Below are positions 1-64,000 of a stretch of DNA of 64,000 nucleotides, piece after piece. This DNA is from an uncultured Oceanospirillaceae bacterium (GTDB lineage: Bacteria > Pseudomonadota > Gammaproteobacteria > Pseudomonadales > Balneatricaceae): contig CAJXNY010000005.1 of NCBI GenBank assembly GCA_913057435.1, forward strand, positions 1 through 64,000, given 5' to 3'. The notes under the pieces were generated by a model. The model saw only the letters and a program-made list of their open reading frames with translations, did no database searches and had not been told where the DNA came from. Both the position numbers and the translations under genes were made by a program. Position 1 is the first letter of the stretch, and every line of letters begins with the position of its first letter.

Positions 1-51
1 ATACGAGATCAGCCTCGGTCTCGTGGGCTCGGAGATGTGTATAAGAGACAG
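1..51. other. Illumina Nextera i7 adapter (sequencing artefact)
   Basis: Bases 1-9 are the end of the P7 primer (ATACGAGAT), bases 10-17 are an 8-base index (CAGCCTCG, which I recognise as the i7 index N710), bases 18-32 are the Nextera read-2 segment, and bases 33-51 are the 19-bp Tn5 mosaic end AGATGTGTATAAGAGACAG. Reverse translation through it gives the LYTSPSPRD string familiar from contaminated protein databases. It is library adapter left on the contig end, not biology; genomic sequence starts at base 52. Confidence 0.98.
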
Positions 52-205
52 GACTTACTAATTGCCGAAAGCAAGGAGGAAATTTGAGGGGCGCATTCTA
101 CCCCTCCAGTTTCTGGATAGCAACAGTCACGCAACCACCTGCCGGTATAATTCACGTTCAGCCAGTCACGCTGCCCAGGCTCTGGGGCCATCAGCAACAG
201 CACAT

Positions 206-640
206 TCAGTGATGCCCGCCGAAATGCAGACCATGGAAGCCGTGGTGGCCACGATGGAAGCGGCTTTCATAGAGCAACTCAAAGTGCTCCTGACGGCGAT
301 AGATATCACGGCCCATTTCATAACCATCCAGAAATTCGGCCTCGACGACTGCCGGGCAGAGCTGATAATAACGATAGCCACCGTAGCCAGCCTTGAAGCC
401 CCCTTTAAAGGTACAGTAACTGACCAGCCCCTGCGCATGCCCCTGCTTATACGCCTCATAATCAGGCTGCACGCCATGATCAAAGCAGGCTTTGCGGTGC
501 TCCTCCAGCCGGGAGGTCTGGTAGCCAACCCGGGCATCGGCACGCCCAATCGCCTGCCAGTCAGATTCCAGACACTGATCCCGGCTGAGGGTTGCACAGC
601 CACCGAGCATCACCACACACACTAAAACAAAGACACGCAT
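206..640 (-). CDS. DUF2799-like lipoprotein with His/Gly-rich tail
   Basis: A 144-residue protein with a lipoprotein signal peptide: short basic start, hydrophobic stretch and lipobox LGGC with acceptor Cys15, so it should be lipidated and anchored in the envelope. The body has several Cys (23, 52, 76, 94 region) and Gly-Tyr-rich segments, as in the DUF2799 family of small proteobacterial lipoproteins of unknown function. The last 17 residues hold seven His interleaved with Gly and Phe, which could bind a metal ion (inference). A GGAGG ribosome site lies 5 bases before the ATG. It is the last gene of the minus-strand run downstream of trpC and the osmC-like gene, but the terminator at 775-802 separates it from them. 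Family assignment is from memory of the pattern and is moderate. Confidence 0.75.
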   Translation of the reverse strand: MRVFVLVCVVMLGGCATLSRDQCLESDWQAIGRADARVGYQTSRLEEHRKACFDHGVQPDYEAYKQGHAQGLVSYCTFKGGFKAGYGGYRYYQLCPAVVEAEFLDGYEMGRDIYRRQEHFELLYESRFHRGHHGFHGLHFGGHH

Positions 641-774
641 AACAACCTCCAGCCAGAGGCATATAAGCCTCTTGCCTGAAGGCTAGAACAGCCAGTGTTA
701 ACTGCCGGTTAATTTACCACCAACCGTTAGACCCTGTTGTTATACACCACCTCACAACACGTATTAGCAGGCAC

Positions 775-802
775 AAAAAAACGACCCACCGGTCGTTTTT
801 TT
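775..802. terminator. Rho-independent terminator after the osmC-like gene
   Basis: A 6-bp stem ACGACC/GGTCGT with loop CACC (781-796) is flanked by A6 on one side and T7 on the other, so it can work in either direction. It sits 20 bases past the osmC-like stop codon. Confidence 0.85.
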
Positions 803-821
803 ACTGCAGGCTAATCTCAGC

Positions 822-1235
822 TTACTCGACTTCAATGATCTCGAAGCTATGGCTGATCTCAACGCCACCCTTCTCCAGCATCAGCGATGCTGAACAGTAT
901 TCTTCTGCTGACAGCTGCACCGCGCGTTTAACGTGGTTTTCTTTCAGATTACGACCACTGACCACAAATTTCACATGAATCTTGGTGAACACAGACGGCA
1001 CTGTATCTGCACGCTCAGCCTCAATCTGGGCCACGCAGTCCACCACATCCTGGCGGGTTTTTTTCAGAATACTGATCACGTCGTAGCTGGCACAACCACC
1101 CAGACCCAGCAGTATCATCTCCAGCGGGCGCGCACCTTTTTTCTGCTCGCCATCGATCATGATCTCAAAACCAGAACCAGTAGAGCCTTTAAAGCTCAGA
1201 TCACCATCCCACTGTACATTTACATTCATCGACAT
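822..1235 (-). CDS. OsmC/YhfA-family thiol protein
   Basis: A 137-residue OsmC-fold protein. The two Cys characteristic of the family are present, in the motifs LGGCASYDV (helix start) and EYCSASLML. In OsmC/Ohr these act as peroxidatic and resolving Cys against organic hydroperoxides; the YhfA branch, which this resembles in length and motif, has no firmly known substrate. I chose the ATG at 1233-1235 (protein begins MSMNV) because AGGAAGATCC sits just upstream; an in-frame TTG at 1248-1250 overlaps the trpC stop and lacks such a site. The gene follows trpC by 11 bases and is probably cotranscribed with trpGDC. In Pseudomonas an OsmC-like gene also lies near trpC, with vfr between them; no vfr is present here. 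Confidence 0.88.
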   Translation of the reverse strand: MSMNVNVQWDGDLSFKGSTGSGFEIMIDGEQKKGARPLEMILLGLGGCASYDVISILKKTRQDVVDCVAQIEAERADTVPSVFTKIHVKFVVSGRNLKENHVKRAVQLSAEEYCSASLMLEKGGVEISHSFEIIEVE

Positions 1236-1246
1236 GGATCTTCCTC

Positions 1247-2056
1247 TCAATCAAACAGGGCTTTGAGCTTGGTACCTGGCTCATCTGCGCGCATAAATGC
1301 CTCGCCGACCAGGAAGCTGTGTACATTATGTGCCCGCATCGCTTCAACATCAGCGCGCTCGCGGATACCGCTTTCGGTGACCACAATCCGGTCTGCCGGA
1401 ATTTTCGCCAGCAGATCATAGGTGTTGTCCAGCGTCACCTCAAAGGTGTGCAGATTTCGGTTATTAATACCGATCAGGCGGTTATCCAGCTGCAGCGCTC
1501 GCTCCAGCTCATCTGCGCCATGCACTTCAACCAGCACATCCATACCCAGACGGCGAGCCAGATTATTCAGCCGCATCATCTGATCATCTTCCAGCGCGGA
1601 GACGATCAGCAGGATGCAATCCGCACCCATAGCACGGGCTTCATACACCTGGTAAGGATCAACAATAAAGTCTTTACGAATCACCGGCAGCGAACAGGCA
1701 GCACGGGCAGTACGCAGATAATCTTCACTACCCTGGAAGTAGTCCGCGTCGGTCAATACTGACAGACAGGTCGCACCGCCCGCCTCATAAGAGCGCGCAA
1801 TCTGAGCCGGGTCAAAATCTTCGCGTAACAGCCCCCTGGACGGGCTGGCCTTTTTCGCCTCGGCAATCACAGCCGACTGACCGGCCGCAATTTTGGCCGC
1901 CATGGCATCAGCAAAACCACGCGGGTCCTGATCGGTGCCACGCATCGCTTCAATGCAGGCTTCCAGCTCAGCAATCGACACCCGACTGGAGCGCTCCTGC
2001 ACTTCTTCACGCTTGCGATCCAGAATTTTTTTCAGAATAGTCGGTGTATCAGACAT
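1247..2056 (-). CDS. trpC: Indole-3-glycerol phosphate synthase
   Basis: A 269-residue monofunctional TrpC that converts carboxyphenylaminodeoxyribulose phosphate to indole-3-glycerol phosphate, the fourth step of tryptophan synthesis from chorismate. The (beta/alpha)8-barrel signatures are clear: the catalytic-lysine segment [12 protein letters not shown], then [19 protein letters not shown] and TESGI near the phosphate-binding end. Length is normal for the single-domain enzyme and there is no fused TrpF. It is third in trpG-trpD-trpC, 39 bases after trpD. No trpE, trpF or trpBA occurs in the window. Confidence 0.98.
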
Positions 2057-2095
2057 CAGTTTTTCACCTGTAGTACGTCACCTGATTAAGGCGAC

Positions 2096-3118
2096 TTAGT
2101 TCGCAAACGCCTGGCTGAACGCAGCCAGCTGTTTCATTTTGGCGGCGGCGGAGCCATCGAGCATGGTCGCCCGCGCTTTATCAACACCCTCTGGCAGCGT
2201 TGACGCTAACCCCGCAACATAGATCGCAGCACCAGCATTGAAGGCGATCATATCCATTGCTTTGGCGTTTTCACCGGCAAACGCTGCCTGGATCAGCGCC
2301 AGACTCTCTGCCGAGCCCTCAACCTGCAAACCGTCCAGCGACTGGCGCTGCAGACCCGCATCTTCAGCGCTGAGCTGATACTCACGCACCTCGCCATCTT
2401 TCAGCTCCGCCACCTGACTGGCACCGGTCAGTGACAGCTCATCCAGCCCTTCCTCGGCACAGACCACCATCGCCCGTTCAGCCCCCAGCGCCCGCAGCGC
2501 TTCGGCCATCGGCCGACACAAGGCAGCATCAAAGACACCCAGCAGGTAATGACGGGCACCGGCTGGATTGGTCAGTGGGCCGAGGATATTAAACAGGGTA
2601 CGCAGCGCCATCTCTTTGCGCGGGCCAATCGCATGTTTCATTGCGCTATGGTGTTGCGGCGCAAACATAAAGCCCACCCCGATCTCATCGATACACTGGG
2701 CGATCTGCTCCGGACTGAGCATCAGATTCAGCCCCGCCTGTTCCAGCAAATCTGCCGAACCGGAGCTGGATGACACCGAACGGTTACCGTGCTTGGCTAC
2801 GTGGCCTCCTGCTGCTGCCACCACAAAGGAGCAGGCACTGGAGACATTAAACAGATTTGCACCATCACCGCCGGTGCCGACAATGTCCACCGCATTGGCC
2901 GCCTGGATATGCACCGGTGTTGCCAGTGCCCGCATCGCCTCAGCGGCACCGGTAATCTCGTCTACGGTCTCACCTTTCATGCGCAGCGCGATCAACAGAC
3001 CACCAATCTGCGCGTCCGTCGCCTGGCCGGTCATAATCTGATGCATAACCGCTTTCATCTCGGCAGCCGTCAGACTCTGACCTGCCACGACACTTGCCAG
3101 CGCCTGTTTAATACCCAT
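2096..3118 (-). CDS. trpD: Anthranilate phosphoribosyltransferase
   Basis: A 340-residue TrpD that transfers the phosphoribosyl group of PRPP to anthranilate. The PRPP-binding glycine-rich motif [13 protein letters not shown] and the following [18 protein letters not shown] are intact. It is not fused to TrpG, as in Pseudomonas and unlike the E. coli TrpGD fusion. Two starts are possible: ATG at 3116-3118, 7 bases after a GAGG, or the GTG directly before it (3121), which adds one residue; spacing favours the ATG. trpG ends 16 bases upstream. Confidence 0.97.
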
Positions 3119-3134
3119 CACAAAGCCTCACTGT

Positions 3135-3719
3135 TTATCCGTTGCGCTTCACAAAATTGGCCAGCAATGCATGGCCCTGCTCTGTCAGGATCGATTCGGG
3201 ATGAAACTGTACCCCTTCCACATCCAGCGTTTTATGCCGCAACCCCATAATTTCATCCGGGCTGCCATCGGCATGCTGAGTCCAGCCGGTCACCTCAAGG
3301 CAGTCGGGCAAGGTTTCCCACTGCGCCACCAGCGAGTGGTAGCGAGTCACCGTCACCGGGTTGGGCAGGCCCGCAAACACCCCCTCACCGTTATGGAACA
3401 CCGGCGAGGTTTTACCATGCATCACCTGCCGGGCCCGGACGACTTTGCCGCCAAAGGCCTGCGCCAGGCTCTGATGGCCCAGGCAGATCCCCAGCACCGG
3501 AATACGGCCAGCAAAATGCGCCATCGCCGCCACCGACACCCCCGCTTCATCCGGGGTACAGGGGCCTGGCGAGATGACCAGCTGCCGTGGTGCCAGCGCC
3601 TCTATCTCAGCCAGGGTGATGGCATCATTACGGTACACCTGTACCTCTGCCCCCAGCTCACCCAGGTATTGCACCACGTTGTAGGTAAATGAATCGTAGT
3701 TATCTATGACTAGCAGCAT
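3135..3719 (-). CDS. trpG: Anthranilate synthase glutamine amidotransferase subunit
   Basis: A 194-residue class-I glutamine amidotransferase that supplies ammonia to the anthranilate synthase TrpE. The nucleophile elbow GICLGHQ (Cys79) and the catalytic VQFHPES segment near the C terminus are present, as is the oxyanion-side motif PGPCTP. The family start [14 protein letters not shown] fixes the ATG at 3717-3719; upstream in-frame codons back to 3827 add a non-conserved sequence. No strong ribosome site is visible. TrpG may also serve 4-amino-4-deoxychorismate synthase (PabA role) in bacteria with one such subunit (known for some taxa, not shown here). Its partner trpE is not adjacent: the next genes upstream are nhaR and gph. 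Confidence 0.95.
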
Positions 3720-4072
3720 GCGCGCACATGTTATGAATTCAGATAAAAGAAATAGCCAGACCATACACTCTGCGCTACGCCCAGCCCGAATCAACGGAAC
3801 AGAACGGCACCGATGGTAGCACATCAATCACCGATGTACTTCCCAACTGATACACGCAAAGATTAATCGCTACCGGGCATAACAGTACATACTCCGACAG
3901 CCGCATATAGCCCTATAGCAGCCAGCTCACCCACTGCCTCACCACAACAGTGAAAAACAGCAGGCGGGCATCTTACACCCAATATTATGGTGCTATCACT
4001 CAGAAAGTGCGTTTATCCAGCCTGACAAAGCCGGACTGATACAAGGCAAGCGGCTTGACTCAGAAAAAAGCC

Positions 4073-4097
4073 AAAAAAAACCCCAGCAATGCCGGGG
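4073..4097 (-). terminator. Intrinsic terminator upstream of trpG
   Basis: A 7-bp GC-rich stem with a 3-nt loop is followed by eight T on the minus strand. It points towards trpG and ends no visible protein gene, so it must end a non-coding or leader transcript. Confidence 0.8.
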
Positions 4098-4168
4098 CGA
4101 GTAAGCTTGTGATAAAGAGCCGGTACCTGTGAGCCTCAGTAACGGTTCTGGGGAGACCTGTATCTCAG
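4073..4168 (-). ncRNA. Candidate small RNA or leader in the trpG-nhaR gap
   Basis: In the 522-base gap between trpG and nhaR the minus strand carries a TATACT -10 box (inside 4175-4182) and, about 90 bases downstream, a strong intrinsic terminator: stem CCCCGGC-ATT-GCTGGGG (4081-4097, one G-T pair) followed by T8 (4073-4080). Between them lies a small hairpin CCTG-AGATA-CAGG. The -35 region is weak. The transcript would be about 96 nt and holds no ORF with Trp codons, so it does not look like a classical trp attenuator, although it precedes trpG by about 350 bases. It is either an independent small RNA or a terminated trpG leader. No known RNA family was recognised. Confidence 0.4.
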
Positions 4169-4174
4169 GAATCG

Positions 4175-4182
4175 AGTATACT
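4175..4182. promoter_or_regulatory. Palindromic AGTATACT, shared -10 candidate
   Basis: AGTATACT is its own reverse complement and gives TATACT on both strands. On the minus strand it could start the candidate small RNA; on the plus strand it lies 60 bases before the nhaR ATG. Neither side has a convincing -35 box. Confidence 0.4.
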
Positions 4183-4241
4183 GCCCGCCTTCATAAGAAA
4201 AACTCGAATTTAACTTAACAACAGCTCGGATTTTTCGAACA

Positions 4242-5144
4242 ATGCTGCATCACTTGAATTTCAAGCACTTACGTTATTTTCTGGTGGTAGCACAGGAGGG
4301 CACCATCGCCCGCGCCGCCGAATCACTGGCGATTACCCCACAAACTATTTCCGGCCAGCTCAAGCTGCTGGAGGACAACCTGGGAATCGCACTATTTCAG
4401 CGCCAGGGCCGTCAGCTGGTACTGACCCCGGCGGGCGAGCAGGCACGGGGCTATGCGGAGCAGATTTTTGCCATGGGCGAAGCGCTGCAGTCGCACCTGG
4501 CCAATCCGGGCGAGCCCCGTCGTCCATTTAACGTCGGTATTGCCGATGTATTACCCAAACTGCTCTCCTACCGCCTGCTGCAACCGGTGCTGGAGCTGAA
4601 AGAACCTGTACGGCTGCAGTGCCGTGAGGGCAGCATGGAAACCCTGCTGGCCGATCTCGCCGCCCACAAAGTCGATATGGTGCTGACCGACCGCCCGGTG
4701 GATTCAACCTTTCCGGTACGGGCCTACAACCACCTGCTGGGCGAGTGTAGCCTGTCGCTGTTTGCCGCCCCCGCACTGGCGGCACAATACAGCGAAAATT
4801 TCCCCTCTTCACTGGATGGCGCACCCCTGCTGATGCCCACCGACGATACTGTGATCGGCGCCAGCCTGATGAAATGGTGTGACAGTGAAGGTCTGCGACC
4901 GCAGGTGGTGGTGGAGTGTGTGGACCATGCCCTGCTGGGCACGTTTGGTCAGGCAGGAAGTGGCATTTTCTGTGGCCCCAGCGCGATGGAGCCGGCTATC
5001 GAGCAACAGTTTAACGTCAAAACTCTGGGCCGGATTGAATCAATCAGGGAGCGTTTCTACGCCATTTCACTGGAGCGACGCATCCGCCATCCGGCAGTGC
5101 TGGCCGTTACCAGCCAGGCGCGCAAAGTGCTGGATCAGGGTTAG
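4242..5144 (+). CDS. nhaR: LysR-type regulator, NhaR-like
   Basis: A 300-residue LysR-family regulator. Residues 1-65 are the winged helix-turn-helix (NFKHLRYFLVVAQEGTIARAAESLAITPQTISGQLKLLE), and the rest is a periplasmic-binding-protein-like effector domain. The TPQTISGQ recognition helix, the PVDST and GECSLS segments and the C-terminal RIESIRERFYAIS match my memory of E. coli NhaR, the Na+-responsive activator of the NhaA antiporter gene. No nhaA is adjacent, so its target is unknown here. It stands alone, divergent from the trp side and convergent with gph. In relatives the slot beside gph is often occupied by trpE. Confidence 0.85.
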   Translation: MLHHLNFKHLRYFLVVAQEGTIARAAESLAITPQTISGQLKLLEDNLGIALFQRQGRQLVLTPAGEQARGYAEQIFAMGEALQSHLANPGEPRRPFNVGIADVLPKLLSYRLLQPVLELKEPVRLQCREGSMETLLADLAAHKVDMVLTDRPVDSTFPVRAYNHLLGECSLSLFAAPALAAQYSENFPSSLDGAPLLMPTDDTVIGASLMKWCDSEGLRPQVVVECVDHALLGTFGQAGSGIFCGPSAMEPAIEQQFNVKTLGRIESIRERFYAISLERRIRHPAVLAVTSQARKVLDQG

Positions 5145-5189
5145 CAACACTTAACCGGACGAACGACGCTCGCCCGGTTAAAGCAGCCT

Positions 5190-5870
5190 TCAGAACAGCT
5201 GGTCGAGCTGCTCAACCATCAGGTCAGGCTGACTATCTGCGATATTTTGACCGTGGTTATAGCCATAGGGCACGCAGACTACCGGGCAACCGGCGGCACG
5301 GGCAGCCCGCAGATCATTCACTGAGTCCCCCACCATCAGCGTGGTCGCCGGGGTGCTACCCAGCGCCTGCATCGCCTGCAATAACGGTGCAGCATCCGGC
5401 TTTTTCCGGGCCAGCGAATCACCACCGAGCACGCAATCGAAATACCCGCTCAGCCCAAAACCGGCCAGCATCGGCGTCGTGAACTGCATCGGTTTATTGG
5501 TGACGACCGCCATTGGCACCCCCTCAGCTTTCAGCAAATCAAGGCAATACTGGACACCCGGATAAAGTACCGAACGTTCAGCCAGCTGCTCACCGTAAAG
5601 CTCAAGAAACAGCGGATAGGCCTGATCAAAGATCACCGGATGCACGTTTGTAATGGAGATATCCATGTGCCGGGCCAGCGCACGGCGCACCAGCATCTGG
5701 GCACCATTACCGACCCATTGCCGTACAGCCGTCTCGCCTACAGGCTCCTGCCCCATACGTGCCAGCATACGGTCGATCGCATGGGACAGGTCAGGCACAC
5801 TGTCGACCAGAGTGCCATCCAGATCAAATAACACCGCCCCTGGCAGCTGACCCGCAAATAACCGACGCAT
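5190..5870 (-). CDS. gph: Phosphoglycolate phosphatase
   Basis: A 226-residue HAD-superfamily phosphatase. Motif I is DLDGTLVDS (nucleophile Asp), motif II is VVTNKP, and motif III is GDSVNDLRAARAAG with a Lys in the preceding ARKKPDA segment. It removes phosphate from 2-phosphoglycolate, a product of DNA end repair, feeding glycolate metabolism. Its ATG shares a base with the rpe stop codon (TGATG), so the two are translationally coupled, as in many gammaproteobacteria where rpe-gph-trpE form a group; here trpE is absent. Confidence 0.95.
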   Translation of the reverse strand: MRRLFAGQLPGAVLFDLDGTLVDSVPDLSHAIDRMLARMGQEPVGETAVRQWVGNGAQMLVRRALARHMDISITNVHPVIFDQAYPLFLELYGEQLAERSVLYPGVQYCLDLLKAEGVPMAVVTNKPMQFTTPMLAGFGLSGYFDCVLGGDSLARKKPDAAPLLQAMQALGSTPATTLMVGDSVNDLRAARAAGCPVVCVPYGYNHGQNIADSQPDLMVEQLDQLF

Positions 5871-6544
5871 CAGCGCTTAACCGCAGCCAGCTCAGCACGC
5901 ATGGCATCAATGGTGGCTTTGTAATCATCGGTATTAAAAATGGCAGAACCCGCAACAAAGGTATCGGCACCCGCTTCGGCAATCTCACGGATATTATTCA
6001 CGGTCACCCCGCCATCGATCTCCAGCCGGATATCGTAGCCGCTTTCATCAATCAGCTTGCGCGCCTGTCGCAGCTTATCCAGCGTACCCGGAATAAATTT
6101 CTGGCCACCAAAACCTGGGTTAACCGACATCAGCAGAATCATATCCACCTTATCCATCACGTACTCCAGCTGGCTCAGCGGCGTTGCCGGGTTGAAGACC
6201 AGACCGGACTTACAGCCCGCATCACGGATCATCTGCAATGAACGATCGATATGCTCAGAACCTTCCGGGTGGAACGTAATGATGGAGGCGCCTGCATCCA
6301 CAAAATCACCGATCAGACGATCAACCGGCTTCACCATCAGATGGACATCAACCGGTGCGTCAATACCGTGCTTACGCAGCGCTTTACATACCATCGGGCC
6401 AATGGTCAGGTTCGGTACGTAGTGGTTGTCCATCACATCGAAATGTACGTAGTCGGCACCCGCTGCCAGTACATTTTCTACTTCTTCCCCCAGGCGGGCA
6501 AAATCAGCAGACAGAATAGAGGGAGCAATTTTGAAATCGGCCAT
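5870..6544 (-). CDS. rpe: Ribulose-phosphate 3-epimerase
   Basis: A 224-residue TIM-barrel epimerase that interconverts ribulose-5-phosphate and xylulose-5-phosphate in the pentose phosphate pathway. Recognisable segments are the start [15 protein letters not shown], then [13 protein letters not shown] (metal-binding His and catalytic Asp), [17 protein letters not shown] and the second catalytic Asp in EIDGGV. Length is standard. It is the first gene of the rpe-gph pair, divergent from the DUF3530 gene 109 bases away. Confidence 0.98.
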
Positions 6545-6653
6545 TATCGGTTCTCATTGGGTCATCAAGCGAAGAGGCGCTATTGTACCTCAGCCAATAC
6601 TTGCTGCCACCCAGCCCTTGCGTATCTGCGCCCGGCTGCTGATAATCGACAGT

Positions 6654-7751
6654 ATGAAGCCAAGGATACTGACTCTGCTGCTGGCTCTGGCCTTGAGCAG
6701 CACCCCATTACAGGCCGCCGAAGGTGAACCCGCCAATGCGCCTGCCGACCCAGCCACGCCCGCTGCAGCTGATACTGCGCCGCGAGAGCGAATATTGCCT
6801 GACCCCAGCGCCGCCATACAGGCCGACCTGGCCCGTGCGCTGGACGCCACCACAGAACTGATCTGGCTGGAAAGCGGTGAACAAAAAACACTGGCTCTGT
6901 CCGTCCCTCACAACACCCGTGAGCAGACAGGGACGGTCATCATTCTGCACGACCAACACACCAGTGCGGACTGGCCAGAACTGGTCAGCACACTGCGTAA
7001 GGGCTTGCCAGACAAAGGCTGGGCCACACTCTCGCTGCAGCTGCCAGATGCCCCCTGGGTTGAGCCACCGGCACGCTCGACCAGCACCAGCTCGTCAACG
7101 CCAGCAAGCACAGAGGGCAGCACCGCCGACACCAGCAATCCTGCCCCGGCAAATACAGCAGAACCCGTAACAGGTAACACCTATAGCACCCGTATGGCTG
7201 AAATTACCAGCGCCGCACTCGATCAGGTTCAGGCCAATGAGGGACAGCTGGTCGTGCTTGGCGTCGGTACCGGTGCGATCTGGGCCACCGCATTTGTCCG
7301 TGCTCAGGAGCAATCCAGCAAGAACCTGTCGCTGGTACTACTGGACAGTCGCCAGCCGGAGCATCCCCAGGCTCCTGACCTGATGACTCTGCTGCCCGAG
7401 CTGAGCAGCACAGTACTGGATATGTATCACGGCAGTACCTTGCAGGAGAATGCTGCGGCAAACCCACGCAACCGCAGCAGCCTGGCCAAGCGTAATCAGC
7501 TGGATAACTATCACCAGAGCCGATTGCCATTATTGCCCGGCGATCGCAAAAAGCGTAACCAGTGGGTGCTGAGCCGGGTACGCGGCTTTATGAATACCCA
7601 TATAGTTAACGCCGAAGATCAGGGTAAAGGCAAAAAACGCAAGCGCCGTCGCGTGGCAGACCTGCCCGAAGAGGTTGGCCCAGGCGGAAGCCCGGTCAAT
7701 GGTAAGAACACTGAAGATAGCGGCATCGGTATGATGGAAGAGTCAATCTAA
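6654..7751 (+). CDS. DUF3530-family secreted alpha/beta-hydrolase-like protein
   Basis: A 365-residue protein whose chosen ATG (6654) gives a clean signal peptide ending in LQAAEGEP. The mature part begins with an Ala/Pro-rich stretch, then an alpha/beta-hydrolase-like core (TVIILHDQHTSADWPELVSTLRKGLPDKGWATLSLQLPD). The usual nucleophile region reads VLGVGTGAIWA, where a catalytic Ser is not obvious. A Thr/Ser/Pro-rich insert (about residues 140-180) and a basic KGKKRKRRR patch near the end are notable. A DUF3530 gene also neighbours rpe in Pseudomonas, which supports the family call. Function unknown; probably periplasmic. Confidence 0.75.
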   Translation: MKPRILTLLLALALSSTPLQAAEGEPANAPADPATPAAADTAPRERILPDPSAAIQADLARALDATTELIWLESGEQKTLALSVPHNTREQTGTVIILHDQHTSADWPELVSTLRKGLPDKGWATLSLQLPDAPWVEPPARSTSTSSSTPASTEGSTADTSNPAPANTAEPVTGNTYSTRMAEITSAALDQVQANEGQLVVLGVGTGAIWATAFVRAQEQSSKNLSLVLLDSRQPEHPQAPDLMTLLPELSSTVLDMYHGSTLQENAAANPRNRSSLAKRNQLDNYHQSRLPLLPGDRKKRNQWVLSRVRGFMNTHIVNAEDQGKGKKRKRRRVADLPEEVGPGGSPVNGKNTEDSGIGMMEESI

Positions 7752-7775
7752 GCCTCCAGCGCAGCGCCTGAAAAT

Positions 7776-7813
7776 AAAAAACCGGCCAGTGAAAACACTG
7801 GCCGGTTTTTTTT
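7776..7813. terminator. Bidirectional terminator, DUF3530 gene / djlA
   Basis: An 11-bp stem ACCGGCCAGTG with loop AAAA and its exact complement (7781-7806) is flanked by an A-run and T8. It lies between the converging DUF3530 gene and djlA. Confidence 0.92.
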
Positions 7814-7848
7814 GGGAGCGACGATCTCGCCCCCCCTGAACAGCGAAA

Positions 7849-10347
<2,499 letters not shown>

Positions 10348-10698
10348 CAGATCCTCATCGAGTCAGGCATTATCAGGGCATATCAGCAGCGTCGCCAACG
10401 CCCTTCATATCAGGGTGCGCCGAGTGTACCACTGTCTCCAGCATCGGGTCTGGTCACTTATAGGCGGAATTAATGCAATCACTGCCTTTGTGGCCCTTCA
10501 GCCACTGGCAAAATCCGTCGAATGATTTATTATTCGTCGCTTCATTAATCAGCCAGTCAGCATGTCTGATGTGCTCGGCAGTATCTGACTGCCTTGAGCC
10601 CAGACCTGACAGCTGTGTCCACCCCGGCCACACAGTGCCGGTACGCCAGCGGTTTATTGCAAACCGGTCATTTCGAGCCAGATAAGGACTTTATTTTA
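10348..10698. other. Divergent intergenic region amgK / lptD
   Basis: This gap must hold promoters for both the amgK-murU-djlA and lptD-surA-pdxA-rsmA-apaG operons. I looked for a sigma-E box (GGAACTT-N16-TCTGA), known for lptD-surA in E. coli, and found only an isolated TCTGA (about 10584) without a matching -35. No small gene or RNA is supported. Confidence 0.4.
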
Positions 10699-13362
10699 AT
10701 GTCTGCCAAGCCGCGAGCTACATTGACGCTGGGCCTTGCCGTAGCCAGTCTTGCCGCATCATCCAACGTTCTGGCCGCTGACCCGGCGCAGGAGATGGGC
10801 TGGACCTGTAACATGAGCCGCGATGGCGAATGGCACTGTGATGTTGGCGACTCGCAGCCAGCAGAGGCTGCAGGTACACCGCCAGCCAGCCCGTCCGCAC
10901 AGCCAGACACGATACAACGTAGCGCAGCCCCTGCGGCTCCAGTATCGACAGTCAGGGCCCCTGCCATCAGGCAGGCGAAAAATACCCTTACCGAAGTACC
11001 GGTCGAGGCTGTTACGCCCACCACAGCAGCCCCAGTACCGGCCAGAGCACAGCAACAGACAGCACCCGCTACGCAGGCTCAGGTCAGCAGTGATCAATGG
11101 CAATGCAAGCCTGGCCCCGCTGGTGCCTGGGACTGCAGCGGTCCAGATGACCGTCCTCCGGTAGACCCTGGCGCTCTGACACCCACCGCTGCTGCTGTGC
11201 GTACAGTCAACCGCTGGTCTCACCTGGACTGGGTGGTGGATACCCGTGCTGGCCTGTGTGGTGGCTACTACAGACAGCCCAGCATTACCGCCGCGCCTGC
11301 CAGCGCCGACTCCCCCCTGACGCTGGAAGCAGCCCAGTCCACCACCCGACTGGGTGGCCTGACCCGGCTTGAGGGTGGCGTACTGCTGCAGCAAGGGCAG
11401 CGCAAACTCAGCGCCAATTACGCCGAGTTCGACCAGGTAACGAATAAAGCGACTCTGCAGGGCAACGTTAGCCTGCGCGAACCAGGTTTGCTGCTGGTCG
11501 GGGACACCGCCCAGGCTGATATTAATACCACCCAGACTCTGTTCACCGACGCTCAGTATGTCTTCCATGAACAACGCCTGCGTGGTGAGGCCAATAAAGT
11601 ACTGCGATTGCAGGATGGCCGACTGCGACTGGAAAATAGCAGCTATACATTCTGCCCACCCGGTGTTGAAAGCTGGCAGCTCAAAGCCGACAACATTATG
11701 CTGGACAAGTCCAAAGGCTATGGCGAAGCCCGCGATGCCGTGTTAGAAATTGGTGGTGTGCCGGTCTTTTACGCCCCCTGGTTTACCTTCCCCATTGACG
11801 ATACCCGGCGCTCCGGTTTTCTCTATCCATCGCTGGGAATCTCCTCGGATAACGGTGTAGAGCTGGCAACGCCCTACTACTTCAATCTGGCGGAAAACTA
11901 CGATGACACGATCACGCCGCACCTGATTACCGAGCGCGGCCTGCTACTGGAAAATGAATTTCGCTATCTGGATGAACGCTCCTATAGCGTCCTGAGCACC
12001 GCGATTCTGCCCAGCGATACCAAAAGCGACCGTGATCGCTGGCTGCTTGGACTGCAGAGCAGCACCCAGCAGCACTCACGCTGGCAGGGCAACATTGACT
12101 TTACCCGGGTCAGCGACACTGCATATTTCGATGACCTGGACACCAATCTTGAAGTCAGCCGTCAGGATCACCTGAATCAGCTGGCTGAAGCCAGCTATCG
12201 CGGCGACAGTTTCATTGCCTGGGCACGGGTACACAGCTACCAGACCCTCAGTGATGACCTCACCCCCTACCGCCGATTACCGCAATTACTGATACAGGGC
12301 AATCAGAACTGGAACAATTTGCAACTGGGTTATCAGGCTGAATATGTCAATTTCGACCGTGAACTTAGCGGCCTGACCGGCGCTGACCGGGTCATTGGTG
12401 AGCGTATTCACCTGATGCCATCATTGAGCTATCCAGTACGTCAACACTGGGGCTATGTGACGCCCACAGCTCGACTCTGGTCCAACCGCTATGAACTGGA
12501 AAACCAGATCAGCGGCCTGGATAACAGCCCTGCAATCAACGTCCCAATCCTGAGTATGGACAGCGGTCTCTATTTTGACCGGACGATGAAAAACGGCGGC
12601 ACCCACACCCTGGAGCCACGGCTGTTTGCTCTGTACGTGGACGAAGAAAATCAGGACGCCCTGCCCAACTTTGACACCAGCGAACTGGACTTCGACTATC
12701 GCTCCCTGTTCCGTTTTAACCGTTTTTCCGGCCGCGACCGTATTGGCGACACCCAGCAGGCATCACTGGGCCTGACCAGCCGCTGGATAAAAGAGAACGG
12801 CTTCGAACAGGCGCGGTTCAGCATCGGTCAGGCATATTATTTTGCTGACCGAAATGTCCAGCTTGATGGTGCTGCCGCAGCTACGGACAGCAGTTCAGAT
12901 ATTGCCACCGAAACCGTGTGGAACATCGACCGGCATTGGCGTACAACGCTGGATATGATCTTCGATGGACAGATGGATATCAGCAAGTCCAACATCAAAT
13001 TTAACTACAAACGTGACCTGGATCGCCGCTTCAACATCAGCTACCGTTTTGAAGAAAACGCCCGAAAACAGCTGGATACCTCTTTTATCTGGCCCATTGC
13101 CCGCCAGTGGGGCTTACTGGGTCGCTGGCAACAGGATCTTGAAAACAGTGAGACGCTTGAGTCGCTCTTGGGCGTAGAATACGAGAGCTGCTGCTGGAGC
13201 ATACGCCTGTCTGCACGCAAGTGGCTGGACGATACAGAAAATACAGACAGTGCCATCTATCTGCAGTTCTTCCTTAAAGGGCTGGGCGGCATTGGCAGTG
13301 GTAGCGGCAGCTACCTGAACGACATAATTGGTTACCAGGAACGTGAAGAGCAGAGAAAATGA
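10699..13362 (+). CDS. lptD: LPS-assembly outer-membrane protein LptD
   Basis: An 887-residue precursor. The ATG at 10699 gives a signal peptide ending NVLAADPA and has AAGGA upstream. After the signal come two short Cys-Trp modules of the form W-x-C-x(n)-G-x-W-x-C (near residues 32-45 and 133-147), separated by Ala/Pro-rich linkers, then the periplasmic LptA-like jellyroll (about 220-340) and the beta-barrel to the C terminus. LptD with LptE inserts LPS in the outer leaflet. The paired Cys late in the barrel (YESCCWS) are the conserved partners for the disulphides that activate the protein. The stop overlaps the surA start (ATGATG), and the five-gene order to apaG is the standard one. Confidence 0.97.
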   Translation: MSAKPRATLTLGLAVASLAASSNVLAADPAQEMGWTCNMSRDGEWHCDVGDSQPAEAAGTPPASPSAQPDTIQRSAAPAAPVSTVRAPAIRQAKNTLTEVPVEAVTPTTAAPVPARAQQQTAPATQAQVSSDQWQCKPGPAGAWDCSGPDDRPPVDPGALTPTAAAVRTVNRWSHLDWVVDTRAGLCGGYYRQPSITAAPASADSPLTLEAAQSTTRLGGLTRLEGGVLLQQGQRKLSANYAEFDQVTNKATLQGNVSLREPGLLLVGDTAQADINTTQTLFTDAQYVFHEQRLRGEANKVLRLQDGRLRLENSSYTFCPPGVESWQLKADNIMLDKSKGYGEARDAVLEIGGVPVFYAPWFTFPIDDTRRSGFLYPSLGISSDNGVELATPYYFNLAENYDDTITPHLITERGLLLENEFRYLDERSYSVLSTAILPSDTKSDRDRWLLGLQSSTQQHSRWQGNIDFTRVSDTAYFDDLDTNLEVSRQDHLNQLAEASYRGDSFIAWARVHSYQTLSDDLTPYRRLPQLLIQGNQNWNNLQLGYQAEYVNFDRELSGLTGADRVIGERIHLMPSLSYPVRQHWGYVTPTARLWSNRYELENQISGLDNSPAINVPILSMDSGLYFDRTMKNGGTHTLEPRLFALYVDEENQDALPNFDTSELDFDYRSLFRFNRFSGRDRIGDTQQASLGLTSRWIKENGFEQARFSIGQAYYFADRNVQLDGAAAATDSSSDIATETVWNIDRHWRTTLDMIFDGQMDISKSNIKFNYKRDLDRRFNISYRFEENARKQLDTSFIWPIARQWGLLGRWQQDLENSETLESLLGVEYESCCWSIRLSARKWLDDTENTDSAIYLQFFLKGLGGIGSGSGSYLNDIIGYQEREEQRK

Positions 13363-14654
13363 TGAAGTTCGGTAAACGCATGATCACCGCGCTGGTACTG
13401 ACCAGCGCCTGCCTGACGATGCCCGTTCAGGCCCAACCGGTACCCCTGGATTCTGTTGTAGCCATTGCCAACGACGGTGTAATTCTACGTAGCGAACTGG
13501 ACCGTAAAGTCGCCCTGATCAGCTCCCAGCTGCAGGCCCGTGGCACTGCCCTGCCTGCAATGAGCGTATTGCAACGCCAGGTGCTGGAACAGATGATTAT
13601 CGAGAACCTGCAGGTTCAGGTGGGCAAGGGCCAGGGCATTCGCATCTCCGATGAAATGCTTAATCGTAATATCGAGCGCATCGCAGAACGTAACAACATG
13701 ACCCTGAGCCAGTTCCGCGACGCTCTGGTTGCCGAAGGTAACAGCTACGAACAGGCCCGTCAGGAGATCGGCCAGAATATGCTATTACAGCAGATTCAGC
13801 AGTCTACCATTGGCCGCCGAATTAACGTCTCCGAACAGGAGGTCGCCAACTACCTGAACTCCGCCGACGGCCAGAAGCGCAACCAAGCCGATTACCAGCT
13901 CAGCCATATTCTGATCGCCGTACCGCCGCGGGCCAATCCTGAGCGCATCCAGCAAGCTGAAAAGGGAGCCCGTAAGATCTATCAGCAACTCAAAGACGGT
14001 GCCGACTTTGCCGCCCTGGCGACAGCTCATTCTAACGCTTCTAACGCCCTGAGTGGCGGCGACCTGGGCTGGCGCAAGCGTAATGAAATGCCTGAAATCC
14101 TGTCCAAAGCTATGGGCAATCTGGCTAAAGGCGATATCAGTCAGCCCATCCGTAACAGCAGCGGTTTCCACATTATTAAAGTGCGTGATAAACGTGGCGG
14201 CGTCGTTCAGCTGGTTAATCAGGCACAGGTCTCCCATATCCTGATCAAGCCCAGCGAGATCCGTAATCAGGCACAATCAAAACGCCTGATCGAACGGCTC
14301 TACAACCGTATCGTCGACAGTAACGAAGACTTTGCCACACTGGCGAAAGAATACAGTGACGACCCGACCAGTGGTTCTGAAGGCGGCGACCTGGGCTGGG
14401 TACAGAATGGCCAGATGGTACCGGCCTTTGAAGGGGTAATGAATAATACCCGCACCGGTTCAATCTCCCGCCCTTTTGAATCCCGCTTTGGCTGGCACAT
14501 CATGTCTGTTCGTGACCGTCGCCAGCAGGACATGGGCGAAGAGATGCAAGCCAACCAGGCCCGCGCCGTTATCCGTAAACGCAAATTTAATGAAGAGCTC
14601 TCAAACTGGCTGCGTGAGCTGCGCAGCCAGGCCTTCATTGACATCAAAAACTGA
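13359..14654 (+). CDS. surA: Periplasmic chaperone and peptidyl-prolyl isomerase SurA
   Basis: A 431-residue precursor with signal peptide ending PVQAQPVP. The N-terminal chaperone module ([21 protein letters not shown]) is followed by two parvulin domains: the first from [11 protein letters not shown] with [13 protein letters not shown], the second from [11 protein letters not shown] with [17 protein letters not shown], and a C-terminal helix. SurA escorts unfolded outer-membrane proteins, including LptD, to the BAM complex. Its start overlaps the lptD stop, so the client and its chaperone are cotranslated from one message. Two adjacent ATGs (13359 and 13362) could both start the protein. 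Confidence 0.98.
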
Positions 14655-14668
14655 CAGGGAATAGTGAG

Positions 14669-15670
14669 GTGGATGTGAGCGTACAACGACTGGTAATTAC
14701 GGCGGGCGAGCCCGCTGGAATCGGGCCGGATCTGTGCATACAGATCGCCCAGCAAGCCCACGCCCAGCAGCTGGTCGTGGTCGCCGACCCCGATCTGCTG
14801 CGCGAGCGCGCTGCGGTACTGAACCTGCCACTGACCATCGAGCAGTTCGATGCAGACGAACCGGCACGACCCACACCCGCCCGCTCCCTCACCGTAGCCC
14901 CGGTCGCGCTGAGAGCACCGGTCAAACCCGGTGAGCTGAACAGCGCCAATGTCCGTTACGTACTGGACACGCTGACACTGGCCACAGAAGGCTGCCGGGA
15001 TGGCACCTTCGATGCTATTGTCACCGCACCGGTACACAAAGGCATTATCAACGATGCAGGCATCCCCTTCAGCGGCCACACCGAATTCCTGGAAGCATTG
15101 ACCCAGACCGACAAGGTTGTAATGATGCTGGCCACAGAAGGGCTTAGAGTTGCCCTGGCCACCACACATCTGCCTTTGCGTGACGTATCGGACGCCATCA
15201 CGGGCTCTCTGCTGGACCAGATCATCTGTACGCTGAGCAGCGCGCTGAAACAGGACTTTGGCATTGCAGAGCCCCGCATTCTGGTCGCTGGACTCAACCC
15301 GCACGCCGGTGAAGGCGGCCACCTTGGTCACGAAGAGATCGAGATTATTGAGCCGGCCCTGCAACGCTGGCGGGATAAAGGCCTGAATCTGATCGGCCCG
15401 CTCCCGGCAGATACCCTGTTTAACGAGAAATACCTGCAAGATGCCGATGCTGTACTGGCCATGTATCATGACCAGGGCCTGCCGGTACTAAAATACAAGG
15501 GCTTTGGCCGTGCGGTGAACATCACTCTGGGGATGCCGATTATTCGCACCTCCGTTGATCATGGCACCGCGCTGGACCTGGCAGGCACAGGTAACGCCGA
15601 CCAGGGCAGCCTGCTGACCGCACTGGAATACGCTGCCACCATGGCAGCTCACCGCCACGCTAACCGCTGA
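14669..15670 (+). CDS. pdxA: 4-hydroxythreonine-4-phosphate dehydrogenase
   Basis: A 333-residue PdxA, the NAD-dependent metal enzyme acting before PdxJ in pyridoxal-phosphate synthesis. Signatures are [33 protein letters not shown], the metal-binding His region in [16 protein letters not shown], and [16 protein letters not shown]. The start is a GTG (14669); a second in-frame GTG at 14675 with the GAGG before it is an alternative that would remove two residues. Third gene in the lptD operon, 14 bases after surA. Confidence 0.96.
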
Positions 15671-15677
15671 GAGACTC

Positions 15678-16508
15678 ATGAGCAAACGTCCACCGATGCA
15701 CCAGGCCCGAAAACGTTTCGGCCAGAACTTCCTTCACGACGCAGGGATTATCCGTCGTATTATCCGCTCCATTGCCCCCCACGAATCCGATCATATGGTA
15801 GAGATTGGACCCGGCCTTGGCGCACTGACGGAAGAGCTGCTGGACGAAGCCGGTGCACTGGATGCCATCGAGCTGGACCGTGACCTGCCACCGATCCTGC
15901 GCAGCAAATTTTTCAGCTACGGTGACAAATTCCGTATCTTTGAGCAGGATGCGATGAAGTTTGACTTCGAGAGCCTGCGCGAAGACGAGCGCCCGCTACG
16001 CGTGGTTGGCAATCTGCCCTACAACATCTCAACCCAGCTGATTTTCCACCTGCTGCACCACAGCAACTGCATTCTGGATATGCATTTTATGCTGCAGAAG
16101 GAAGTGGTCGACCGCATGGCCGCAGGCCCGGGCGAGAATAACTATGGCCGCCTGGGCATCATGACGCAGTACTGGTGCAAAGTTGAAAAACTGTTTGAAG
16201 TGCCGCCAGAGTCTTTCAACCCGGCACCGAAGGTAGACTCAGCGATTGTCCGCCTGACGCCCTACACCACCCTGCCTGCTGAAGCTAAAGATATAAAAAT
16301 GCTGGAAACCGTGGTACGCACCTCGTTTACCATGCGCCGCAAAACTCTGCGTAATAACCTGAAACCGCTGCTCAGTGGTGACGAACTGAGCGAACTGGGC
16401 ATTGATCCATCGCTGCGCCCAGAACGGCTGAGCTTGCCAGAATTTGTTACAATCAGTGATTATCTGAGCGAAAAAAAACCGGCCTCTGAAGAAGCAGAAT
16501 CAGCATGA
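15678..16508 (+). CDS. rsmA: 16S rRNA dimethyladenosine transferase (KsgA)
   Basis: A 276-residue SAM-dependent methyltransferase that dimethylates A1518 and A1519 of 16S rRNA, a late checkpoint in 30S assembly. The family start KRFGQNFLHD, the SAM-binding motif VEIGPGLGALTEEL, the catalytic NLPYNIS and the C-terminal TSFTMRRKTLRNNLK are all present. Seven bases after pdxA; the stop overlaps apaG by 4 bases (ATGA). The tail SEKKPASEEAESA is acidic and unlike the conserved domain. Confidence 0.98.
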   Translation: MSKRPPMHQARKRFGQNFLHDAGIIRRIIRSIAPHESDHMVEIGPGLGALTEELLDEAGALDAIELDRDLPPILRSKFFSYGDKFRIFEQDAMKFDFESLREDERPLRVVGNLPYNISTQLIFHLLHHSNCILDMHFMLQKEVVDRMAAGPGENNYGRLGIMTQYWCKVEKLFEVPPESFNPAPKVDSAIVRLTPYTTLPAEAKDIKMLETVVRTSFTMRRKTLRNNLKPLLSGDELSELGIDPSLRPERLSLPEFVTISDYLSEKKPASEEAESA

Positions 16509-16891
16509 GCGCAACCGCACTGGGTGATAACGTCGCCATCGAAGTAACAAGCCAATACCAGGCAGAGCAGTCAGACCCTGACAGCAATCGCTTTGTCTTT
16601 GCCTATCACATCACGATTACCAACCGGAATACACAACCCGTACAACTACTCAGCCGCCGCTGGCTGATTGTTGACGGGGATCAGAAAACACAGGAAGTCG
16701 AAGGTGAAGGCGTGGTAGGTGAACAACCTGTTATTGCCGCTGATGACAGCTACAGCTATACCAGCGGTGCCGTACTGGCAACCAGTGTCGGTAGCATGCA
16801 GGGTCACTACAACATGGTCACGGATGACGGCGATGAGTTTATCGCCCCAATTGGCCCGTTTACCCTGGCCCGACCAAACGCATTACATTAA
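16505..16891 (+). CDS. apaG: ApaG (Co2+/Mg2+ efflux-associated protein)
   Basis: A 128-residue beta-sandwich protein with the ApaG signatures FVFAYHITITNRN, VQLLSRRWLIVDGD, VEGEGVVGEQPVI and GSMQGHYNMV. Its biochemical role in bacteria is not settled; the domain also occurs in F-box proteins and polymerase-delta-interacting protein. It overlaps rsmA by 4 bases. In most gammaproteobacteria apaH follows; here the operon ends at a terminator and apaH is not in the window. Confidence 0.95.
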   Translation: MSATALGDNVAIEVTSQYQAEQSDPDSNRFVFAYHITITNRNTQPVQLLSRRWLIVDGDQKTQEVEGEGVVGEQPVIAADDSYSYTSGAVLATSVGSMQGHYNMVTDDGDEFIAPIGPFTLARPNALH

Positions 16892-16928
16892 TACGCTGGT
16901 CGCTATTTCAGGACGAGACAAGGCGTTA

Positions 16929-16962
16929 AAAAAGGGGGACAGCATAGCTGTCCCCCTTTTTT
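16929..16962. terminator. Bidirectional terminator apaG / rluB
   Basis: An 11-bp stem AGGGGGACAGC-ATA-GCTGTCCCCCT (16933-16957) has an A-run before and T-run after it. It serves the converging apaG and rluB genes. Confidence 0.93.
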
Positions 16963-16993
16963 CGTGCGCTAGCAGCCAGACTGCCAAAACAAC

Positions 16994-17833
16994 TCAACCC
17001 CGTTTAGGGCTGACGTCCTGACGTACTTTCTGACGTTTGAAACGACGCTCCTGAGATGTCCGCTCAGCAATGGTGATACGTGGTGCCCGTTTAGATTTCA
17101 GGCCCACTTCATTACCCAGCACTTTGACTTCTCCCTGCGCGACTTCACGCCAGGTGCCTACCTTGACATCGCTCTGCAGGAAAACCGGACCGAAGCGAAC
17201 ACGCTTCAGACGGCTGACAGTGATCCCCTGTGATTCCCACAAGCGACGCACTTCACGGTTACGGCCTTCCATAACCACACAGTGGTACCACTTGTTAGCG
17301 CCTTCACCATTAAAGAACTGCACATCAGAAAAACGCGCCATGCCGTCATCCAGCAGCACGCCTTCTTTCAGGCGTTCAATCAGTGCATCATCAACATCAC
17401 CCAGTACACGCACGGCATACTCACGGTCAATTTCTGATGATGGGTGCATCAACTGGTTGGCCAGCTCGCCATCGTTGGTAAACAGCAACAGGCCAGAGGT
17501 GTTGATGTCCAGGCGGCCAATCGCAATCCAGCGACCGTTTTTCAGTGGCGGCAGGCGGTCAAATACCGTCGGCCGTCCTTCCGGGTCGGAACGCGTACAG
17601 ACTTCACCCAGCGGCTTGTTATACAGCAGTACCCGTCGGTCAGCCTGGTGACCGAATACGAGCTTAGCTTCCTTACCATCGACCTTGACCACAGCACTGC
17701 TGCGAATACGGTCGCCCAGCGTTGCTGTTTCGTTATTGACCTGAATCCGTCCAGCCTCAATCCAGCGCTCCATCTCCCGACGCGAGCCAAAGCCCGAACG
17801 CGCTAGCACTTTTTGCAGCTTTTCATCCGCCAT
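16994..17833 (-). CDS. rluB: 23S rRNA pseudouridine(2605) synthase RluB
   Basis: A 279-residue RsuA/RluB-type pseudouridine synthase: an N-terminal S4 RNA-binding domain (EKLQKVLARSGFGSRREMERWIEAGRIQVN), then the catalytic domain with GRLDINTSGLLLFTNDG (catalytic Asp) and the EGRNREVRRLW motif. A basic C-terminal tail (about 30 residues, rich in Arg and Lys) follows. It begins only 20 bases past the T-tract of the hns terminator, so it probably depends on read-through from hns or on a promoter inside hns. The scpAB genes found beside rluB in Pseudomonas are absent. Confidence 0.95.
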   Translation of the reverse strand: MADEKLQKVLARSGFGSRREMERWIEAGRIQVNNETATLGDRIRSSAVVKVDGKEAKLVFGHQADRRVLLYNKPLGEVCTRSDPEGRPTVFDRLPPLKNGRWIAIGRLDINTSGLLLFTNDGELANQLMHPSSEIDREYAVRVLGDVDDALIERLKEGVLLDDGMARFSDVQFFNGEGANKWYHCVVMEGRNREVRRLWESQGITVSRLKRVRFGPVFLQSDVKVGTWREVAQGEVKVLGNEVGLKSKRAPRITIAERTSQERRFKRQKVRQDVSPKRG

Positions 17834-17852
17834 GTTTTCAATCTCTCAGAAT

Positions 17853-17884
17853 AAAAAAACCCCTCAGGCCATCGTCCTGAAGGG
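17853..17884 (-). terminator. Terminator between hns and rluB
   Basis: On the minus strand CCCTTCAGG and CCTGAGGGG form a 9-bp stem (17860-17884, one wobble) followed by T7 (17853-17859). It lies 34 bases after the hns stop and only 20 bases before the rluB ATG. Confidence 0.82.
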
Positions 17885-17917
17885 CTTCTGTAGCAAGCTT
17901 AAACCAAAGCAGATGAA

Positions 17918-18316
17918 TCAGACAGCCTTTTCAATCAGGCAGTCATCACGGCTGTTGCCCGCTTCAAAAAACTTCTGGAAAGCCAGTGGCGTACGGCCAC
18001 GACCAGACCACTCATGAGTTTCACCAGCCTCATCTACAACACGGTACTTAGGCGCCACCTTTTTACGTGTGCTGACTTCAACCGTATCAACCAGGTCACT
18101 CATATCCAGGCCAGCTGCTTCCATCGTCTGACGGATGGCTTCAATTTTAGCCAGCTTACTTTCAACAGCTTCACGTTCAGCAAGTTCTGCTGCCTTTTTG
18201 TCATCAAGAATGTCTGTCAGATCGGCAACAACTTTTTCAACCTCAGACACTGCCAGGTCCTGGCATTGTTTTCGCAGGGAATTCTTTCGAGTCAGCGTCT
18301 TAATAAAATCGGACAT
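17918..18316 (-). CDS. hns: H-NS family nucleoid-structuring protein
   Basis: A 132-residue H-NS-like protein. The N-terminal half is a helical, coiled-coil oligomerisation domain (RKNSLRKQCQDLAVSEVEKVVADL and onward), and the C-terminal domain has the DNA-binding pattern YRVVDEAGETHEWSGRGRTP, matching the H-NS loop that enters the AT-rich minor groove. The ATG at 18314-18316 has GGTGGA upstream; earlier in-frame starts would add an AT-rich, unconserved leader. H-NS silences AT-rich, often foreign, DNA and usually represses itself. Pseudomonas uses MvaT instead, so this is a taxonomic clue. It carries Cys near both ends, unusual for the family. Confidence 0.9.
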   Translation of the reverse strand: MSDFIKTLTRKNSLRKQCQDLAVSEVEKVVADLTDILDDKKAAELAEREAVESKLAKIEAIRQTMEAAGLDMSDLVDTVEVSTRKKVAPKYRVVDEAGETHEWSGRGRTPLAFQKFFEAGNSRDDCLIEKAV

Positions 18317-18807
18317 AATATTCCACCGAGCCAGATAATTTTTTAGATGGGTAATTATCTTTATCATCAACACATTTGCAAGCCGAAACCTTAAAACATG
18401 TTGAAAAAATTAAAGTTACCCGACAAAGGTTAGAATTTATGACCCTGATTAAACAGAAAGTTCCGAGGAGTGCTATTTTTCATCGACGTTTAACGACAAG
18501 AACAATAGCTAAGCGCACCGAGAAACCGACCAATATTCCAACAATTAACCAAACATAATTAATAGTATGGTAGAAAAGAATAACCTATGCCAATAGCGAC
18601 CCTTATGAATCGTCTCGGCAACTAGAGCGACCATAGCCACCCTATGAATTTTATGAATCAACTCATAGCCACGTTGGTCACTCTTCACCCTGAGACAATA
18701 ACAAACTTTCACAGCAAAATAACATAACGTTATTCACTGTCAGCTTATCTCAATGACGGGCGTCATAATTAAAACACCCCAGATATTCAAACAGTTATAT
18801 GAAACAT
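18317..18807. other. AT-rich region upstream of hns
   Basis: About 490 bases between hns and yciO, much richer in A and T than the neighbouring genes. It contains a short inverted repeat AATAAC-N5-GTTATT (around 18719-18735) and scattered near-repeats of CATAGCCAC and TATGAATT (18600-18680). No gene is supported. It fits an autoregulated hns promoter with many high-affinity H-NS sites (inference from family behaviour). Confidence 0.5.
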
Positions 18808-19428
18808 TTATTCGAATACCTTCGAATGCCCAGCCCCCTGCCGCAACAGCTCAGGTGTGTCATCAACCAGGCTGACAACCGTCGTAGCATCCATCCCGCA
18901 GTAACCACCGTCAATCACCAGGTCCAGCTCATGCTGCAAGAGGTCACGGACTTCCCAGGGGTCAGTCAATGGTTGATCATCACCGGGCAAAATTAATGAG
19001 GTACTCATGATCGGTTCCCCCAACGCTTGCGTGAGGGCCTGGGCAATCGGGTTATCCGGAATACGGATACCAATCATCCGCCGCTTAGGGTGTAACAAAC
19101 GACGAGGCACTTCACTGGTGGCCTTTAAAATAAAGGTGTAAGCCCCTGGCGTGTGCGCTTTAAGTAAACGATAGCTCTGATTGCCAACTTTGGCATAGGT
19201 GCTTATCTCGGACAGATCACGGCAAACTAGAGTGAAATTGTGCTTGTCATTGAGCTGGCGGATTCGCTTAATTTTTTCCATCGCCGCCTTATCACCCAGA
19301 TGACAGCCCAGCGCGTAGGCGCAATCTGTCGGGTAGACAATAACGCCACCTTTATTAAGTATCTCAACAGCCTGGTTTATGAGGCGTGGCTGAGGATTTT
19401 CCGAGTGGATCTGAAAGAACTGACTCAC
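18808..19428 (-). CDS. yciO: YciO family protein (Sua5/YrdC fold)
   Basis: A 206-residue YrdC-fold protein. The nucleotide-binding face GGVIVYPTDCAYALGCHL, the basic IKRIRQLNDKHNFTLVCRDLSE, PGAYTFILKAT and RRMIGIRIPDNPIAQAL are typical. The length and KxRxL-DKHNFTL wording match YciO more than TsaC, the enzyme that makes threonylcarbamoyl-AMP for tRNA t6A; YciO is reported to have weak or different activity. It lies between rnm and hns on the same strand, as in the E. coli rnm-yciO pair. Confidence 0.88.
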   Translation of the reverse strand: MSQFFQIHSENPQPRLINQAVEILNKGGVIVYPTDCAYALGCHLGDKAAMEKIKRIRQLNDKHNFTLVCRDLSEISTYAKVGNQSYRLLKAHTPGAYTFILKATSEVPRRLLHPKRRMIGIRIPDNPIAQALTQALGEPIMSTSLILPGDDQPLTDPWEVRDLLQHELDLVIDGGYCGMDATTVVSLVDDTPELLRQGAGHSKVFE

Positions 19429-19485
19429 AACAATACCTGCAACGTTGAACTTGAACTGCTGGGTTTAAATCAGGACCGGCATACG

Positions 19486-20310
19486 CTAAAGAAGGTGGTC
19501 CATAATATGTGGAACGGGCTGCTTCAGCGGCATAAACCGCCCTACCTCTGTCCAGTGATGGGCTGGGCTATGAAAATCACTCCCCGCAGAGGCCAACAGT
19601 TCATGCTGATTCACCAGTTTAATCAGCTCCAGCTGATGCGAAGGTGAAATACCCGTATAACTGACCTCCATTGCATGCCCACCATCCGCTTTAAACTGCG
19701 CCATTAACGCGCGGATTTTAGTAAAGGTGAATCGGTACTTGGTCGGATGCGCCAGCACCGCCAGACCACCGGCCTGGGTAATTACCGCAATGGCTTCAGC
19801 CATATCCGGCCACTGCATTTTAACGTCCCCTGTTTTTCCGGTGCCCAGGTACTGGGTAAATGCCTGCTGTTCTGTTTTAACCAGCCCTCGCTCAACCATC
19901 GCTGAAGCAAAGTGCGGCCGACCTATCACACCGCCAGCAGCATTAGCACGGGCCTCGGCAAGCAGGTCAGGCAGGCCTTTTTTCATCAGCCTCAATGCAA
20001 CCTGCTCAGCCCGCTGCTGGCGCAGCTGATCAATACCCTGCAGGTACTCCAGTAGACGGGGGCAGCCTATATCCAGTCGCAACCCTACAATATGCACCAT
20101 CCGGCTGCCCCAGAGACAAGTCAGCTCTGCGCCATTAATAAGCGTCATATCGCCCATCTGGCCCTGCAATGCCTGCACGCCAGCCACCGTATCGTGATCA
20201 GTCAGTGCCAGTACCTGTACATTCTGTTGTCTGGCACGCTCAACCAGTGCATGGGGAGACAGTGCTCCATCAGAGGCTGTTGAGTGAGTATGTAAATCAT
20301 AGCGCAACAT
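19486..20310 (-). CDS. rnm: PHP-domain 5'-3' exoribonuclease RNase AM
   Basis: A 274-residue PHP phosphoesterase (YciV, formerly TrpH). Metal ligands lie in RYDLHTHSTASDGALSP, ALTDHDTV, GAELTC, AHPTKY and GSDFHSP. The E. coli enzyme removes nucleotides from RNA 5' ends, including rRNA precursors. The ATG at 20308-20310 begins directly at the domain and has AGGAG 11 bases before it; longer in-frame starts are not conserved. Cotranscribed with yciO (57-base gap) and divergent from yciB, as in related bacteria. Confidence 0.92.
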   Translation of the reverse strand: MLRYDLHTHSTASDGALSPHALVERARQQNVQVLALTDHDTVAGVQALQGQMGDMTLINGAELTCLWGSRMVHIVGLRLDIGCPRLLEYLQGIDQLRQQRAEQVALRLMKKGLPDLLAEARANAAGGVIGRPHFASAMVERGLVKTEQQAFTQYLGTGKTGDVKMQWPDMAEAIAVITQAGGLAVLAHPTKYRFTFTKIRALMAQFKADGGHAMEVSYTGISPSHQLELIKLVNQHELLASAGSDFHSPAHHWTEVGRFMPLKQPVPHIMDHLL

Positions 20311-20510
20311 AACGGCAGGGACTCCTGAGGCATACAGATCGCAACTGGCTGGAATAGCGCCAGTAGCCATCAGCTAAGTAAGGATTTACGCACAGATAAC
20401 GCTGAAATATAGCCATTTCAACCAAAAAATCTGTAAACCCTTAAGAAAAATACAAAATTTACGACAAGGCTGTTTTATACTGGCCACCTTAGCAAACAGG
20501 CGACAAGTAT

Positions 20511-21050
20511 ATGAAGCTACTACTCGATTTCCTTCCGATTATTATCTTTTTTACAGTATACAAAAGCACTGACGACATCATCCTGGCCACTGCCGTGCTG
20601 ATCCCAGCAACAGCAGCACAGATTGCCTGGACCTGGTGGCGTACCCATACCATTGAAAAAATGCAGCTGGTTACCCTCGGGCTGGTCGTTGTGCTGGGTG
20701 GCGCAACCGTACTGCTGCAGGACAAAACATTTATCCAGTGGAAGCCTTCAGTCGTGAACTGGCTGTTCGGTCTGGCATTTCTGGGAAGCCAGTTCATTGG
20801 CAAGAAACCCATTGTACAACGAATAATGGAATCCAACCTGACTCTGCCTGACCCTATCTGGCGCGCACTCAATATTGCCTGGACCATTTTTTTCATCGTG
20901 ATGGGTATCGTGAACCTGATTGTTGTTTACAATCTGAGTGAAGAGGCCTGGGTTAACTTCAAACTGTTTGGCATGTTGGGCCTGACCCTGGTATTTATCA
21001 TCCTGCAGGGCCTGTACCTGTCCCGTCACATGCCAAAAGACGAACAATAA
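20511..21050 (+). CDS. yciB: Inner-membrane septation protein A
   Basis: A 179-residue polytopic membrane protein with about five hydrophobic segments. The family start [18 protein letters not shown], the segment [21 protein letters not shown] and the end [11 protein letters not shown] are typical of YciB/IspZ. The E. coli homologue interacts with elongation and division proteins and influences septation; the molecular activity is not known. It precedes yciI by 16 bases. Confidence 0.93.
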
Positions 21051-21066
21051 GCGACTGGAGATTCCG

Positions 21067-21366
21067 ATGTACTACGCCATCATCGCCGAAGACAAACCCG
21101 ATACGCTGAGCCAGCGCATGGCAGCCCGGCCAGCCCATCTGGAGCGCCTGATCGCCCTGCGTGATGAAAGCCGGTTACTGATTGCTGGCCCGCACCCGGC
21201 AATCGACAGTGAAGACCCAGGTGAAGCTGGCTTTACCGGCAGCCTGGTAGTGGCCGAATTCGACTCCCTCAGCGCCGCTCAGATATGGGCTGATAATGAC
21301 CCATATATTACCGCGGGCGTCTATGGGAAGGTTACCGTAAAACCATACAAGAAAGTCCTGCCCTGA
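21067..21366 (+). CDS. yciI: YciI-like protein
   Basis: A 99-residue ferredoxin-like-fold protein with YciI features: the start [14 protein letters not shown], an Arg/His stretch [11 protein letters not shown] (His in this position is the proposed catalytic residue), and [31 protein letters not shown]. Homologues include muconolactone-isomerase-like enzymes; the role of YciI is not known. Adjacent to yciB as in many gammaproteobacteria. Confidence 0.92.
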
Positions 21367-21536
21367 ACTCTGCGGAACAGACTTTTGCAGCCTGTTCCGT
21401 TTCACTATCAGCTGATATAAAGTTCACTGAAGCGTCATTAAGAGCACGCTTTATTTTTGCTCCTCCTGATACGGAAGTTTCAGGGATAATACTCCGGTAT
21501 GTGCCAGATGGCACACGACTCATCAAGGATATCTAC

Positions 21537-22166
21537 ATGAAAAAGCTTGCGCTTAGCACAGCACTGATCGTTTCCATGGGCCTGATCCAGACAGCACAGG
21601 CTCACCCAGAGCACAGTGGCTACCTGACTGAAACTGCAGATCACAACATTTCCACCGGCTTTGGCGGCTGCTGGAAAATCGGCAACTGGAACAAAGACAA
21701 AGCTGAAGCACATTGCGGTGACAAAGCAGCGCCTGCACCGGTTGCTGTAAAAGCACCCGCTCCTGTCGCTGCACCAGTTGTTCCTGCAGCACCGCAATAC
21801 GTAATGCAGGCCACTGAGCGCTCCCACATCGTGTACTTCGATTTCAACAGCAGCCAGGTTAACGATATCAGCGATATCCTGACCACAGTCAGCGGCCTGG
21901 CGACACTGGAAAACATCACCCTGACAGGTCACACCGATCAGCGTGGTAGCAACGCCTACAATGATGCACTGGCAGCCAAACGGGTAAAAGCTGTTGCCGC
22001 AGCGCTGGCTGATGCAGGCATTGCCAGCAGCAAAATCAGCACCGCATCACGTGGTGAAAACGCCCCGGCAATGAGCTGCTCCGATACTGGCGCAGAAAAC
22101 TGCCAGAGCAAAAACCGTCGCGTAGAAGTAACCATCAATGGCGAGCAGCGCGTAAAGAGTAACTAA
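21537..22166 (+). CDS. OmpA-family peptidoglycan-binding protein
   Basis: A 209-residue precursor: signal peptide (MKKLALSTALIVSMGL..AQA), a short Cys-containing domain (TGFGGCWKIGNWNKDKAEAHCGD), an Ala/Pro/Val linker (about 63-83), and a C-terminal OmpA domain (about 92-205) with YFDFNSSQV, the peptidoglycan-binding GHTDQRGSNAYNDALAAKRVKAV and RRVEVTI. There is no N-terminal beta-barrel, so it is probably a periplasmic protein tethered to peptidoglycan. An extra Cys pair in the OmpA domain (MSCSDTGAENCQ) suggests a disulphide. AAGGA lies before the ATG; monocistronic with its own terminator. Confidence 0.9.
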   Translation: MKKLALSTALIVSMGLIQTAQAHPEHSGYLTETADHNISTGFGGCWKIGNWNKDKAEAHCGDKAAPAPVAVKAPAPVAAPVVPAAPQYVMQATERSHIVYFDFNSSQVNDISDILTTVSGLATLENITLTGHTDQRGSNAYNDALAAKRVKAVAAALADAGIASSKISTASRGENAPAMSCSDTGAENCQSKNRRVEVTINGEQRVKSN

Positions 22167-22182
22167 ACGCAGCTTCAGCCAT

Positions 22183-22212
22183 AAAAAAGCGCAGCCAGGC
22201 TGCGCTTTTTTT
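22183..22212. terminator. Terminator after the ompA-like gene / dtd
   Basis: AGCGCAGC-CAG-GCTGCGCT (22188-22206) is flanked by an A-run and T7, working both ways between converging genes. Confidence 0.93.
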
Positions 22213-22232
22213 CGCCCGTTAACTCTGAATAC

Positions 22233-22673
22233 TTAGCGACTTTCCAACATAAAAGTCACCGGGCCATCATTAATCAGACTGACCTGCATATCCGCCCCAA
22301 ACTCACCGGTAGCGACAACGTCATGAGCCAGTCGCGCCTGCTCAACAAAGTAATTATAGAGCCGCTCACCTTCAGCCGGGCTTGCCCCACGCGAGAAGCC
22401 AGGCCGGGTCCCCTTGCGCGTATCAGCCACCAGCGTAAATTGCGACACCAGCAACAGGCCACCACCAACCTGCTGCACATTCAGGTTCATCTTAGCGTCA
22501 CTATCGGAGAAAATCCGATAACCTAACAGCTTCTTCAGCAGCTTATCAGCATCCGCCTCAGTGTCCTCACGCTCAACCCCCAGCAGTACCAGAATACCGC
22601 CATCAATCGAGCCAATCATCGCATTATCAACCTCAACTGAAGCCCGCTTAACGCGCTGAATCAATGCTTTCAT
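22233..22673 (-). CDS. dtd: D-aminoacyl-tRNA deacylase
   Basis: A 146-residue DTD that removes D-amino acids (and glycine mischarged on tRNA-Ala) from tRNA. The hallmark motifs are present: [27 protein letters not shown] (SQxT) and the Gly-cisPro-type [13 protein letters not shown]. Length is standard. 56 bases after pip, on the same strand. Confidence 0.97.
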
Positions 22674-22729
22674 TCCGTCTATCTACCCTTAACCCTGTGA
22701 CGAAGCACCATTTTAGCGCACAACGGCCA

Positions 22730-23680
22730 TCAAGCCAGAGAGCGGGCAAAATCATTAGTGGCGCGCACCAGGTTATCGGTAATACCCGGCTCAAAGGCTG
22801 AATGCCCGGCATCACGGACAATATGCAACTCAGCACGTGGCAATACCGCATGCAGCTCCAGCGCCTGCTTAACCGGGCAGATGACATCGTAACGGCCATG
22901 CACAATCACCGCTGGCAGGTGGGCTATCTTATGTGCATCACGCAAAATTTGATCCGGCTCCATAAAGCCTTTATTAACAAAGTAATGCGCTTCGATCCGT
23001 GCCATGGCCAATGCCAGGTGCGGCTCGGAAAAGTGCTCCAGCGCATCATGACTGGGGTTTAAGGTGGAACAGCGCCCCTCCCAGACAGACCACGCTTTGG
23101 CAGCCGACATTCGCGCAATCTCATTGCTCGACGTTAAGCGCTGATAAAAAGCGGATACCATATCACCACGCTCTGTCTCAGGAATCACCGCCTCATAATC
23201 CTGCCAGTAATCCGGGAACAGCTGATTAGCCCCGTGCTGATAAAACCACTGCACATCGTCATCACGGCACAAAAATATGCCGCGCAGAATCAGCCCCAGC
23301 ACATTTTTCGGGTGTGCCTGAGCATACAAAAGACTGAGTGTTGAGCCCCAGGAACCACCAAACAACAACCATTGATCTATACCCAGTGTTGTGCGGATTA
23401 ACTCCATATCACCGACCAGTGCGCCACTATGGTTACCTTCCAGACTGGCGTGAGGCGTTGAGTGACCACAGCCGCGCTGATCAAACAACACAATACGATA
23501 CCGGGTCGGATCAAAAAAACAGCGATGCTGAGGTGATGTGCCGCCACCAGGGCCTCCATGTACAAACAGCACAGGTATCCCTTTGGGATTACCACTTTGC
23601 TCAACATAGATGCGGTGCCCCTCTCCAACATCAATCACCTGCTCGCTATAGGGGTGAAGTTCGGGAAATAGCGTCAGCAT
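22730..23680 (-). CDS. pip: Prolyl iminopeptidase
   Basis: A 316-residue alpha/beta-hydrolase of the S33 family that releases N-terminal proline. The oxyanion region is FVHGGPGGG, the nucleophile elbow GGSWGST, the Asp lies in HGRYDVICP and the His in DAGHSAFEPG. The DQRGCGHSTPHA segment is diagnostic. AAGGAG precedes the ATG. Probably forms a two-gene unit with dtd. Confidence 0.96.
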   Translation of the reverse strand: MLTLFPELHPYSEQVIDVGEGHRIYVEQSGNPKGIPVLFVHGGPGGGTSPQHRCFFDPTRYRIVLFDQRGCGHSTPHASLEGNHSGALVGDMELIRTTLGIDQWLLFGGSWGSTLSLLYAQAHPKNVLGLILRGIFLCRDDDVQWFYQHGANQLFPDYWQDYEAVIPETERGDMVSAFYQRLTSSNEIARMSAAKAWSVWEGRCSTLNPSHDALEHFSEPHLALAMARIEAHYFVNKGFMEPDQILRDAHKIAHLPAVIVHGRYDVICPVKQALELHAVLPRAELHIVRDAGHSAFEPGITDNLVRATNDFARSLA

Positions 23681-23791
23681 AAGCTCTCCTTAAGAAACCA
23701 TATCCAGCACCTTCAGCGCTGTACTTTCCAACAGCATACACTGCCGCTCTGATAGATGTTCCAGCCAGCAGATAAAAACCATCACGCGAAT

Positions 23792-23819
23792 GGAACTTTC
23801 TCTCAGTTACTAAATCTAT
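23792..23819 (+). promoter_or_regulatory. Sigma-E-like promoter candidate upstream of the peroxidase gene
   Basis: An exact GGAACTT (23792-23798) is followed after 16 bases by TCTAT (23815-23819), close to the RpoE/AlgU consensus GGAACTT-N16-TCTGA. It is about 120 bases before the di-haem peroxidase ATG and would drive the peroxidase-chemoreceptor pair under envelope stress (inference). Confidence 0.4.
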
Positions 23820-23883
23820 GCAGGGCACTCAATAACCTTACAACTGGCATCTGTCGTTATCCTTCACTGCCGTTGCATCAAAG

Positions 23884-23915
23884 TGAACAACTGTTCATAT
23901 TGAGCCATGACTCAA
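23884..23915. promoter_or_regulatory. Two adjacent inverted repeats before the peroxidase gene
   Basis: TGAACAACTGTTCA (23884-23897) is a 6+6 palindrome with a 2-base spacer, and TTGAGCCATGACTCAA (23900-23915) is a 5+5 inverted repeat. They lie 26-57 bases before the ATG, where an operator would sit. The second resembles an FNR box but its spacing (N8 between TTGA and TCAA) is wrong for FNR. Confidence 0.4.
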
Positions 23916-23940
23916 GTATCTGATCAAGGAGCGTCTGCAG

Positions 23941-24945
23941 ATGCAAATTTCCAGCACCGGCCTGTTATTAACCCTGCTGGCCATAACTGGCCACAGCCTG
24001 GCCGCCGATTCTGTCACCGAAAGGCTGAAACAACAGTTCAAGCGGCCCACCAGTATCCCTTTCCCAGCGAACAACCCTTACAGTGCCGAAAAAGCACAAC
24101 TGGGAAAAATGCTGTTTTTTGATCAGCGTCTGAGCCGCAACTTCAATATGAACTGCGCAACCTGCCACAACCCTTCGCTAGGCTGGGAAGATGGTGTGCC
24201 CGGCGCTTTTGGTGGCCAAGGTGAAACCCTGAAGCGCAATTCACCAACCACGCTCAACCTCGCCTGGAGCGACCGCTTCTTCTGGGATGGTCGTGCACCC
24301 TCACTGGAGGAACAGATTCGTGGTCCGGTAGAATCCGCTGCCGAAATGAATGTCCCCCTGAGCACCGTCGCGCAGCGGCTCAACAAAGTTGAGGGTTACC
24401 GCAACTGGTTCGCCCGCGTGTTTCCAGGCGACGGAATTCGGGAAAATGGCATCCTCAAAGCCATTGCTACCTATGAACGAACCCTGGTCTCAGGCACAGC
24501 CCCCTTTGACCGCTGGATTGAAGGTGAAGAAAACGCAATCAGCGTAAGCGCTAAACGGGGTTTCACACTGTTTAATGGCAAAGCGGCCTGCAGCCAGTGT
24601 CACGGTGGCTGGAATTTTACCGATAACCAGTTCCATGACATTGGCCTGCCATCCGATGATACCGGCCGTATGGCCGTTACCGGTGCGGAACAGGACCGAC
24701 ACCGCTTCAAAACACCAGGGCTTCGTAACATTAGCCAGCGCGCACCCTATATGCACGATGGCAGCCTGAGCACACTGGAACAGGTCATCGTGCATTATGT
24801 TGTCGGCGGTATATCTCGGCCGGGACGCTCCAACAAGATCATTCCGACGCCTCTTAATGAGGGTGACATTCGTGACCTTACCGCATTTTTGAACAGCCTT
24901 ACCGGTGCTGACCAGCCCGTAAGCCTGCCTATTCTTCCCTACTGA
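23941..24945 (+). CDS. Di-haem cytochrome c peroxidase / MauG family
   Basis: A 334-residue periplasmic protein with signal peptide (cleavage near SLAADS) and two c-type haem sites, CATCH at 72-76 and CSQCH at 217-221. The layout, [57 protein letters not shown], and the distal-axial-ligand region [16 protein letters not shown], fits bacterial di-haem peroxidases, which reduce H2O2 with electrons from small cytochromes; MauG-like oxidases share the fold and cannot be excluded. AAGGAG precedes the ATG. The chemoreceptor gene follows after 11 bases, so they are probably cotranscribed. Confidence 0.9.
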
Positions 24946-24956
24946 GAGGCCTCCCT

Positions 24957-26558
24957 GTGAGTATTAACCGCAAACTCTGGCTTGGCTTCGGCTTGCTGAT
25001 CACGCTTTTCACTACGCTGGGCTTATATCAAAGCTATCAGCTCAACCAGCTGGGAAAAAGCGCCCTGAGTGCCTTTCAGCACCCATTAACCGCCGTAGAT
25101 CAGAGCCGCGCCGCCTGGGATACTTTTCGCAGCAGCCGTGAACTGGTACACAAACAGCTGGCTCGCATAGAGTTCAGCGATGCCCGCCAGGCAAGCCAGC
25201 AACTCAGCACACAAAAACAAGCTTTCCTGGGTCAGCTGGAAGCCGTTCACTCCGCCACAACCGCGATGATGGTCGATAGCGATATCGACTCACTACGGCA
25301 GAATGCTGAGCGCTGGTATAGTCTGAACGAGCAGCGGATCGGTGCCTTTGCTCAAAATAACCTGCCTGATGAGCGCGTACTGACACTGATCGAAAAAACA
25401 TTGGCCCGCGCACTGGAAACACTGGTTCAGGACAGCCTCACCGCCGCCATGAAAGCCCGTGATCAGACCGAAAACGCTGTGACCCGCACACTCTCACTCA
25501 GCACATCATTACTGACCGCAACCGTTATCATCGGACTGCTGCTCGCTGTTGGCCTGGCTCGTAGCCTGACCCAGCCATTACAACAACTGCTGATCGCCAT
25601 TCGAGAGCTATCTCGCGGAGACGGCGACCTGACCCGTCGCCTGTCACTCAAGCGACAGGATGAGCTGGGCGAACTGGCGGACGAAGTAGATCTGTTCATC
25701 GAGAAAATCCACAGCCTGGTCAGCGATACTCGCCAGGCACTGGGCCGCGCCGCTGAAACACTGGGCACGGTTGGTCAAATTACCGAACAGACCCACAAAG
25801 GCGTTGAGCAACAGAAATCACACCTGCAGGAAACCGCCGTTGCGGTAGAACAGATCACCCTGGCGGTTGATACAGTTTCAGCCAGTTCATACACCGCCAA
25901 AAGCCAGGCCCAGCTGATCAACGAAGAAACCCGGCAAAGCCTGAGTCTGGTCACACAATCAAGCGAGAGCATCACCCGGCTGGCCGATGAAGTCGCCAGC
26001 GCCAGCGATGATATTCAGCAACTGGCCGAGGCCAGCGGGTCAATCTCCGAGTTACTGGTCGTTATCGAATCGATCGCCGATCAGACCAACCTGCTGGCTT
26101 TAAATGCTGCCATTGAAGCAGCTCGAGCGGGGGATGCTGGCCGCGGCTTCTCGGTTGTCGCCGATGAAGTTCGATCACTGGCAATGAAGACCCGTGAATC
26201 AACCGAAAACATCCAGCAGACTGTGGGGAGTATTCAGCAACGGGTCGAAAGCGCTCGTGGCGTGATGGATCAGGGTCGTGAACTGGCGATCAACTGTGTC
26301 GAGCAGAGCCAGGCTGTGTCACTGGCGTTGACAGCAATGAGCGATAACGTCGCCGCTATTGAACAGATGAATCTGGGCATTGCCGCTGAAACAGAACAGC
26401 AGAAAGCCAGTATGCAGGAGATCAACAGCAACGTTGAACACGTTAATAACGTTGCTGATCAAACAGCCGATACCACCCGTCAGCTACAACAGGGACGCAC
26501 GGCACTGGAGCAGGCCCTGCAGGATGTGGAGGACCGAATGGCCCAGTTCCAATTATAA
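24957..26558 (+). CDS. Methyl-accepting chemotaxis protein
   Basis: A 533-residue chemoreceptor starting at GTG. Transmembrane helix 1 is at about 8-25, a helical periplasmic sensor at 30-170 (4-helix-bundle size), helix 2 at 181-202, then a HAMP domain with [23 protein letters not shown], a long cytoplasmic coiled coil and the signalling tip [34 protein letters not shown] that contacts CheA/CheW. No pentapeptide tether for CheR is seen. It lies 11 bases after the di-haem peroxidase gene, which suggests, but does not show, a redox or oxidant signal. Confidence 0.95.
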
Positions 26559-26599
26559 CGGCCCATATCAGGGACCAGAATCGATCGGATTTCACATAC

Positions 26600-26631
26600 A
26601 AAAAAGCCCGGCATCGCTGCCGGGCTTTTTT
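26600..26631. terminator. Bidirectional terminator chemoreceptor / typA
   Basis: AAGCCCGGCA-TCGC-TGCCGGGCTT (26604-26627) with A- and T-runs lies between the converging genes. Confidence 0.93.
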
Positions 26632-26652
26632 ATTCTAAAGAAAGAACAAAGC

Positions 26653-28461
26653 TTACTTTTTAGCGCGCTTACGTTCGTTTTCTTTCAGCAGTTTCTTACG
26701 TACACGGATGCTTTCCGGTGTCACTTCAACCAGCTCATCGTCTTCGATGAAGTCCAGCGCCTGCTCCAGCGTTAAGCGGATTGGCGGAGTCAGGTTGATG
26801 TTTTCATCGGTACCGGACGCACGTACGTTAGTCAGCTGCTTACCTTTGGTCGGGTTCACGGCCAGGTCATTAGAACGGCTGTGGATACCGATCACCATAC
26901 CTTCGTAAACTTCGATGTTCGGGTCGATAAACAGACGGCCACGTTCCTGCAGCGCCCACAGCGAGTAGCCCAGTGCTTTACCGGTCACCATCGTCACCAG
27001 TACACCGTTGCTACGGCTGCCAACATTGCCTTCTTTCACTTCACCGTAGTGGTCAAAGATAGACGTCATGATGCCAGTACCAGACGTCAGCGTCAGGAAC
27101 AGGGAGCGGAAACCGATCAGACCACGGGATGGAATGATGAAGGTCAGGCGTACACGGCCTTTACCATCAACTTCCATATTGGTCATATCGCCTTTACGTT
27201 TACCCAGTTCTTCAATGATGGAACCCTGATGCTGTTCTTCAACATCAATCATCACCTCTTCGAACGGCTCCTGAATCTTGCCATCGACTTCTTTCTGAAT
27301 AACTTCAGGACGGGACACACCCAGCTCAAAGCCTTCACGACGCATAGATTCGATCAGTACGGACAGATGCAGCTCACCACGGCCAGAAACTTTAAATTTC
27401 TCTGGGGAGTCGCCCTGCTCGACACGCAGCGCCACGTTGTGGATCAGCTCGCGGTCCAGACGGTCCTTGATGTTACGGCTGGTGACAAACTTGCCTTCCA
27501 GACCCGCAAACGGAGAATCGTTCACCTGGAATGTCATGGATACGGTTGGCTCATCAACAGACAGTGCTGGCAATGCTTCAACGTTATCCGGGTCACACAG
27601 CGTATCTGAGATGAACAGTTCATCAAGACCGGTCACACAGATGATGTCACCGGCCTGAGCCGTTTCAACTTCAACCCGCTCCAGACCCATGTAACCCATC
27701 ACTTTCAGGACACGGCCGCTACGGATTTTACCGTCACGGTCGATAACTTTAACCTGAGAGTTAACTTTGACTTTACCGCGGGTGACACGGCCAACACCGA
27801 TAACACCCAGGTAGCTGTTGTAGTCCAGCGCAGACACCTGCATCTGGAATGGCCCGTCAACGTCAACCTGTGGTGGCTGCACGTGCTCAACAACCGCTTC
27901 GAACAGTGGCGTCATATCGTCCGCCATCTCTTCCGGGTCCAGACCCGCAATACCGTTCAACGCAGATGCATAAACAACCGGGAAGTCCAGCTGCTCATCA
28001 GTCGCATCCAGGCTGTCGAACAGATCAAATACCTGATCCATTACCCAGTCAGGACGCGCGCCAGGGCGGTCAATCTTGTTGATTACAACGATCGGACGCA
28101 GGCCCTGGTCGAATGCTTTCTGTGTCACGAAGCGCGTCTGCGGCATCGGACCGTCAACCGCGTCAACCAACAGGCATACGCAATCAACCATAGACAGTAC
28201 ACGTTCAACCTCACCACCGAAGTCGGCGTGTCCCGGTGTGTCTACGATATTGATGTGGTAATCGTTCCACTCAATGGCGGTGTTTTTCGCCAGAATGGTA
28301 ATACCGCGCTCTCTCTCCTGGTCATTGGAGTCCATGATGCGCTCAGTGCCCTCATCACGACGTCCCAGAGTGCCAGACTGCGAAAGCAGCTTGTCGACCA
28401 GGGTGGTTTTACCATGGTCAACGTGGGCGATGATGGCGATATTGCGAAGCTTCTCGATCAC
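26653..28461 (-). CDS. typA: Ribosome-associated GTPase TypA/BipA
   Basis: A 602-residue translational GTPase. G-motifs are clear: [10 protein letters not shown] (P-loop), [16 protein letters not shown] (G3), [10 protein letters not shown] (G4), and YASALNG (G5); EF-G-like domains and the BipA-specific C-terminal domain follow, ending in a basic KRAKK tail. TypA binds 70S and assists 50S assembly at low temperature and under stress. Codon use is strongly biased, as for a well-expressed gene. Commonly sits beside glnA in gammaproteobacteria, divergent as here. Confidence 0.98.
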
Positions 28462-28495
28462 GTTTTATTACCTGTCAGGGAATTCTAAAGCGCGC

Positions 28496-28501
28496 ATTAT
28501 A
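28496..28501 (-). promoter_or_regulatory. typA -10 element
   Basis: The minus strand reads TATAAT at this site, 35 bases before the typA ATG, in the context GTATAATGCGCGC. The -35 region is poor. A sigma-70 promoter for typA is the likely reading. Confidence 0.5.
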
Positions 28502-28742
28502 CATGGATTCACATGACACGCTGGTTATAAAATCACCTTTGTACAAAAGATCCCTGCCCTGAATCCGGTAATTAACAGCCAACCCCCGCCCCGTCTGGGC
28601 TACAACAACGCCGACATACTGCAGTGCAACAGCAAATGCTTCAAATCAGTGCTCAGCTCAGGCACTTTTACAACGCATAGCGTATGCTATGGCGGCCAGG
28701 GCACGTTAATTACCGGTCGAGGCAACACAGATTGCCCGAAAC

Positions 28743-28788
28743 GCACCAGAATGGAGCGCTCGCATTTAATAACGCACCATCTGGATGC
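28743..28788. promoter_or_regulatory. Two NtrC-like enhancer sites upstream of glnA
   Basis: GCACCAGAATGGAGC (28743-28757) and GCACCATCTGGATGC (28774-28788) each resemble the NtrC palindrome GCACY-N5-RGTGC with one or two mismatches. Their centres are 31 bases, about three helical turns, apart and about 100 and 130 bases before the expected sigma-54 start, nearly the geometry of the E. coli glnA enhancer. Confidence 0.75.
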
Positions 28789-28852
28789 ATATTTCCTGCT
28801 TTGCCTTAGCAAAGAAAACCAGAAAATCCAGTAATTACGCAATTTAATAAGA

Positions 28853-28869
28853 TTGGCACATTGATTGCT
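28853..28869 (+). promoter_or_regulatory. Sigma-54 promoter of glnA
   Basis: TTGGCAC-ATTGA-TTGCT matches the sigma-54 consensus TTGGCAC-N5-TTGCT at every fixed position. Transcription should start near 28880, giving a 70-base leader before the glnA ATG at 28952. Confidence 0.93.
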
Positions 28870-28951
28870 TTTATAGACCCCAAACCATTTCAACAGCCCT
28901 GGCAAATGGACTGCTGATGGGTCTGGCAACTTAAAACGTGGAGAAAGCCAA

Positions 28952-30358
28952 ATGTCAGAGAAGACTCTGAAACTGATCGAAGAGAACAAAGCACGCTGGA
29001 TCGATATGCGCTTTACCGACTTTAAAGGTAAAGAACAGCACCTGACCATCCCGGTGTCCGACATGGGTGATGACTTCTTTGAAGAAGGCAAAATGTTTGA
29101 CGGCTCTTCTATCACCGGCTGGAAAGGCATCAACGAATCCGACATGATCCTGATGCCGGATGACAGCGCTTCTGTACTGGACCCATTTACTGAAGACGCA
29201 ACCATTATCGTGCGTTGTAATGTTATCGAGCCAGTTACCGGCCAGGGTTATGAGCGTGATCCACGTTCTGTTGCACGTCGCGCTGAAGAATACCTGAAGT
29301 CTACCGGTATCGCTGACAGCGCTATGCTGGGCCCAGAGCCAGAATTCTTCGTCTTTGACGGCGTTGAATGGCATGCAGACATCAGCGGTTGCGGCTACAG
29401 CATCCAGTCTGAAGAAGCATCATGGTCTTCCAACAAGAAGATCGAAGGTGGTAACACCGGTCACCGTCCACGCGTAAAAGGCGGTTACTTCCCGGTTCCA
29501 CCAATCGACTCCCTGCACGACATGCGTGGCGCCATGTGTGACGCGATGGAAGCCATGGGCCTGACCATCGAAGTACATCACCACGAAGTTGCTACCGCTG
29601 GCCAGTGTGAGATCGGCGTACGTGGTAACACCCTGGTAGAGAAGGCTGACGAAGTTCAGATCCTGAAATACTGTGTACACAACGTGGCGCACGCTTACGG
29701 CAAAACCGCTACCTTTATGCCTAAACCACTGGTTGGCGATAACGGTTCCGGCATGCACGTTCACCTGTCCATGAACAAAGATGGCCAGAACATCTTCCAT
29801 GGCGATGGTTACGGCGGCCTGAGCGAAACGGCTCTGTTCTACATCGGTGGTATCGTTAAGCACGCTAAAGCGCTGAACGCACTGTGTAACCCGGCAACCA
29901 ACTCCTACAAGCGTCTGGTACCAGGTTTCGAAGCACCAGTAATGCTGGCGTACTCCGCCCGTAACCGCTCCGCTTCCCTGCGTATCCCTTACACCACGTC
30001 CCCTAAAGCGGCACGTGTTGAAGCACGCTTCCCGGACCCAGCAGCTAACCCATACCTGTGCTTCGCAGCACTGCTGATGGCTGGCCTGGACGGTATCCAG
30101 AACAAGATCCACCCTGGCGACCCAGCTGATAAAGACCTGTACGACCTGCCAGCTGAAGAAGCAGCGGAGATCCCACAGGTTGCAGCGTCCCTGGACGAAG
30201 CCCTGGCTGCGCTGGAAGCAGACCGCGAATTCCTGACTAAAGGCGGTGTATTCACCGACGACATGCTGGATGCGTACATCAGCATCAAGCGTGACGAACT
30301 GGCGCAGGTCAACATGACCACGCACCCAGTTGAATTCGATCTGTACTACTCCGTATAA
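28952..30358 (+). CDS. glnA: Glutamine synthetase type I
   Basis: A 468-residue dodecameric glutamine synthetase of the adenylylated (GSI-beta) class. Seen are FDGSSITGW, the metal-binding [25 protein letters not shown], the ATP-binding [17 protein letters not shown], the glutamate-flap region [18 protein letters not shown] and [20 protein letters not shown]. Tyr397 in KDLYDLP is the adenylylation site, at the same number as in E. coli. Codon use is strongly biased. Expression is controlled by the sigma-54 promoter and NtrC-like sites upstream, and a terminator separates it from ntrBC. Confidence 0.99.
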
Positions 30359-30390
30359 GAGTGTAGACAGCCAGTAAGTGTGAGATTGGC

Positions 30391-30423
30391 AAAAGCCCTC
30401 TGAGTAATCAGAGGGCTTTTTTA
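30391..30423. terminator. Terminator after glnA
   Basis: AAAAGCCCTCTGA-GTAA-TCAGAGGGCTTTTTT (30391-30422): a 13-bp stem counting A-T pairs, then a T-tract. It would separate high-level glnA transcription from ntrBC, with limited read-through. Confidence 0.93.
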
Positions 30424-30456
30424 GTGCCTGCCGTTTATCACAGACCACCCCGCTTC

Positions 30457-30503
30457 GCACCACTTCAGCCCCTGCGCACCACTATCACGCACCAATATGG
30501 TGC
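30457..30503. promoter_or_regulatory. NtrC operator cluster before ntrB
   Basis: GCACCAATATGGTGC (30489-30503) is a perfect NtrC palindrome. Two more GCACCA half-sites lie at 30457-30462 and 30476-30481 in the same orientation. The cluster is 119-165 bases before the ntrB ATG and between it and the glnA terminator. In enterics phosphorylated NtrC represses glnLG from such a site; the same autoregulation is likely here. Confidence 0.82.
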
Positions 30504-30621
30504 AGCACTGGACAACTCCGGCTACACTAAAGCGACTAACCTCCCAGTCCGCGCTGCTCTGACAATATCGCCCACCTGGTTTACTTCTTGCAGTGCATAA
30601 ACCAATCAGGACGAACACCGG

Positions 30622-31698
30622 ATGATCATGCAGCATAAACAGATTCTCGATAACCTCACCGCCGCGGTGATACTGCTCGATAGCCAGCTGCAGATTGACT
30701 ACATCAATCCGGCTGCAGAAATGCTGCTGGAAGCCAGCGCCCGCCAGTTACGCCGCCGCCCTATTGACGAGTGGTTCTGCGACCAGCCAGAAGATCTGGA
30801 GGTACTGCGCTCATCACTGCACAACAATCACCCCTACACCTGCCGTGAAGCCAAATTGCGCACCCAGGGCCAGCATGCCCTGACTGTCGATTACAGCGTG
30901 AATCCAATCATTCAGCAGGGCCACAGCTTCTTACTGATTGAACTACAGGCCAAAGACCGGCTGATCCGCATCGAACGTGAAGAAGAACTGATCAGCCGCC
31001 ACGAAACCGCCAAAACCCTGGTCCGCGGACTGGCCCATGAGATAAAAAACCCGCTCGGCGGACTGCGCGGTGCCGCCCAGCTGCTGGAGCGTGAACTGCC
31101 CGATGAAAGCCTGCATGACTACACCCGGGTAATCATCGAAGAGGCCGATCGACTTCGTAATCTGGTCGACCGGTTACTGGGCCCCCGTACCCTGCCCACA
31201 ATTACCCAGGTGAATATCCATGCGGTACTGGAGCGGGTCAGCAGCCTGATTGACGCCGAATGCGCGGGCACTATAAAGCTGGAACGGGACTATGACCCCA
31301 GCATTCCCGAGATCACTGGCGATTCCGAGCAGCTTATCCAGGCCATACTTAACATCATGCGTAACAGCATGCAGGCGCTACAGCTCAACCACATAGCAGC
31401 CCCCTGCATCCGTTTGCGCACCCGCGCCCTGCGTCAGTTCACCCTGGCCAGCGAGCGCCACCGGCTGGTGTGCTGTGTCGAAATCAGCGACAACGGCCCC
31501 GGTATCCCCGAGGACATCCTGCACAAGATTTTCTACCCCATGGTCAGCGGCAACCCGCAAGGCAGTGGACTGGGACTGTCCATCGCACAGTCCATCATCA
31601 ACCAGCATCAGGGACTGATCGAATGCAGCTCCGAAGCTGGCAGCACCTGCTTCAAACTTTTTATTCCACTGGAGCCTAATCATGACAACGGCCGCTAA
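30622..31698 (+). CDS. glnL: Nitrogen-regulation sensor kinase NtrB
   Basis: A 358-residue cytoplasmic histidine kinase. An N-terminal PAS domain (ILDNLTAAVILLDSQLQIDYINPAAEMLL) is followed by the dimerisation domain with phospho-accepting His139 in GLAHEIKNPLGGLRGAAQLL and the ATPase domain with N-box (LNIMRNSMQAL), CVEISDNGPGIPEDI and GSGLGLSIAQSI. It responds to PII (GlnB) and controls NtrC phosphorylation. The stop lies 17 bases inside ntrC, so the two are coupled. Confidence 0.97.
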   Translation: MIMQHKQILDNLTAAVILLDSQLQIDYINPAAEMLLEASARQLRRRPIDEWFCDQPEDLEVLRSSLHNNHPYTCREAKLRTQGQHALTVDYSVNPIIQQGHSFLLIELQAKDRLIRIEREEELISRHETAKTLVRGLAHEIKNPLGGLRGAAQLLERELPDESLHDYTRVIIEEADRLRNLVDRLLGPRTLPTITQVNIHAVLERVSSLIDAECAGTIKLERDYDPSIPEITGDSEQLIQAILNIMRNSMQALQLNHIAAPCIRLRTRALRQFTLASERHRLVCCVEISDNGPGIPEDILHKIFYPMVSGNPQGSGLGLSIAQSIINQHQGLIECSSEAGSTCFKLFIPLEPNHDNGR

Positions 31699-33100
31699 CG
31701 TCTGGATCGTCGATGACGATCGCTCAATCCGCTGGGTACTGGAAAAAGCACTGAGTGGCTCCGGTATCACCACCCGCAGCTTCGAAGATGCCGCCAGTCT
31801 GCTGCAGGAGCTTGAGCAGCAGCAGCCAGACACCATTATTAGCGATATCCGCATGCCGGGCATCGACGGGCTGGAACTGCTACAACGCCTACAAGACAAC
31901 TATCCCGACCTGCCAGCAATTATCATGACCGCCCACTCAGACCTGGATTCCGCCGTCGCGTCTTACTCTGGTGGGGCCTTTGAATACCTGCCCAAGCCCT
32001 TTGATATCGACGAAGCCGTCACCCTGGTACAGCGGGCCATCACCCATGCCAAAGAACAGCAACAGGCCAGCCGTGAAGTGCCAGCCCCGCAGGCCGACAT
32101 CATCGGCGAAGCACCGGCCATGCAGGAAGTATTCCGCGCCATCGGGCGGCTGTCCCAGTCCAATATCACCGTCCTGATCAATGGCGCGTCAGGCACCGGT
32201 AAAGAGCTGGTCGCCCATGCCCTGCACCGCCATAGCCCACGGGCAGCCGCGCCGTTTATTCCGCTGAATATGGCGGCGATCCCCCATGACCTGATTGAGT
32301 CAGAGCTGTTCGGCCATGAAAAAGGCGCGTTTACCGGTGCCGCCAGCACCCGCCAGGGTCGGTTTGAACAGGCTAACCATGGCACCCTGTTCCTGGATGA
32401 GATTGGCGATATGCCCGCCGATGCTCAGACCCGGCTGTTACGGGTACTGGCCGATGGTGAATTTTTCCGCGTCGGAGGACATACAGCAGTACAGGTCGAT
32501 GTGCGGATTATCGCCGCCACCCACCAGAACCTGGAAAAGCTGGTGCAGGAAGGCCGGTTCCGTGAGGACCTGTTCCACCGCCTTAACGTCATCCGCATCC
32601 ATATCCCCACCCTGTCGGAACGGCGCGAAGATATTCCCGCCCTGACCCGTCACTTCCTTGACCGCTCAGCCAAAGAGCTGGCCATGGAAACCAAAGTTCT
32701 CCACCCCGACACCGCCAGTCTGCTGGCCGAGATGCCCTGGCCGGGTAACGTGCGCCAGCTGGAAAACAGCTGCCGCTGGCTGACCGTGATGGCTTCCGGT
32801 CGCGAAGTACTGATTGAAGACCTGCCACCGGAACTGATGGAGCAGCACAGCGAACAGCAGCCCGTCAGTGATAACTGGCAGCTGGCGCTGCAACGCTGGG
32901 CTGACCAGCAGCTCGGCCGGGGGGAAAGCAACATTCTGGAACAGGCAGTGCCCGTGTTCGAGCGCACCATGATCGAAACCGCCCTCAGGCACACCGCCGG
33001 ACGTCGCCGCGATGCGGCCCTGCTACTGGGCTGGGGCCGTAACACCCTGACCCGAAAAATCAAAGAGCTGGGCATGGACGCTGGCGACGACGACCTGTAG
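31682..33100 (+). CDS. glnG: Nitrogen-regulation response regulator NtrC
   Basis: A 472-residue sigma-54 activator. Receiver domain 1-120 with Asp55 in IISDIRMPG; AAA+ domain (about 140-380) with Walker A GASGTGKE, the sigma-54-contacting loop EKGAFTGA, Walker B GTLFLDEIGD and an arginine-finger region; C-terminal Fis-type helix-turn-helix (HTAGRRRDAALLLGWGRNTLTRKIKEL). It should act at the glnA sites and at its own operator described here. Confidence 0.98.
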   Translation: MTTAANVWIVDDDRSIRWVLEKALSGSGITTRSFEDAASLLQELEQQQPDTIISDIRMPGIDGLELLQRLQDNYPDLPAIIMTAHSDLDSAVASYSGGAFEYLPKPFDIDEAVTLVQRAITHAKEQQQASREVPAPQADIIGEAPAMQEVFRAIGRLSQSNITVLINGASGTGKELVAHALHRHSPRAAAPFIPLNMAAIPHDLIESELFGHEKGAFTGAASTRQGRFEQANHGTLFLDEIGDMPADAQTRLLRVLADGEFFRVGGHTAVQVDVRIIAATHQNLEKLVQEGRFREDLFHRLNVIRIHIPTLSERREDIPALTRHFLDRSAKELAMETKVLHPDTASLLAEMPWPGNVRQLENSCRWLTVMASGREVLIEDLPPELMEQHSEQQPVSDNWQLALQRWADQQLGRGESNILEQAVPVFERTMIETALRHTAGRRRDAALLLGWGRNTLTRKIKELGMDAGDDDL

Positions 33101-33181
33101 CCCAGTCCGGGCTGACGGCTTGTCGCCGCCAGCCCACTGCCGGTACACTGCCTGCCTGTTTAGCCTGATAGTCACAAAACC

Positions 33182-33646
33182 ATGTTGCATGTCGTACTGT
33201 TCCAGCCGGAAATCCCACCTAACACCGGTAATATCATCCGCCTGTGCGCCAACACCGGCTGCCAGCTGCACCTGATTGAGCCGCTGGGGTTTGATTTTGA
33301 AGATAAAAAACTGCGCCGCGCCGGGCTGGACTATCACGAGTTCACCCAGGTTCAGCGCCATGCCGACCTGGCCAGCTGCATCGCCAGCGTCCAGCCGCTT
33401 CGTATCTGGGCGTTAAGCACAAAAGGCAGCGCCGCTCCCAGCCAGGTGGAATTCAGCGATGGTGATGTCCTGCTGTTTGGCCCGGAAACCCGCGGACTGC
33501 CTGCAGAGATTCTGGACAGCCTGCCCGCCGAGCAGTGCTTGCGCCTGCCGATGAAAGCCGACAGCCGCAGCCTCAACCTCTCTAATGCCTGCGCCGTCGT
33601 CGTGTATGAAGCCTGGCGCCAGCTGGGCTACCCTGGCAGTGCCTGA
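33182..33646 (+). CDS. trmL: tRNA (cytidine/uridine-34-2'-O)-methyltransferase TrmL
   Basis: A 154-residue SPOUT methyltransferase. Signatures are [46 protein letters not shown] and [28 protein letters not shown], forming the trefoil knot. It methylates the wobble ribose of the two tRNA-Leu isoacceptors. Follows ntrC by 81 bases. Confidence 0.97.
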
Positions 33647-33775
33647 CCCAGATCTCGCTGAGCTGCAATACTGAAGACAGCTGCGCCACAGAGTCCATGG
33701 ACCTGTGGCCAATAGCACTGGGATTCCCCCCTGTTTCATGGATAATATCGGCCACACCGAGACGAGAGAACCCGC

Positions 33776-34255
33776 ATGTCAGAGACGACGACCTACCTGC
33801 TGATCGCCACCGGCCTTATACTGATCGCAGGCCTGAGTACTTACATCTGGAAACAGTTGAAATTTCAGCGTACCCACCAGCTGCGACTGGATGACATCGA
33901 ACAGCAGGCGCGGGAGAAAACCCAGCAACGGCGGGACTATCTGATTGAAAGCATTCGCCTGATCAGCCATGCCATGGAGCATGATGACAAGCTGACCCTG
34001 ACTGAAGGCGCGATCCGGCTCAAAGTACTGGTTGAGCACCTGGCCCCTCACCTGCTGACACAGGAGCCTTATGCGATTCTGGTACTGATGTTTGAACAGA
34101 CCCAGCACATCCCGCTTAAAGAAAAGTTTAAAGCGCTGGACCGTAAAGCTCAGCGCAAATACCTGGCCGAGATGCACCGGCTGGAACAACAGCACCAGGT
34201 TGCGCTGATCGACACCGCTCGCCAGCTGCACAGCTACCCGTTCGAGAACCAGTAA
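33776..34255 (+). CDS. DUF2489-family membrane protein
   Basis: A 159-residue protein with one N-terminal transmembrane helix (about 7-27, YLLIATGLILIAGLSTYIW) and a basic, helical cytoplasmic part (QQAREKTQQRRDYLIESIRLISHAMEHDDKLTLTEGAIRLKVLVEHLAP). This matches DUF2489 proteins of gammaproteobacteria. Function unknown. The following small gene starts two bases after its stop. Confidence 0.8.
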   Translation: MSETTTYLLIATGLILIAGLSTYIWKQLKFQRTHQLRLDDIEQQAREKTQQRRDYLIESIRLISHAMEHDDKLTLTEGAIRLKVLVEHLAPHLLTQEPYAILVLMFEQTQHIPLKEKFKALDRKAQRKYLAEMHRLEQQHQVALIDTARQLHSYPFENQ

Positions 34256-34257
34256 AC

Positions 34258-34632
34258 ATGGATTTTATCCCGGTATTTCTGGTCACCCTGCTGATTGTCG
34301 GCGGGCTGGGGATGGCGCTGTTTTTTGGCAAAGCCCCGACCCATCGCCCATCCCGCCAGGAAATACTGGCGATTATGCGCGGCATTGAAACCGGCACCAC
34401 CCGCCAGGAACGCTGGGATCTGTTTATTGGCTACCCGCTGACCCACGACCCGGAGCTGGATCTGTTCCGCCAGCAATGTGTTGCTCTGGAAGAAGGCGAT
34501 GGGGAAAACCCGCCGCTGGGGCAGGGTTTGGGGGATTACATTTATAACCGGGAAGGCAGGGCGAAAATTCAGCAGCTGGCTGATGAACTGGAGAAGATGA
34601 TCGAGGAAGAGCCCAAATACCGCGAATTCTGA
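34258..34632 (+). CDS. Small membrane-anchored protein of unknown function
   Basis: A 124-residue protein with an N-terminal transmembrane helix (about 5-24) and a soluble part rich in acidic residues towards the C terminus (ADELEKMIEEEPKYREF). A PSRQEILAIMRGIETGTTRQERWDLFIGYPLTHDPELD segment looks conserved-type but I cannot name a family. It begins 2 bases after the DUF2489 gene and is certainly cotranscribed with it. Codon use is ordinary for the window, so it is a real gene. Confidence 0.75.
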   Translation: MDFIPVFLVTLLIVGGLGMALFFGKAPTHRPSRQEILAIMRGIETGTTRQERWDLFIGYPLTHDPELDLFRQQCVALEEGDGENPPLGQGLGDYIYNREGRAKIQQLADELEKMIEEEPKYREF

Positions 34633-34636
34633 GCGG

Positions 34637-37246
34637 CTATAACTCACTCAGCACCTGGCGGATGATACGCTGCAAACGCCAGAACTGCTGCCAGATCTCC
34701 CGCCCATCCGCCTCTTTGGCTGCCGCATTCAACGCATGGCTGACCATATCCAGCTCCGGCATCTCATATAACCCCGCCAGACCCACCAGCTGATGGGTGT
34801 GATGGCGGATCACCGTACGGTCCAGCGGCGAAAGGGCCTGGCCAATCCCGTCGATTTGCCCCAGCAACTCAGTACTGAAAGCCTCACGACTAATACGGTA
34901 ACGATCCAGTATTCCAGGTAAGCCATCCGACTGTGCTTCAGGTGCTGCTAAACCGGCTATATAACGGTTCAGGTGACCAATCAGTACCTTATCTTCAATC
35001 GGCTTAAGCAGTACTTCGTTGACACCGGCCTGATGCAGCACCTCATGCTCACGCTCGACCACATTAGCCGTCAATGCCAGAATCGGATGATTAAAGCCAG
35101 CCTGACGGATCTGCCGGGTCGCTTCAATACCATCCATTTCCGGCATATGTACATCCATCAATATCAGATCCGGGCTGAATTCACAGGCACAGGCCACCGC
35201 CTCAACCCCGGTCACCACCTCCAGCACCTCGGCTCCGGCCTCCTCCAGTACGCGACGAATCAACAGCCGGTTAAAGTTATTATCTTCAGCAACCAGCACC
35301 CGGATTTGCCGACTGAGCAGAGCTGTATCCGCAACCTCCATGCTCGGCACTTCAGAGTTACCGGTCAGATGAATCAGCGTGTCGGTGGACAATGGCTTAT
35401 GTAACACCCGCACCGCCACTCCTTCGGGCAGTTCCAGCTGAGCACCACTGAGCACCACCAGCAACCCTGCATACGTCTGACGCACAGCGCGGACACTGTA
35501 AAGCAGTCCAGAATTACCCACATCACCAGCCGTCTGATACAGCAGTACCAGATCCCAGTCAGCCTGTAATAGCTGCAGTGACAACTCGTCCATATCGCGG
35601 CAATACACCACCTCTGCCGCCACGGCTAACAGCTGATAGCCAAGCCCCTGACGCTGGGATGGGTGCTCAACCAGTACCAGTACCCGCTTATACACCGGTC
35701 GGAACGGTCCCACACGCGGGCCCTGCACCACCTCAAACGGGATATCCAGCCAGATACGGGTGCCATCGCCCTCTCTGGACACCAGATCAATCTTCCCTCC
35801 CATCAGCTCTGTCAGATGACGGGAGATCGCCAGCCCCAGACCGGAACCGCCATAGCGACGGGTGATGGAGGTATCCGCCTGAACGAAAGCCGAGAACAGT
35901 GTTTCCAGTTGCGCGTCCGGTATCCCAATCCCGGTATCACGCACCTCCAGCCGGATCCCACCATCAAGGCTGCGGACCTGTACTTCCACCGCGCCCTGAT
36001 CAGTAAATTTAATCGCATTACTGATCAGGTTCACCAGAACCTGCCGTAACCGCGCCGCATCACCCCGGACTCTTTCTGGCAGACGCGGGTCCAGCACCAG
36101 TACCAGCTCAATGCGCTTTTCATGGGCCACTGGCGACAGCATCTCAACGACCTCTTCGACACAGCGCTGCAGATAGAAGGGCAATGACTCAAGGGTAATA
36201 GCACGGGACTCAAGCCGGGAGAAGTCCAGAATATCGTCGATGACCGATAACAGCATGCCGGAGGTCAGATTGATAATACGAGAGAATTCCTGCTGCTCAG
36301 AGTTCAGGCCTGATTGCTGCAACATGCGGGAAAAACCAATCACTGAGGTTAACGGCGTACGCAGCTCATGACTCATCCGGGCCAGGAACTCATCCTTGGC
36401 CTGGTTTGCCCGATCTGCACGCTCACGCGCACGGCTGAGGGCATTATTGTTACGTTTGATGTCTGCCATACTGCGGCGCAGTGCCCGAGTCTGCTCATTT
36501 ACCCGCAGCTCAAGCATGGTGTTGGAGTCTTCTACTGTCTGTGCCATGCGGTTAAACCCGCGCAACAGCAGCTGCATTTCACCGTAGCCCTCATCGTCAG
36601 CTCGACGCCACAGCTGGCCTGCTTCAATATCTTTGACCACTCGGGTCAGATCTTCCACCGGCTCAATAATATTGCTGCTAAAGCGTGACACCAGTAGCAG
36701 ACTGCCTACCATTCCTGCCAGCAGCAGCAGTACACCTTTGGCAATAATCTGTTGCTGCTGTTGCTGGGTCGCCGCCTGCGACATTACCACCGCCACCCAG
36801 CCAATAATGTCTTTGCTATTATCCGGATCTGAGAATTCAGGCAGATCCTGAAAGGCGATGCCGCTGGTCGTCACCGGGGCAAGGAAGTAGCCATACCCCC
36901 CTTCAAGGCGAGGGTAGACGGCGTGTCTGCTGATTGAAAACTGGCTACCAGAGCGCCGAACCAGCTCAGAAAACTGCTGATCCAGCACCACAATTTCCAG
37001 CACATCGTCTTCATTCAGCTGCGCCCTCACCTGGTTACCCAGCATATCCCGGTTACCCGTCAGTAAGCCAAATTCCACTGACACAGCCAGTAATCGAGCG
37101 ATGGTTTGCCCTCGCGCCGTCAGCCCCTGGTCGGTATCTGCCACCCGGCTCTGGATAAAATAGATCCCCAGCGCAAAGGCAAAGACCAGTAGCGGAAGCA
37201 CCGCAACCACCAGCATCTGCTGCTTAATACTGCCCCAGCGGATCAT
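34637..37246 (-). CDS. Hybrid sensor histidine kinase, BarA-like, with HPt domain
   Basis: An 869-residue hybrid kinase. Order: TM1 (about 11-32), periplasmic sensor (about 35-165), a six-Gln run at 161-166, TM2 (about 168-187), HAMP (about 190-242), coiled coil, HisKA with His293 in RMSHELRTPL, HATPase with NLISNAIKFTDQG, VRDTGIGIPD and GSGLGLAISRHL, a degenerate receiver without an acceptor Asp, an intact receiver with Asp698 in LILMDVHMPEMDG, and an HPt domain with His818 in THQLVGLAG. This is the phosphorelay architecture of BarA/GacS. No DNA-binding response regulator is adjacent, so its target is elsewhere. Start and preceding stop overlap (ATGA), coupling it to the periplasmic binding protein gene. 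Confidence 0.93.
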   Translation of the reverse strand: MIRWGSIKQQMLVVAVLPLLVFAFALGIYFIQSRVADTDQGLTARGQTIARLLAVSVEFGLLTGNRDMLGNQVRAQLNEDDVLEIVVLDQQFSELVRRSGSQFSISRHAVYPRLEGGYGYFLAPVTTSGIAFQDLPEFSDPDNSKDIIGWVAVVMSQAATQQQQQQIIAKGVLLLLAGMVGSLLLVSRFSSNIIEPVEDLTRVVKDIEAGQLWRRADDEGYGEMQLLLRGFNRMAQTVEDSNTMLELRVNEQTRALRRSMADIKRNNNALSRARERADRANQAKDEFLARMSHELRTPLTSVIGFSRMLQQSGLNSEQQEFSRIINLTSGMLLSVIDDILDFSRLESRAITLESLPFYLQRCVEEVVEMLSPVAHEKRIELVLVLDPRLPERVRGDAARLRQVLVNLISNAIKFTDQGAVEVQVRSLDGGIRLEVRDTGIGIPDAQLETLFSAFVQADTSITRRYGGSGLGLAISRHLTELMGGKIDLVSREGDGTRIWLDIPFEVVQGPRVGPFRPVYKRVLVLVEHPSQRQGLGYQLLAVAAEVVYCRDMDELSLQLLQADWDLVLLYQTAGDVGNSGLLYSVRAVRQTYAGLLVVLSGAQLELPEGVAVRVLHKPLSTDTLIHLTGNSEVPSMEVADTALLSRQIRVLVAEDNNFNRLLIRRVLEEAGAEVLEVVTGVEAVACACEFSPDLILMDVHMPEMDGIEATRQIRQAGFNHPILALTANVVEREHEVLHQAGVNEVLLKPIEDKVLIGHLNRYIAGLAAPEAQSDGLPGILDRYRISREAFSTELLGQIDGIGQALSPLDRTVIRHHTHQLVGLAGLYEMPELDMVSHALNAAAKEADGREIWQQFWRLQRIIRQVLSEL

Positions 37247-38190
37247 TTCATAGACTCCTTGAGGCGATGGGTAAGCACCATATCAAGCGGTAATTTCAGC
37301 TGCAGTGAACGGGCAGCTACGCGATTGGTTATCACTGAGAAATAACGCGGGAACTGTGCCACAGGCAGCGGCCCGACAGAACTGTTATAGCGCTGCAGGA
37401 ATTCTCCTCCCTGGCGACCCAGCTGAGCTGGCGAAGAATGCACCGCCGCAACGGCACCCGCTTCAACATACTTACGAGAGAAGCCGATCAGTGGCACCCG
37501 CTGCCGATAGGCAATATAGAGAATCCATTTGGCTGTGGTGCGGTTAAACACCGCCTGATCGGGCAGCGGAATAAAAATATCACTGCGCTCAATCAGTGGC
37601 TGCAGGCGCTTGACCGGGTTATCCACTTTACCCAGGGAGCTATACACCAGCTCAAACTGGAACTTATAAGCCGCCTTTTTCAGCGCTGCCAGCCGGGCCT
37701 GAGTTGCCTGGCCTACCACTGTGCCGACTGTGCGTGCCGCCGGTGAGATCAGCCGTGCCAGCGCCAGCTGCCGCTCCAGCGGCTGATCCACATAAATCGC
37801 TGATAACTGATCCCGTCGAGGTCGCCAGCGCTCCCCGTACTGCTCCAGCAGCCCTCGCCATGAGGGTTCAGGAAGAAAGGTCCCCAACAGCCGTCGGCTG
37901 ACCGGTAACGCCTGTAGCAGGTACTCAGTCGCCGCGACCCCCACCGAAACGGTAATATCAGTGCGAGAAGCCATCAGGCGGGGGTCGGCCTTGAGTTGAG
38001 ATATCGTAACGACCTGCAATTCACCAGCATAATGTGTGCTCATCGCATCCGTAACATCACGGTAGATAGGGCTATCCTGGCTGACAACCACAAGACTGCT
38101 GGCCAGCACCCCAGGTGCAGCCAGACAGAATAGTAACAGCAGCCCCCCCCACCCCTGGCGAAAGTAGCTGCACAGTTCCTGGAACTTCAT
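37243..38190 (-). CDS. ABC-type substrate-binding protein (PF04392/TrpX-like) without transporter
   Basis: A 315-residue precursor with a signal peptide (cleaved near GVLASS). The mature part has the two-lobe, ABC_sub_bind-like pattern: SLVVVSQDSPIYRDVTDAM, LLGTFLPEPSW, LSAIYVDQPLERQLALARLI, RSDIFIPLPDQAVFNRTTAKWILYIAYRQRVPLIGFSRKYVEAGAVAAVHSSPAQLGRQGGEFLQRY. No ABC permease or ATPase gene is near. Instead it overlaps a hybrid kinase and follows a TonB-dependent receptor, so I infer that it presents a ligand to the kinase periplasmic domain rather than to a permease. Ligand unknown. Confidence 0.82.
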   Translation of the reverse strand: MKFQELCSYFRQGWGGLLLLFCLAAPGVLASSLVVVSQDSPIYRDVTDAMSTHYAGELQVVTISQLKADPRLMASRTDITVSVGVAATEYLLQALPVSRRLLGTFLPEPSWRGLLEQYGERWRPRRDQLSAIYVDQPLERQLALARLISPAARTVGTVVGQATQARLAALKKAAYKFQFELVYSSLGKVDNPVKRLQPLIERSDIFIPLPDQAVFNRTTAKWILYIAYRQRVPLIGFSRKYVEAGAVAAVHSSPAQLGRQGGEFLQRYNSSVGPLPVAQFPRYFSVITNRVAARSLQLKLPLDMVLTHRLKESMK

Positions 38191-38288
38191 CAGCTTAAAC
38201 GCATTCCGATGCTCTCCGCTTGAATACAGGTAGCAATCAACCCAGTTGTCTCATGGTCCAGTCAGTAACAACATAACGACGCCAGCCT

Positions 38289-40382
38289 TCACCGTGTTTT
38301 CACCAACAACTGTAAATACACCCGACGTTCAAATTCGTTATACGGGTAAAACTCGGCATACTCCTTATTTAACAGGTTCTGTACCAGCAAGCTGCCCTCA
38401 ATCTGCCACCGGGCATCCTGTACCAGCTGATGCGAAACCTTCATATCCGTACGCCACCAGCTACCACGCCTCCCACCTTCAGGCCAGGCTGTTTCGCTCA
38501 TAAAATAGTTAGCGAGACTATAGCCCCAACGAGCATCCAATTGTTGATCGTACAGTAAAGAAAATGTATGTGCAGGCGCTGCAGCATCCAGCGTCTGTAA
38601 ACCGCCGCGACTTGCCTCTAAGGGGAAAAGATCCTCTCCCTGAAAGTAACCACCACGAACCTCCTGGTAACCGTAGGCCAGCCACAGCATGGCATTCTGC
38701 CAGGGCTGCAGTTTTAACTGCATATCAAGCCCGCGGTTGCGCCAGCTGGCGATATTCTCTTTGCGACTATAATAACCGTCATAGTCGGCTGGCTGCTGAA
38801 TATAAAAGCGGTCGCGCATGCCATCATCAATCTGCTCATAATATAGCCGCAGGTCAAGTTCCAGCATACCCGAGTCTGAATGCCAGTAACTACCCAGCTC
38901 GAAAGAGTCCAGTTGCTCCGGCTTAAGGTCCGGGTTATTCACGGTCAGAACATTCCATGGCTGACCCTCTTTGTTATAGATGGTGGACTGCAAGTTAGCG
39001 TCCAGTAAAGAGGGCATACGGTAGGCACGGGTATACGAAGCACGCAACGCCGAATGGTCAGAAAGCAGATAGTTCAGCGCTAAGCGGGGAGACAGACGGG
39101 TTGCCTGAACCGCTGAAAAATGCTCGACCATTCCCCCCATATTCCAGACCATCCGGGCATTGTGTTGCCACTGAATATTGCCAAACAGCGTGCTGCGTTC
39201 TTCATTGATACGCTGTTCGCCAGTCAGCTGCATGGGGCTGTTCACCGTCTCCCAGCGATAGGCAGACCCCGCCATCAAACTTAATGAAGGGGCCAGATGG
39301 TGAGTGTATTGCAGTTCAAGCTCTGTCATTGTCGCCCGGCCACGAGCCGAATCAGACCAGACCGTCACGCCATCCATGTGCTGCAAACGGGCCAGCTGCA
39401 AGGCAGTTTCGATGTCCTGTACAGTGGAAAACTCACGTAAGATCAGCTCTTCAGCTTTAAACTCAGACATGGAAAGATCAAGCAGACTGCGGCTCAGCGT
39501 CAGCTGTAATGCCTGATCGGCATCCAGCTCCCGCCCCCAGCGCAGATACTGATAGTTACTCTGAATATCAGCAGGCACAAACTGCCGGTCGGGCTTATCA
39601 GCACCGCCGACCAGCATATCAACCTGATTGATACCCAGCTGCAAATCCAGGCTGTCCTGCAGGGTCGGGGTAAAGGCAACCGAAAGGTTAGCAAAGCGGA
39701 TCGTCTGCCGATCTTTAAACAGCTCACTACCGGCATTAGCCCGGTAGCCGGTGCTCAGCCGGTAACTCAGATCATTGCTGTAACCGGCATGACGCGCTTC
39801 AAACAGTTGCTGCTGCTGTGAACCACCCAGCAGTCGAGCACTGCTGCCACGCTCAGCCAGCGGACTACGGGTAACGATATTAATCGCCCCCAGAAATGCA
39901 TTAGAACCATAGACCGGCACATTGGAGCCACGCACCACTTCGATATGGTCAATATCATCCAGCGACAGACCCAGCCCACTCCAGTCAACAGTCGACAGAA
40001 AGGGCAGGTAGATAGAGCGGCCATCGACCATCACTTCAAGGTTATCAGGGAAGTTATCTGCAACCCCATGGTAGGTAACCATTGAGGTATTACGCGTAAC
40101 GGACAGCGACTGCATTCCCGGCACCAGCCGGAACAGATCTTCAACCCGGTATATGGGGGCCGCATCAATCATTGCACGATCAATAATCGTTACCGCTGCT
40201 GGCGCCTTTGTCAGACGTTGCGACATTCGGGTTGCGGAAACAACCTGCGGAATATCCGTCAGAAAATCCAGTTCCGTATAGTGTTCGGGGTAACTGTCAG
40301 CCAGCGCCACACGCGTTGCCAATGCGCAGCCGAGAAAGCAAGCAAGGCGAAAACGGTTCGCCAACCAGACCAGTTGTTCCAT
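38289..40382 (-). CDS. TonB-dependent outer-membrane receptor
   Basis: A 697-residue precursor with signal peptide (cleavage near RVALADS). A plug domain (about 45-172) reads QVVSATRMSQRLTKAPAAVTIIDRAMIDAAP, LFRLVPGM, YHGVADNFPDNLEVMVDGR and VPVYGSNAFLGAINIVTR; a 22-strand barrel follows. The chosen ATG (40380-40382) gives the best signal peptide; an in-frame ATG at 40421 would add 13 residues. The sequence ends RVYLQLLVKTR rather than at the usual terminal Phe. Substrate unknown; no siderophore genes or Fur box were recognised. First gene of the unit with the binding protein and hybrid kinase, 98 bases apart. Confidence 0.92.
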   Translation of the reverse strand: MEQLVWLANRFRLACFLGCALATRVALADSYPEHYTELDFLTDIPQVVSATRMSQRLTKAPAAVTIIDRAMIDAAPIYRVEDLFRLVPGMQSLSVTRNTSMVTYHGVADNFPDNLEVMVDGRSIYLPFLSTVDWSGLGLSLDDIDHIEVVRGSNVPVYGSNAFLGAINIVTRSPLAERGSSARLLGGSQQQQLFEARHAGYSNDLSYRLSTGYRANAGSELFKDRQTIRFANLSVAFTPTLQDSLDLQLGINQVDMLVGGADKPDRQFVPADIQSNYQYLRWGRELDADQALQLTLSRSLLDLSMSEFKAEELILREFSTVQDIETALQLARLQHMDGVTVWSDSARGRATMTELELQYTHHLAPSLSLMAGSAYRWETVNSPMQLTGEQRINEERSTLFGNIQWQHNARMVWNMGGMVEHFSAVQATRLSPRLALNYLLSDHSALRASYTRAYRMPSLLDANLQSTIYNKEGQPWNVLTVNNPDLKPEQLDSFELGSYWHSDSGMLELDLRLYYEQIDDGMRDRFYIQQPADYDGYYSRKENIASWRNRGLDMQLKLQPWQNAMLWLAYGYQEVRGGYFQGEDLFPLEASRGGLQTLDAAAPAHTFSLLYDQQLDARWGYSLANYFMSETAWPEGGRRGSWWRTDMKVSHQLVQDARWQIEGSLLVQNLLNKEYAEFYPYNEFERRVYLQLLVKTR

Positions 40383-40590
40383 ATCCTGCGATAATCCTGC
40401 CCTGCCAGCGATGGACTCCATTTTACACTCGACCCCGATGGGCTACTGTCGAGCAAAAACCAACTGCCTGGCACTCAATCCTGTGAAATATATCCCGCGG
40501 CGCAGTGTACTCGCTTTGCACCGTTTTATCGCCCGCAGCAATCGATTATGCTGCTCAGATTTATGCCAACGGTTATGGGTAGCCTCGTCA

Positions 40591-41283
40591 ATGTTCGATT
40601 ATCAACTGATTCGCTCAACGCGTCGTAAAACACTGGCTATCAAGGTGTCACCGCAAGGCGTCGAAGTACGGGCACCCAGCTGGACCAGCACAGCAGAGGT
40701 CAGCCGGTTTGTCGCCCACAAACGCAGCTGGGTTCAACACCACCTGCAACGCTTCGCCAGCCTGCCCGATCGTCAGGCACTGAAAAAACAATATGTTGAG
40801 GGTGAGCTATTTCAATACCTTGGCCAGAGCTACCCGCTGCAGATTCGACCGGGAAAGCGCCATGCTGTCGTACTGGAAGATGGTTGTTTGCAGGTAACTC
40901 TGAATCAGCGCCTGCAGACAGCCAGCCCGACTCAGGTGATCCAGCGCCAGCTCGAACGCTGGTATCGACAGCAGGCCCAGGCCTGGCTGACACCCTTATC
41001 GCACCAGCTGGCAGCCCGGATTGCACGCAGGGTGGGGAGTGTAAAAGTACGCCGTACCCGCAGTAAATGGGGCCACTGCACGATCAAGGGCGACCTGCAG
41101 TATAACTGGCTGATTATGGCAGCCCCTCCGGCGGTGATCCACTATCTGGTGGCGCACGAGGTCTCACATCTGGTCCACCACAATCACTCACCAGCCTTCT
41201 GGCAGCAGGTCGGCCAGCTCTGTCCGGACTGGCAACAACAGCGCGACTGGCTTAAAGCCCATGGCTACCAGCTGCAGGTATAA
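40591..41283 (+). CDS. YgjP-like metallopeptidase-domain protein
   Basis: A 230-residue protein of the YgjP/SprT-like WLM family. The N-terminal half starts YQLIRSTRRKTLAIKVSPQGVEVRAPS; the zinc site is HEVSHLVHHNHSPAFW (HExxH plus a third His), and RTRSKWGHCTIKGDLQYNWLIMAAP is the family-specific strand. Start chosen at ATG 40591 because upstream in-frame codons to 40411 are unconserved and overlap the divergent receptor promoter region. Activity not established for most members. Confidence 0.9.
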   Translation: MFDYQLIRSTRRKTLAIKVSPQGVEVRAPSWTSTAEVSRFVAHKRSWVQHHLQRFASLPDRQALKKQYVEGELFQYLGQSYPLQIRPGKRHAVVLEDGCLQVTLNQRLQTASPTQVIQRQLERWYRQQAQAWLTPLSHQLAARIARRVGSVKVRRTRSKWGHCTIKGDLQYNWLIMAAPPAVIHYLVAHEVSHLVHHNHSPAFWQQVGQLCPDWQQQRDWLKAHGYQLQV

Positions 41284-41297
41284 GATTCTGCGCCGGG

Positions 41298-41777
41298 TTA
41301 CAAGGGCAGCGCTGTTTCCTGTTTTACTTCACGCAGGGCAAAGTTGGAATTCACCTGAGAAATACCCGGCAGGTCAAACAGCTTTTCATTCAGGAAGCGA
41401 TCATAGGCGGCCATATCCGGGATCACCACCCTCAGCATAAAATCAGCGTTGCCGGTCACGGCGTAGCACTGTAAAACCTCAGGCCATTCCCGCATTGCCT
41501 GCTCGAACTCGTGGCTGCTGTCACGGGTATGACGTACCAGTGACACCATCACCAGTACACAGAGGCTCTGACCCAGCGCATCGGCATCCACCAGTGCGGT
41601 ATACTGACGAATGGTCCCGCTCTCTTCGAGCGCTTTAACCCGCCGCCAGCAGGCTGCCGGAGAAAGCCCGACCCGGTCCGCCAGTGCCTGATTTTTTATA
41701 CGGCCATCTTTCTGTAATTCAGTCAGGATTCGGCGATCAAAACTGTCCAGCTGAGCCAGTCCGGTTTTTTCACTCAT
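41298..41777 (-). CDS. Lrp/AsnC-family transcriptional regulator
   Basis: A 159-residue Lrp-type regulator: helix-turn-helix at about 12-60 (LDSFDRRILTELQKDGRIKNQALADRVGLSPAACWRRVKALEESG) and a C-terminal RAM/ACT-like ligand domain (CVLVMVSLV, VLQCYAVTGNADFMLRVV, LPGISQVNSNFALREVK). It diverges from the aminotransferase gene over a 429-base gap and is the likely regulator of the aminotransferase-symporter cluster, with an amino acid as effector (inference from family). Confidence 0.93.
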   Translation of the reverse strand: MSEKTGLAQLDSFDRRILTELQKDGRIKNQALADRVGLSPAACWRRVKALEESGTIRQYTALVDADALGQSLCVLVMVSLVRHTRDSSHEFEQAMREWPEVLQCYAVTGNADFMLRVVIPDMAAYDRFLNEKLFDLPGISQVNSNFALREVKQETALPL

Positions 41778-41811
41778 TTCGTTTATTCATTCTTTAATGG
41801 TTATTTCTTTC

Positions 41812-41817
41812 TATAAT
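41812..41817 (+). promoter_or_regulatory. TATAAT -10 box in the Lrp-aminotransferase gap
   Basis: A perfect TATAAT within AT-rich sequence, 35 bases beyond the Lrp start codon, pointing towards the aminotransferase gene. The -35 (ATTCTT at 17 bases) is weak, which suits an Lrp-activated promoter. Confidence 0.45.
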
Positions 41818-42083
41818 AGCACATAAACAGAAAGGAAATTCAAACTTAAAACGAATATATGATTGATTTAGAAAGCACCTTTCGCCCAGTTATTCCTACA
41901 CTATCAAGCCTGTTATCAAAGCCCCCCTGATTCAGGCCCCAGCCAGAGGCCTGAACCGGTTTGAAACTGCGTTACGCTGTGCGTACACTGCGCCGCATTC
42001 GGCGGCCAGCGCGACGAACAACGTCATAAGCAGGGACTAAAGCACCCTTTTTGCTGACGATGATCCGCCCGGTTCGTCGTCCA

Positions 42084-42099
42084 GGCCCGAAGTCGGGCC
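42084..42099. repeat. Perfect 16-base inverted repeat in the aminotransferase leader
   Basis: GGCCCGAAGTCGGGCC: 7-base arms around AG. It could be an operator or part of an mRNA hairpin; no T-tract follows. Confidence 0.55.
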
Positions 42100-42206
42100 G
42101 GTCATCGACAGCAACCAATATACCGGAGATGCCTGCAGCACCGGCACCTCCCTATAATAAAGGAGCACAGTGTTCACACGCCGCGGCGTACACACTGACA
42201 ATCATT

Positions 42207-43394
42207 ATGTTCGAGCATCTCAAAGCACTCCCGCAGGACCCGATTCTGGGCCTGCTGCAACTGTTCCGTAACGACCCTCGCGCCAGCAAAATCGACCTCG
42301 GCGTCGGCGTCTACAAAGACGCCCAGGGTCATACACCCGTAATGAACGCGGTGAAACTGGCGGAACAGCGCCTGCTGGAACTGGAAGATACCAAAAGCTA
42401 CATCGGCCCGGCCGGTACCGAAGGCTTTGGCCGCGCCATGGCTGGCCTGCTGCTGGGTGACGATTGCCCACTGATCGATAGTGGTCGCCTGACCATTGCC
42501 CAGACCCCGGGTGGTTGCGGCGCACTACGTATGGCGGCAGAGTTTCTCAAGCTGTGCAATACCGACGCAACCGTCTGGGTCAGCAACCCGACCTGGGGCA
42601 ACCATATCCCGTTGCTCGGTGGCGCAGGACTGAACATCAAACAGTACAGCTACTACAGCAAAACCACCCATGGCGTCGATTTCGATGCCATGATGACCGA
42701 CCTTCAGGGCGCTCAGGCAGGTGATATCGTGCTGCTGCACGGCTGCTGTCACAACCCGAGTGGCGCAGATCTGAACATCGAACAGTGGCAGGCCGTCAGC
42801 AACCTGCTGGTCGACAAAGGCCTGCTGCCATTTGTCGATATCGCCTACCAGGGTCTGGGACGCGGGCTGGACAACGACGCCGCTGGCCTGCGCCTGCTGG
42901 CCGAACAGGTGCCTGAGCTGATTATCGCGGCCTCCTGTTCAAAAAACTTCGGCCTCTACCGCGAGCGTACCGGTGCACTGATGCTGCTGTCCGCCACGGA
43001 AGAGCAGGCCAAGGCCGGTGCCTCCCAGCTGTTCAGCGCTATTCGTGGCCATTACTCAATGCCACCGTCTCACGGCGCAGCCATTGTCGAAACCATCCTC
43101 ACCGATACGACACTGCGGGCCAGCTGGCAAGCCGAGCTGGACCAGATGACCCAGCGTATCCTGAGCCTGCGTGACCAGTTCGTCGCCGAAATGGACAACC
43201 AGGGCATGGACTTCAGCTTTATCGCTGAGCAACAGGGCATGTTCTCATTCATGGGTATCAGCCCGGAACAGGTACTGACACTGCGTGAGCAACACGGTAT
43301 TTATATGCTCGACTCCAGCCGGGTCAACATCGCCGGACTGTCCATCGAAAACATCCCTGCCGTTGCTCAGGCACTGAAAACCGTTTTACGCTAA
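42207..43394 (+). CDS. Class-I amino-acid aminotransferase (AspC/TyrB type)
   Basis: A 395-residue PLP enzyme of the aspartate/aromatic aminotransferase group Ia. Family start MFEHLKALPQDPILGLLQLF, then DLGVGVYKDAQG, the Asn and Tyr region of the PLP site (SNPTWGNHIP, HGCCHNPSGADL), FVDIAYQGLG, the PLP-lysine in AASCSKNFGLYRERTGAL, and the substrate Arg in YMLDSSRVNIAGL. Substrate preference (Asp, Tyr, Phe) cannot be read from sequence. The ATG lacks a good ribosome site. Next to two amino-acid:sodium symporters and an Lrp regulator. Confidence 0.93.
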   Translation: MFEHLKALPQDPILGLLQLFRNDPRASKIDLGVGVYKDAQGHTPVMNAVKLAEQRLLELEDTKSYIGPAGTEGFGRAMAGLLLGDDCPLIDSGRLTIAQTPGGCGALRMAAEFLKLCNTDATVWVSNPTWGNHIPLLGGAGLNIKQYSYYSKTTHGVDFDAMMTDLQGAQAGDIVLLHGCCHNPSGADLNIEQWQAVSNLLVDKGLLPFVDIAYQGLGRGLDNDAAGLRLLAEQVPELIIAASCSKNFGLYRERTGALMLLSATEEQAKAGASQLFSAIRGHYSMPPSHGAAIVETILTDTTLRASWQAELDQMTQRILSLRDQFVAEMDNQGMDFSFIAEQQGMFSFMGISPEQVLTLREQHGIYMLDSSRVNIAGLSIENIPAVAQALKTVLR

Positions 43395-43759
43395 CAGCAA
43401 TATCGGCGGGCCTGTGTGGCCCACCCGCTGCGTCACCTCACAAGGGTGGCGCAACCCAATCAATCTACCCGGTTGATCCCTCTACAAAAAAATAACAGGA
43501 CCTGGCTGTGATCCAGCCCAGGCAAGGTGACACCGATGCTAAGACTCTCCCCCTCCTCGGGCGTATTTACGCCTGCTCAAAACACGCTCCCCCGCGCGTC
43601 CGTTGAGTACCCCGATCGATACCCCGATCACCTGAGATAGCGACAGGCACACATAAACACAAGGCAGTTCAACGCTGCTAATACACCCACTCAAGGAGTC
43701 CGACCATCCTGCCGTGCAGGTGGCACTCCATAATAAAAATAAAATGCTGGAGAAAAACA
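43395..43759. other. 365-base leader/intergenic region before the first symporter
   Basis: Contains hairpin-prone GC-rich sequence just after the aminotransferase stop (GGGCC-TGTGT-GGCCC, near 43414-43430), the element GCTGTGATCCAGCC (43505-43518) that recurs before the second symporter, GGCG-TATTTA-CGCC (about 43559-43573), and a 12-base near-perfect tandem repeat TACCCCGATCGA/TACCCCGATCAC (43608-43631). No T-tract terminator and no known riboswitch were recognised. No gene is supported. Confidence 0.45.
43505..43518. repeat. 14-base element, copy 1 (before the first symporter)
   Basis: GCTGTGATCCAGCC, identical to 45564-45577 before the second symporter; GGCT/AGCC ends can pair as a short stem. 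Possibly a shared regulatory element or a relic of the gene duplication. Confidence 0.5.
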
Positions 43760-45169
43760 GTGACTGATACCACCCATAATGCCGCGGCTGCGAGTGCTGA
43801 AAGCGGTCGTAGCAACAATGCCATGTGGTCTGGCCGGATGGCCTTTATCCTTGCCGCCAGCGGCTCTGCCGTTGGTCTGGGCAATATCTGGAAGTTCCCC
43901 TATATCACCGGTGAGAACGGCGGTGCTGCGTTTGTTCTGGTGTACCTGCTCTGTATCGCACTGGTCGGTCTGCCAATTATGGTGGCCGAAGTCGCGCTGG
44001 GCCGTGCCGGACGCAGCAGCCCGATTAACACCATGAAGGCGCTGACCCGTCGCGATGGCCAGTCCAGTAAATGGGTCTTCATCGGCTGGATGGGCATGGC
44101 CGCATCGTTCCTGATTCTGTCGTTCTATTCCGTTATCGGTGGCTGGTCACTGGCCTATGTCGGCAACGCCGCCAGCGGCACCTTTAACGGTGCCAGCAGC
44201 GAAGAGATCGGCGCACTGTTCGGCGGCCTGCTAAGCAGCCCGGGCACGCTGATGATGTGGCACAGTATTTTTATGGTGCTGGTAATCATGATCGTGGCCC
44301 GTGGCATCAGCTCAGGGATGGAAAAGGCGATCAACATCCTGATGCCCATTCTGTTCTTCCTGCTACTGGTCATGGTCGGCTACGCGATGTCGACCAGTGA
44401 ATTTGGCAAAGGTTTCGACTTCCTGTTTAAACCCGATTTCTCCAAGCTGACCACAGACTCCGTACTGACGGCGCTGGGCCATGCCTTCTTCACTCTGTCA
44501 CTGGGCATGGGCGTGATGATGGCGTATGGCTCGTTCCTGCCGAAAAACGTCTCCATCGTCAAAACAGCGGTGACTGTATCCATCGTAGATACCATTGTTG
44601 CCCTGGCAGCAGGCCTGGCCATCTTCCCACTGGTATTTGCTAATGGACTGGAACCCACCGCAGGCCCGGGCCTGATCTTCCAGACCCTGCCACTGGCCTT
44701 TGGCAAGATGGGCGGCGGCACGGTATTCGGTACTCTGTTCTTCGCATTGCTGCTGATAGCTGCGGTTACCTCAGCTATCTCCATGATGGAGCCCGTCGTT
44801 GAATGGCTGGAAGAGCAGAAAGGCATCTCTCGCCGGACCGGCGCGCTGATCGGCGGTATCTCGATCTGGATCCTGGGTATTGCGACCGTACTGTCATTCA
44901 ATGAGTGGGCTGATTTCCACCCGCTGAACTTCCTGCCTGCCTTTGAAGGCAAAACCTTCTTCGATATCTTCGATTACCTGACGGCCAATATCATGATGCC
45001 GCTGGGCGGCCTGATGATCGTTGGCTACGTCGGCTGGGTGATGAAGCGTGAAACTCTGGAGAACGAACTGGTGCTGGATCGCGGCGCCTCATTCAACCTG
45101 CTGATGTTTGTCATGCGTTACGTTGCCCCGGCACTGGTGCTGGTGGTGTTCCTGTACAACCTGCTGTAA
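43760..45169 (+). CDS. Neurotransmitter:sodium symporter family transporter (copy 1)
   Basis: A 469-residue NSS (SNF) transporter starting at GTG with GGAG 7 bases before it. TM1 carries the signature FILAASGSAVGLGNIWKFPYITGENGGAAF, the unwound helix that binds Na+ and substrate in LeuT/MhsT; about 11 hydrophobic segments follow, with AMSTSEFGKGF, HAFFTLSLGMGVMMAYGSF (TM6) and AVTSAISMMEPVVEWL (TM8). Bacterial members import amino acids, often Trp, Tyr or Leu, with Na+. Very similar to the copy 550 bases downstream. Neighbouring aminotransferase suggests an amino acid catabolic module. Confidence 0.95.
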   Translation: MTDTTHNAAAASAESGRSNNAMWSGRMAFILAASGSAVGLGNIWKFPYITGENGGAAFVLVYLLCIALVGLPIMVAEVALGRAGRSSPINTMKALTRRDGQSSKWVFIGWMGMAASFLILSFYSVIGGWSLAYVGNAASGTFNGASSEEIGALFGGLLSSPGTLMMWHSIFMVLVIMIVARGISSGMEKAINILMPILFFLLLVMVGYAMSTSEFGKGFDFLFKPDFSKLTTDSVLTALGHAFFTLSLGMGVMMAYGSFLPKNVSIVKTAVTVSIVDTIVALAAGLAIFPLVFANGLEPTAGPGLIFQTLPLAFGKMGGGTVFGTLFFALLLIAAVTSAISMMEPVVEWLEEQKGISRRTGALIGGISIWILGIATVLSFNEWADFHPLNFLPAFEGKTFFDIFDYLTANIMMPLGGLMIVGYVGWVMKRETLENELVLDRGASFNLLMFVMRYVAPALVLVVFLYNLL

Positions 45170-45270
45170 CAGCCAAAGGCCCGCCTCAAGTGGCGGGCCC
45201 TGTGGTTGCCGTTGTCACCGGTGCTGCGAATGTCAGGCCATCACCGGGCCTGCTGTAAAGCAGGCAATTT

Positions 45271-45297
45271 TTAGGCCCCTGCCGGGGGCCTTTTTTC
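45271..45297 (+). terminator. Terminator after the first symporter gene
   Basis: AGGCCCC-TGCCG-GGGGCCT (45273-45291) followed by T6. It separates the two symporter transcripts, so the second copy needs its own promoter. Confidence 0.88.
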
Positions 45298-45563
45298 AGT
45301 ACAGCACTGCCCCGCTAAATTATTTTTCTTCGCCAGCCAGCCATTCCCGCCGGTACTGGTTCGACAAACGTCGTATAACCTCAGCAGTCCTTTCTCCAGA
45401 ACCTCGACAGATAAAGAACCTTCCCTTTCCGCATACTCACAGTATATCTCTGGACATTGCACTGGCCCCCTCCGCCAGATAAGGTGCGCCCCGTCAGCCC
45501 GCTATCCGCCGGTTGCACCCTATGGTCGGTTACCCCCGACAGTTATTCCAGACGATGGACGGC

Positions 45564-45577
45564 GCTGTGATCCAGCC
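45564..45577. repeat. 14-base element, copy 2 (before the second symporter)
   Basis: GCTGTGATCCAGCC, identical to 43505-43518. It lies 146 bases before the GTG of the second symporter, against 242 bases for copy 1. Confidence 0.5.
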
Positions 45578-45722
45578 TGTTGCGCACGTATTTTCCCCTG
45601 TCACCGTACAGGGATCGATGCCCTGTCCCCTGCCCTGAATCGCTGCCGGCGGCTAACCTTGCGCCATACTCAGAATCATGACAGTCCACTGTCAGCTGTA
45701 TTTATCTGTCTGGAGTACTCTG

Positions 45723-47126
45723 GTGAGCGATACCACCCAACCCACTCAAACATCCGCTGCGGGCCGTGCAGGCAATCCGCTCTGGTCATCCCGTCTGGCG
45801 TTTATTCTGGCCGCTACCGGCTCCGCTGTCGGGCTGGGCAATATCTGGAAATTCCCCTATATCACCGGTGAAAACGGTGGTGGCGCTTTTGTGCTGGTTT
45901 ACCTGCTGTGTATCGCCCTGGTCGGCTTACCGATTCTGATCGCGGAGGTGATGCTGGGCCGTCGAGGTCGCCAGAGCCCGATACAGACCATGGCTACTCT
46001 GGCCCGCCAGGATGGCCGCTCACCACGCTGGGCACTGCTCGGCTGGAGCGGCGTACTGGCTGGCTATCTGATCCTGTCGTTCTACGCCGTGATCGGTGGC
46101 TGGTCGATGGCATATGTGGCCAAAGCAGCCAGCGGCGACTTTGCGGGTGCCAGTAGTGATGCTATTGGCGCGATGTTCGGTGGCCTTCTCAGTAACCCGG
46201 CGACGCTAATGCTGTGGCACAGCTTGTTCATGTTGATCGTTATCGCCATTGTGGTACGCGGATTAAAATCAGGCATGGAGAAGGCAATAAACCTGCTGAT
46301 GCCACTGCTGTTTCTGCTGTTACTGGTAATGGTGGGGTACGCGATGTCGACCGATGGCTTCGGCCAGGCGGTGACTTTCCTGTTCCAGCCAGACTTTTCC
46401 AAACTGACCACCGAAGCGGTACTGACCGCGCTGGGCCATGCGTTTTTCACCCTCAGTCTGGCCTCGGGTGCCATGATGGCCTACGGCTCTTTTCTGCCTA
46501 AAGGCTATTCACTGGTCAGCACGGCGGCCACCATTGCCATCGTCGATACGGTTGTCGCCTTGCTGGCAGGGCTGGCAATCTTTCCGCTGGTATTTGCCAA
46601 CGGGCTGGAACCGGCCGCCGGGCCAGGGCTGATCTTCCAGACCCTGCCACTGGCCTTCAGCAATATGGCATTTGGCAGCCTGTTCGGCACGCTGTTTTTC
46701 GTCCTGTTGCTGGTTGCCGCCATCACCTCAGCCATCTCCATGCTGGAGCCCGCGGTCGAATGGCTGGAAGAAAAGAAAGGGATTGGCCGGTTGAAAGGTG
46801 CTTTGCTGGCGGGCGGCTCCGTCTGGTTACTGGGCATCACCACGGTGCTGTCGTTTAACCACTGGTCCGGGCTATACCCACTGGGGTTTTTACCGGTATT
46901 CGAAGGCAAAACTTTTTTTGATATCTTCGATTACCTGACCGCCAATATCATGCTACCGCTGGGCGGGCTGTTTATGGTGACTTACGCGGGCTGGTGCATG
47001 AAACCGCAGGCACTGGCTCAGGCGCTGGAACTGCACCCGGCAACACTGTTTAACGGCCTGCGTTTTGTGATGCGTTTTATCGCCCCACTGCTGGTGATTA
47101 TCGTGTTTATCAATCAGCTGTTCTGA
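45723..47126 (+). CDS. Neurotransmitter:sodium symporter family transporter (copy 2)
   Basis: A 467-residue paralogue of the preceding transporter, with near-identical TM1 (FILAATGSAVGLGNIWKFPYITGENGGGAF), TM6 and TM8 segments and the same C-terminal FEGKTFFDIFDYLTANIM. I chose the GTG at 45723 because GGAG lies 7 bases before it and the resulting N terminus (MSDTTQPT) parallels copy 1 (MTDTTHNA); an upstream in-frame ATG at 45678 adds an unconserved stretch. Differences cluster in loops and the N and C termini, so substrate specificity may be related but regulation differs. Confidence 0.94.
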   Translation: MSDTTQPTQTSAAGRAGNPLWSSRLAFILAATGSAVGLGNIWKFPYITGENGGGAFVLVYLLCIALVGLPILIAEVMLGRRGRQSPIQTMATLARQDGRSPRWALLGWSGVLAGYLILSFYAVIGGWSMAYVAKAASGDFAGASSDAIGAMFGGLLSNPATLMLWHSLFMLIVIAIVVRGLKSGMEKAINLLMPLLFLLLLVMVGYAMSTDGFGQAVTFLFQPDFSKLTTEAVLTALGHAFFTLSLASGAMMAYGSFLPKGYSLVSTAATIAIVDTVVALLAGLAIFPLVFANGLEPAAGPGLIFQTLPLAFSNMAFGSLFGTLFFVLLLVAAITSAISMLEPAVEWLEEKKGIGRLKGALLAGGSVWLLGITTVLSFNHWSGLYPLGFLPVFEGKTFFDIFDYLTANIMLPLGGLFMVTYAGWCMKPQALAQALELHPATLFNGLRFVMRFIAPLLVIIVFINQLF

Positions 47127-47138
47127 GCAGCTGCCTGA

Positions 47139-47183
47139 ATAACGCCAGGCTCGCCGCTGTCACCAGCAGCGGGCCTGGCGTTA
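47139..47183. terminator. Long hairpin between symporter copy 2 and the GGDEF-EAL gene
   Basis: ATAACGCCAGGC (47139-47150) pairs perfectly with GCCTGGCGTTAT (47172-47183), enclosing a second CCGCTG/CAGCGG hairpin. No T-tract is present; it probably ends both converging transcripts. Confidence 0.65.
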
Positions 47184-47188
47184 TGACA

Positions 47189-49738
47189 TTATCTCGTGCT
47201 GACAGCCTCAGGATGTAACGGGTGTTTTTTCAGTAATTCAGCAATCTGCTGCGCTGGTACAGGCTTACTATAAAAATACCCTTGCACCTGATCACAGCCC
47301 AGCGAGGCAAGGAAGTCCTGCTGTTCAGCGGTTTCAACCCCTTCAGTAACCACCTCGAAACCCAGGTTATGCGCCATCAGAATGATGGTCGACACCAGCA
47401 CTTCATTGTCCCGGTTGCCGGGAACACCCTGCATAAAGCTGCGATCGATCTTAAGCTTATCGATGGGTAATCGAGTCAATAGGCTCAGACTGGAGAAACC
47501 GGTACCAAAGTCATCCATGGAGATGCTGACACCAATCCCGCGTAAACGGTGGATGCTGTCGACCACCTTATCCAGATCCTCAATCACACAACTTTCAGTA
47601 ATCTCCAGATCCAGCAGGTCAGCCCTGATCTCGGCGACTCTCAGCGCCTGACGAACATCGGTGACCAGTTCGCGTTTATGCAACTGATGCGGCGACACAT
47701 TTACCGACACCTGGGTTGCGGGCAGCCCTTGTTGTATCCAGGCATAAGCCTGACTGGCTGCAGCCTGCATCACCCAGGCACCAATATCACCAATCAGCCC
47801 CAGCTCTTCAGCCAGCGGAATAAAATCATCCGGCTCCACCCGGCCTAACACCGAGTCCTGCCAGCGCAACAGCGCTTCCACTCCAACGATGTGCCCATCG
47901 AGCAATGATAACTTAGGCTGATATTCCAGAAAAAATTCACCCTTACGTAAAGCAGTACGCAAGCGATTTTCCAAGCCGAGCCGCATCATTGACTTGTCAT
48001 TCATCTCTGCCGAATAGAGCTGAAATCCATTACGCCCAGCCTGTTTGGCCCGGTACATCGCCGTATCGGCATTTTTCAGCAGGTCTTCCCGGTTATTACC
48101 GTCAGCCGGGTACACCGCACTGCCAATACTGGCGGTGACATAAAGCTGTGTTCCATCCACCATCAAGCTGTCAGCCAGCGCATCAAACACCCGCTGAGCC
48201 GTACGGTGTACTTCATCCAGATCATCCAGTTCGGTCAGCAACAGCACCAGCTCATCACCGCCCAGTCGAGCCACGGTATCGCCTTCACGAATGCAGGCTT
48301 GTAGCCGCCGTGCCACCTCACACAGCACTTTGTCGCCTACGGAGTGCCCCATGGAATCATTGATCCGCTTGAAGTTATCCAGATCCAGGAACATCACCGC
48401 CAGCTGAGCACTTTCACGATGCGCAGAAGCCAGCGCCACATCCAGCCGGTCCTGTAATAACTGGCGATTTGGCAAACGAGTCAGTGGATCGTAGTAGGCG
48501 AGGTTTTCAATGATCCGCTCAGATTTTTTACGCTCAGTAATATCACTGAAAATACCGGCATACAGAGTCCGGCCACTGTGAGATTCCCGCACCCGGGTAA
48601 TCGTCAGCCATTCAGGGAAAATTTCACCATTTTTACGTCGGTTCCAGATCTCCCCCTGCCAGCTGCCCTGCCTGTTGATCTCTTCCCACATATGGGTATA
48701 GAAATCAGCCTCATGCTTACCCGAACTGATCAGGCTGGCTGACTGCCCCAACGCATCCGCTTCGCTATAGCCCGTCAGAATACTGAAAGCGGGGTTTATA
48801 GATTGAATAATCCCACTCTCATCGGTCACCATAATGCCGTCCATGGAGGCATCAATCAGCGCCTGAGCCATATGCAAGCTCTGCTCTGTTGCTTGCAGAT
48901 CAGCCGCTCGACTGGCCAGCGCATCGCGCAACCGGCGTACATAAGTATGCTCGATGTTAGCCAGAATATCGGCGAAGGAGATCAAACCACGCAAACTGCC
49001 ATCAGCCCCGTCAACCCCCAGGTGGCGGATCTGACGGCGTTCCATTAAGGCACGGGCCGCCAGCAGGCTCATGCCTTCAGGCACTGTAATCAACGGGGAA
49101 CTCATCACCTGCCCTACCTGAACCTGCATCTGCTGCAAAGCAATCAGGCGTACCAGGTCACGTTCGGTAATCAGCCCCACCGGGGCCCCCTGCTCCGTCA
49201 CCACCAGCGAGTCAGCATGGCGAGCCCGCATCAGTGCCACCGCCTCATCTAACGAGCGATCTACATCCAGTTGCGGCGGCATACCACCCGACAGAATAGT
49301 ATTAACCTCAGTCATATTGAGGAAATACTCCGCATCCTGGCGCGTTACCACATCACTCTGGGACAGGATTCCGAACAGGTCTCCCTGATCATTCACAACC
49401 ACCAGGTGGCGAATACCCAGGCTTTTAAACTCCAGCGCCGCTTCATCCAGCGTCAGCGAACAGGAAACCGTAATCAGGTGGGGGCTCATCAGCTCGCCAA
49501 TCGGCCGCTGGATCTCGCTATTGAGGTTGTAATCAAGCTGGAGTGAATCCGCTTCGGTCCAGATACCAACAGGCCTGCGTCCAGACATCACCACCACTGA
49601 ACTGCAGTGGCGCGCATGCATCAGCTGAGTCGCCTCCAGCAGACTTAAACCGGGCCCGCAGGTAACCACCTCACGCTCGACAGCGTGAACGATAGATTTT
49701 TGACAAAAACCATCAACCAACTTGGACTCTGAATTCAT
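47189..49738 (-). CDS. CBS4-PAS-GGDEF-EAL signalling protein
   Basis: An 849-residue soluble protein. Four CBS motifs occupy about 20-265 (for example LITVSCSLTLDEAALEFKSLG and PLITVPEGMSLLAARALME), a PAS domain about 290-400, GGDEF about 412-570 and EAL about 590-840. The cyclase site reads GGDEL (493-497) instead of GGDEF and the inhibitory site RxxD (Arg484-Asp487) is intact. The phosphodiesterase motifs EALLRW (621-626), DDFGTG, KIDRSF and TEGVET are complete. I infer an active c-di-GMP phosphodiesterase regulated by adenine nucleotides or other ligands at the CBS pairs, with an uncertain cyclase. No transmembrane segment. Stands alone. Confidence 0.93.
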   Translation of the reverse strand: MNSESKLVDGFCQKSIVHAVEREVVTCGPGLSLLEATQLMHARHCSSVVVMSGRRPVGIWTEADSLQLDYNLNSEIQRPIGELMSPHLITVSCSLTLDEAALEFKSLGIRHLVVVNDQGDLFGILSQSDVVTRQDAEYFLNMTEVNTILSGGMPPQLDVDRSLDEAVALMRARHADSLVVTEQGAPVGLITERDLVRLIALQQMQVQVGQVMSSPLITVPEGMSLLAARALMERRQIRHLGVDGADGSLRGLISFADILANIEHTYVRRLRDALASRAADLQATEQSLHMAQALIDASMDGIMVTDESGIIQSINPAFSILTGYSEADALGQSASLISSGKHEADFYTHMWEEINRQGSWQGEIWNRRKNGEIFPEWLTITRVRESHSGRTLYAGIFSDITERKKSERIIENLAYYDPLTRLPNRQLLQDRLDVALASAHRESAQLAVMFLDLDNFKRINDSMGHSVGDKVLCEVARRLQACIREGDTVARLGGDELVLLLTELDDLDEVHRTAQRVFDALADSLMVDGTQLYVTASIGSAVYPADGNNREDLLKNADTAMYRAKQAGRNGFQLYSAEMNDKSMMRLGLENRLRTALRKGEFFLEYQPKLSLLDGHIVGVEALLRWQDSVLGRVEPDDFIPLAEELGLIGDIGAWVMQAAASQAYAWIQQGLPATQVSVNVSPHQLHKRELVTDVRQALRVAEIRADLLDLEITESCVIEDLDKVVDSIHRLRGIGVSISMDDFGTGFSSLSLLTRLPIDKLKIDRSFMQGVPGNRDNEVLVSTIILMAHNLGFEVVTEGVETAEQQDFLASLGCDQVQGYFYSKPVPAQQIAELLKKHPLHPEAVSTR

Positions 49739-49981
49739 TTAGCTGAACCTTATGACTGGACCAATCTGTTTTTATTCTGTTATCAGTACCGACCCTAAAA
49801 AATATCAGAGGGATTCAGGGCCATTGACTGTTAAGCCCTGGCTGCCACCTTCCAAAGAGTTCGTCCAGTTTCTCCCCCGGAGCGTGGCATAAATGTCTTG
49901 GTCCTTATTAACACATACGCACTCAAAAACAGTCAACACATCCTTTTATCCGACAGTACGGACGGATGAATTCAACTCGTT

Positions 49982-51115
49982 TCAAGGCTTACGGGTGCGC
50001 AATACAACAAACTTTCGATTACTGGCCACCACCTCACAGTTACCAAACAATTTTTTCAACTGTATATGATAGCCAAGATGACGATTGCCAATGACCCAAA
50101 GGTCACCTCCACGGCGTAACACACGTTTTGATTCCTGAAACATCTGCCGGGCAATAAAATCACCCACTACATGTTGCTGATGGAAGGGCGGGTTATTCAG
50201 AATCAGATCCGCGCTGTCCGGCGCTATTCCACTGAGACAATCAGTCGCCTGAAAATCAGCCTGACGACTGTCACCAAAAGCCGCCTGAAAATTCAGCCGG
50301 GCACTGTCAACGGCCATAAAGGATTCGTCAACAAACGTCAGCCGGGCGGCTGGATTCTTTTCTGCCGCGATCAGACCAACCACACCATTACCGCAACCCA
50401 GATCGATAATATCTCGTTCAGCTAACGACTCGGGCAGATGCTGGAGGAAAAACCGGCTGCCAATATCCAGACTGTCACGAGAGAAGACACCCGCATGGTT
50501 CTTAATTTGATAGGCAGTGCCTTCCAGCGGCCAGCTGGAAGGATATTTATCCTGGGCCGGAGTCAGTGCATTATCCAGCTGGCTGAAAATAAGCCGGGCT
50601 TTCTTTTTCGCCAGCGAGGTTGACGTGGGGCCAATGTTTTTTTCAAACAGTTTCAGGGTTGAAGTGTGGATATTCTTCGCCATCGCCCCGGCGATTACCC
50701 GACTGCCCTCATGCAGGTGCGGCCGCAAACGCGCCAGCTGGTCTTCCAGCATGGCCAGACTTTTCGGTATTTTGATCAGCACCAGATCAAATACACCTTG
50801 AGGCTCCGTCAGGCTATCGAGCAAGGTCACAACCTCTGCTGCAACACCGTTCTCTTTCAGGTTATTCAGTAGCCCCCGGTGCGCCAGCCAGGAGTCACTG
50901 ATCATAACCGGCTGCAGAGGATGCAGGGCAACACTGAGTGCGCCGAACTGATCATTGATGATAAGTACGCGGGGGTTGCCCGACAGCAGATCATCCTCAG
51001 CCAGCTGGTTTAGCAGATACTCATCCGCCGCATCCCAGGCGCGCAGGGTTTCACGGGAACGAACAGGGTAACGGTGCAGCGGGAATTCACCTTGCGGAGC
51101 AATCAGAGTATCCAT
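49982..51115 (-). CDS. rlmG: 23S rRNA (guanine-1835-N2)-methyltransferase RlmG
   Basis: A 377-residue RsmC/RlmG-type enzyme: an N-terminal non-catalytic methyltransferase-like domain (WDAADEYLLNQLAEDDL, INDQFGALSVAL, KIPKSLAMLEDQLARLRPHL) and a C-terminal catalytic domain with SAM motif IIDLGCGNGVVGLIA and catalytic NPPFHQQH, ending KKLFGNCEVVASNRKFVVLR. This wording matches RlmG rather than RsmC. Start uncertain: ATG 51113-51115 just after GAGG, or GTG 51122-51124 without a site. Confidence 0.93.
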   Translation of the reverse strand: MDTLIAPQGEFPLHRYPVRSRETLRAWDAADEYLLNQLAEDDLLSGNPRVLIINDQFGALSVALHPLQPVMISDSWLAHRGLLNNLKENGVAAEVVTLLDSLTEPQGVFDLVLIKIPKSLAMLEDQLARLRPHLHEGSRVIAGAMAKNIHTSTLKLFEKNIGPTSTSLAKKKARLIFSQLDNALTPAQDKYPSSWPLEGTAYQIKNHAGVFSRDSLDIGSRFFLQHLPESLAERDIIDLGCGNGVVGLIAAEKNPAARLTFVDESFMAVDSARLNFQAAFGDSRQADFQATDCLSGIAPDSADLILNNPPFHQQHVVGDFIARQMFQESKRVLRRGGDLWVIGNRHLGYHIQLKKLFGNCEVVASNRKFVVLRTRKP

Positions 51116-51124
51116 CGGCCTCAC

Positions 51125-51427
51125 ATCAGTCGATCATCAAAACCGGCAGTTTATCACTCCCCTCCTAGCCCTGCTGCATGGAATACGAAGCAGGCCTTCA
51201 AGGCCGATACATATCTGCAATGTTTCACGCTCAGATCGACTATTGACCACTTCAAACAGACACAACTGTTCGAGTAAGATTGAGCCGGTGGCGTTGTCGC
51301 CAACAGGATGTAAATAAATGGCAAGGTATCTGGATTGATGCCTTGCGGCCAGGCTGAACGCCTGATTTTTCTGCACCCAGGCTCAGGACTGTAGCCGCAC
51401 GGTGCCGCTGTCGGACGGTCTACTCTG
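51125..51427. other. Gap between rlmG and the membrane sensor gene
   Basis: About 300 bases between divergent genes. It contains GGCG-TTGT-CGCC (51291-51302) and AT-rich patches that could be promoters; nothing else is supported. The 79-codon and 96-codon minus-strand frames here look like chance. Confidence 0.3.
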
Positions 51428-52729
51428 ATGCTACAACACGCCACATGGCCGCCACGCCGGGCTCAAGTCAAACACTGCAAGCTACTCTCCATATCTGTAC
51501 TGATCACACTATCCCTCACCATTATGGTCAGCCTGAGTCAGCGCTTACACAACCAGCAGTTGCAACTGACACAAGCCAGCCAGATGGTGGCCCATGGCCT
51601 GACTCGCACCCTGGAAAACACCGAAACCATCCTGCTGTCACTGGCCGAAGCGCTCGACTCTTCAGCTATACCCGATCTGGAGCGGCTGCAACAGCGCATG
51701 TACCACGCAGTACGCTTCAGTAATCAGATAGCACGCATTGTACTCATCAACGAACAGCATAATATTATCCTCGACAGCGAACATAACCGACTGGCAGGAA
51801 AATCCATACCCGCGATCGAGCCGGAAGACTCAGTGCCGCACAATGCGGGCATGCAGATCGGTGGGAAGCTACCCTCGCTGCTCGTCGAGCCCAGATCATC
51901 AGGCCCACTAATTTCAATGCACCTGCATATCCCGGCCCCCCAGGGTGAGCAGCACTATACGTTGCTGCTGGCCTTTAATGCCCAGTCAATTATTGAACTC
52001 TATGAATCCTCACCAACCTCGATGGCGGGCCGTTACGCGCTTATCCGCAGCGATGGTGCTGTACTGATCAACCGTACCGCAGAAACACAGTGGCCCACGC
52101 AGGTACAACAGCTCTATTCCAGTGAAAATGACTCGCTGCTATTACGACAATGGTCCGGCCCGGTCCCGACACAGCTGAGCCATATTCAGCTCTCTGATCG
52201 CTACCCCCTCGCCGTGGTTCGCAACCTGGACTATCCCTGTAGTCTGTCAGGCTGGATACAACAGAACCGATGGCTGGTCGGCTTACTCCTGCTCAGCCTG
52301 GTAATGGCTGTCATTGCCTCCCTGCGACAACGCAACGCCACTACGGATAATAGTGACCAGGTTCTGGCTGACAGTATCTATCAGTGGCCTCAGCCGCTAT
52401 TGCTTCTGGATAGCGAGCTGGCTATCCAGTACAGCAATGCCATGACACAGCAACACTGGCCACAACTGTGCCCTGGCCAGAAACTCCAGCCCTGTAACAA
52501 CCAGGGCGAACCCATATTAGCGCAGCAACTACTGACCAGCCTGGCCAGTGACGGTCAGTGGCTCGGGGCGCTGCAGCTGGCCAGCGACACCCACTCACCC
52601 ACTCAGAATACTGCAACGCAGATTAGCAGCCTGATCTATTCACCAAAGGATGACAGCAATGGCCGCCAGCACCTTATTGTGCTGCCCGCGCTTGAGTCCA
52701 GCCCCGCGCTAGCCCCCGGCTACGGCTAA
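51428..52729 (+). CDS. Membrane sensor-like protein without output domain
   Basis: A 433-residue protein I could not assign to a named family. Layout resembles the input half of a sensor: TM1 (about 19-38), a 240-residue extracytoplasmic region starting QRLHNQQLQLTQASQMVAHGLTRTLENTETILLSLAEAL, as in double-Cache sensors (IARIVLINEQHNIILDSEHN, GRYALIRSDGAVLINR), TM2 (about 282-302), and a cytoplasmic PAS-like segment (QPLLLLDSELAIQYSNAMTQQHW). It then ends: no kinase, GGDEF, EAL or methyl-accepting part follows, and no frameshifted output domain is visible downstream. It may act by protein contact. The Kef-like antiporter gene follows after 77 bases on the same strand. No clear ribosome site at the ATG. 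Confidence 0.65.
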   Translation: MLQHATWPPRRAQVKHCKLLSISVLITLSLTIMVSLSQRLHNQQLQLTQASQMVAHGLTRTLENTETILLSLAEALDSSAIPDLERLQQRMYHAVRFSNQIARIVLINEQHNIILDSEHNRLAGKSIPAIEPEDSVPHNAGMQIGGKLPSLLVEPRSSGPLISMHLHIPAPQGEQHYTLLLAFNAQSIIELYESSPTSMAGRYALIRSDGAVLINRTAETQWPTQVQQLYSSENDSLLLRQWSGPVPTQLSHIQLSDRYPLAVVRNLDYPCSLSGWIQQNRWLVGLLLLSLVMAVIASLRQRNATTDNSDQVLADSIYQWPQPLLLLDSELAIQYSNAMTQQHWPQLCPGQKLQPCNNQGEPILAQQLLTSLASDGQWLGALQLASDTHSPTQNTATQISSLIYSPKDDSNGRQHLIVLPALESSPALAPGYG

Positions 52730-52806
52730 AGATTCGACCAGCAAGGTAATCAAAACATGCTACATTTACCCACCTTGGACTGATCAGCTGGCATAGCAAG
52801 GTAGCA

Positions 52807-54414
52807 ATGGAATTCATCTGGATACTGTTCGCATTTATCTGTGGACTGGGGGCGAAAATACTCGCCCTGCCACCCCTTATCGGCTTTCTGTGTGCCGGTT
52901 TTATTCTCAATTACCTCGGGGTTGAGCCCGCCACAAACCTTGATACCCTGGCCGACCTGGGCATCACCCTGATGCTATTTACCATCGGCCTCAAGCTCAA
53001 TGTGCGTGATCTGCTCAAACCGGAAGTCTGGGCCAGCAGCCTGGGCCACATGGGCGTATGGGTCGCCGTCATCGCCAGCGGTATGCTTCTGCTGACCACC
53101 CTTAGCGTCCCCTGGTTCAGTGAACTGGACCTGCAAAGCGCGGCAGTACTGGCGTTTGCGCTAAGTTTCAGCAGCACTGTCTGTATCGTCAAATTGCTGG
53201 AGGAAACCGGCGAATCCAAAACCCGCCACGGCCGCCTGGCCATCGGGGTACTGGTTATGCAGGATATCGTCGCGGTGCTGTTTCTGGTAGTTAGTACCGG
53301 CAAGGTGCCCTCTCTCTGGGCTACCGCACTACTGGGACTCTATTGGGTACGCCCCTTGCTGGACCGGCTGCTGGATAAAGCTGGCCATGGCGAGCTGTTG
53401 CCACTGACCGGCTTTTTCCTCGCGCTGGGCAGCTATGAGCTGTTCAGCCTGGTGGGGATCAAAGGTGACCTGGGCGCTCTGATCTGCGGTATGCTGCTGG
53501 CCAGTAGCCCGAAAGCCAACGAGCTGAATAAGGCGCTGCTGAGTTTCAAAGACATCTTCCTGATCGGCTTTTTCCTCTCCATCGGCTTTACCGCCCTGCC
53601 CGACCTGTCGATGATCATCATTGCCGTCCTGCTGGCAATACTGATACCGGTAAAATTCGGGATGTTTTTCCTGATGTTCTGTGGGCTACGCCTGCGCGGT
53701 CGCACCGCCTACCTATCAGCACTGGCACTGGCCAACTTCAGTGAATTTGGCCTGATCGTCGCTGCTATCAGCACCGATGCTGGCTGGCTCAGCAACGAGT
53801 GGCTGGTGATTATCGCCCTTGCCGTATCGGTCTCGTTCATCATTACCAGCGTACTCTACCGTAGCGCCCACACTCTCTATCTCTTCTATAAAACCATCGT
53901 ACGCCGTTTTGAGCGAGGCCAGCGGCTGGTTGAAGACATTGTCCACCAGCCCCAGGGCGCTCGCATGCTGATTGTTGGCCTGGGTCGGGTAGGGAAAGGC
54001 GCACTGCATACCCTGACTGAGCTTCGCGGTGAACAGGTATGGGGAATGGACTCTGACCGCATCCGGGTGTCCAAAATGCAGGACGAAGGTAAACAGGTAT
54101 TCTTCGGCGACGGCGAAGATGCCGACCTCTGGGAGTCCATGGACACCTCAAGCGTCCGACTGGTGATGCTGGCAATGCCGTCACTGGAAGACATGGAAAA
54201 CATCACCCTGCAGCTACGTACTGCAAATTATCAGGGTGAAATCGCTGCAATTGCTCGCTATGAAGATGAGTATGACAAACTTCTGGCCGTGGGTGTCGAC
54301 CATGTATTCAACTTCTATACCGAGGCCGGTACCGGCTTTGCAGAAGAGAGCCTGCAGATCGTCGACGGTGTGCCTATTCACCTGGCACCACTCAATCCGG
54401 GCCAGCCCGGATAA
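52807..54414 (+). CDS. Kef-type cation:proton antiporter with RCK_N domain
   Basis: A 535-residue CPA2-family protein. About 11-12 transmembrane helices (1-365) start FIWILFAFICGLGAKILALPPLIGFLCAG and include the transport-site region around GITLMLFTIGLKLNVRDL and ALANFSEFGLIVAA; the C-terminal part is a TrkA-N/RCK domain with Rossmann motif IVGLGRVGKG and DSDRIRVSKMQDEGKQVFFGDGEDADLWES. Family members exchange K+ or Na+ for H+ and are gated by nucleotides or glutathione adducts. It resembles YbaL/KefB-like proteins; the cation is not readable. Followed by a sodium channel gene 116 bases on. Confidence 0.9.
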   Translation: MEFIWILFAFICGLGAKILALPPLIGFLCAGFILNYLGVEPATNLDTLADLGITLMLFTIGLKLNVRDLLKPEVWASSLGHMGVWVAVIASGMLLLTTLSVPWFSELDLQSAAVLAFALSFSSTVCIVKLLEETGESKTRHGRLAIGVLVMQDIVAVLFLVVSTGKVPSLWATALLGLYWVRPLLDRLLDKAGHGELLPLTGFFLALGSYELFSLVGIKGDLGALICGMLLASSPKANELNKALLSFKDIFLIGFFLSIGFTALPDLSMIIIAVLLAILIPVKFGMFFLMFCGLRLRGRTAYLSALALANFSEFGLIVAAISTDAGWLSNEWLVIIALAVSVSFIITSVLYRSAHTLYLFYKTIVRRFERGQRLVEDIVHQPQGARMLIVGLGRVGKGALHTLTELRGEQVWGMDSDRIRVSKMQDEGKQVFFGDGEDADLWESMDTSSVRLVMLAMPSLEDMENITLQLRTANYQGEIAAIARYEDEYDKLLAVGVDHVFNFYTEAGTGFAEESLQIVDGVPIHLAPLNPGQPG

Positions 54415-54530
54415 CGACGAATAGAGACTATCTATCCCCTTTCCAGCCGGGTAAAGTCCGGCTGGAAAATTACTCACAGATGCCTGATATCAGGCTTATA
54501 CTCAGCCCGGTATCCCGGACACTCAACGCC

Positions 54531-55358
54531 ATGCAAATAGAAAAAATACAGAACCAGCTTCAGACCCTGCGTAATAACAAATTGTTCGAATCTACCGTCA
54601 TCGCTGTCATCCTGTTTTCAGCCCTGGTGATCGGTGCCAAAACCTACGCTATGCCACCCTCACTATTCAACCTGATTGGTATACTGGACGTCGCCATTAC
54701 GCTGTTTTTTCTGGCTGAGCTGAGTATTCGTTTTATCGGCGACACTGAGCGAAACCGGTTCTTCCACAAGGGCTGGAACCTGTTCGATACACTGATCGTG
54801 GCAATCAGCCTGCTCCCAATTGAAGACAGTGAACTAGCTCTGGTAGGGCGGTTGATCCGTATTTTTCGCGTACTGCGGATGGTCTCAGTGGTGCCTGAAT
54901 TACGCATTCTGCTCAATTCACTGCTCAAAGCATTGCCCCAGCTGGGTTATGTCATCCTGCTGATGTTTATCATCTTCTATATCTATGCCGCCGTCGGGGC
55001 CACCTTCTTTGCCTCTATTAACACTGAACTGTGGGGTGATATATCGATCGCTATGCTGACCCTGTTCAGGGTAATGACGTTTGAGGACTGGACCGATGTC
55101 ATGTACGAAACCATGGCCGTATATCCCTTCAGCTGGCTGTATTACCTGACTTTCATCTTCCTCACCACTTTCGCCTTCCTCAATATGGTAATCGGTATTG
55201 TGGTTAACGTGATGGAAAATGAGCATGCAGATGCCAAAGCCGCCCAGGCCGAGGCCGACGGCCAGCTAACCCTGGATGATCTGTCCCGTCAGATCAGTGA
55301 GCTTAAAGCGCTCGTACAGGCACAGCAGCAACCACAACAAGAAAAAGTCGAACATTAA
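54531..55358 (+). CDS. Voltage-gated sodium channel, NavBac type
   Basis: A 275-residue single-domain six-helix channel. S4 carries four arginines every third residue (Arg107, 110, 113, 116 in GRLIRIFRVLRMVS). The pore helix and filter read LTLFRVMTFEDW (filter Thr183-Trp187), where the Glu is the sodium-selectivity residue; most known NavBac filters read TLESW, so the Asp after the Glu is a variant. S6 is FIFLTTFAFLNMVIGIVVNVMENEH, followed by a C-terminal coiled coil (about 245-265). The ATG at 54531 fits the family length; a longer start at 54480 is possible. Such channels serve sodium-driven motility and pH homeostasis in marine bacteria. Confidence 0.92.
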   Translation: MQIEKIQNQLQTLRNNKLFESTVIAVILFSALVIGAKTYAMPPSLFNLIGILDVAITLFFLAELSIRFIGDTERNRFFHKGWNLFDTLIVAISLLPIEDSELALVGRLIRIFRVLRMVSVVPELRILLNSLLKALPQLGYVILLMFIIFYIYAAVGATFFASINTELWGDISIAMLTLFRVMTFEDWTDVMYETMAVYPFSWLYYLTFIFLTTFAFLNMVIGIVVNVMENEHADAKAAQAEADGQLTLDDLSRQISELKALVQAQQQPQQEKVEH

Positions 55359-55367
55359 GCCCTGAAA

Positions 55368-55396
55368 CAGAAAAACCGCCCACGGCGGTTTTTCTG
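55368..55396. terminator. Bidirectional terminator channel gene / NYN-LOTUS gene
   Basis: CAGAAAAACCGCC-CAC-GGCGGTTTTTCTG: a 13-bp perfect stem, with A- and T-runs inside the stem, between converging genes. Confidence 0.93.
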
Positions 55397-55422
55397 TTCA
55401 TGATCACACCTCTGGCAGCAAA

Positions 55423-56748
55423 TCAGTCGCTGTAATACACCCCTTCAATCAATTCGACATGCTCAGTATCCCCGAAGAATACCATCGACCAGGCTTCGCT
55501 TTTGAACGGCGCGGTACGGTTCTCTCGGCTATAGACCTGCAGCGTGTTGTAGATAAAGCGACGATCCATCTCATCCAGGTCGACACTGACTTCCACCACC
55601 AGCGGGTTGTACTGAGTGCCACCAAAGGCACAGCGGAAAGAACGACCACGGTACAGACCGTACAATAGCTTGTAGACTGAGCGACTCTTATCTTCATCAA
55701 ACAGCTGCAGGCTTTTACATACCCGACTGGACAGCTCCGCCAGCAATACCGGATTCGCATCCAGCGCCAGCTGGGTCATCACCTCGCCATATATCTTAAA
55801 GCGGTCGTGTTCATCCAGAATTTGCGCTTTGAGCTTACCCACCACAAAATCACGATAGAAATCAGCGATGCCCGTGATATCGCCTTCATGGCCCACTGTT
55901 TCAGGCTCTGCTACCCGACGGGTGCTGAAGTACGTTTCGATCTCGTCATCGTTGCAGCCAATGATAAAGTCCAGGCTTTCTGACTCACGCAGTACAATCA
56001 ATCCCTGCTCTTCAGCATAAAGGCAAACATCTTTAAACGATGGAAAGCCATACTCTTTATAATCAAAGTCAGACTTCAGGTTTTTCATCATCGCCGCCAC
56101 CCGTGCGCCCAGCACCTGGTGACCATTGCTCTCCACAACCCGTGCCGCTTCAATTAACAGTGATAACAATTCATCACTGGCATTCTCATCGGAGGTTTCG
56201 GCTGAGTAGTCACTGGAGTTGCCGGTTTTTACTTCGGCTTTAGCCACCTGAATAGCGCGGCTCTGCTCCGACAACGTGCCATGGTAATAAAAGCGGTCGC
56301 AGGCACTGGTATAGAACTCTTTGGTCGCATCTTTGGTGCCACCAATCCCAATCACGTTTTTACCAATTTCACGTAACTTATTGAATAAAGGGACGAAATC
56401 ACGATCATCAGCAACCACTGCAAAGGTATCAATGGTTGGGTTGGTATAAGCAACCGAGAGTGCCTCAATAATAAGCCTGATATCAGATGAGTTTTTATAA
56501 CTATTTATATACCGTACATCTTCATGCTGAATCAGGTTATTCTGCAGCATTGATCGAATCGCTTGTTTTTTCCCGTCGCTCACTGGAATTTTATAAATAT
56601 CACCGAATGATCGCCTGATAACAATCCGCCCATGCTCTGTAAGTTTTTTCAAATCATAACTAAGATCAAGTGGCTGACCAAATTCCAGACAAAATCCGGC
56701 AAAATTCTCTAAATCAATAAAAAGCGCTATCTGTTCCCTTGAATCCAT
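55423..56748 (-). CDS. NYN-domain and OST-HTH/LOTUS protein (putative RNA-binding nuclease)
   Basis: A 441-residue protein. The N-terminal domain is a NYN (PIN-like) nuclease domain: FIDLENF (Asp12, Asn15), SSDIRLIIEAL (Asp89) and VVADDRDFVPLFNKLREIGKNVIGIG (Asp115 and Asp117), keeping all acidic residues expected at the metal site. A linker rich in Ser/Asp/Glu (about 170-190) leads to an OST-HTH/LOTUS domain (about 192-255, LLSLLIEAARVVESNGHQVLGARVAAMMKNLKSDFDYKEYGFPSFKDVCLYAEEQGL), an RNA-binding winged helix. The C-terminal 180 residues are of unknown type. I chose the ATG at 56746-56748 just before the NYN domain; starts at 56775 and 56850 add 9 or 34 unconserved residues. The 5' half is AT-rich compared with the neighbours. 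Confidence 0.85.
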   Translation of the reverse strand: MDSREQIALFIDLENFAGFCLEFGQPLDLSYDLKKLTEHGRIVIRRSFGDIYKIPVSDGKKQAIRSMLQNNLIQHEDVRYINSYKNSSDIRLIIEALSVAYTNPTIDTFAVVADDRDFVPLFNKLREIGKNVIGIGGTKDATKEFYTSACDRFYYHGTLSEQSRAIQVAKAEVKTGNSSDYSAETSDENASDELLSLLIEAARVVESNGHQVLGARVAAMMKNLKSDFDYKEYGFPSFKDVCLYAEEQGLIVLRESESLDFIIGCNDDEIETYFSTRRVAEPETVGHEGDITGIADFYRDFVVGKLKAQILDEHDRFKIYGEVMTQLALDANPVLLAELSSRVCKSLQLFDEDKSRSVYKLLYGLYRGRSFRCAFGGTQYNPLVVEVSVDLDEMDRRFIYNTLQVYSRENRTAPFKSEAWSMVFFGDTEHVELIEGVYYSD

Positions 56749-57122
56749 ATAAATATAAACCTTTTTATGTGCCATAAAGACTGAGTCAATATTGCCGCTT
56801 TTCACTTCAATTCTAAGCGGTATTTTCCGCACCCGGATTTCACTGAGCATGTAGCTTTAACAGCGATAACCGCAAGTCAGAGCTCCCATCTATACGCTCG
56901 AAAAATCATGGCCAGAGCGTTATAGACTACCCGCTTTACCAGCCAGATGTAACCCTCCTGCAGATTAACAATCGCTCATAATTCATGGCCATAGAGACAG
57001 TACAATCAATAACATAGCGCCGCATTTCTCCGCCTGTTCGACAACTAAAATCAACCGGACAAAAAGCATAGCCAGGATTCGCTGATAAACTGCTAAATGC
57101 CACTGAAATTCTGGAGCAGATA
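56749..57122. other. Gap between the NYN-LOTUS and ChaN-like genes
   Basis: About 370 AT-rich bases between divergent genes; it must hold both promoters. No terminator, RNA or gene is supported; a 68-codon minus-strand frame (56936-57142) overlaps the ChaN-like start and lacks a ribosome site. Confidence 0.3.
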
Positions 57123-58067
57123 ATGAAGCGAGCCCCCCTCACCTATTTCACTTTTCTTATACTGTGCAGCCCCCTCGTCTGCGCGCAGAGCTGGCAGGCA
57201 CCGTTGCTACAGGACCATCCAATGGTCGGGCGAATTTATGATCTGAACCAGCAACGCGTCATCAGCGAAGCAGAACTGATAAACCAGCTCCGCCTCACCA
57301 CGCTTATTTTGATTGGTGAGAAACATGATAATAATGATCATCACCAACTCGAAGCCCGGTTGATAAAGGCCCTGACTCGGGGCCTGAATAAGCCCGCCAT
57401 TGTTTTTGAAATGCTGACAGACAAACAACAGCCGCAGCTGGATACTCTTTCCGCTAATGAGTCCCTCAGCCGCATGAAAACCAGGCTGCAGTGGGAGCAG
57501 CAAAGCTGGCCCTGGCCTGATTATGGCCCGCTATTTCAGCTAACCCGGCAGAACATGGCACCACTGATTGGCGGGAATATCAGCCGCCAGACAATCAGAG
57601 CGATCTACAAACGAGAACCCAATGCACTGAGTGATGGCCGCTTTTCCACTCTGGCGACTATCGCCGATAATGTCCGCCAGCAGGTTCACAGCGAAATTTA
57701 CCGCAACCATTGTGAGCTGATGCCCCGCGATACCCTCAAACCCATGGTCAATGTACAGCTGGCACGCGATGCCAGCATGGCCAGCGCCATGCTGGATAAC
57801 CGCACTGACCAGGGCGCAGTGCTGATAGCCGGTGGCTTTCATGTGCGTAAAGACCTCAGCGTGCCGCTGCACCTTACTGCCAGACAACCAAGTATGAGTC
57901 AGGCGGTGGTATTGCTTGCCGAGGTTCAACCCGGAAAAACCAGCCCGGCGGATTACAGCAATAAACAGCAGGCCGACTACCTGTGGCTGACACCGAAGCA
58001 GAATGACATCGATTACTGTGCACAAATGCGGGCGCAGATGGAGCAAAAGGCAGCGAAACGCAGCTGA
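57123..58067 (+). CDS. ChaN-family haem-binding-like protein
   Basis: A 314-residue exported protein with signal peptide (cleaved near VCAQSW; Cys15 and Cys20 are in the signal but no proper lipobox). The mature part is the ChaN/PF04187 (Tiki-like) domain: LILIGEKHDNNDHHQLEARLIKAL, PAIVFEMLTDKQQPQL, WPWPDYGPLFQLTRQNMAPLIGGNISR, HCELMP and AVLIAGGFHVRKDLSVPLHL. Campylobacter ChaN binds two haems; the family resembles metalloproteases. GGAG precedes the ATG by 7 bases. In Pseudomonas accB-accC sits at this position before prmA. Confidence 0.88.
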   Translation: MKRAPLTYFTFLILCSPLVCAQSWQAPLLQDHPMVGRIYDLNQQRVISEAELINQLRLTTLILIGEKHDNNDHHQLEARLIKALTRGLNKPAIVFEMLTDKQQPQLDTLSANESLSRMKTRLQWEQQSWPWPDYGPLFQLTRQNMAPLIGGNISRQTIRAIYKREPNALSDGRFSTLATIADNVRQQVHSEIYRNHCELMPRDTLKPMVNVQLARDASMASAMLDNRTDQGAVLIAGGFHVRKDLSVPLHLTARQPSMSQAVVLLAEVQPGKTSPADYSNKQQADYLWLTPKQNDIDYCAQMRAQMEQKAAKRS

Positions 58068-58135
58068 GCCCCTCCCCTGGCAGGCGTAAATACGCGATAC
58101 TTGGCAGCTATCACTGGAACTACATGGAAAACCCG

Positions 58136-59029
58136 ATGCCCTGGCTACAAATCAAGATTGAGATCACCCCAGAAAGGTCTGAACAGTACGAAGACATCCT
58201 GCTGGCCGCTGGCTGCGCAGCCGTCACCTTCGAAGACACCAAAGATCATCCCATCTTTGAGCCAGAGCTGGGCACCACCCCATTGTGGAGCCATACCACG
58301 ATTACCGGCCTGTTTGATGCCAGTTATGATCTGCAGAAAACTCGGAAACTTATTGAGCAGTCCCATCAGCAGCTGTTTGCTGACAGCCCGATGCCCAGCG
58401 TAAAAGCCGAAATCCTCGAAGATAAAGACTGGGAGCGAGCCTGGATGGAAAACTACCATCCCATGCAGTTCGGCAACCGCCTCTGGGTATGCCCCAGCTG
58501 GCGAGAAGCGCCAGACCCTGATGCTGTGAACCTGATGCTGGACCCAGGACTGGCCTTCGGTACCGGTACCCATCCCACCACGGCATTGTGTCTGAACTGG
58601 CTTGATGGTGAAGTACTGGACGGCAAACAGGTGGTCGATTTTGGCTGCGGTTCTGGCATTCTGGGTATTGCCGCGCTGCTGCTGGGCGCTGAGCATGTCA
58701 CCGCCATTGATATCGATGTTCAGGCCTTGCAGGCCACACGGGATAACCTGCAGCGCAACAAGCTGGCAGACAGCCGACTCGACGCATGGCTGCCGGAAAA
58801 CGCCCCGGCCGTCGAAGTTGACTACCTGGTCGCCAACATCCTGGCCGGCCCACTGATCGAACTGGCCCCAATTATTGCCAGCCACCTCAAAACAGGCGGC
58901 CGACTGGCACTGTCCGGGCTGCTTTCCAATCAGGCGCAGGACATCGTTGATACCTACAGCGCGTGGTTCGAACTTGAGCCGGTGGTGGAAAAAGACGACT
59001 GGATCCGGGTAACCGGCACCAAACGCTAA
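58136..59029 (+). CDS. prmA: Ribosomal protein L11 methyltransferase
   Basis: A 297-residue PrmA that trimethylates L11 lysines and the N terminus. N-terminal L11-recognition domain (MPWLQIKIEITPERSEQYEDILLAAGCAAVTFED), then the SAM domain with DPGLAFGTGTHPTTALCL, VVDFGCGSGILGIAALLLGA and VANILAGPLIELAP. Start at ATG 58136 (family start MPWLQ); an ATG at 58124 adds four residues and is possible. Followed 34 bases later by the zinc-ribbon gene. Confidence 0.97.
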   Translation: MPWLQIKIEITPERSEQYEDILLAAGCAAVTFEDTKDHPIFEPELGTTPLWSHTTITGLFDASYDLQKTRKLIEQSHQQLFADSPMPSVKAEILEDKDWERAWMENYHPMQFGNRLWVCPSWREAPDPDAVNLMLDPGLAFGTGTHPTTALCLNWLDGEVLDGKQVVDFGCGSGILGIAALLLGAEHVTAIDIDVQALQATRDNLQRNKLADSRLDAWLPENAPAVEVDYLVANILAGPLIELAPIIASHLKTGGRLALSGLLSNQAQDIVDTYSAWFELEPVVEKDDWIRVTGTKR

Positions 59030-59063
59030 TCAGCTTTTCAGCCCAGAAACAAAAGGATAACGG

Positions 59064-60209
<1,146 letters not shown>

Positions 60210-60342
60210 TGGTTAAAAAAGCAGCAAACCCCCCTTGGACAGCGTGGTCCTAATCGGTATCATTGCTCCCCTTCCTGAATGAGTACTTTGAACGCGACCT
60301 GAGAGTTGCGCAGAGATTCTTTTACCCAAATTTAGGTGCAGT

Positions 60343-61320
60343 ATGTTTCAGATCGGCCCCTACTCCATTGATAGTCAGGTCATTCTGGCGCCAATGGCAG
60401 GCGTCACAGATCAGCCATTTCGCAACCTCTGTCGTCAGCTTGGTGCTGGCCTGGTGGTGTCGGAAATGGTGACGGCGGACACCCGCCTGTGGAACACACG
60501 CAAGTCCAGCCTTCGCCTTAACCATCAAGGCGAAGCGGAACCCAGATCTGTACAGATTGCGGGCGGCGACCCGCACATGATGGCAGATGCCGCACGGATG
60601 AATGCCGAACGCGGCGCCCAGATTATCGACATTAATATGGGTTGCCCGGCAAAAAAAGTGTGTAACAAAGCAGCCGGGTCCGCCCTGCTGAAAGACGAAG
60701 CGCTGGTAGCAGAAATTTTGCACAGCGTGGTGGCGGCCGTAACGCTGCCCGTCACACTGAAAATCCGCACGGGCTGGGACCTTGAGCACAAGAACGGGGT
60801 CACAATTGCACGGATCGCAGAAGATGCAGGTATAAAAGCGCTGGCCGTACATGGCCGTACCCGCAGCTGTGGATACAAAGGTGAGGTCGAATACGACACC
60901 ATCCGGCGGATCAAAAAGGCTATTAATATTCCGGTATTTGCCAACGGCGATATCACCACTGCAGCCAAAGCCCGTGACGTCCTGGACTACACTGGTGCTG
61001 ACGCAGTCATGATTGGTCGTGGTGCCCAGGGACGCCCCTGGATCTTCCGCGAAATTGAGCACTATCTGCGTACAGGTGAGTTACTCCCGGAGCCCGAACT
61101 GGCTCAGATCAGGGGGGTACTGCAGGACCACTTGCGTGCTTTGCACGCATTTTATGGGGAGCACATGGGGGTTCGTATCGCCCGCAAACATGTGGGTTGG
61201 TATCTGCAGTCCCAGCCGCAAGGCAGCGCCTTTCGGCAACTGTTCAATCAACTTGAATCGGCAGTAGATCAGGTTGAGGCGATCGACGGCTATTTCAGCA
61301 CGTTGCATCGCGTCGCCTGA
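60343..61320 (+). CDS. dusB: tRNA-dihydrouridine synthase B
   Basis: A 325-residue FMN enzyme that reduces uridines in the tRNA D-loop. Signatures are [50 protein letters not shown] (catalytic Cys), [14 protein letters not shown] and [17 protein letters not shown], with a C-terminal helical domain. First gene of the dusB-fis pair typical of gammaproteobacteria; fis follows 23 bases later. Confidence 0.98.
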
Positions 61321-61343
61321 CAGAGATTGGATATAAAAACACC

Positions 61344-61634
61344 GTGGATCAGAAAGATATCAATACATCAGCCCTCACGCACGGGCTGAACTCAGCAGGC
61401 ACACCAACGCAGACTCTGCGTGACAGCGTCAACCAGTCACTGGCCAACTACTTCCAACAGCTGGATGGCCAGCCCGTGACCGACGTCTATCAGATGGTGC
61501 TGTCCGAAATAGAAGCGCCGCTGTTTGAATCTGTCATGGCATATACCAAAGACAATCAGACAAAAGCATCGCAACTGCTTGGCCTGAACCGCGGCACACT
61601 GCGCAAGAAATTGAAGCAGTACGGCCTGCTCTAA
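61344..61634 (+). CDS. fis: DNA-binding protein Fis
   Basis: A 96-residue nucleoid protein and regulator starting at a GTG. The N-terminal beta-hairpin and dimer part ends in [21 protein letters not shown], and the helix-turn-helix is [27 protein letters not shown]. Fis bends DNA and activates rRNA promoters in fast growth. Its partner dusB lies upstream and shares its promoter. A terminator follows. Confidence 0.97.
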
Positions 61635-61670
61635 GAGCCACCGACCCAGACCTGCGCGGGAGCGACAGAT

Positions 61671-61704
61671 ACGGTCGCACCGCCAGGTGCGGCCGTTTTT
61701 TTTT
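61671..61704 (+). terminator. Terminator after fis
   Basis: ACGGTCGCACC-GCCA-GGTGCGGCCGT (61671-61696, one G-T pair) followed by T8. It leaves about 60 bases for a separate purH promoter. Confidence 0.92.
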
Positions 61705-61763
61705 GCCCGCTGCACACCCTGCCGCGGGCTATGTTTTTATCCTGTTAATCGGAATCACCAACG

Positions 61764-63344
61764 ATGGCTAACAACACGACTGCGATCCGCCGCGCGCTGA
61801 TCAGCGTTTCAGACAAAACCGGTATCGTCGAGTTCGCTCAGGCGCTGAGCGCTGAAGGTGTAGAGATCCTCTCCACCGGCGGTACTTACAAACTGCTGAA
61901 AGACAACAGCATCCCGGCGGTAGAAGTCTCTGACTACACCGGCTTCCCGGAGATGATGGACGGTCGCGTTAAAACGCTGCACCCGAAAGTACACGGTGGT
62001 ATCCTGGGCCGTCGCGGCACCGATGACGCCATCATGGGCGAACACGGCATCAACCCGATCGACATGGTCGTGGTAAACCTGTACCCATTTGCAGAAACCA
62101 TTGCTCGCCCGGATTGTGATCTGCCAATGGCGATCGAAAACATCGATATCGGTGGCCCGACCATGGTGCGCTCCGCAGCGAAAAACCACAAAGACGTGGC
62201 CATCGTTGTGAACGCCTCTGATTACGACACCATCCTGGCTGAGCTGAAAGACAACGGCGGCCTGGCACACAGCACCCGTTTCGATCTGGCGGTTAAAGCG
62301 TTTGAGCACACCGCTGCCTACGACGGCATGATCGCCAACTTCCTCGGCGCTATTGTTGAAGGCGAAGAAGACACTGCTGCTGACTTCCCACGTACCTTCA
62401 ACACCCAGTTCGTTAAAGCCCAGGATATGCGTTACGGCGAGAACCCGCACCAGCGTGCAGCATTTTACGTTGAAGCCAACCCGGCTGAAGCCTGCGTTGC
62501 TACAGCGCGCCAGCTGCAGGGCAAAGCCCTGTCCTTCAACAACGTTGCCGACACCGACGCCGCGCTGGAATGTGTAAAACCCTTCAAAGAGCCTGCCTGT
62601 GTTATCGTCAAGCACGCTAACCCATGTGGCGTAGCGATCGGCGAGAATATTCTGGACGCCTACCAGCGCGCATTCCAGACCGATCCGACCTCAGCATTCG
62701 GCGGCATCATCGCCTTCAACCGTGAGCTGGACGGCGCAACCGCCTCTGCCATCGTTGAACGTCAGTTTGTTGAAGTAATCATCGCGCCAAGCGTCACTCA
62801 GGAAGCCTCCAATATTGTGGCGGCCAAGCCAAACGTTCGCCTGCTGTCCTGCGGCGAATGGGCTGAAGAGCGCAGCCAGCGTTTCGACTACAAGCGCGTG
62901 AACGGCGGCCTGCTGGTACAGGATCAGGATCTGGGCATGGTAGACGCTGCGGCACTGAAAGTTGTCTCCAAGCGCGTACCGACTGAACAGGAAATCCGTG
63001 ATCTGCTGTTCTGCTGGGAAGTGGCCAAGTTCGTTAAATCCAACGCCATCGTCTACGCCAAAAACGGCCAGACTGTCGGCATCGGCGCAGGCCAGATGAG
63101 CCGTGTGTACTCTGCTAAAATCGCTGGCATCAAAGCCGCTGACGAAGGCCTGGTAGTACCGGGTTCCGTCATGGCATCCGACGCCTTCTTCCCGTTCCGC
63201 GACGGCATCGACGCTGCAGGCGCAGCCGGTATTGAAGCGATCATCCAGCCAGGCGGCTCTATGCGCGATCAGGAAGTGATCGATGCAGCAGACGAGCACG
63301 GCATGGCCATGGTCTTCACCGGTATGCGTCACTTCCGCCACTAA
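61764..63344 (+). CDS. purH: Bifunctional AICAR formyltransferase / IMP cyclohydrolase
   Basis: A 526-residue enzyme for the last two steps of IMP synthesis. N-terminal MGS-like IMP cyclohydrolase ([61 protein letters not shown]) and C-terminal AICAR transformylase (LRYGENPHQ-like [50 protein letters not shown], and the end [20 protein letters not shown]). Codon use strongly biased. purD follows 76 bases later. Confidence 0.99.
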
Positions 63345-63420
63345 GCGGACAGCCCAACGGTTTAAACGCTGTCCGGTGGCTGCACTCACCGGGTGGCGTT
63401 TCTATTCAAGGATACAAAGA

Positions 63421-64000
63421 TGAATATTCTGGTTATTGGTTCCGGCGGCCGCGAACACGCGCTGGCATGGACCGCAGCAAAAGACGACAACGTAAACAAC
63501 GTATTCGTCGCCCCAGGTAACGCCGCCACCGCACAGGAAAACAAACTGTCCAACGTCGCAATCGACGTAATGGATCAGGATGCGCTGGTTGCTTTCGCCA
63601 AAGAAAACGACATCGCCCTGACCATCGTAGGCCCTGAAGCGCCACTGGTTGCCGGTATCGTCAACCGCTTCCAGCGTGAAGGCCTGGCTATCTTCGGCCC
63701 GACCGAAGGCGCAGCCCAGCTGGAAGGCTCCAAAGCCTTCACCAAAGACTTCCTCGATCGTCACAACATCCCGACCGCCTGGTACGCCAACTTCACCGAA
63801 ATCGAGCCTGCCCTGGCTTACGTTCGTGAAAAAGGCGCGCCAATCGTGGTGAAAGCTGACGGCCTGGCCGCCGGTAAAGGCGTGATCGTCGCGATGACCC
63901 TGACCGAAGCCGAAGATGCCATCAAAGACATGCTGGCAGGCAACGCTTTCGGTGATGCGGGCAGCCGCGTCGTCATCGAAGAGTTCCTGGCCGGCGAAGA
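63421..64000 (+). CDS. purD: Phosphoribosylamine-glycine ligase (partial, cut by window end)
   Basis: The first 193 codons of PurD, which joins glycine to phosphoribosylamine in purine synthesis. The family start [42 protein letters not shown] and the ATP-grasp entry [13 protein letters not shown] are present, ending at [11 protein letters not shown] (the loop that binds ATP) at the window edge. The rest lies beyond base 64000; no defect is visible. Confidence 0.98.

Follow-up and report, generated by a model that had tools for sequence, protein, structure and literature searches.

Three adjacent minus-strand genes in the genome of an uncultured Oceanospirillaceae bacterium raise the question of how an outer-membrane TonB-dependent receptor (TBDR), an orphan substrate-binding protein (SBP) and a hybrid histidine kinase might work together, and of how such a row relates to the BarA/GacS system, whose domain architecture the kinase shares. 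The genes lie at positions 34637-40382 of the window, by which we mean the whole stretch of 64,000 nucleotides analysed, and the host genome is 4.76 Mb in size. With a probability of roughly two in three, we read the row as a three-gene receptor spanning the envelope, with a sister paralogue, the TBDR-SBP-BarA system, at the barA site of other gammaproteobacteria. Under this reading, the TBDR would bind, and probably import, a ligand from the medium, which the periplasmic SBP would capture; the SBP, loaded or empty, would then dock with the sCache_4 sensor of the kinase in the inner membrane and alter kinase activity, whichever the sign of that regulation may be. Phosphate is predicted to pass from H293 to D698 to H818, and onward to a response regulator encoded elsewhere, probably one of the NarL/LuxR type.

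The TBDR gene (38289..40382, minus strand) encodes a plug and a TonB barrel according to Pfam, together with a Sec-type signal and a TonB-box-like segment (DIPQVVSATR) recognised by eye; the longest form of its open reading frame is 38289-40421, the end at 40382 being the start chosen in the preliminary description of this DNA. It is separated by 98 bp from the SBP gene (37243..38190, minus strand), the product of which also bears a Sec-type signal by eye and matches PF04392 (TrpX-like, type I fold) at 33.9 bits against a cut-off of 25.9. The stop codon of the SBP gene and the start codon of the kinase gene overlap as ATGA (37243..37246, minus strand), an arrangement in which the start overlaps the SBP stop that recurs at 62 of the 98 SBP-sensor junctions examined, and translational coupling of the two genes through this overlap appears probable. 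The flanking genes on both sides of the trio have the opposite orientation, and the two neighbours scanned on each side match YgjP, an AsnC-type family and DUF2489 in Pfam, with one lacking a match; none of these four is FecR- or FecI-like. Promoter and terminator scans of the trio gave results at or near the level of shuffled sequence.

The kinase (34637..37246, minus strand, 869 aa) has the domain order typical of BarA/GacS, sCache_4-HAMP-HisKA-HATPase-REC-HPt, with HAMP (24.6 bits against a cut-off of 25) and HPt (22.8 against 24.6) falling slightly under the Pfam gathering score, and with matches to sCache_4, HisKA, HATPase_c and Response_reg. On the minus strand, the periplasmic sCache_4 sensor spans residues 34-166 (36749..37147), the predicted phospho-acceptor His293 lies in the SHELRTP motif of HisKA (36368..36370), the receiver with Asp698 spans residues 650-758 (34973..35299) and the HPt domain with His818 spans residues 788-865 (34652..34885); H293, D698 and H818 all occur at the expected positions. 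A further receiver-like stretch (residues ~516-640; 35327..35701, minus strand) was recognised by eye and has no Pfam receiver match, and in it Y570 replaces the expected acceptor aspartate. Judging by domain positions, kinases of 757-779 aa at three other loci of the window family seem to lack this stretch. The preliminary description had named a minus-strand TBDR, a PF04392 SBP and a BarA-like hybrid kinase, an ATGA overlap between the last two genes, and an inactive receiver followed by an active one (Asp698) and an HPt domain (His818); open reading frames, Pfam and the sequence itself bear this out, the first receiver by eye only.

PF04392 is named for ABC transport, and ABC units of this kind occur elsewhere in the genome, so that the SBP might be thought to serve an unlinked transporter, its position beside a kinase being without meaning for signalling. 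We strongly disfavour this explanation, to which we assign very little probability. The genome has two PF04392 matches, and the second (at C1:247696) is accompanied by a permease and an ATPase of its own; the earlier claim that no such genes lie beside the window SBP holds. More broadly, a permease and an ATPase accompany the SBP at 8/8 transport-type PF04392 loci (two of which trained the permease and ATPase models, with two sequences per model), and a permease was found at 0/143 kinase-type SBP loci within the stretches examined. Moreover, the position of the SBP gene beside the kinase is conserved throughout the class. These comparisons support the view that the window SBP is unlike an SBP of ABC transport. 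A structure model of the SBP (mean pLDDT 94.1) has as its closest folds 6hnj, 3lkv, 3lft (solved with L-Trp) and 6hni, with Z between 20.7 and 24.2; taken together, the model and its matches establish a binding-protein fold rather than a ligand, although the two lobes and the likeness to 3lft suggest that a ligand is bound. Both an orphan SBP adjoining a kinase without an ABC partner and a binding-protein fold, as looked for in an SBP-dependent sensor kinase, are thus found here. According to PMC11113362, the gene of an SBP-activated kinase frequently adjoins sbp.

Is the association of the three genes peculiar to this genome? The SBP has a match in 32/57 relatives, and at the close loci of the window family the kinase is present in 23/23 cases and the TBDR in addition in 22/23, with the same gene order; the exception (L035), from the same genus as the window, has SBP and kinase and no TBDR. 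Around the better matches, 34 loci comprise 25 with TBDR, SBP and sensor kinase, two with sensor kinase and no TBDR, two with TBDR, SBP and a NarX-type kinase, four with ABC genes and one with a kinase lacking a recognised sensor. Across the class sample, an SBP profile matches 88/369 genomes at 1e-6, and from the 106 matches we retained 80 loci in 75 genomes, excluding 24 weaker matches and two of G000, the genome so designated in our set. The gene next to the SBP encodes a sensor kinase at 63 of these 80 loci, a sensor-GGDEF protein at four and a sensor-NarX type protein at one; in the remainder the sensor is cut by a contig or ORF end (four), a kinase lacks a recognised sensor (one) or nothing is recognised (seven). 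A TBDR lies upstream of the SBP at 59/80, with none seen at 17 and a contig end at four.

A search led by the sensor gave a similar picture, with an SBP within 400 bp at 69/107 sensor matches of at least 70 bits and at 41/49 of at least 150 bits, and a sensor lies within 400 bp of the SBP in 71 of the 80 best SBP matches. Linkage may be overstated in both surveys because their profiles were trained on linked genes, the SBP profile being built from kinase-linked SBPs and the sensor profile mostly from SBP-linked kinases (40/49 rows). At 20 control sensor sites without an SBP, an SBP was detected in 0/20 even at 8 bits. Among these control sites, L225 has no kinase ORF, while at L222 the kinase adjoins a TBDR and there is no SBP. 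A search for co-occurrence and synteny had been proposed in the preliminary description, and the possibility it raised, that the three genes are rarely together, fails: the trio is a conserved unit in both family and class, and is not a one-off. A conserved sensing operon with a swappable output is well supported by these comparisons of gene order.

The clearest cases of exchange are two loci (L115, L119) at which TBDR and SBP are followed by an sCache_4-HAMP-PAS-GGDEF-EAL protein, and two others (L060, L062) at which their partners are a NarX-type kinase and a regulator of the NarL type; the L060 kinase has in Pfam a HAMP domain, a sub-cut-off HisKA_3 and no sCache_4, its sensor being seen by our custom profile only. 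At L096 a PF04392 SBP, an sCache_4 kinase without a receiver and a TBDR stand in a different order, and L097 is similar. The sensor is kept with the SBP across changed outputs, and no other indirect evidence speaks as strongly for joint action of the two. Incomplete units also exist: at L091 and L092 neither an SBP nor a TBDR lies near the kinase, and L124 and L156 have TBDR and SBP with no adjoining kinase.

The TBDR is dispensable to SBP and kinase, since none was seen in the expected place at 21/80 class loci, four of them at a contig end, or at L035. This bears on a second explanation, in which the TBDR is a nutrient target of the system, an uptake protein merely co-regulated as an output, and the SBP and kinase respond to a compound in the periplasm. 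The 12 class loci with an SBP-kinase pair and no TBDR upstream fit this explanation, yet where a TBDR does precede the SBP (the 59 loci mentioned above) it does so across kinase, GGDEF and NarX-type outputs, and of six pairwise distance correlations (0.684-0.775) that between TBDR and SBP is the highest at 0.775, with SBP-sensor at 0.715 and SBP-kinase core at 0.684. We regard a mere output role for the TBDR as unlikely, and retain the envelope-spanning receptor as the preferred reading. The distance correlations support co-inheritance rather than contact. Mutual information between SBP and sensor shows no excess over that between SBP and kinase core in 89 paired sequences, a sample that is underpowered, and column pairs above z 5 number 2/50,691 for SBP-sensor against 11/61,217 for SBP-core.

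Signalling across the envelope from a TBDR is known from FecA-FecR-FecI, in which the outer-membrane TBDR feeds a signal inward. The window TBDR would resemble FecA in passing a signal inward from the outer membrane, but it lacks an STN domain in Pfam, as do all of the TBDRs scanned (0/23 with STN), and the proposed carrier is a soluble SBP plus a kinase. The best NCBIfam match of the window TBDR is the TOL_0244 family (NF053590). A passage of PMC6304351 reports TOL_0244 of Thalassolituus oleivorans to be sevenfold up on n-C28 relative to Tween 80, and cites OmpS of Alcanivorax dieselolei as essential for alkane detection. The score of 154.1 bits is far under the membership cut-off of 645, however, and we set alkane sensing aside as a candidate on account of so weak a link in sequence.

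A different division of labour is offered by YfiB-YfiR-YfiN, in which, according to a passage of PMC4887326, an outer-membrane protein controls the periplasmic mediator of an inner-membrane output by sequestration. By analogy, the SBP could inhibit or clamp the kinase from the periplasm, with the outer-membrane protein sequestering the SBP rather than importing a ligand. The two systems share the logic of outer-membrane protein, periplasmic mediator and inner-membrane output, and at one of our loci (L094), a cousin of the arrangement considered here, a TBDR gene shares its row with genes for a DUF4154 protein, which is YfiR/HmsC-like, and a CHASE8 hybrid kinase. The mediator of that system is nonetheless a DUF4154 protein and that of the window a PF04392 protein, and the outputs differ; the two-lobed fold of the SBP, with best structural matches that include 3lft and its L-Trp, suggests ligand binding instead, and we judge an inhibitory clamp quite unlikely. 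Ligand capture and presentation by the SBP stay in the preferred reading as putative steps.

The relationship to BarA/GacS, a link absent from the preliminary description, emerges from the position of related loci. In E. coli, neither a TBDR nor an SBP gene adjoins barA, and solitary BarA genes of other families in the order lie between cysM/rlmD/relA and pdxJ/recO/era. By script count, such barA-site markers stand beside 41/80 class SBP loci, of which we count 39, excluding one with relA only (L154) and one with its SBP cut by a contig end (L174); cysM was seen at 32 and markers on both sides at 21, and these counts are lower bounds because many contigs end. Seven marker-site loci have SBP and kinase with no TBDR, and at L137 the kinase precedes the SBP. 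No such markers were found in the window, at the family and related loci L033-L071 or at the named loci L182-L217. Against the NCBIfam BarA model (NF008318) the window kinase scores 520.8-522.1 bits, under the cut-off of 890 that 0/57 relatives reach, whereas two SBP-linked kinases of the class exceed it, at 919.6 bits in G376 (L111, no marker seen) and 907.5 bits in G277 (L168, beside rlmD and relA). In 64 of the 75 class-locus genomes, the set covered by our UvrY and BarA searches, the SBP-linked kinase is the best BarA-model match in 47 of the 54 genomes with a match at 1e-130. UvrY was found at 1e-40 in 35/35 marker-locus genomes searched, with at least 49% identity in 26.

Could the window kinase simply be the true GacS/BarA orthologue of its genome, relocated from the cysM locus? 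It is the sole sCache_4 match there at E 0.001 and the top match to the BarA model (the runner-up, at 502.6 bits, lacks the sensor part), which would be expected of an orthologue. In a first kinase tree, however, the window-family kinases group with ten kinases of other families (37 rows, SH-aLRT 100), in a clade that excludes E. coli BarA and the majority of cysM-locus kinases, and E. coli BarA and other solitary BarA group with cysM-locus kinases (18 rows, four SBP-linked, SH-aLRT 96). Moreover, trio and BarA are distinct in two genomes, since both coexist there: G356 holds a solitary BarA beside cysM (L236) as well as a trio (L103) with a kinase of the same clade as that of the window, and G101 holds a solitary BarA beside cysM (L235) and, elsewhere, the GGDEF-EAL locus L119. 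The window genome also yields no UvrY at 1e-40. Relocation of the orthologue is thus improbable, and as far as trees and gene neighbourhoods indicate, the window trio is a sister paralogue of the barA-site TBDR-SBP-BarA system that does not itself lie at that site. In sum of likeness, it shares with BarA/GacS-UvrY/GacA the domain architecture of its kinase, and barA-site relatives carry the same TBDR and SBP, but its kinase scores under the NCBIfam cut-off, does not adjoin cysM and has no UvrY found with it.

A second kinase tree included 19/20 solitary sites and omitted L225, eleven long-branch rows and 14/24 rows of the window family. The label of SBP linkage requires 14 changes on it, at least eight of them forced by starred branches, and linked and solitary kinases form sister pairs, such as that of L140 (SBP-linked) and L219 (solitary). 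Both kinase trees were built by a quick method, have long branches and lack a fixed root. Provisionally, they suggest repeated loss of partners, with solitary BarA, that of E. coli included, scattered among SBP-linked kinases; we prefer repeated loss as the simpler course, since otherwise the same set of genes would have had to come together at this locus several times. It is possible, though we would place it a little below even odds, that BarA/GacS was once tripartite, with a TBDR and an SBP feeding BarA from one operon at the cysM-pdxJ locus, that Pseudomonas, E. coli and other solitary lineages lost both partners, that the sensor there took over direct binding (hence the difficulty of finding the GacS signal), and that the window trio is a duplicate with a new output.

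The sensor itself offers some indications in this regard. Its structure model (mean pLDDT 78.7, from 22 sequences) retrieves in a fold search, at the first ranks, integrative models of WalK and McpB and a domain of a LapD orthologue, followed by CitA sensors with E no better than 0.008; among the best 50 matches listed, 5o7j, the structure of GacS, is absent. The solitary BarA sensor of L081 is linked to 5o7j by sequence search, and through that structure we located the equivalents of GacS His97, His124 and His133 (numbering from a passage of PMC7695008), matching positions by spacing. In solitary BarA, the His97 and His124 equivalents are basic in 10/12 and 8/12 rows, respectively. Trio kinases of the window family have Arg in 24/24 at the first and a basic residue in 4/24 at the second, and trio kinases of the cysM locus are basic in 17/38 at the first and have V, L, F, T or I in 28/38 at the second. 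The GacS pocket is poorly kept even in solitary BarA, because the His133 equivalent is His in 1/12 rows only. This pattern, in which the solitary rows are mutually related, fits a signal that is bound directly by solitary BarA and carried by the SBP in trios, and is suggestive only. The GacS ligand is given as unknown in a passage of PMC7695008, in which the word 'TonB' has 0 occurrences.

Concerning the output, the earlier proposal of phosphotransfer to a GacA-like regulator is unsupported in this organism: no UvrY match reached 1e-40 among the 52/79 candidates scored in its genome, and in the window family such matches occur in 22/36 genomes with a best identity of 46%. In the sister clade, a NarL/LuxR-type regulator lies beside the SBP or TBDR at 9/10 loci. 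The kinase tree (support 100) and a quick SBP tree (8/11 regulator-linked loci, support 91) both place the window family beside regulator-linked loci, with 3/11 such loci lying away from it in the latter. A profile of the linked NarL-type regulators was tried as a means of identifying the cognate regulator, and rejected: it matches 48/57 relatives, including genomes without the trio, and four genes in the window genome, so that a partner cannot be named from it.

Sensor pairs that depend on an SBP are known from LuxP-LuxQ, TorT-TorS and NspS-MbaA, and to our knowledge none of these units has a dedicated TBDR. The window unit resembles them in having an orphan SBP gene beside one for a transmembrane protein (a kinase, or a GGDEF-EAL protein in some of them), and differs in its BarA-type sCache_4 sensor and PF04392 SBP. 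It may therefore represent SBP-dependent sensing of a known sort, in a new form and with an unexpected tie to BarA/GacS. Among the open-access full-text matches listed, we found no published account of a TBDR-SBP-kinase unit, or of the barA locus with a TBDR and an SBP. Secondary metabolism, biofilm and the switching of lifestyle are under the control of GacS/BarA, according to a passage of PMC7695008, and the clustering of TBDR and SBP genes with a BarA/GacS-type kinase in many gammaproteobacteria, in some lineages at the barA locus itself, provides a concrete lead on how the signal might reach BarA. If relatives of BarA do use a dedicated TBDR and SBP, the ligand could be sought in marine laboratory strains by ordinary binding screens of the SBP and tests of the TBDR, and no longer on the kinase domain alone. 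Additionally, if the preferred reading is true, relays through soluble binding proteins would join TonB-receptor transenvelope signalling, with outputs exchangeable between a phosphorelay, a transcription factor and c-di-GMP. Named organisms carry the unit as well: of 36 such loci, 32 have the trio, three lack the TBDR and one has a cut kinase and no TBDR, the nearest by SBP belonging to Marinobacterium (M. arenosum, 57% identity), followed by Neptuniibacter, Pontibacterium and Amphritea.

The Gac system (BarA/GacS-UvrY/GacA) seems, judging from sequence matches, to be either absent or strongly diverged in the family to which the window belongs, because no UvrY match exceeded 46% identity in 36 of its genomes (G000-G035), and we were unable to detect in the window's own genome a second match to the BarA model that covers the sensor.

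Among the loci fetched from other genomes (L-numbers, with coordinates local to each locus), the trio of TonB-dependent receptor (TBDR), PF04392 substrate-binding protein (SBP) and hybrid kinase also occurs as partial sets. TBDR-SBP pairs with no adjoining kinase are found at L124 5484-8643 and L156 3410-6460, and at L222 2740-7466 a TBDR is directly followed by a kinase with a BarA-type sensor, with no SBP. Genes resembling fabA and fabB were recognised by eye near the pairs of both L124 and L156. Two tandem TBDR genes precede the SBP in L051, L053 and L054, and the TBDR of L041 is split into two reading frames.

Other units vary in their mediator or gene content. A CHASE8 hybrid kinase, a TBDR and a DUF4154 (YfiR/HmsC-like) protein lie in one row at L094 4450-9901, forming an outer-membrane/periplasm/kinase unit parallel to the trio, but with a mediator from a different family. 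At L096 340-5913, Pfam matches identify a row of PF04392 SBP, sCache_4 kinase lacking a receiver, TBDR and citrate-synthase-like protein (approximately 270 aa), which L097 3029-8594 resembles by eye.

Elsewhere in the window, translations read by eye indicate a gene resembling glnA with an NtrB-like and then an NtrC-like gene downstream of it (28952-33100, plus strand). Two similar sodium:neurotransmitter-symporter-like genes, also recognised by eye, stand in tandem on the plus strand (43760-45169 and 45678-47126), and are likely the product of a duplication.
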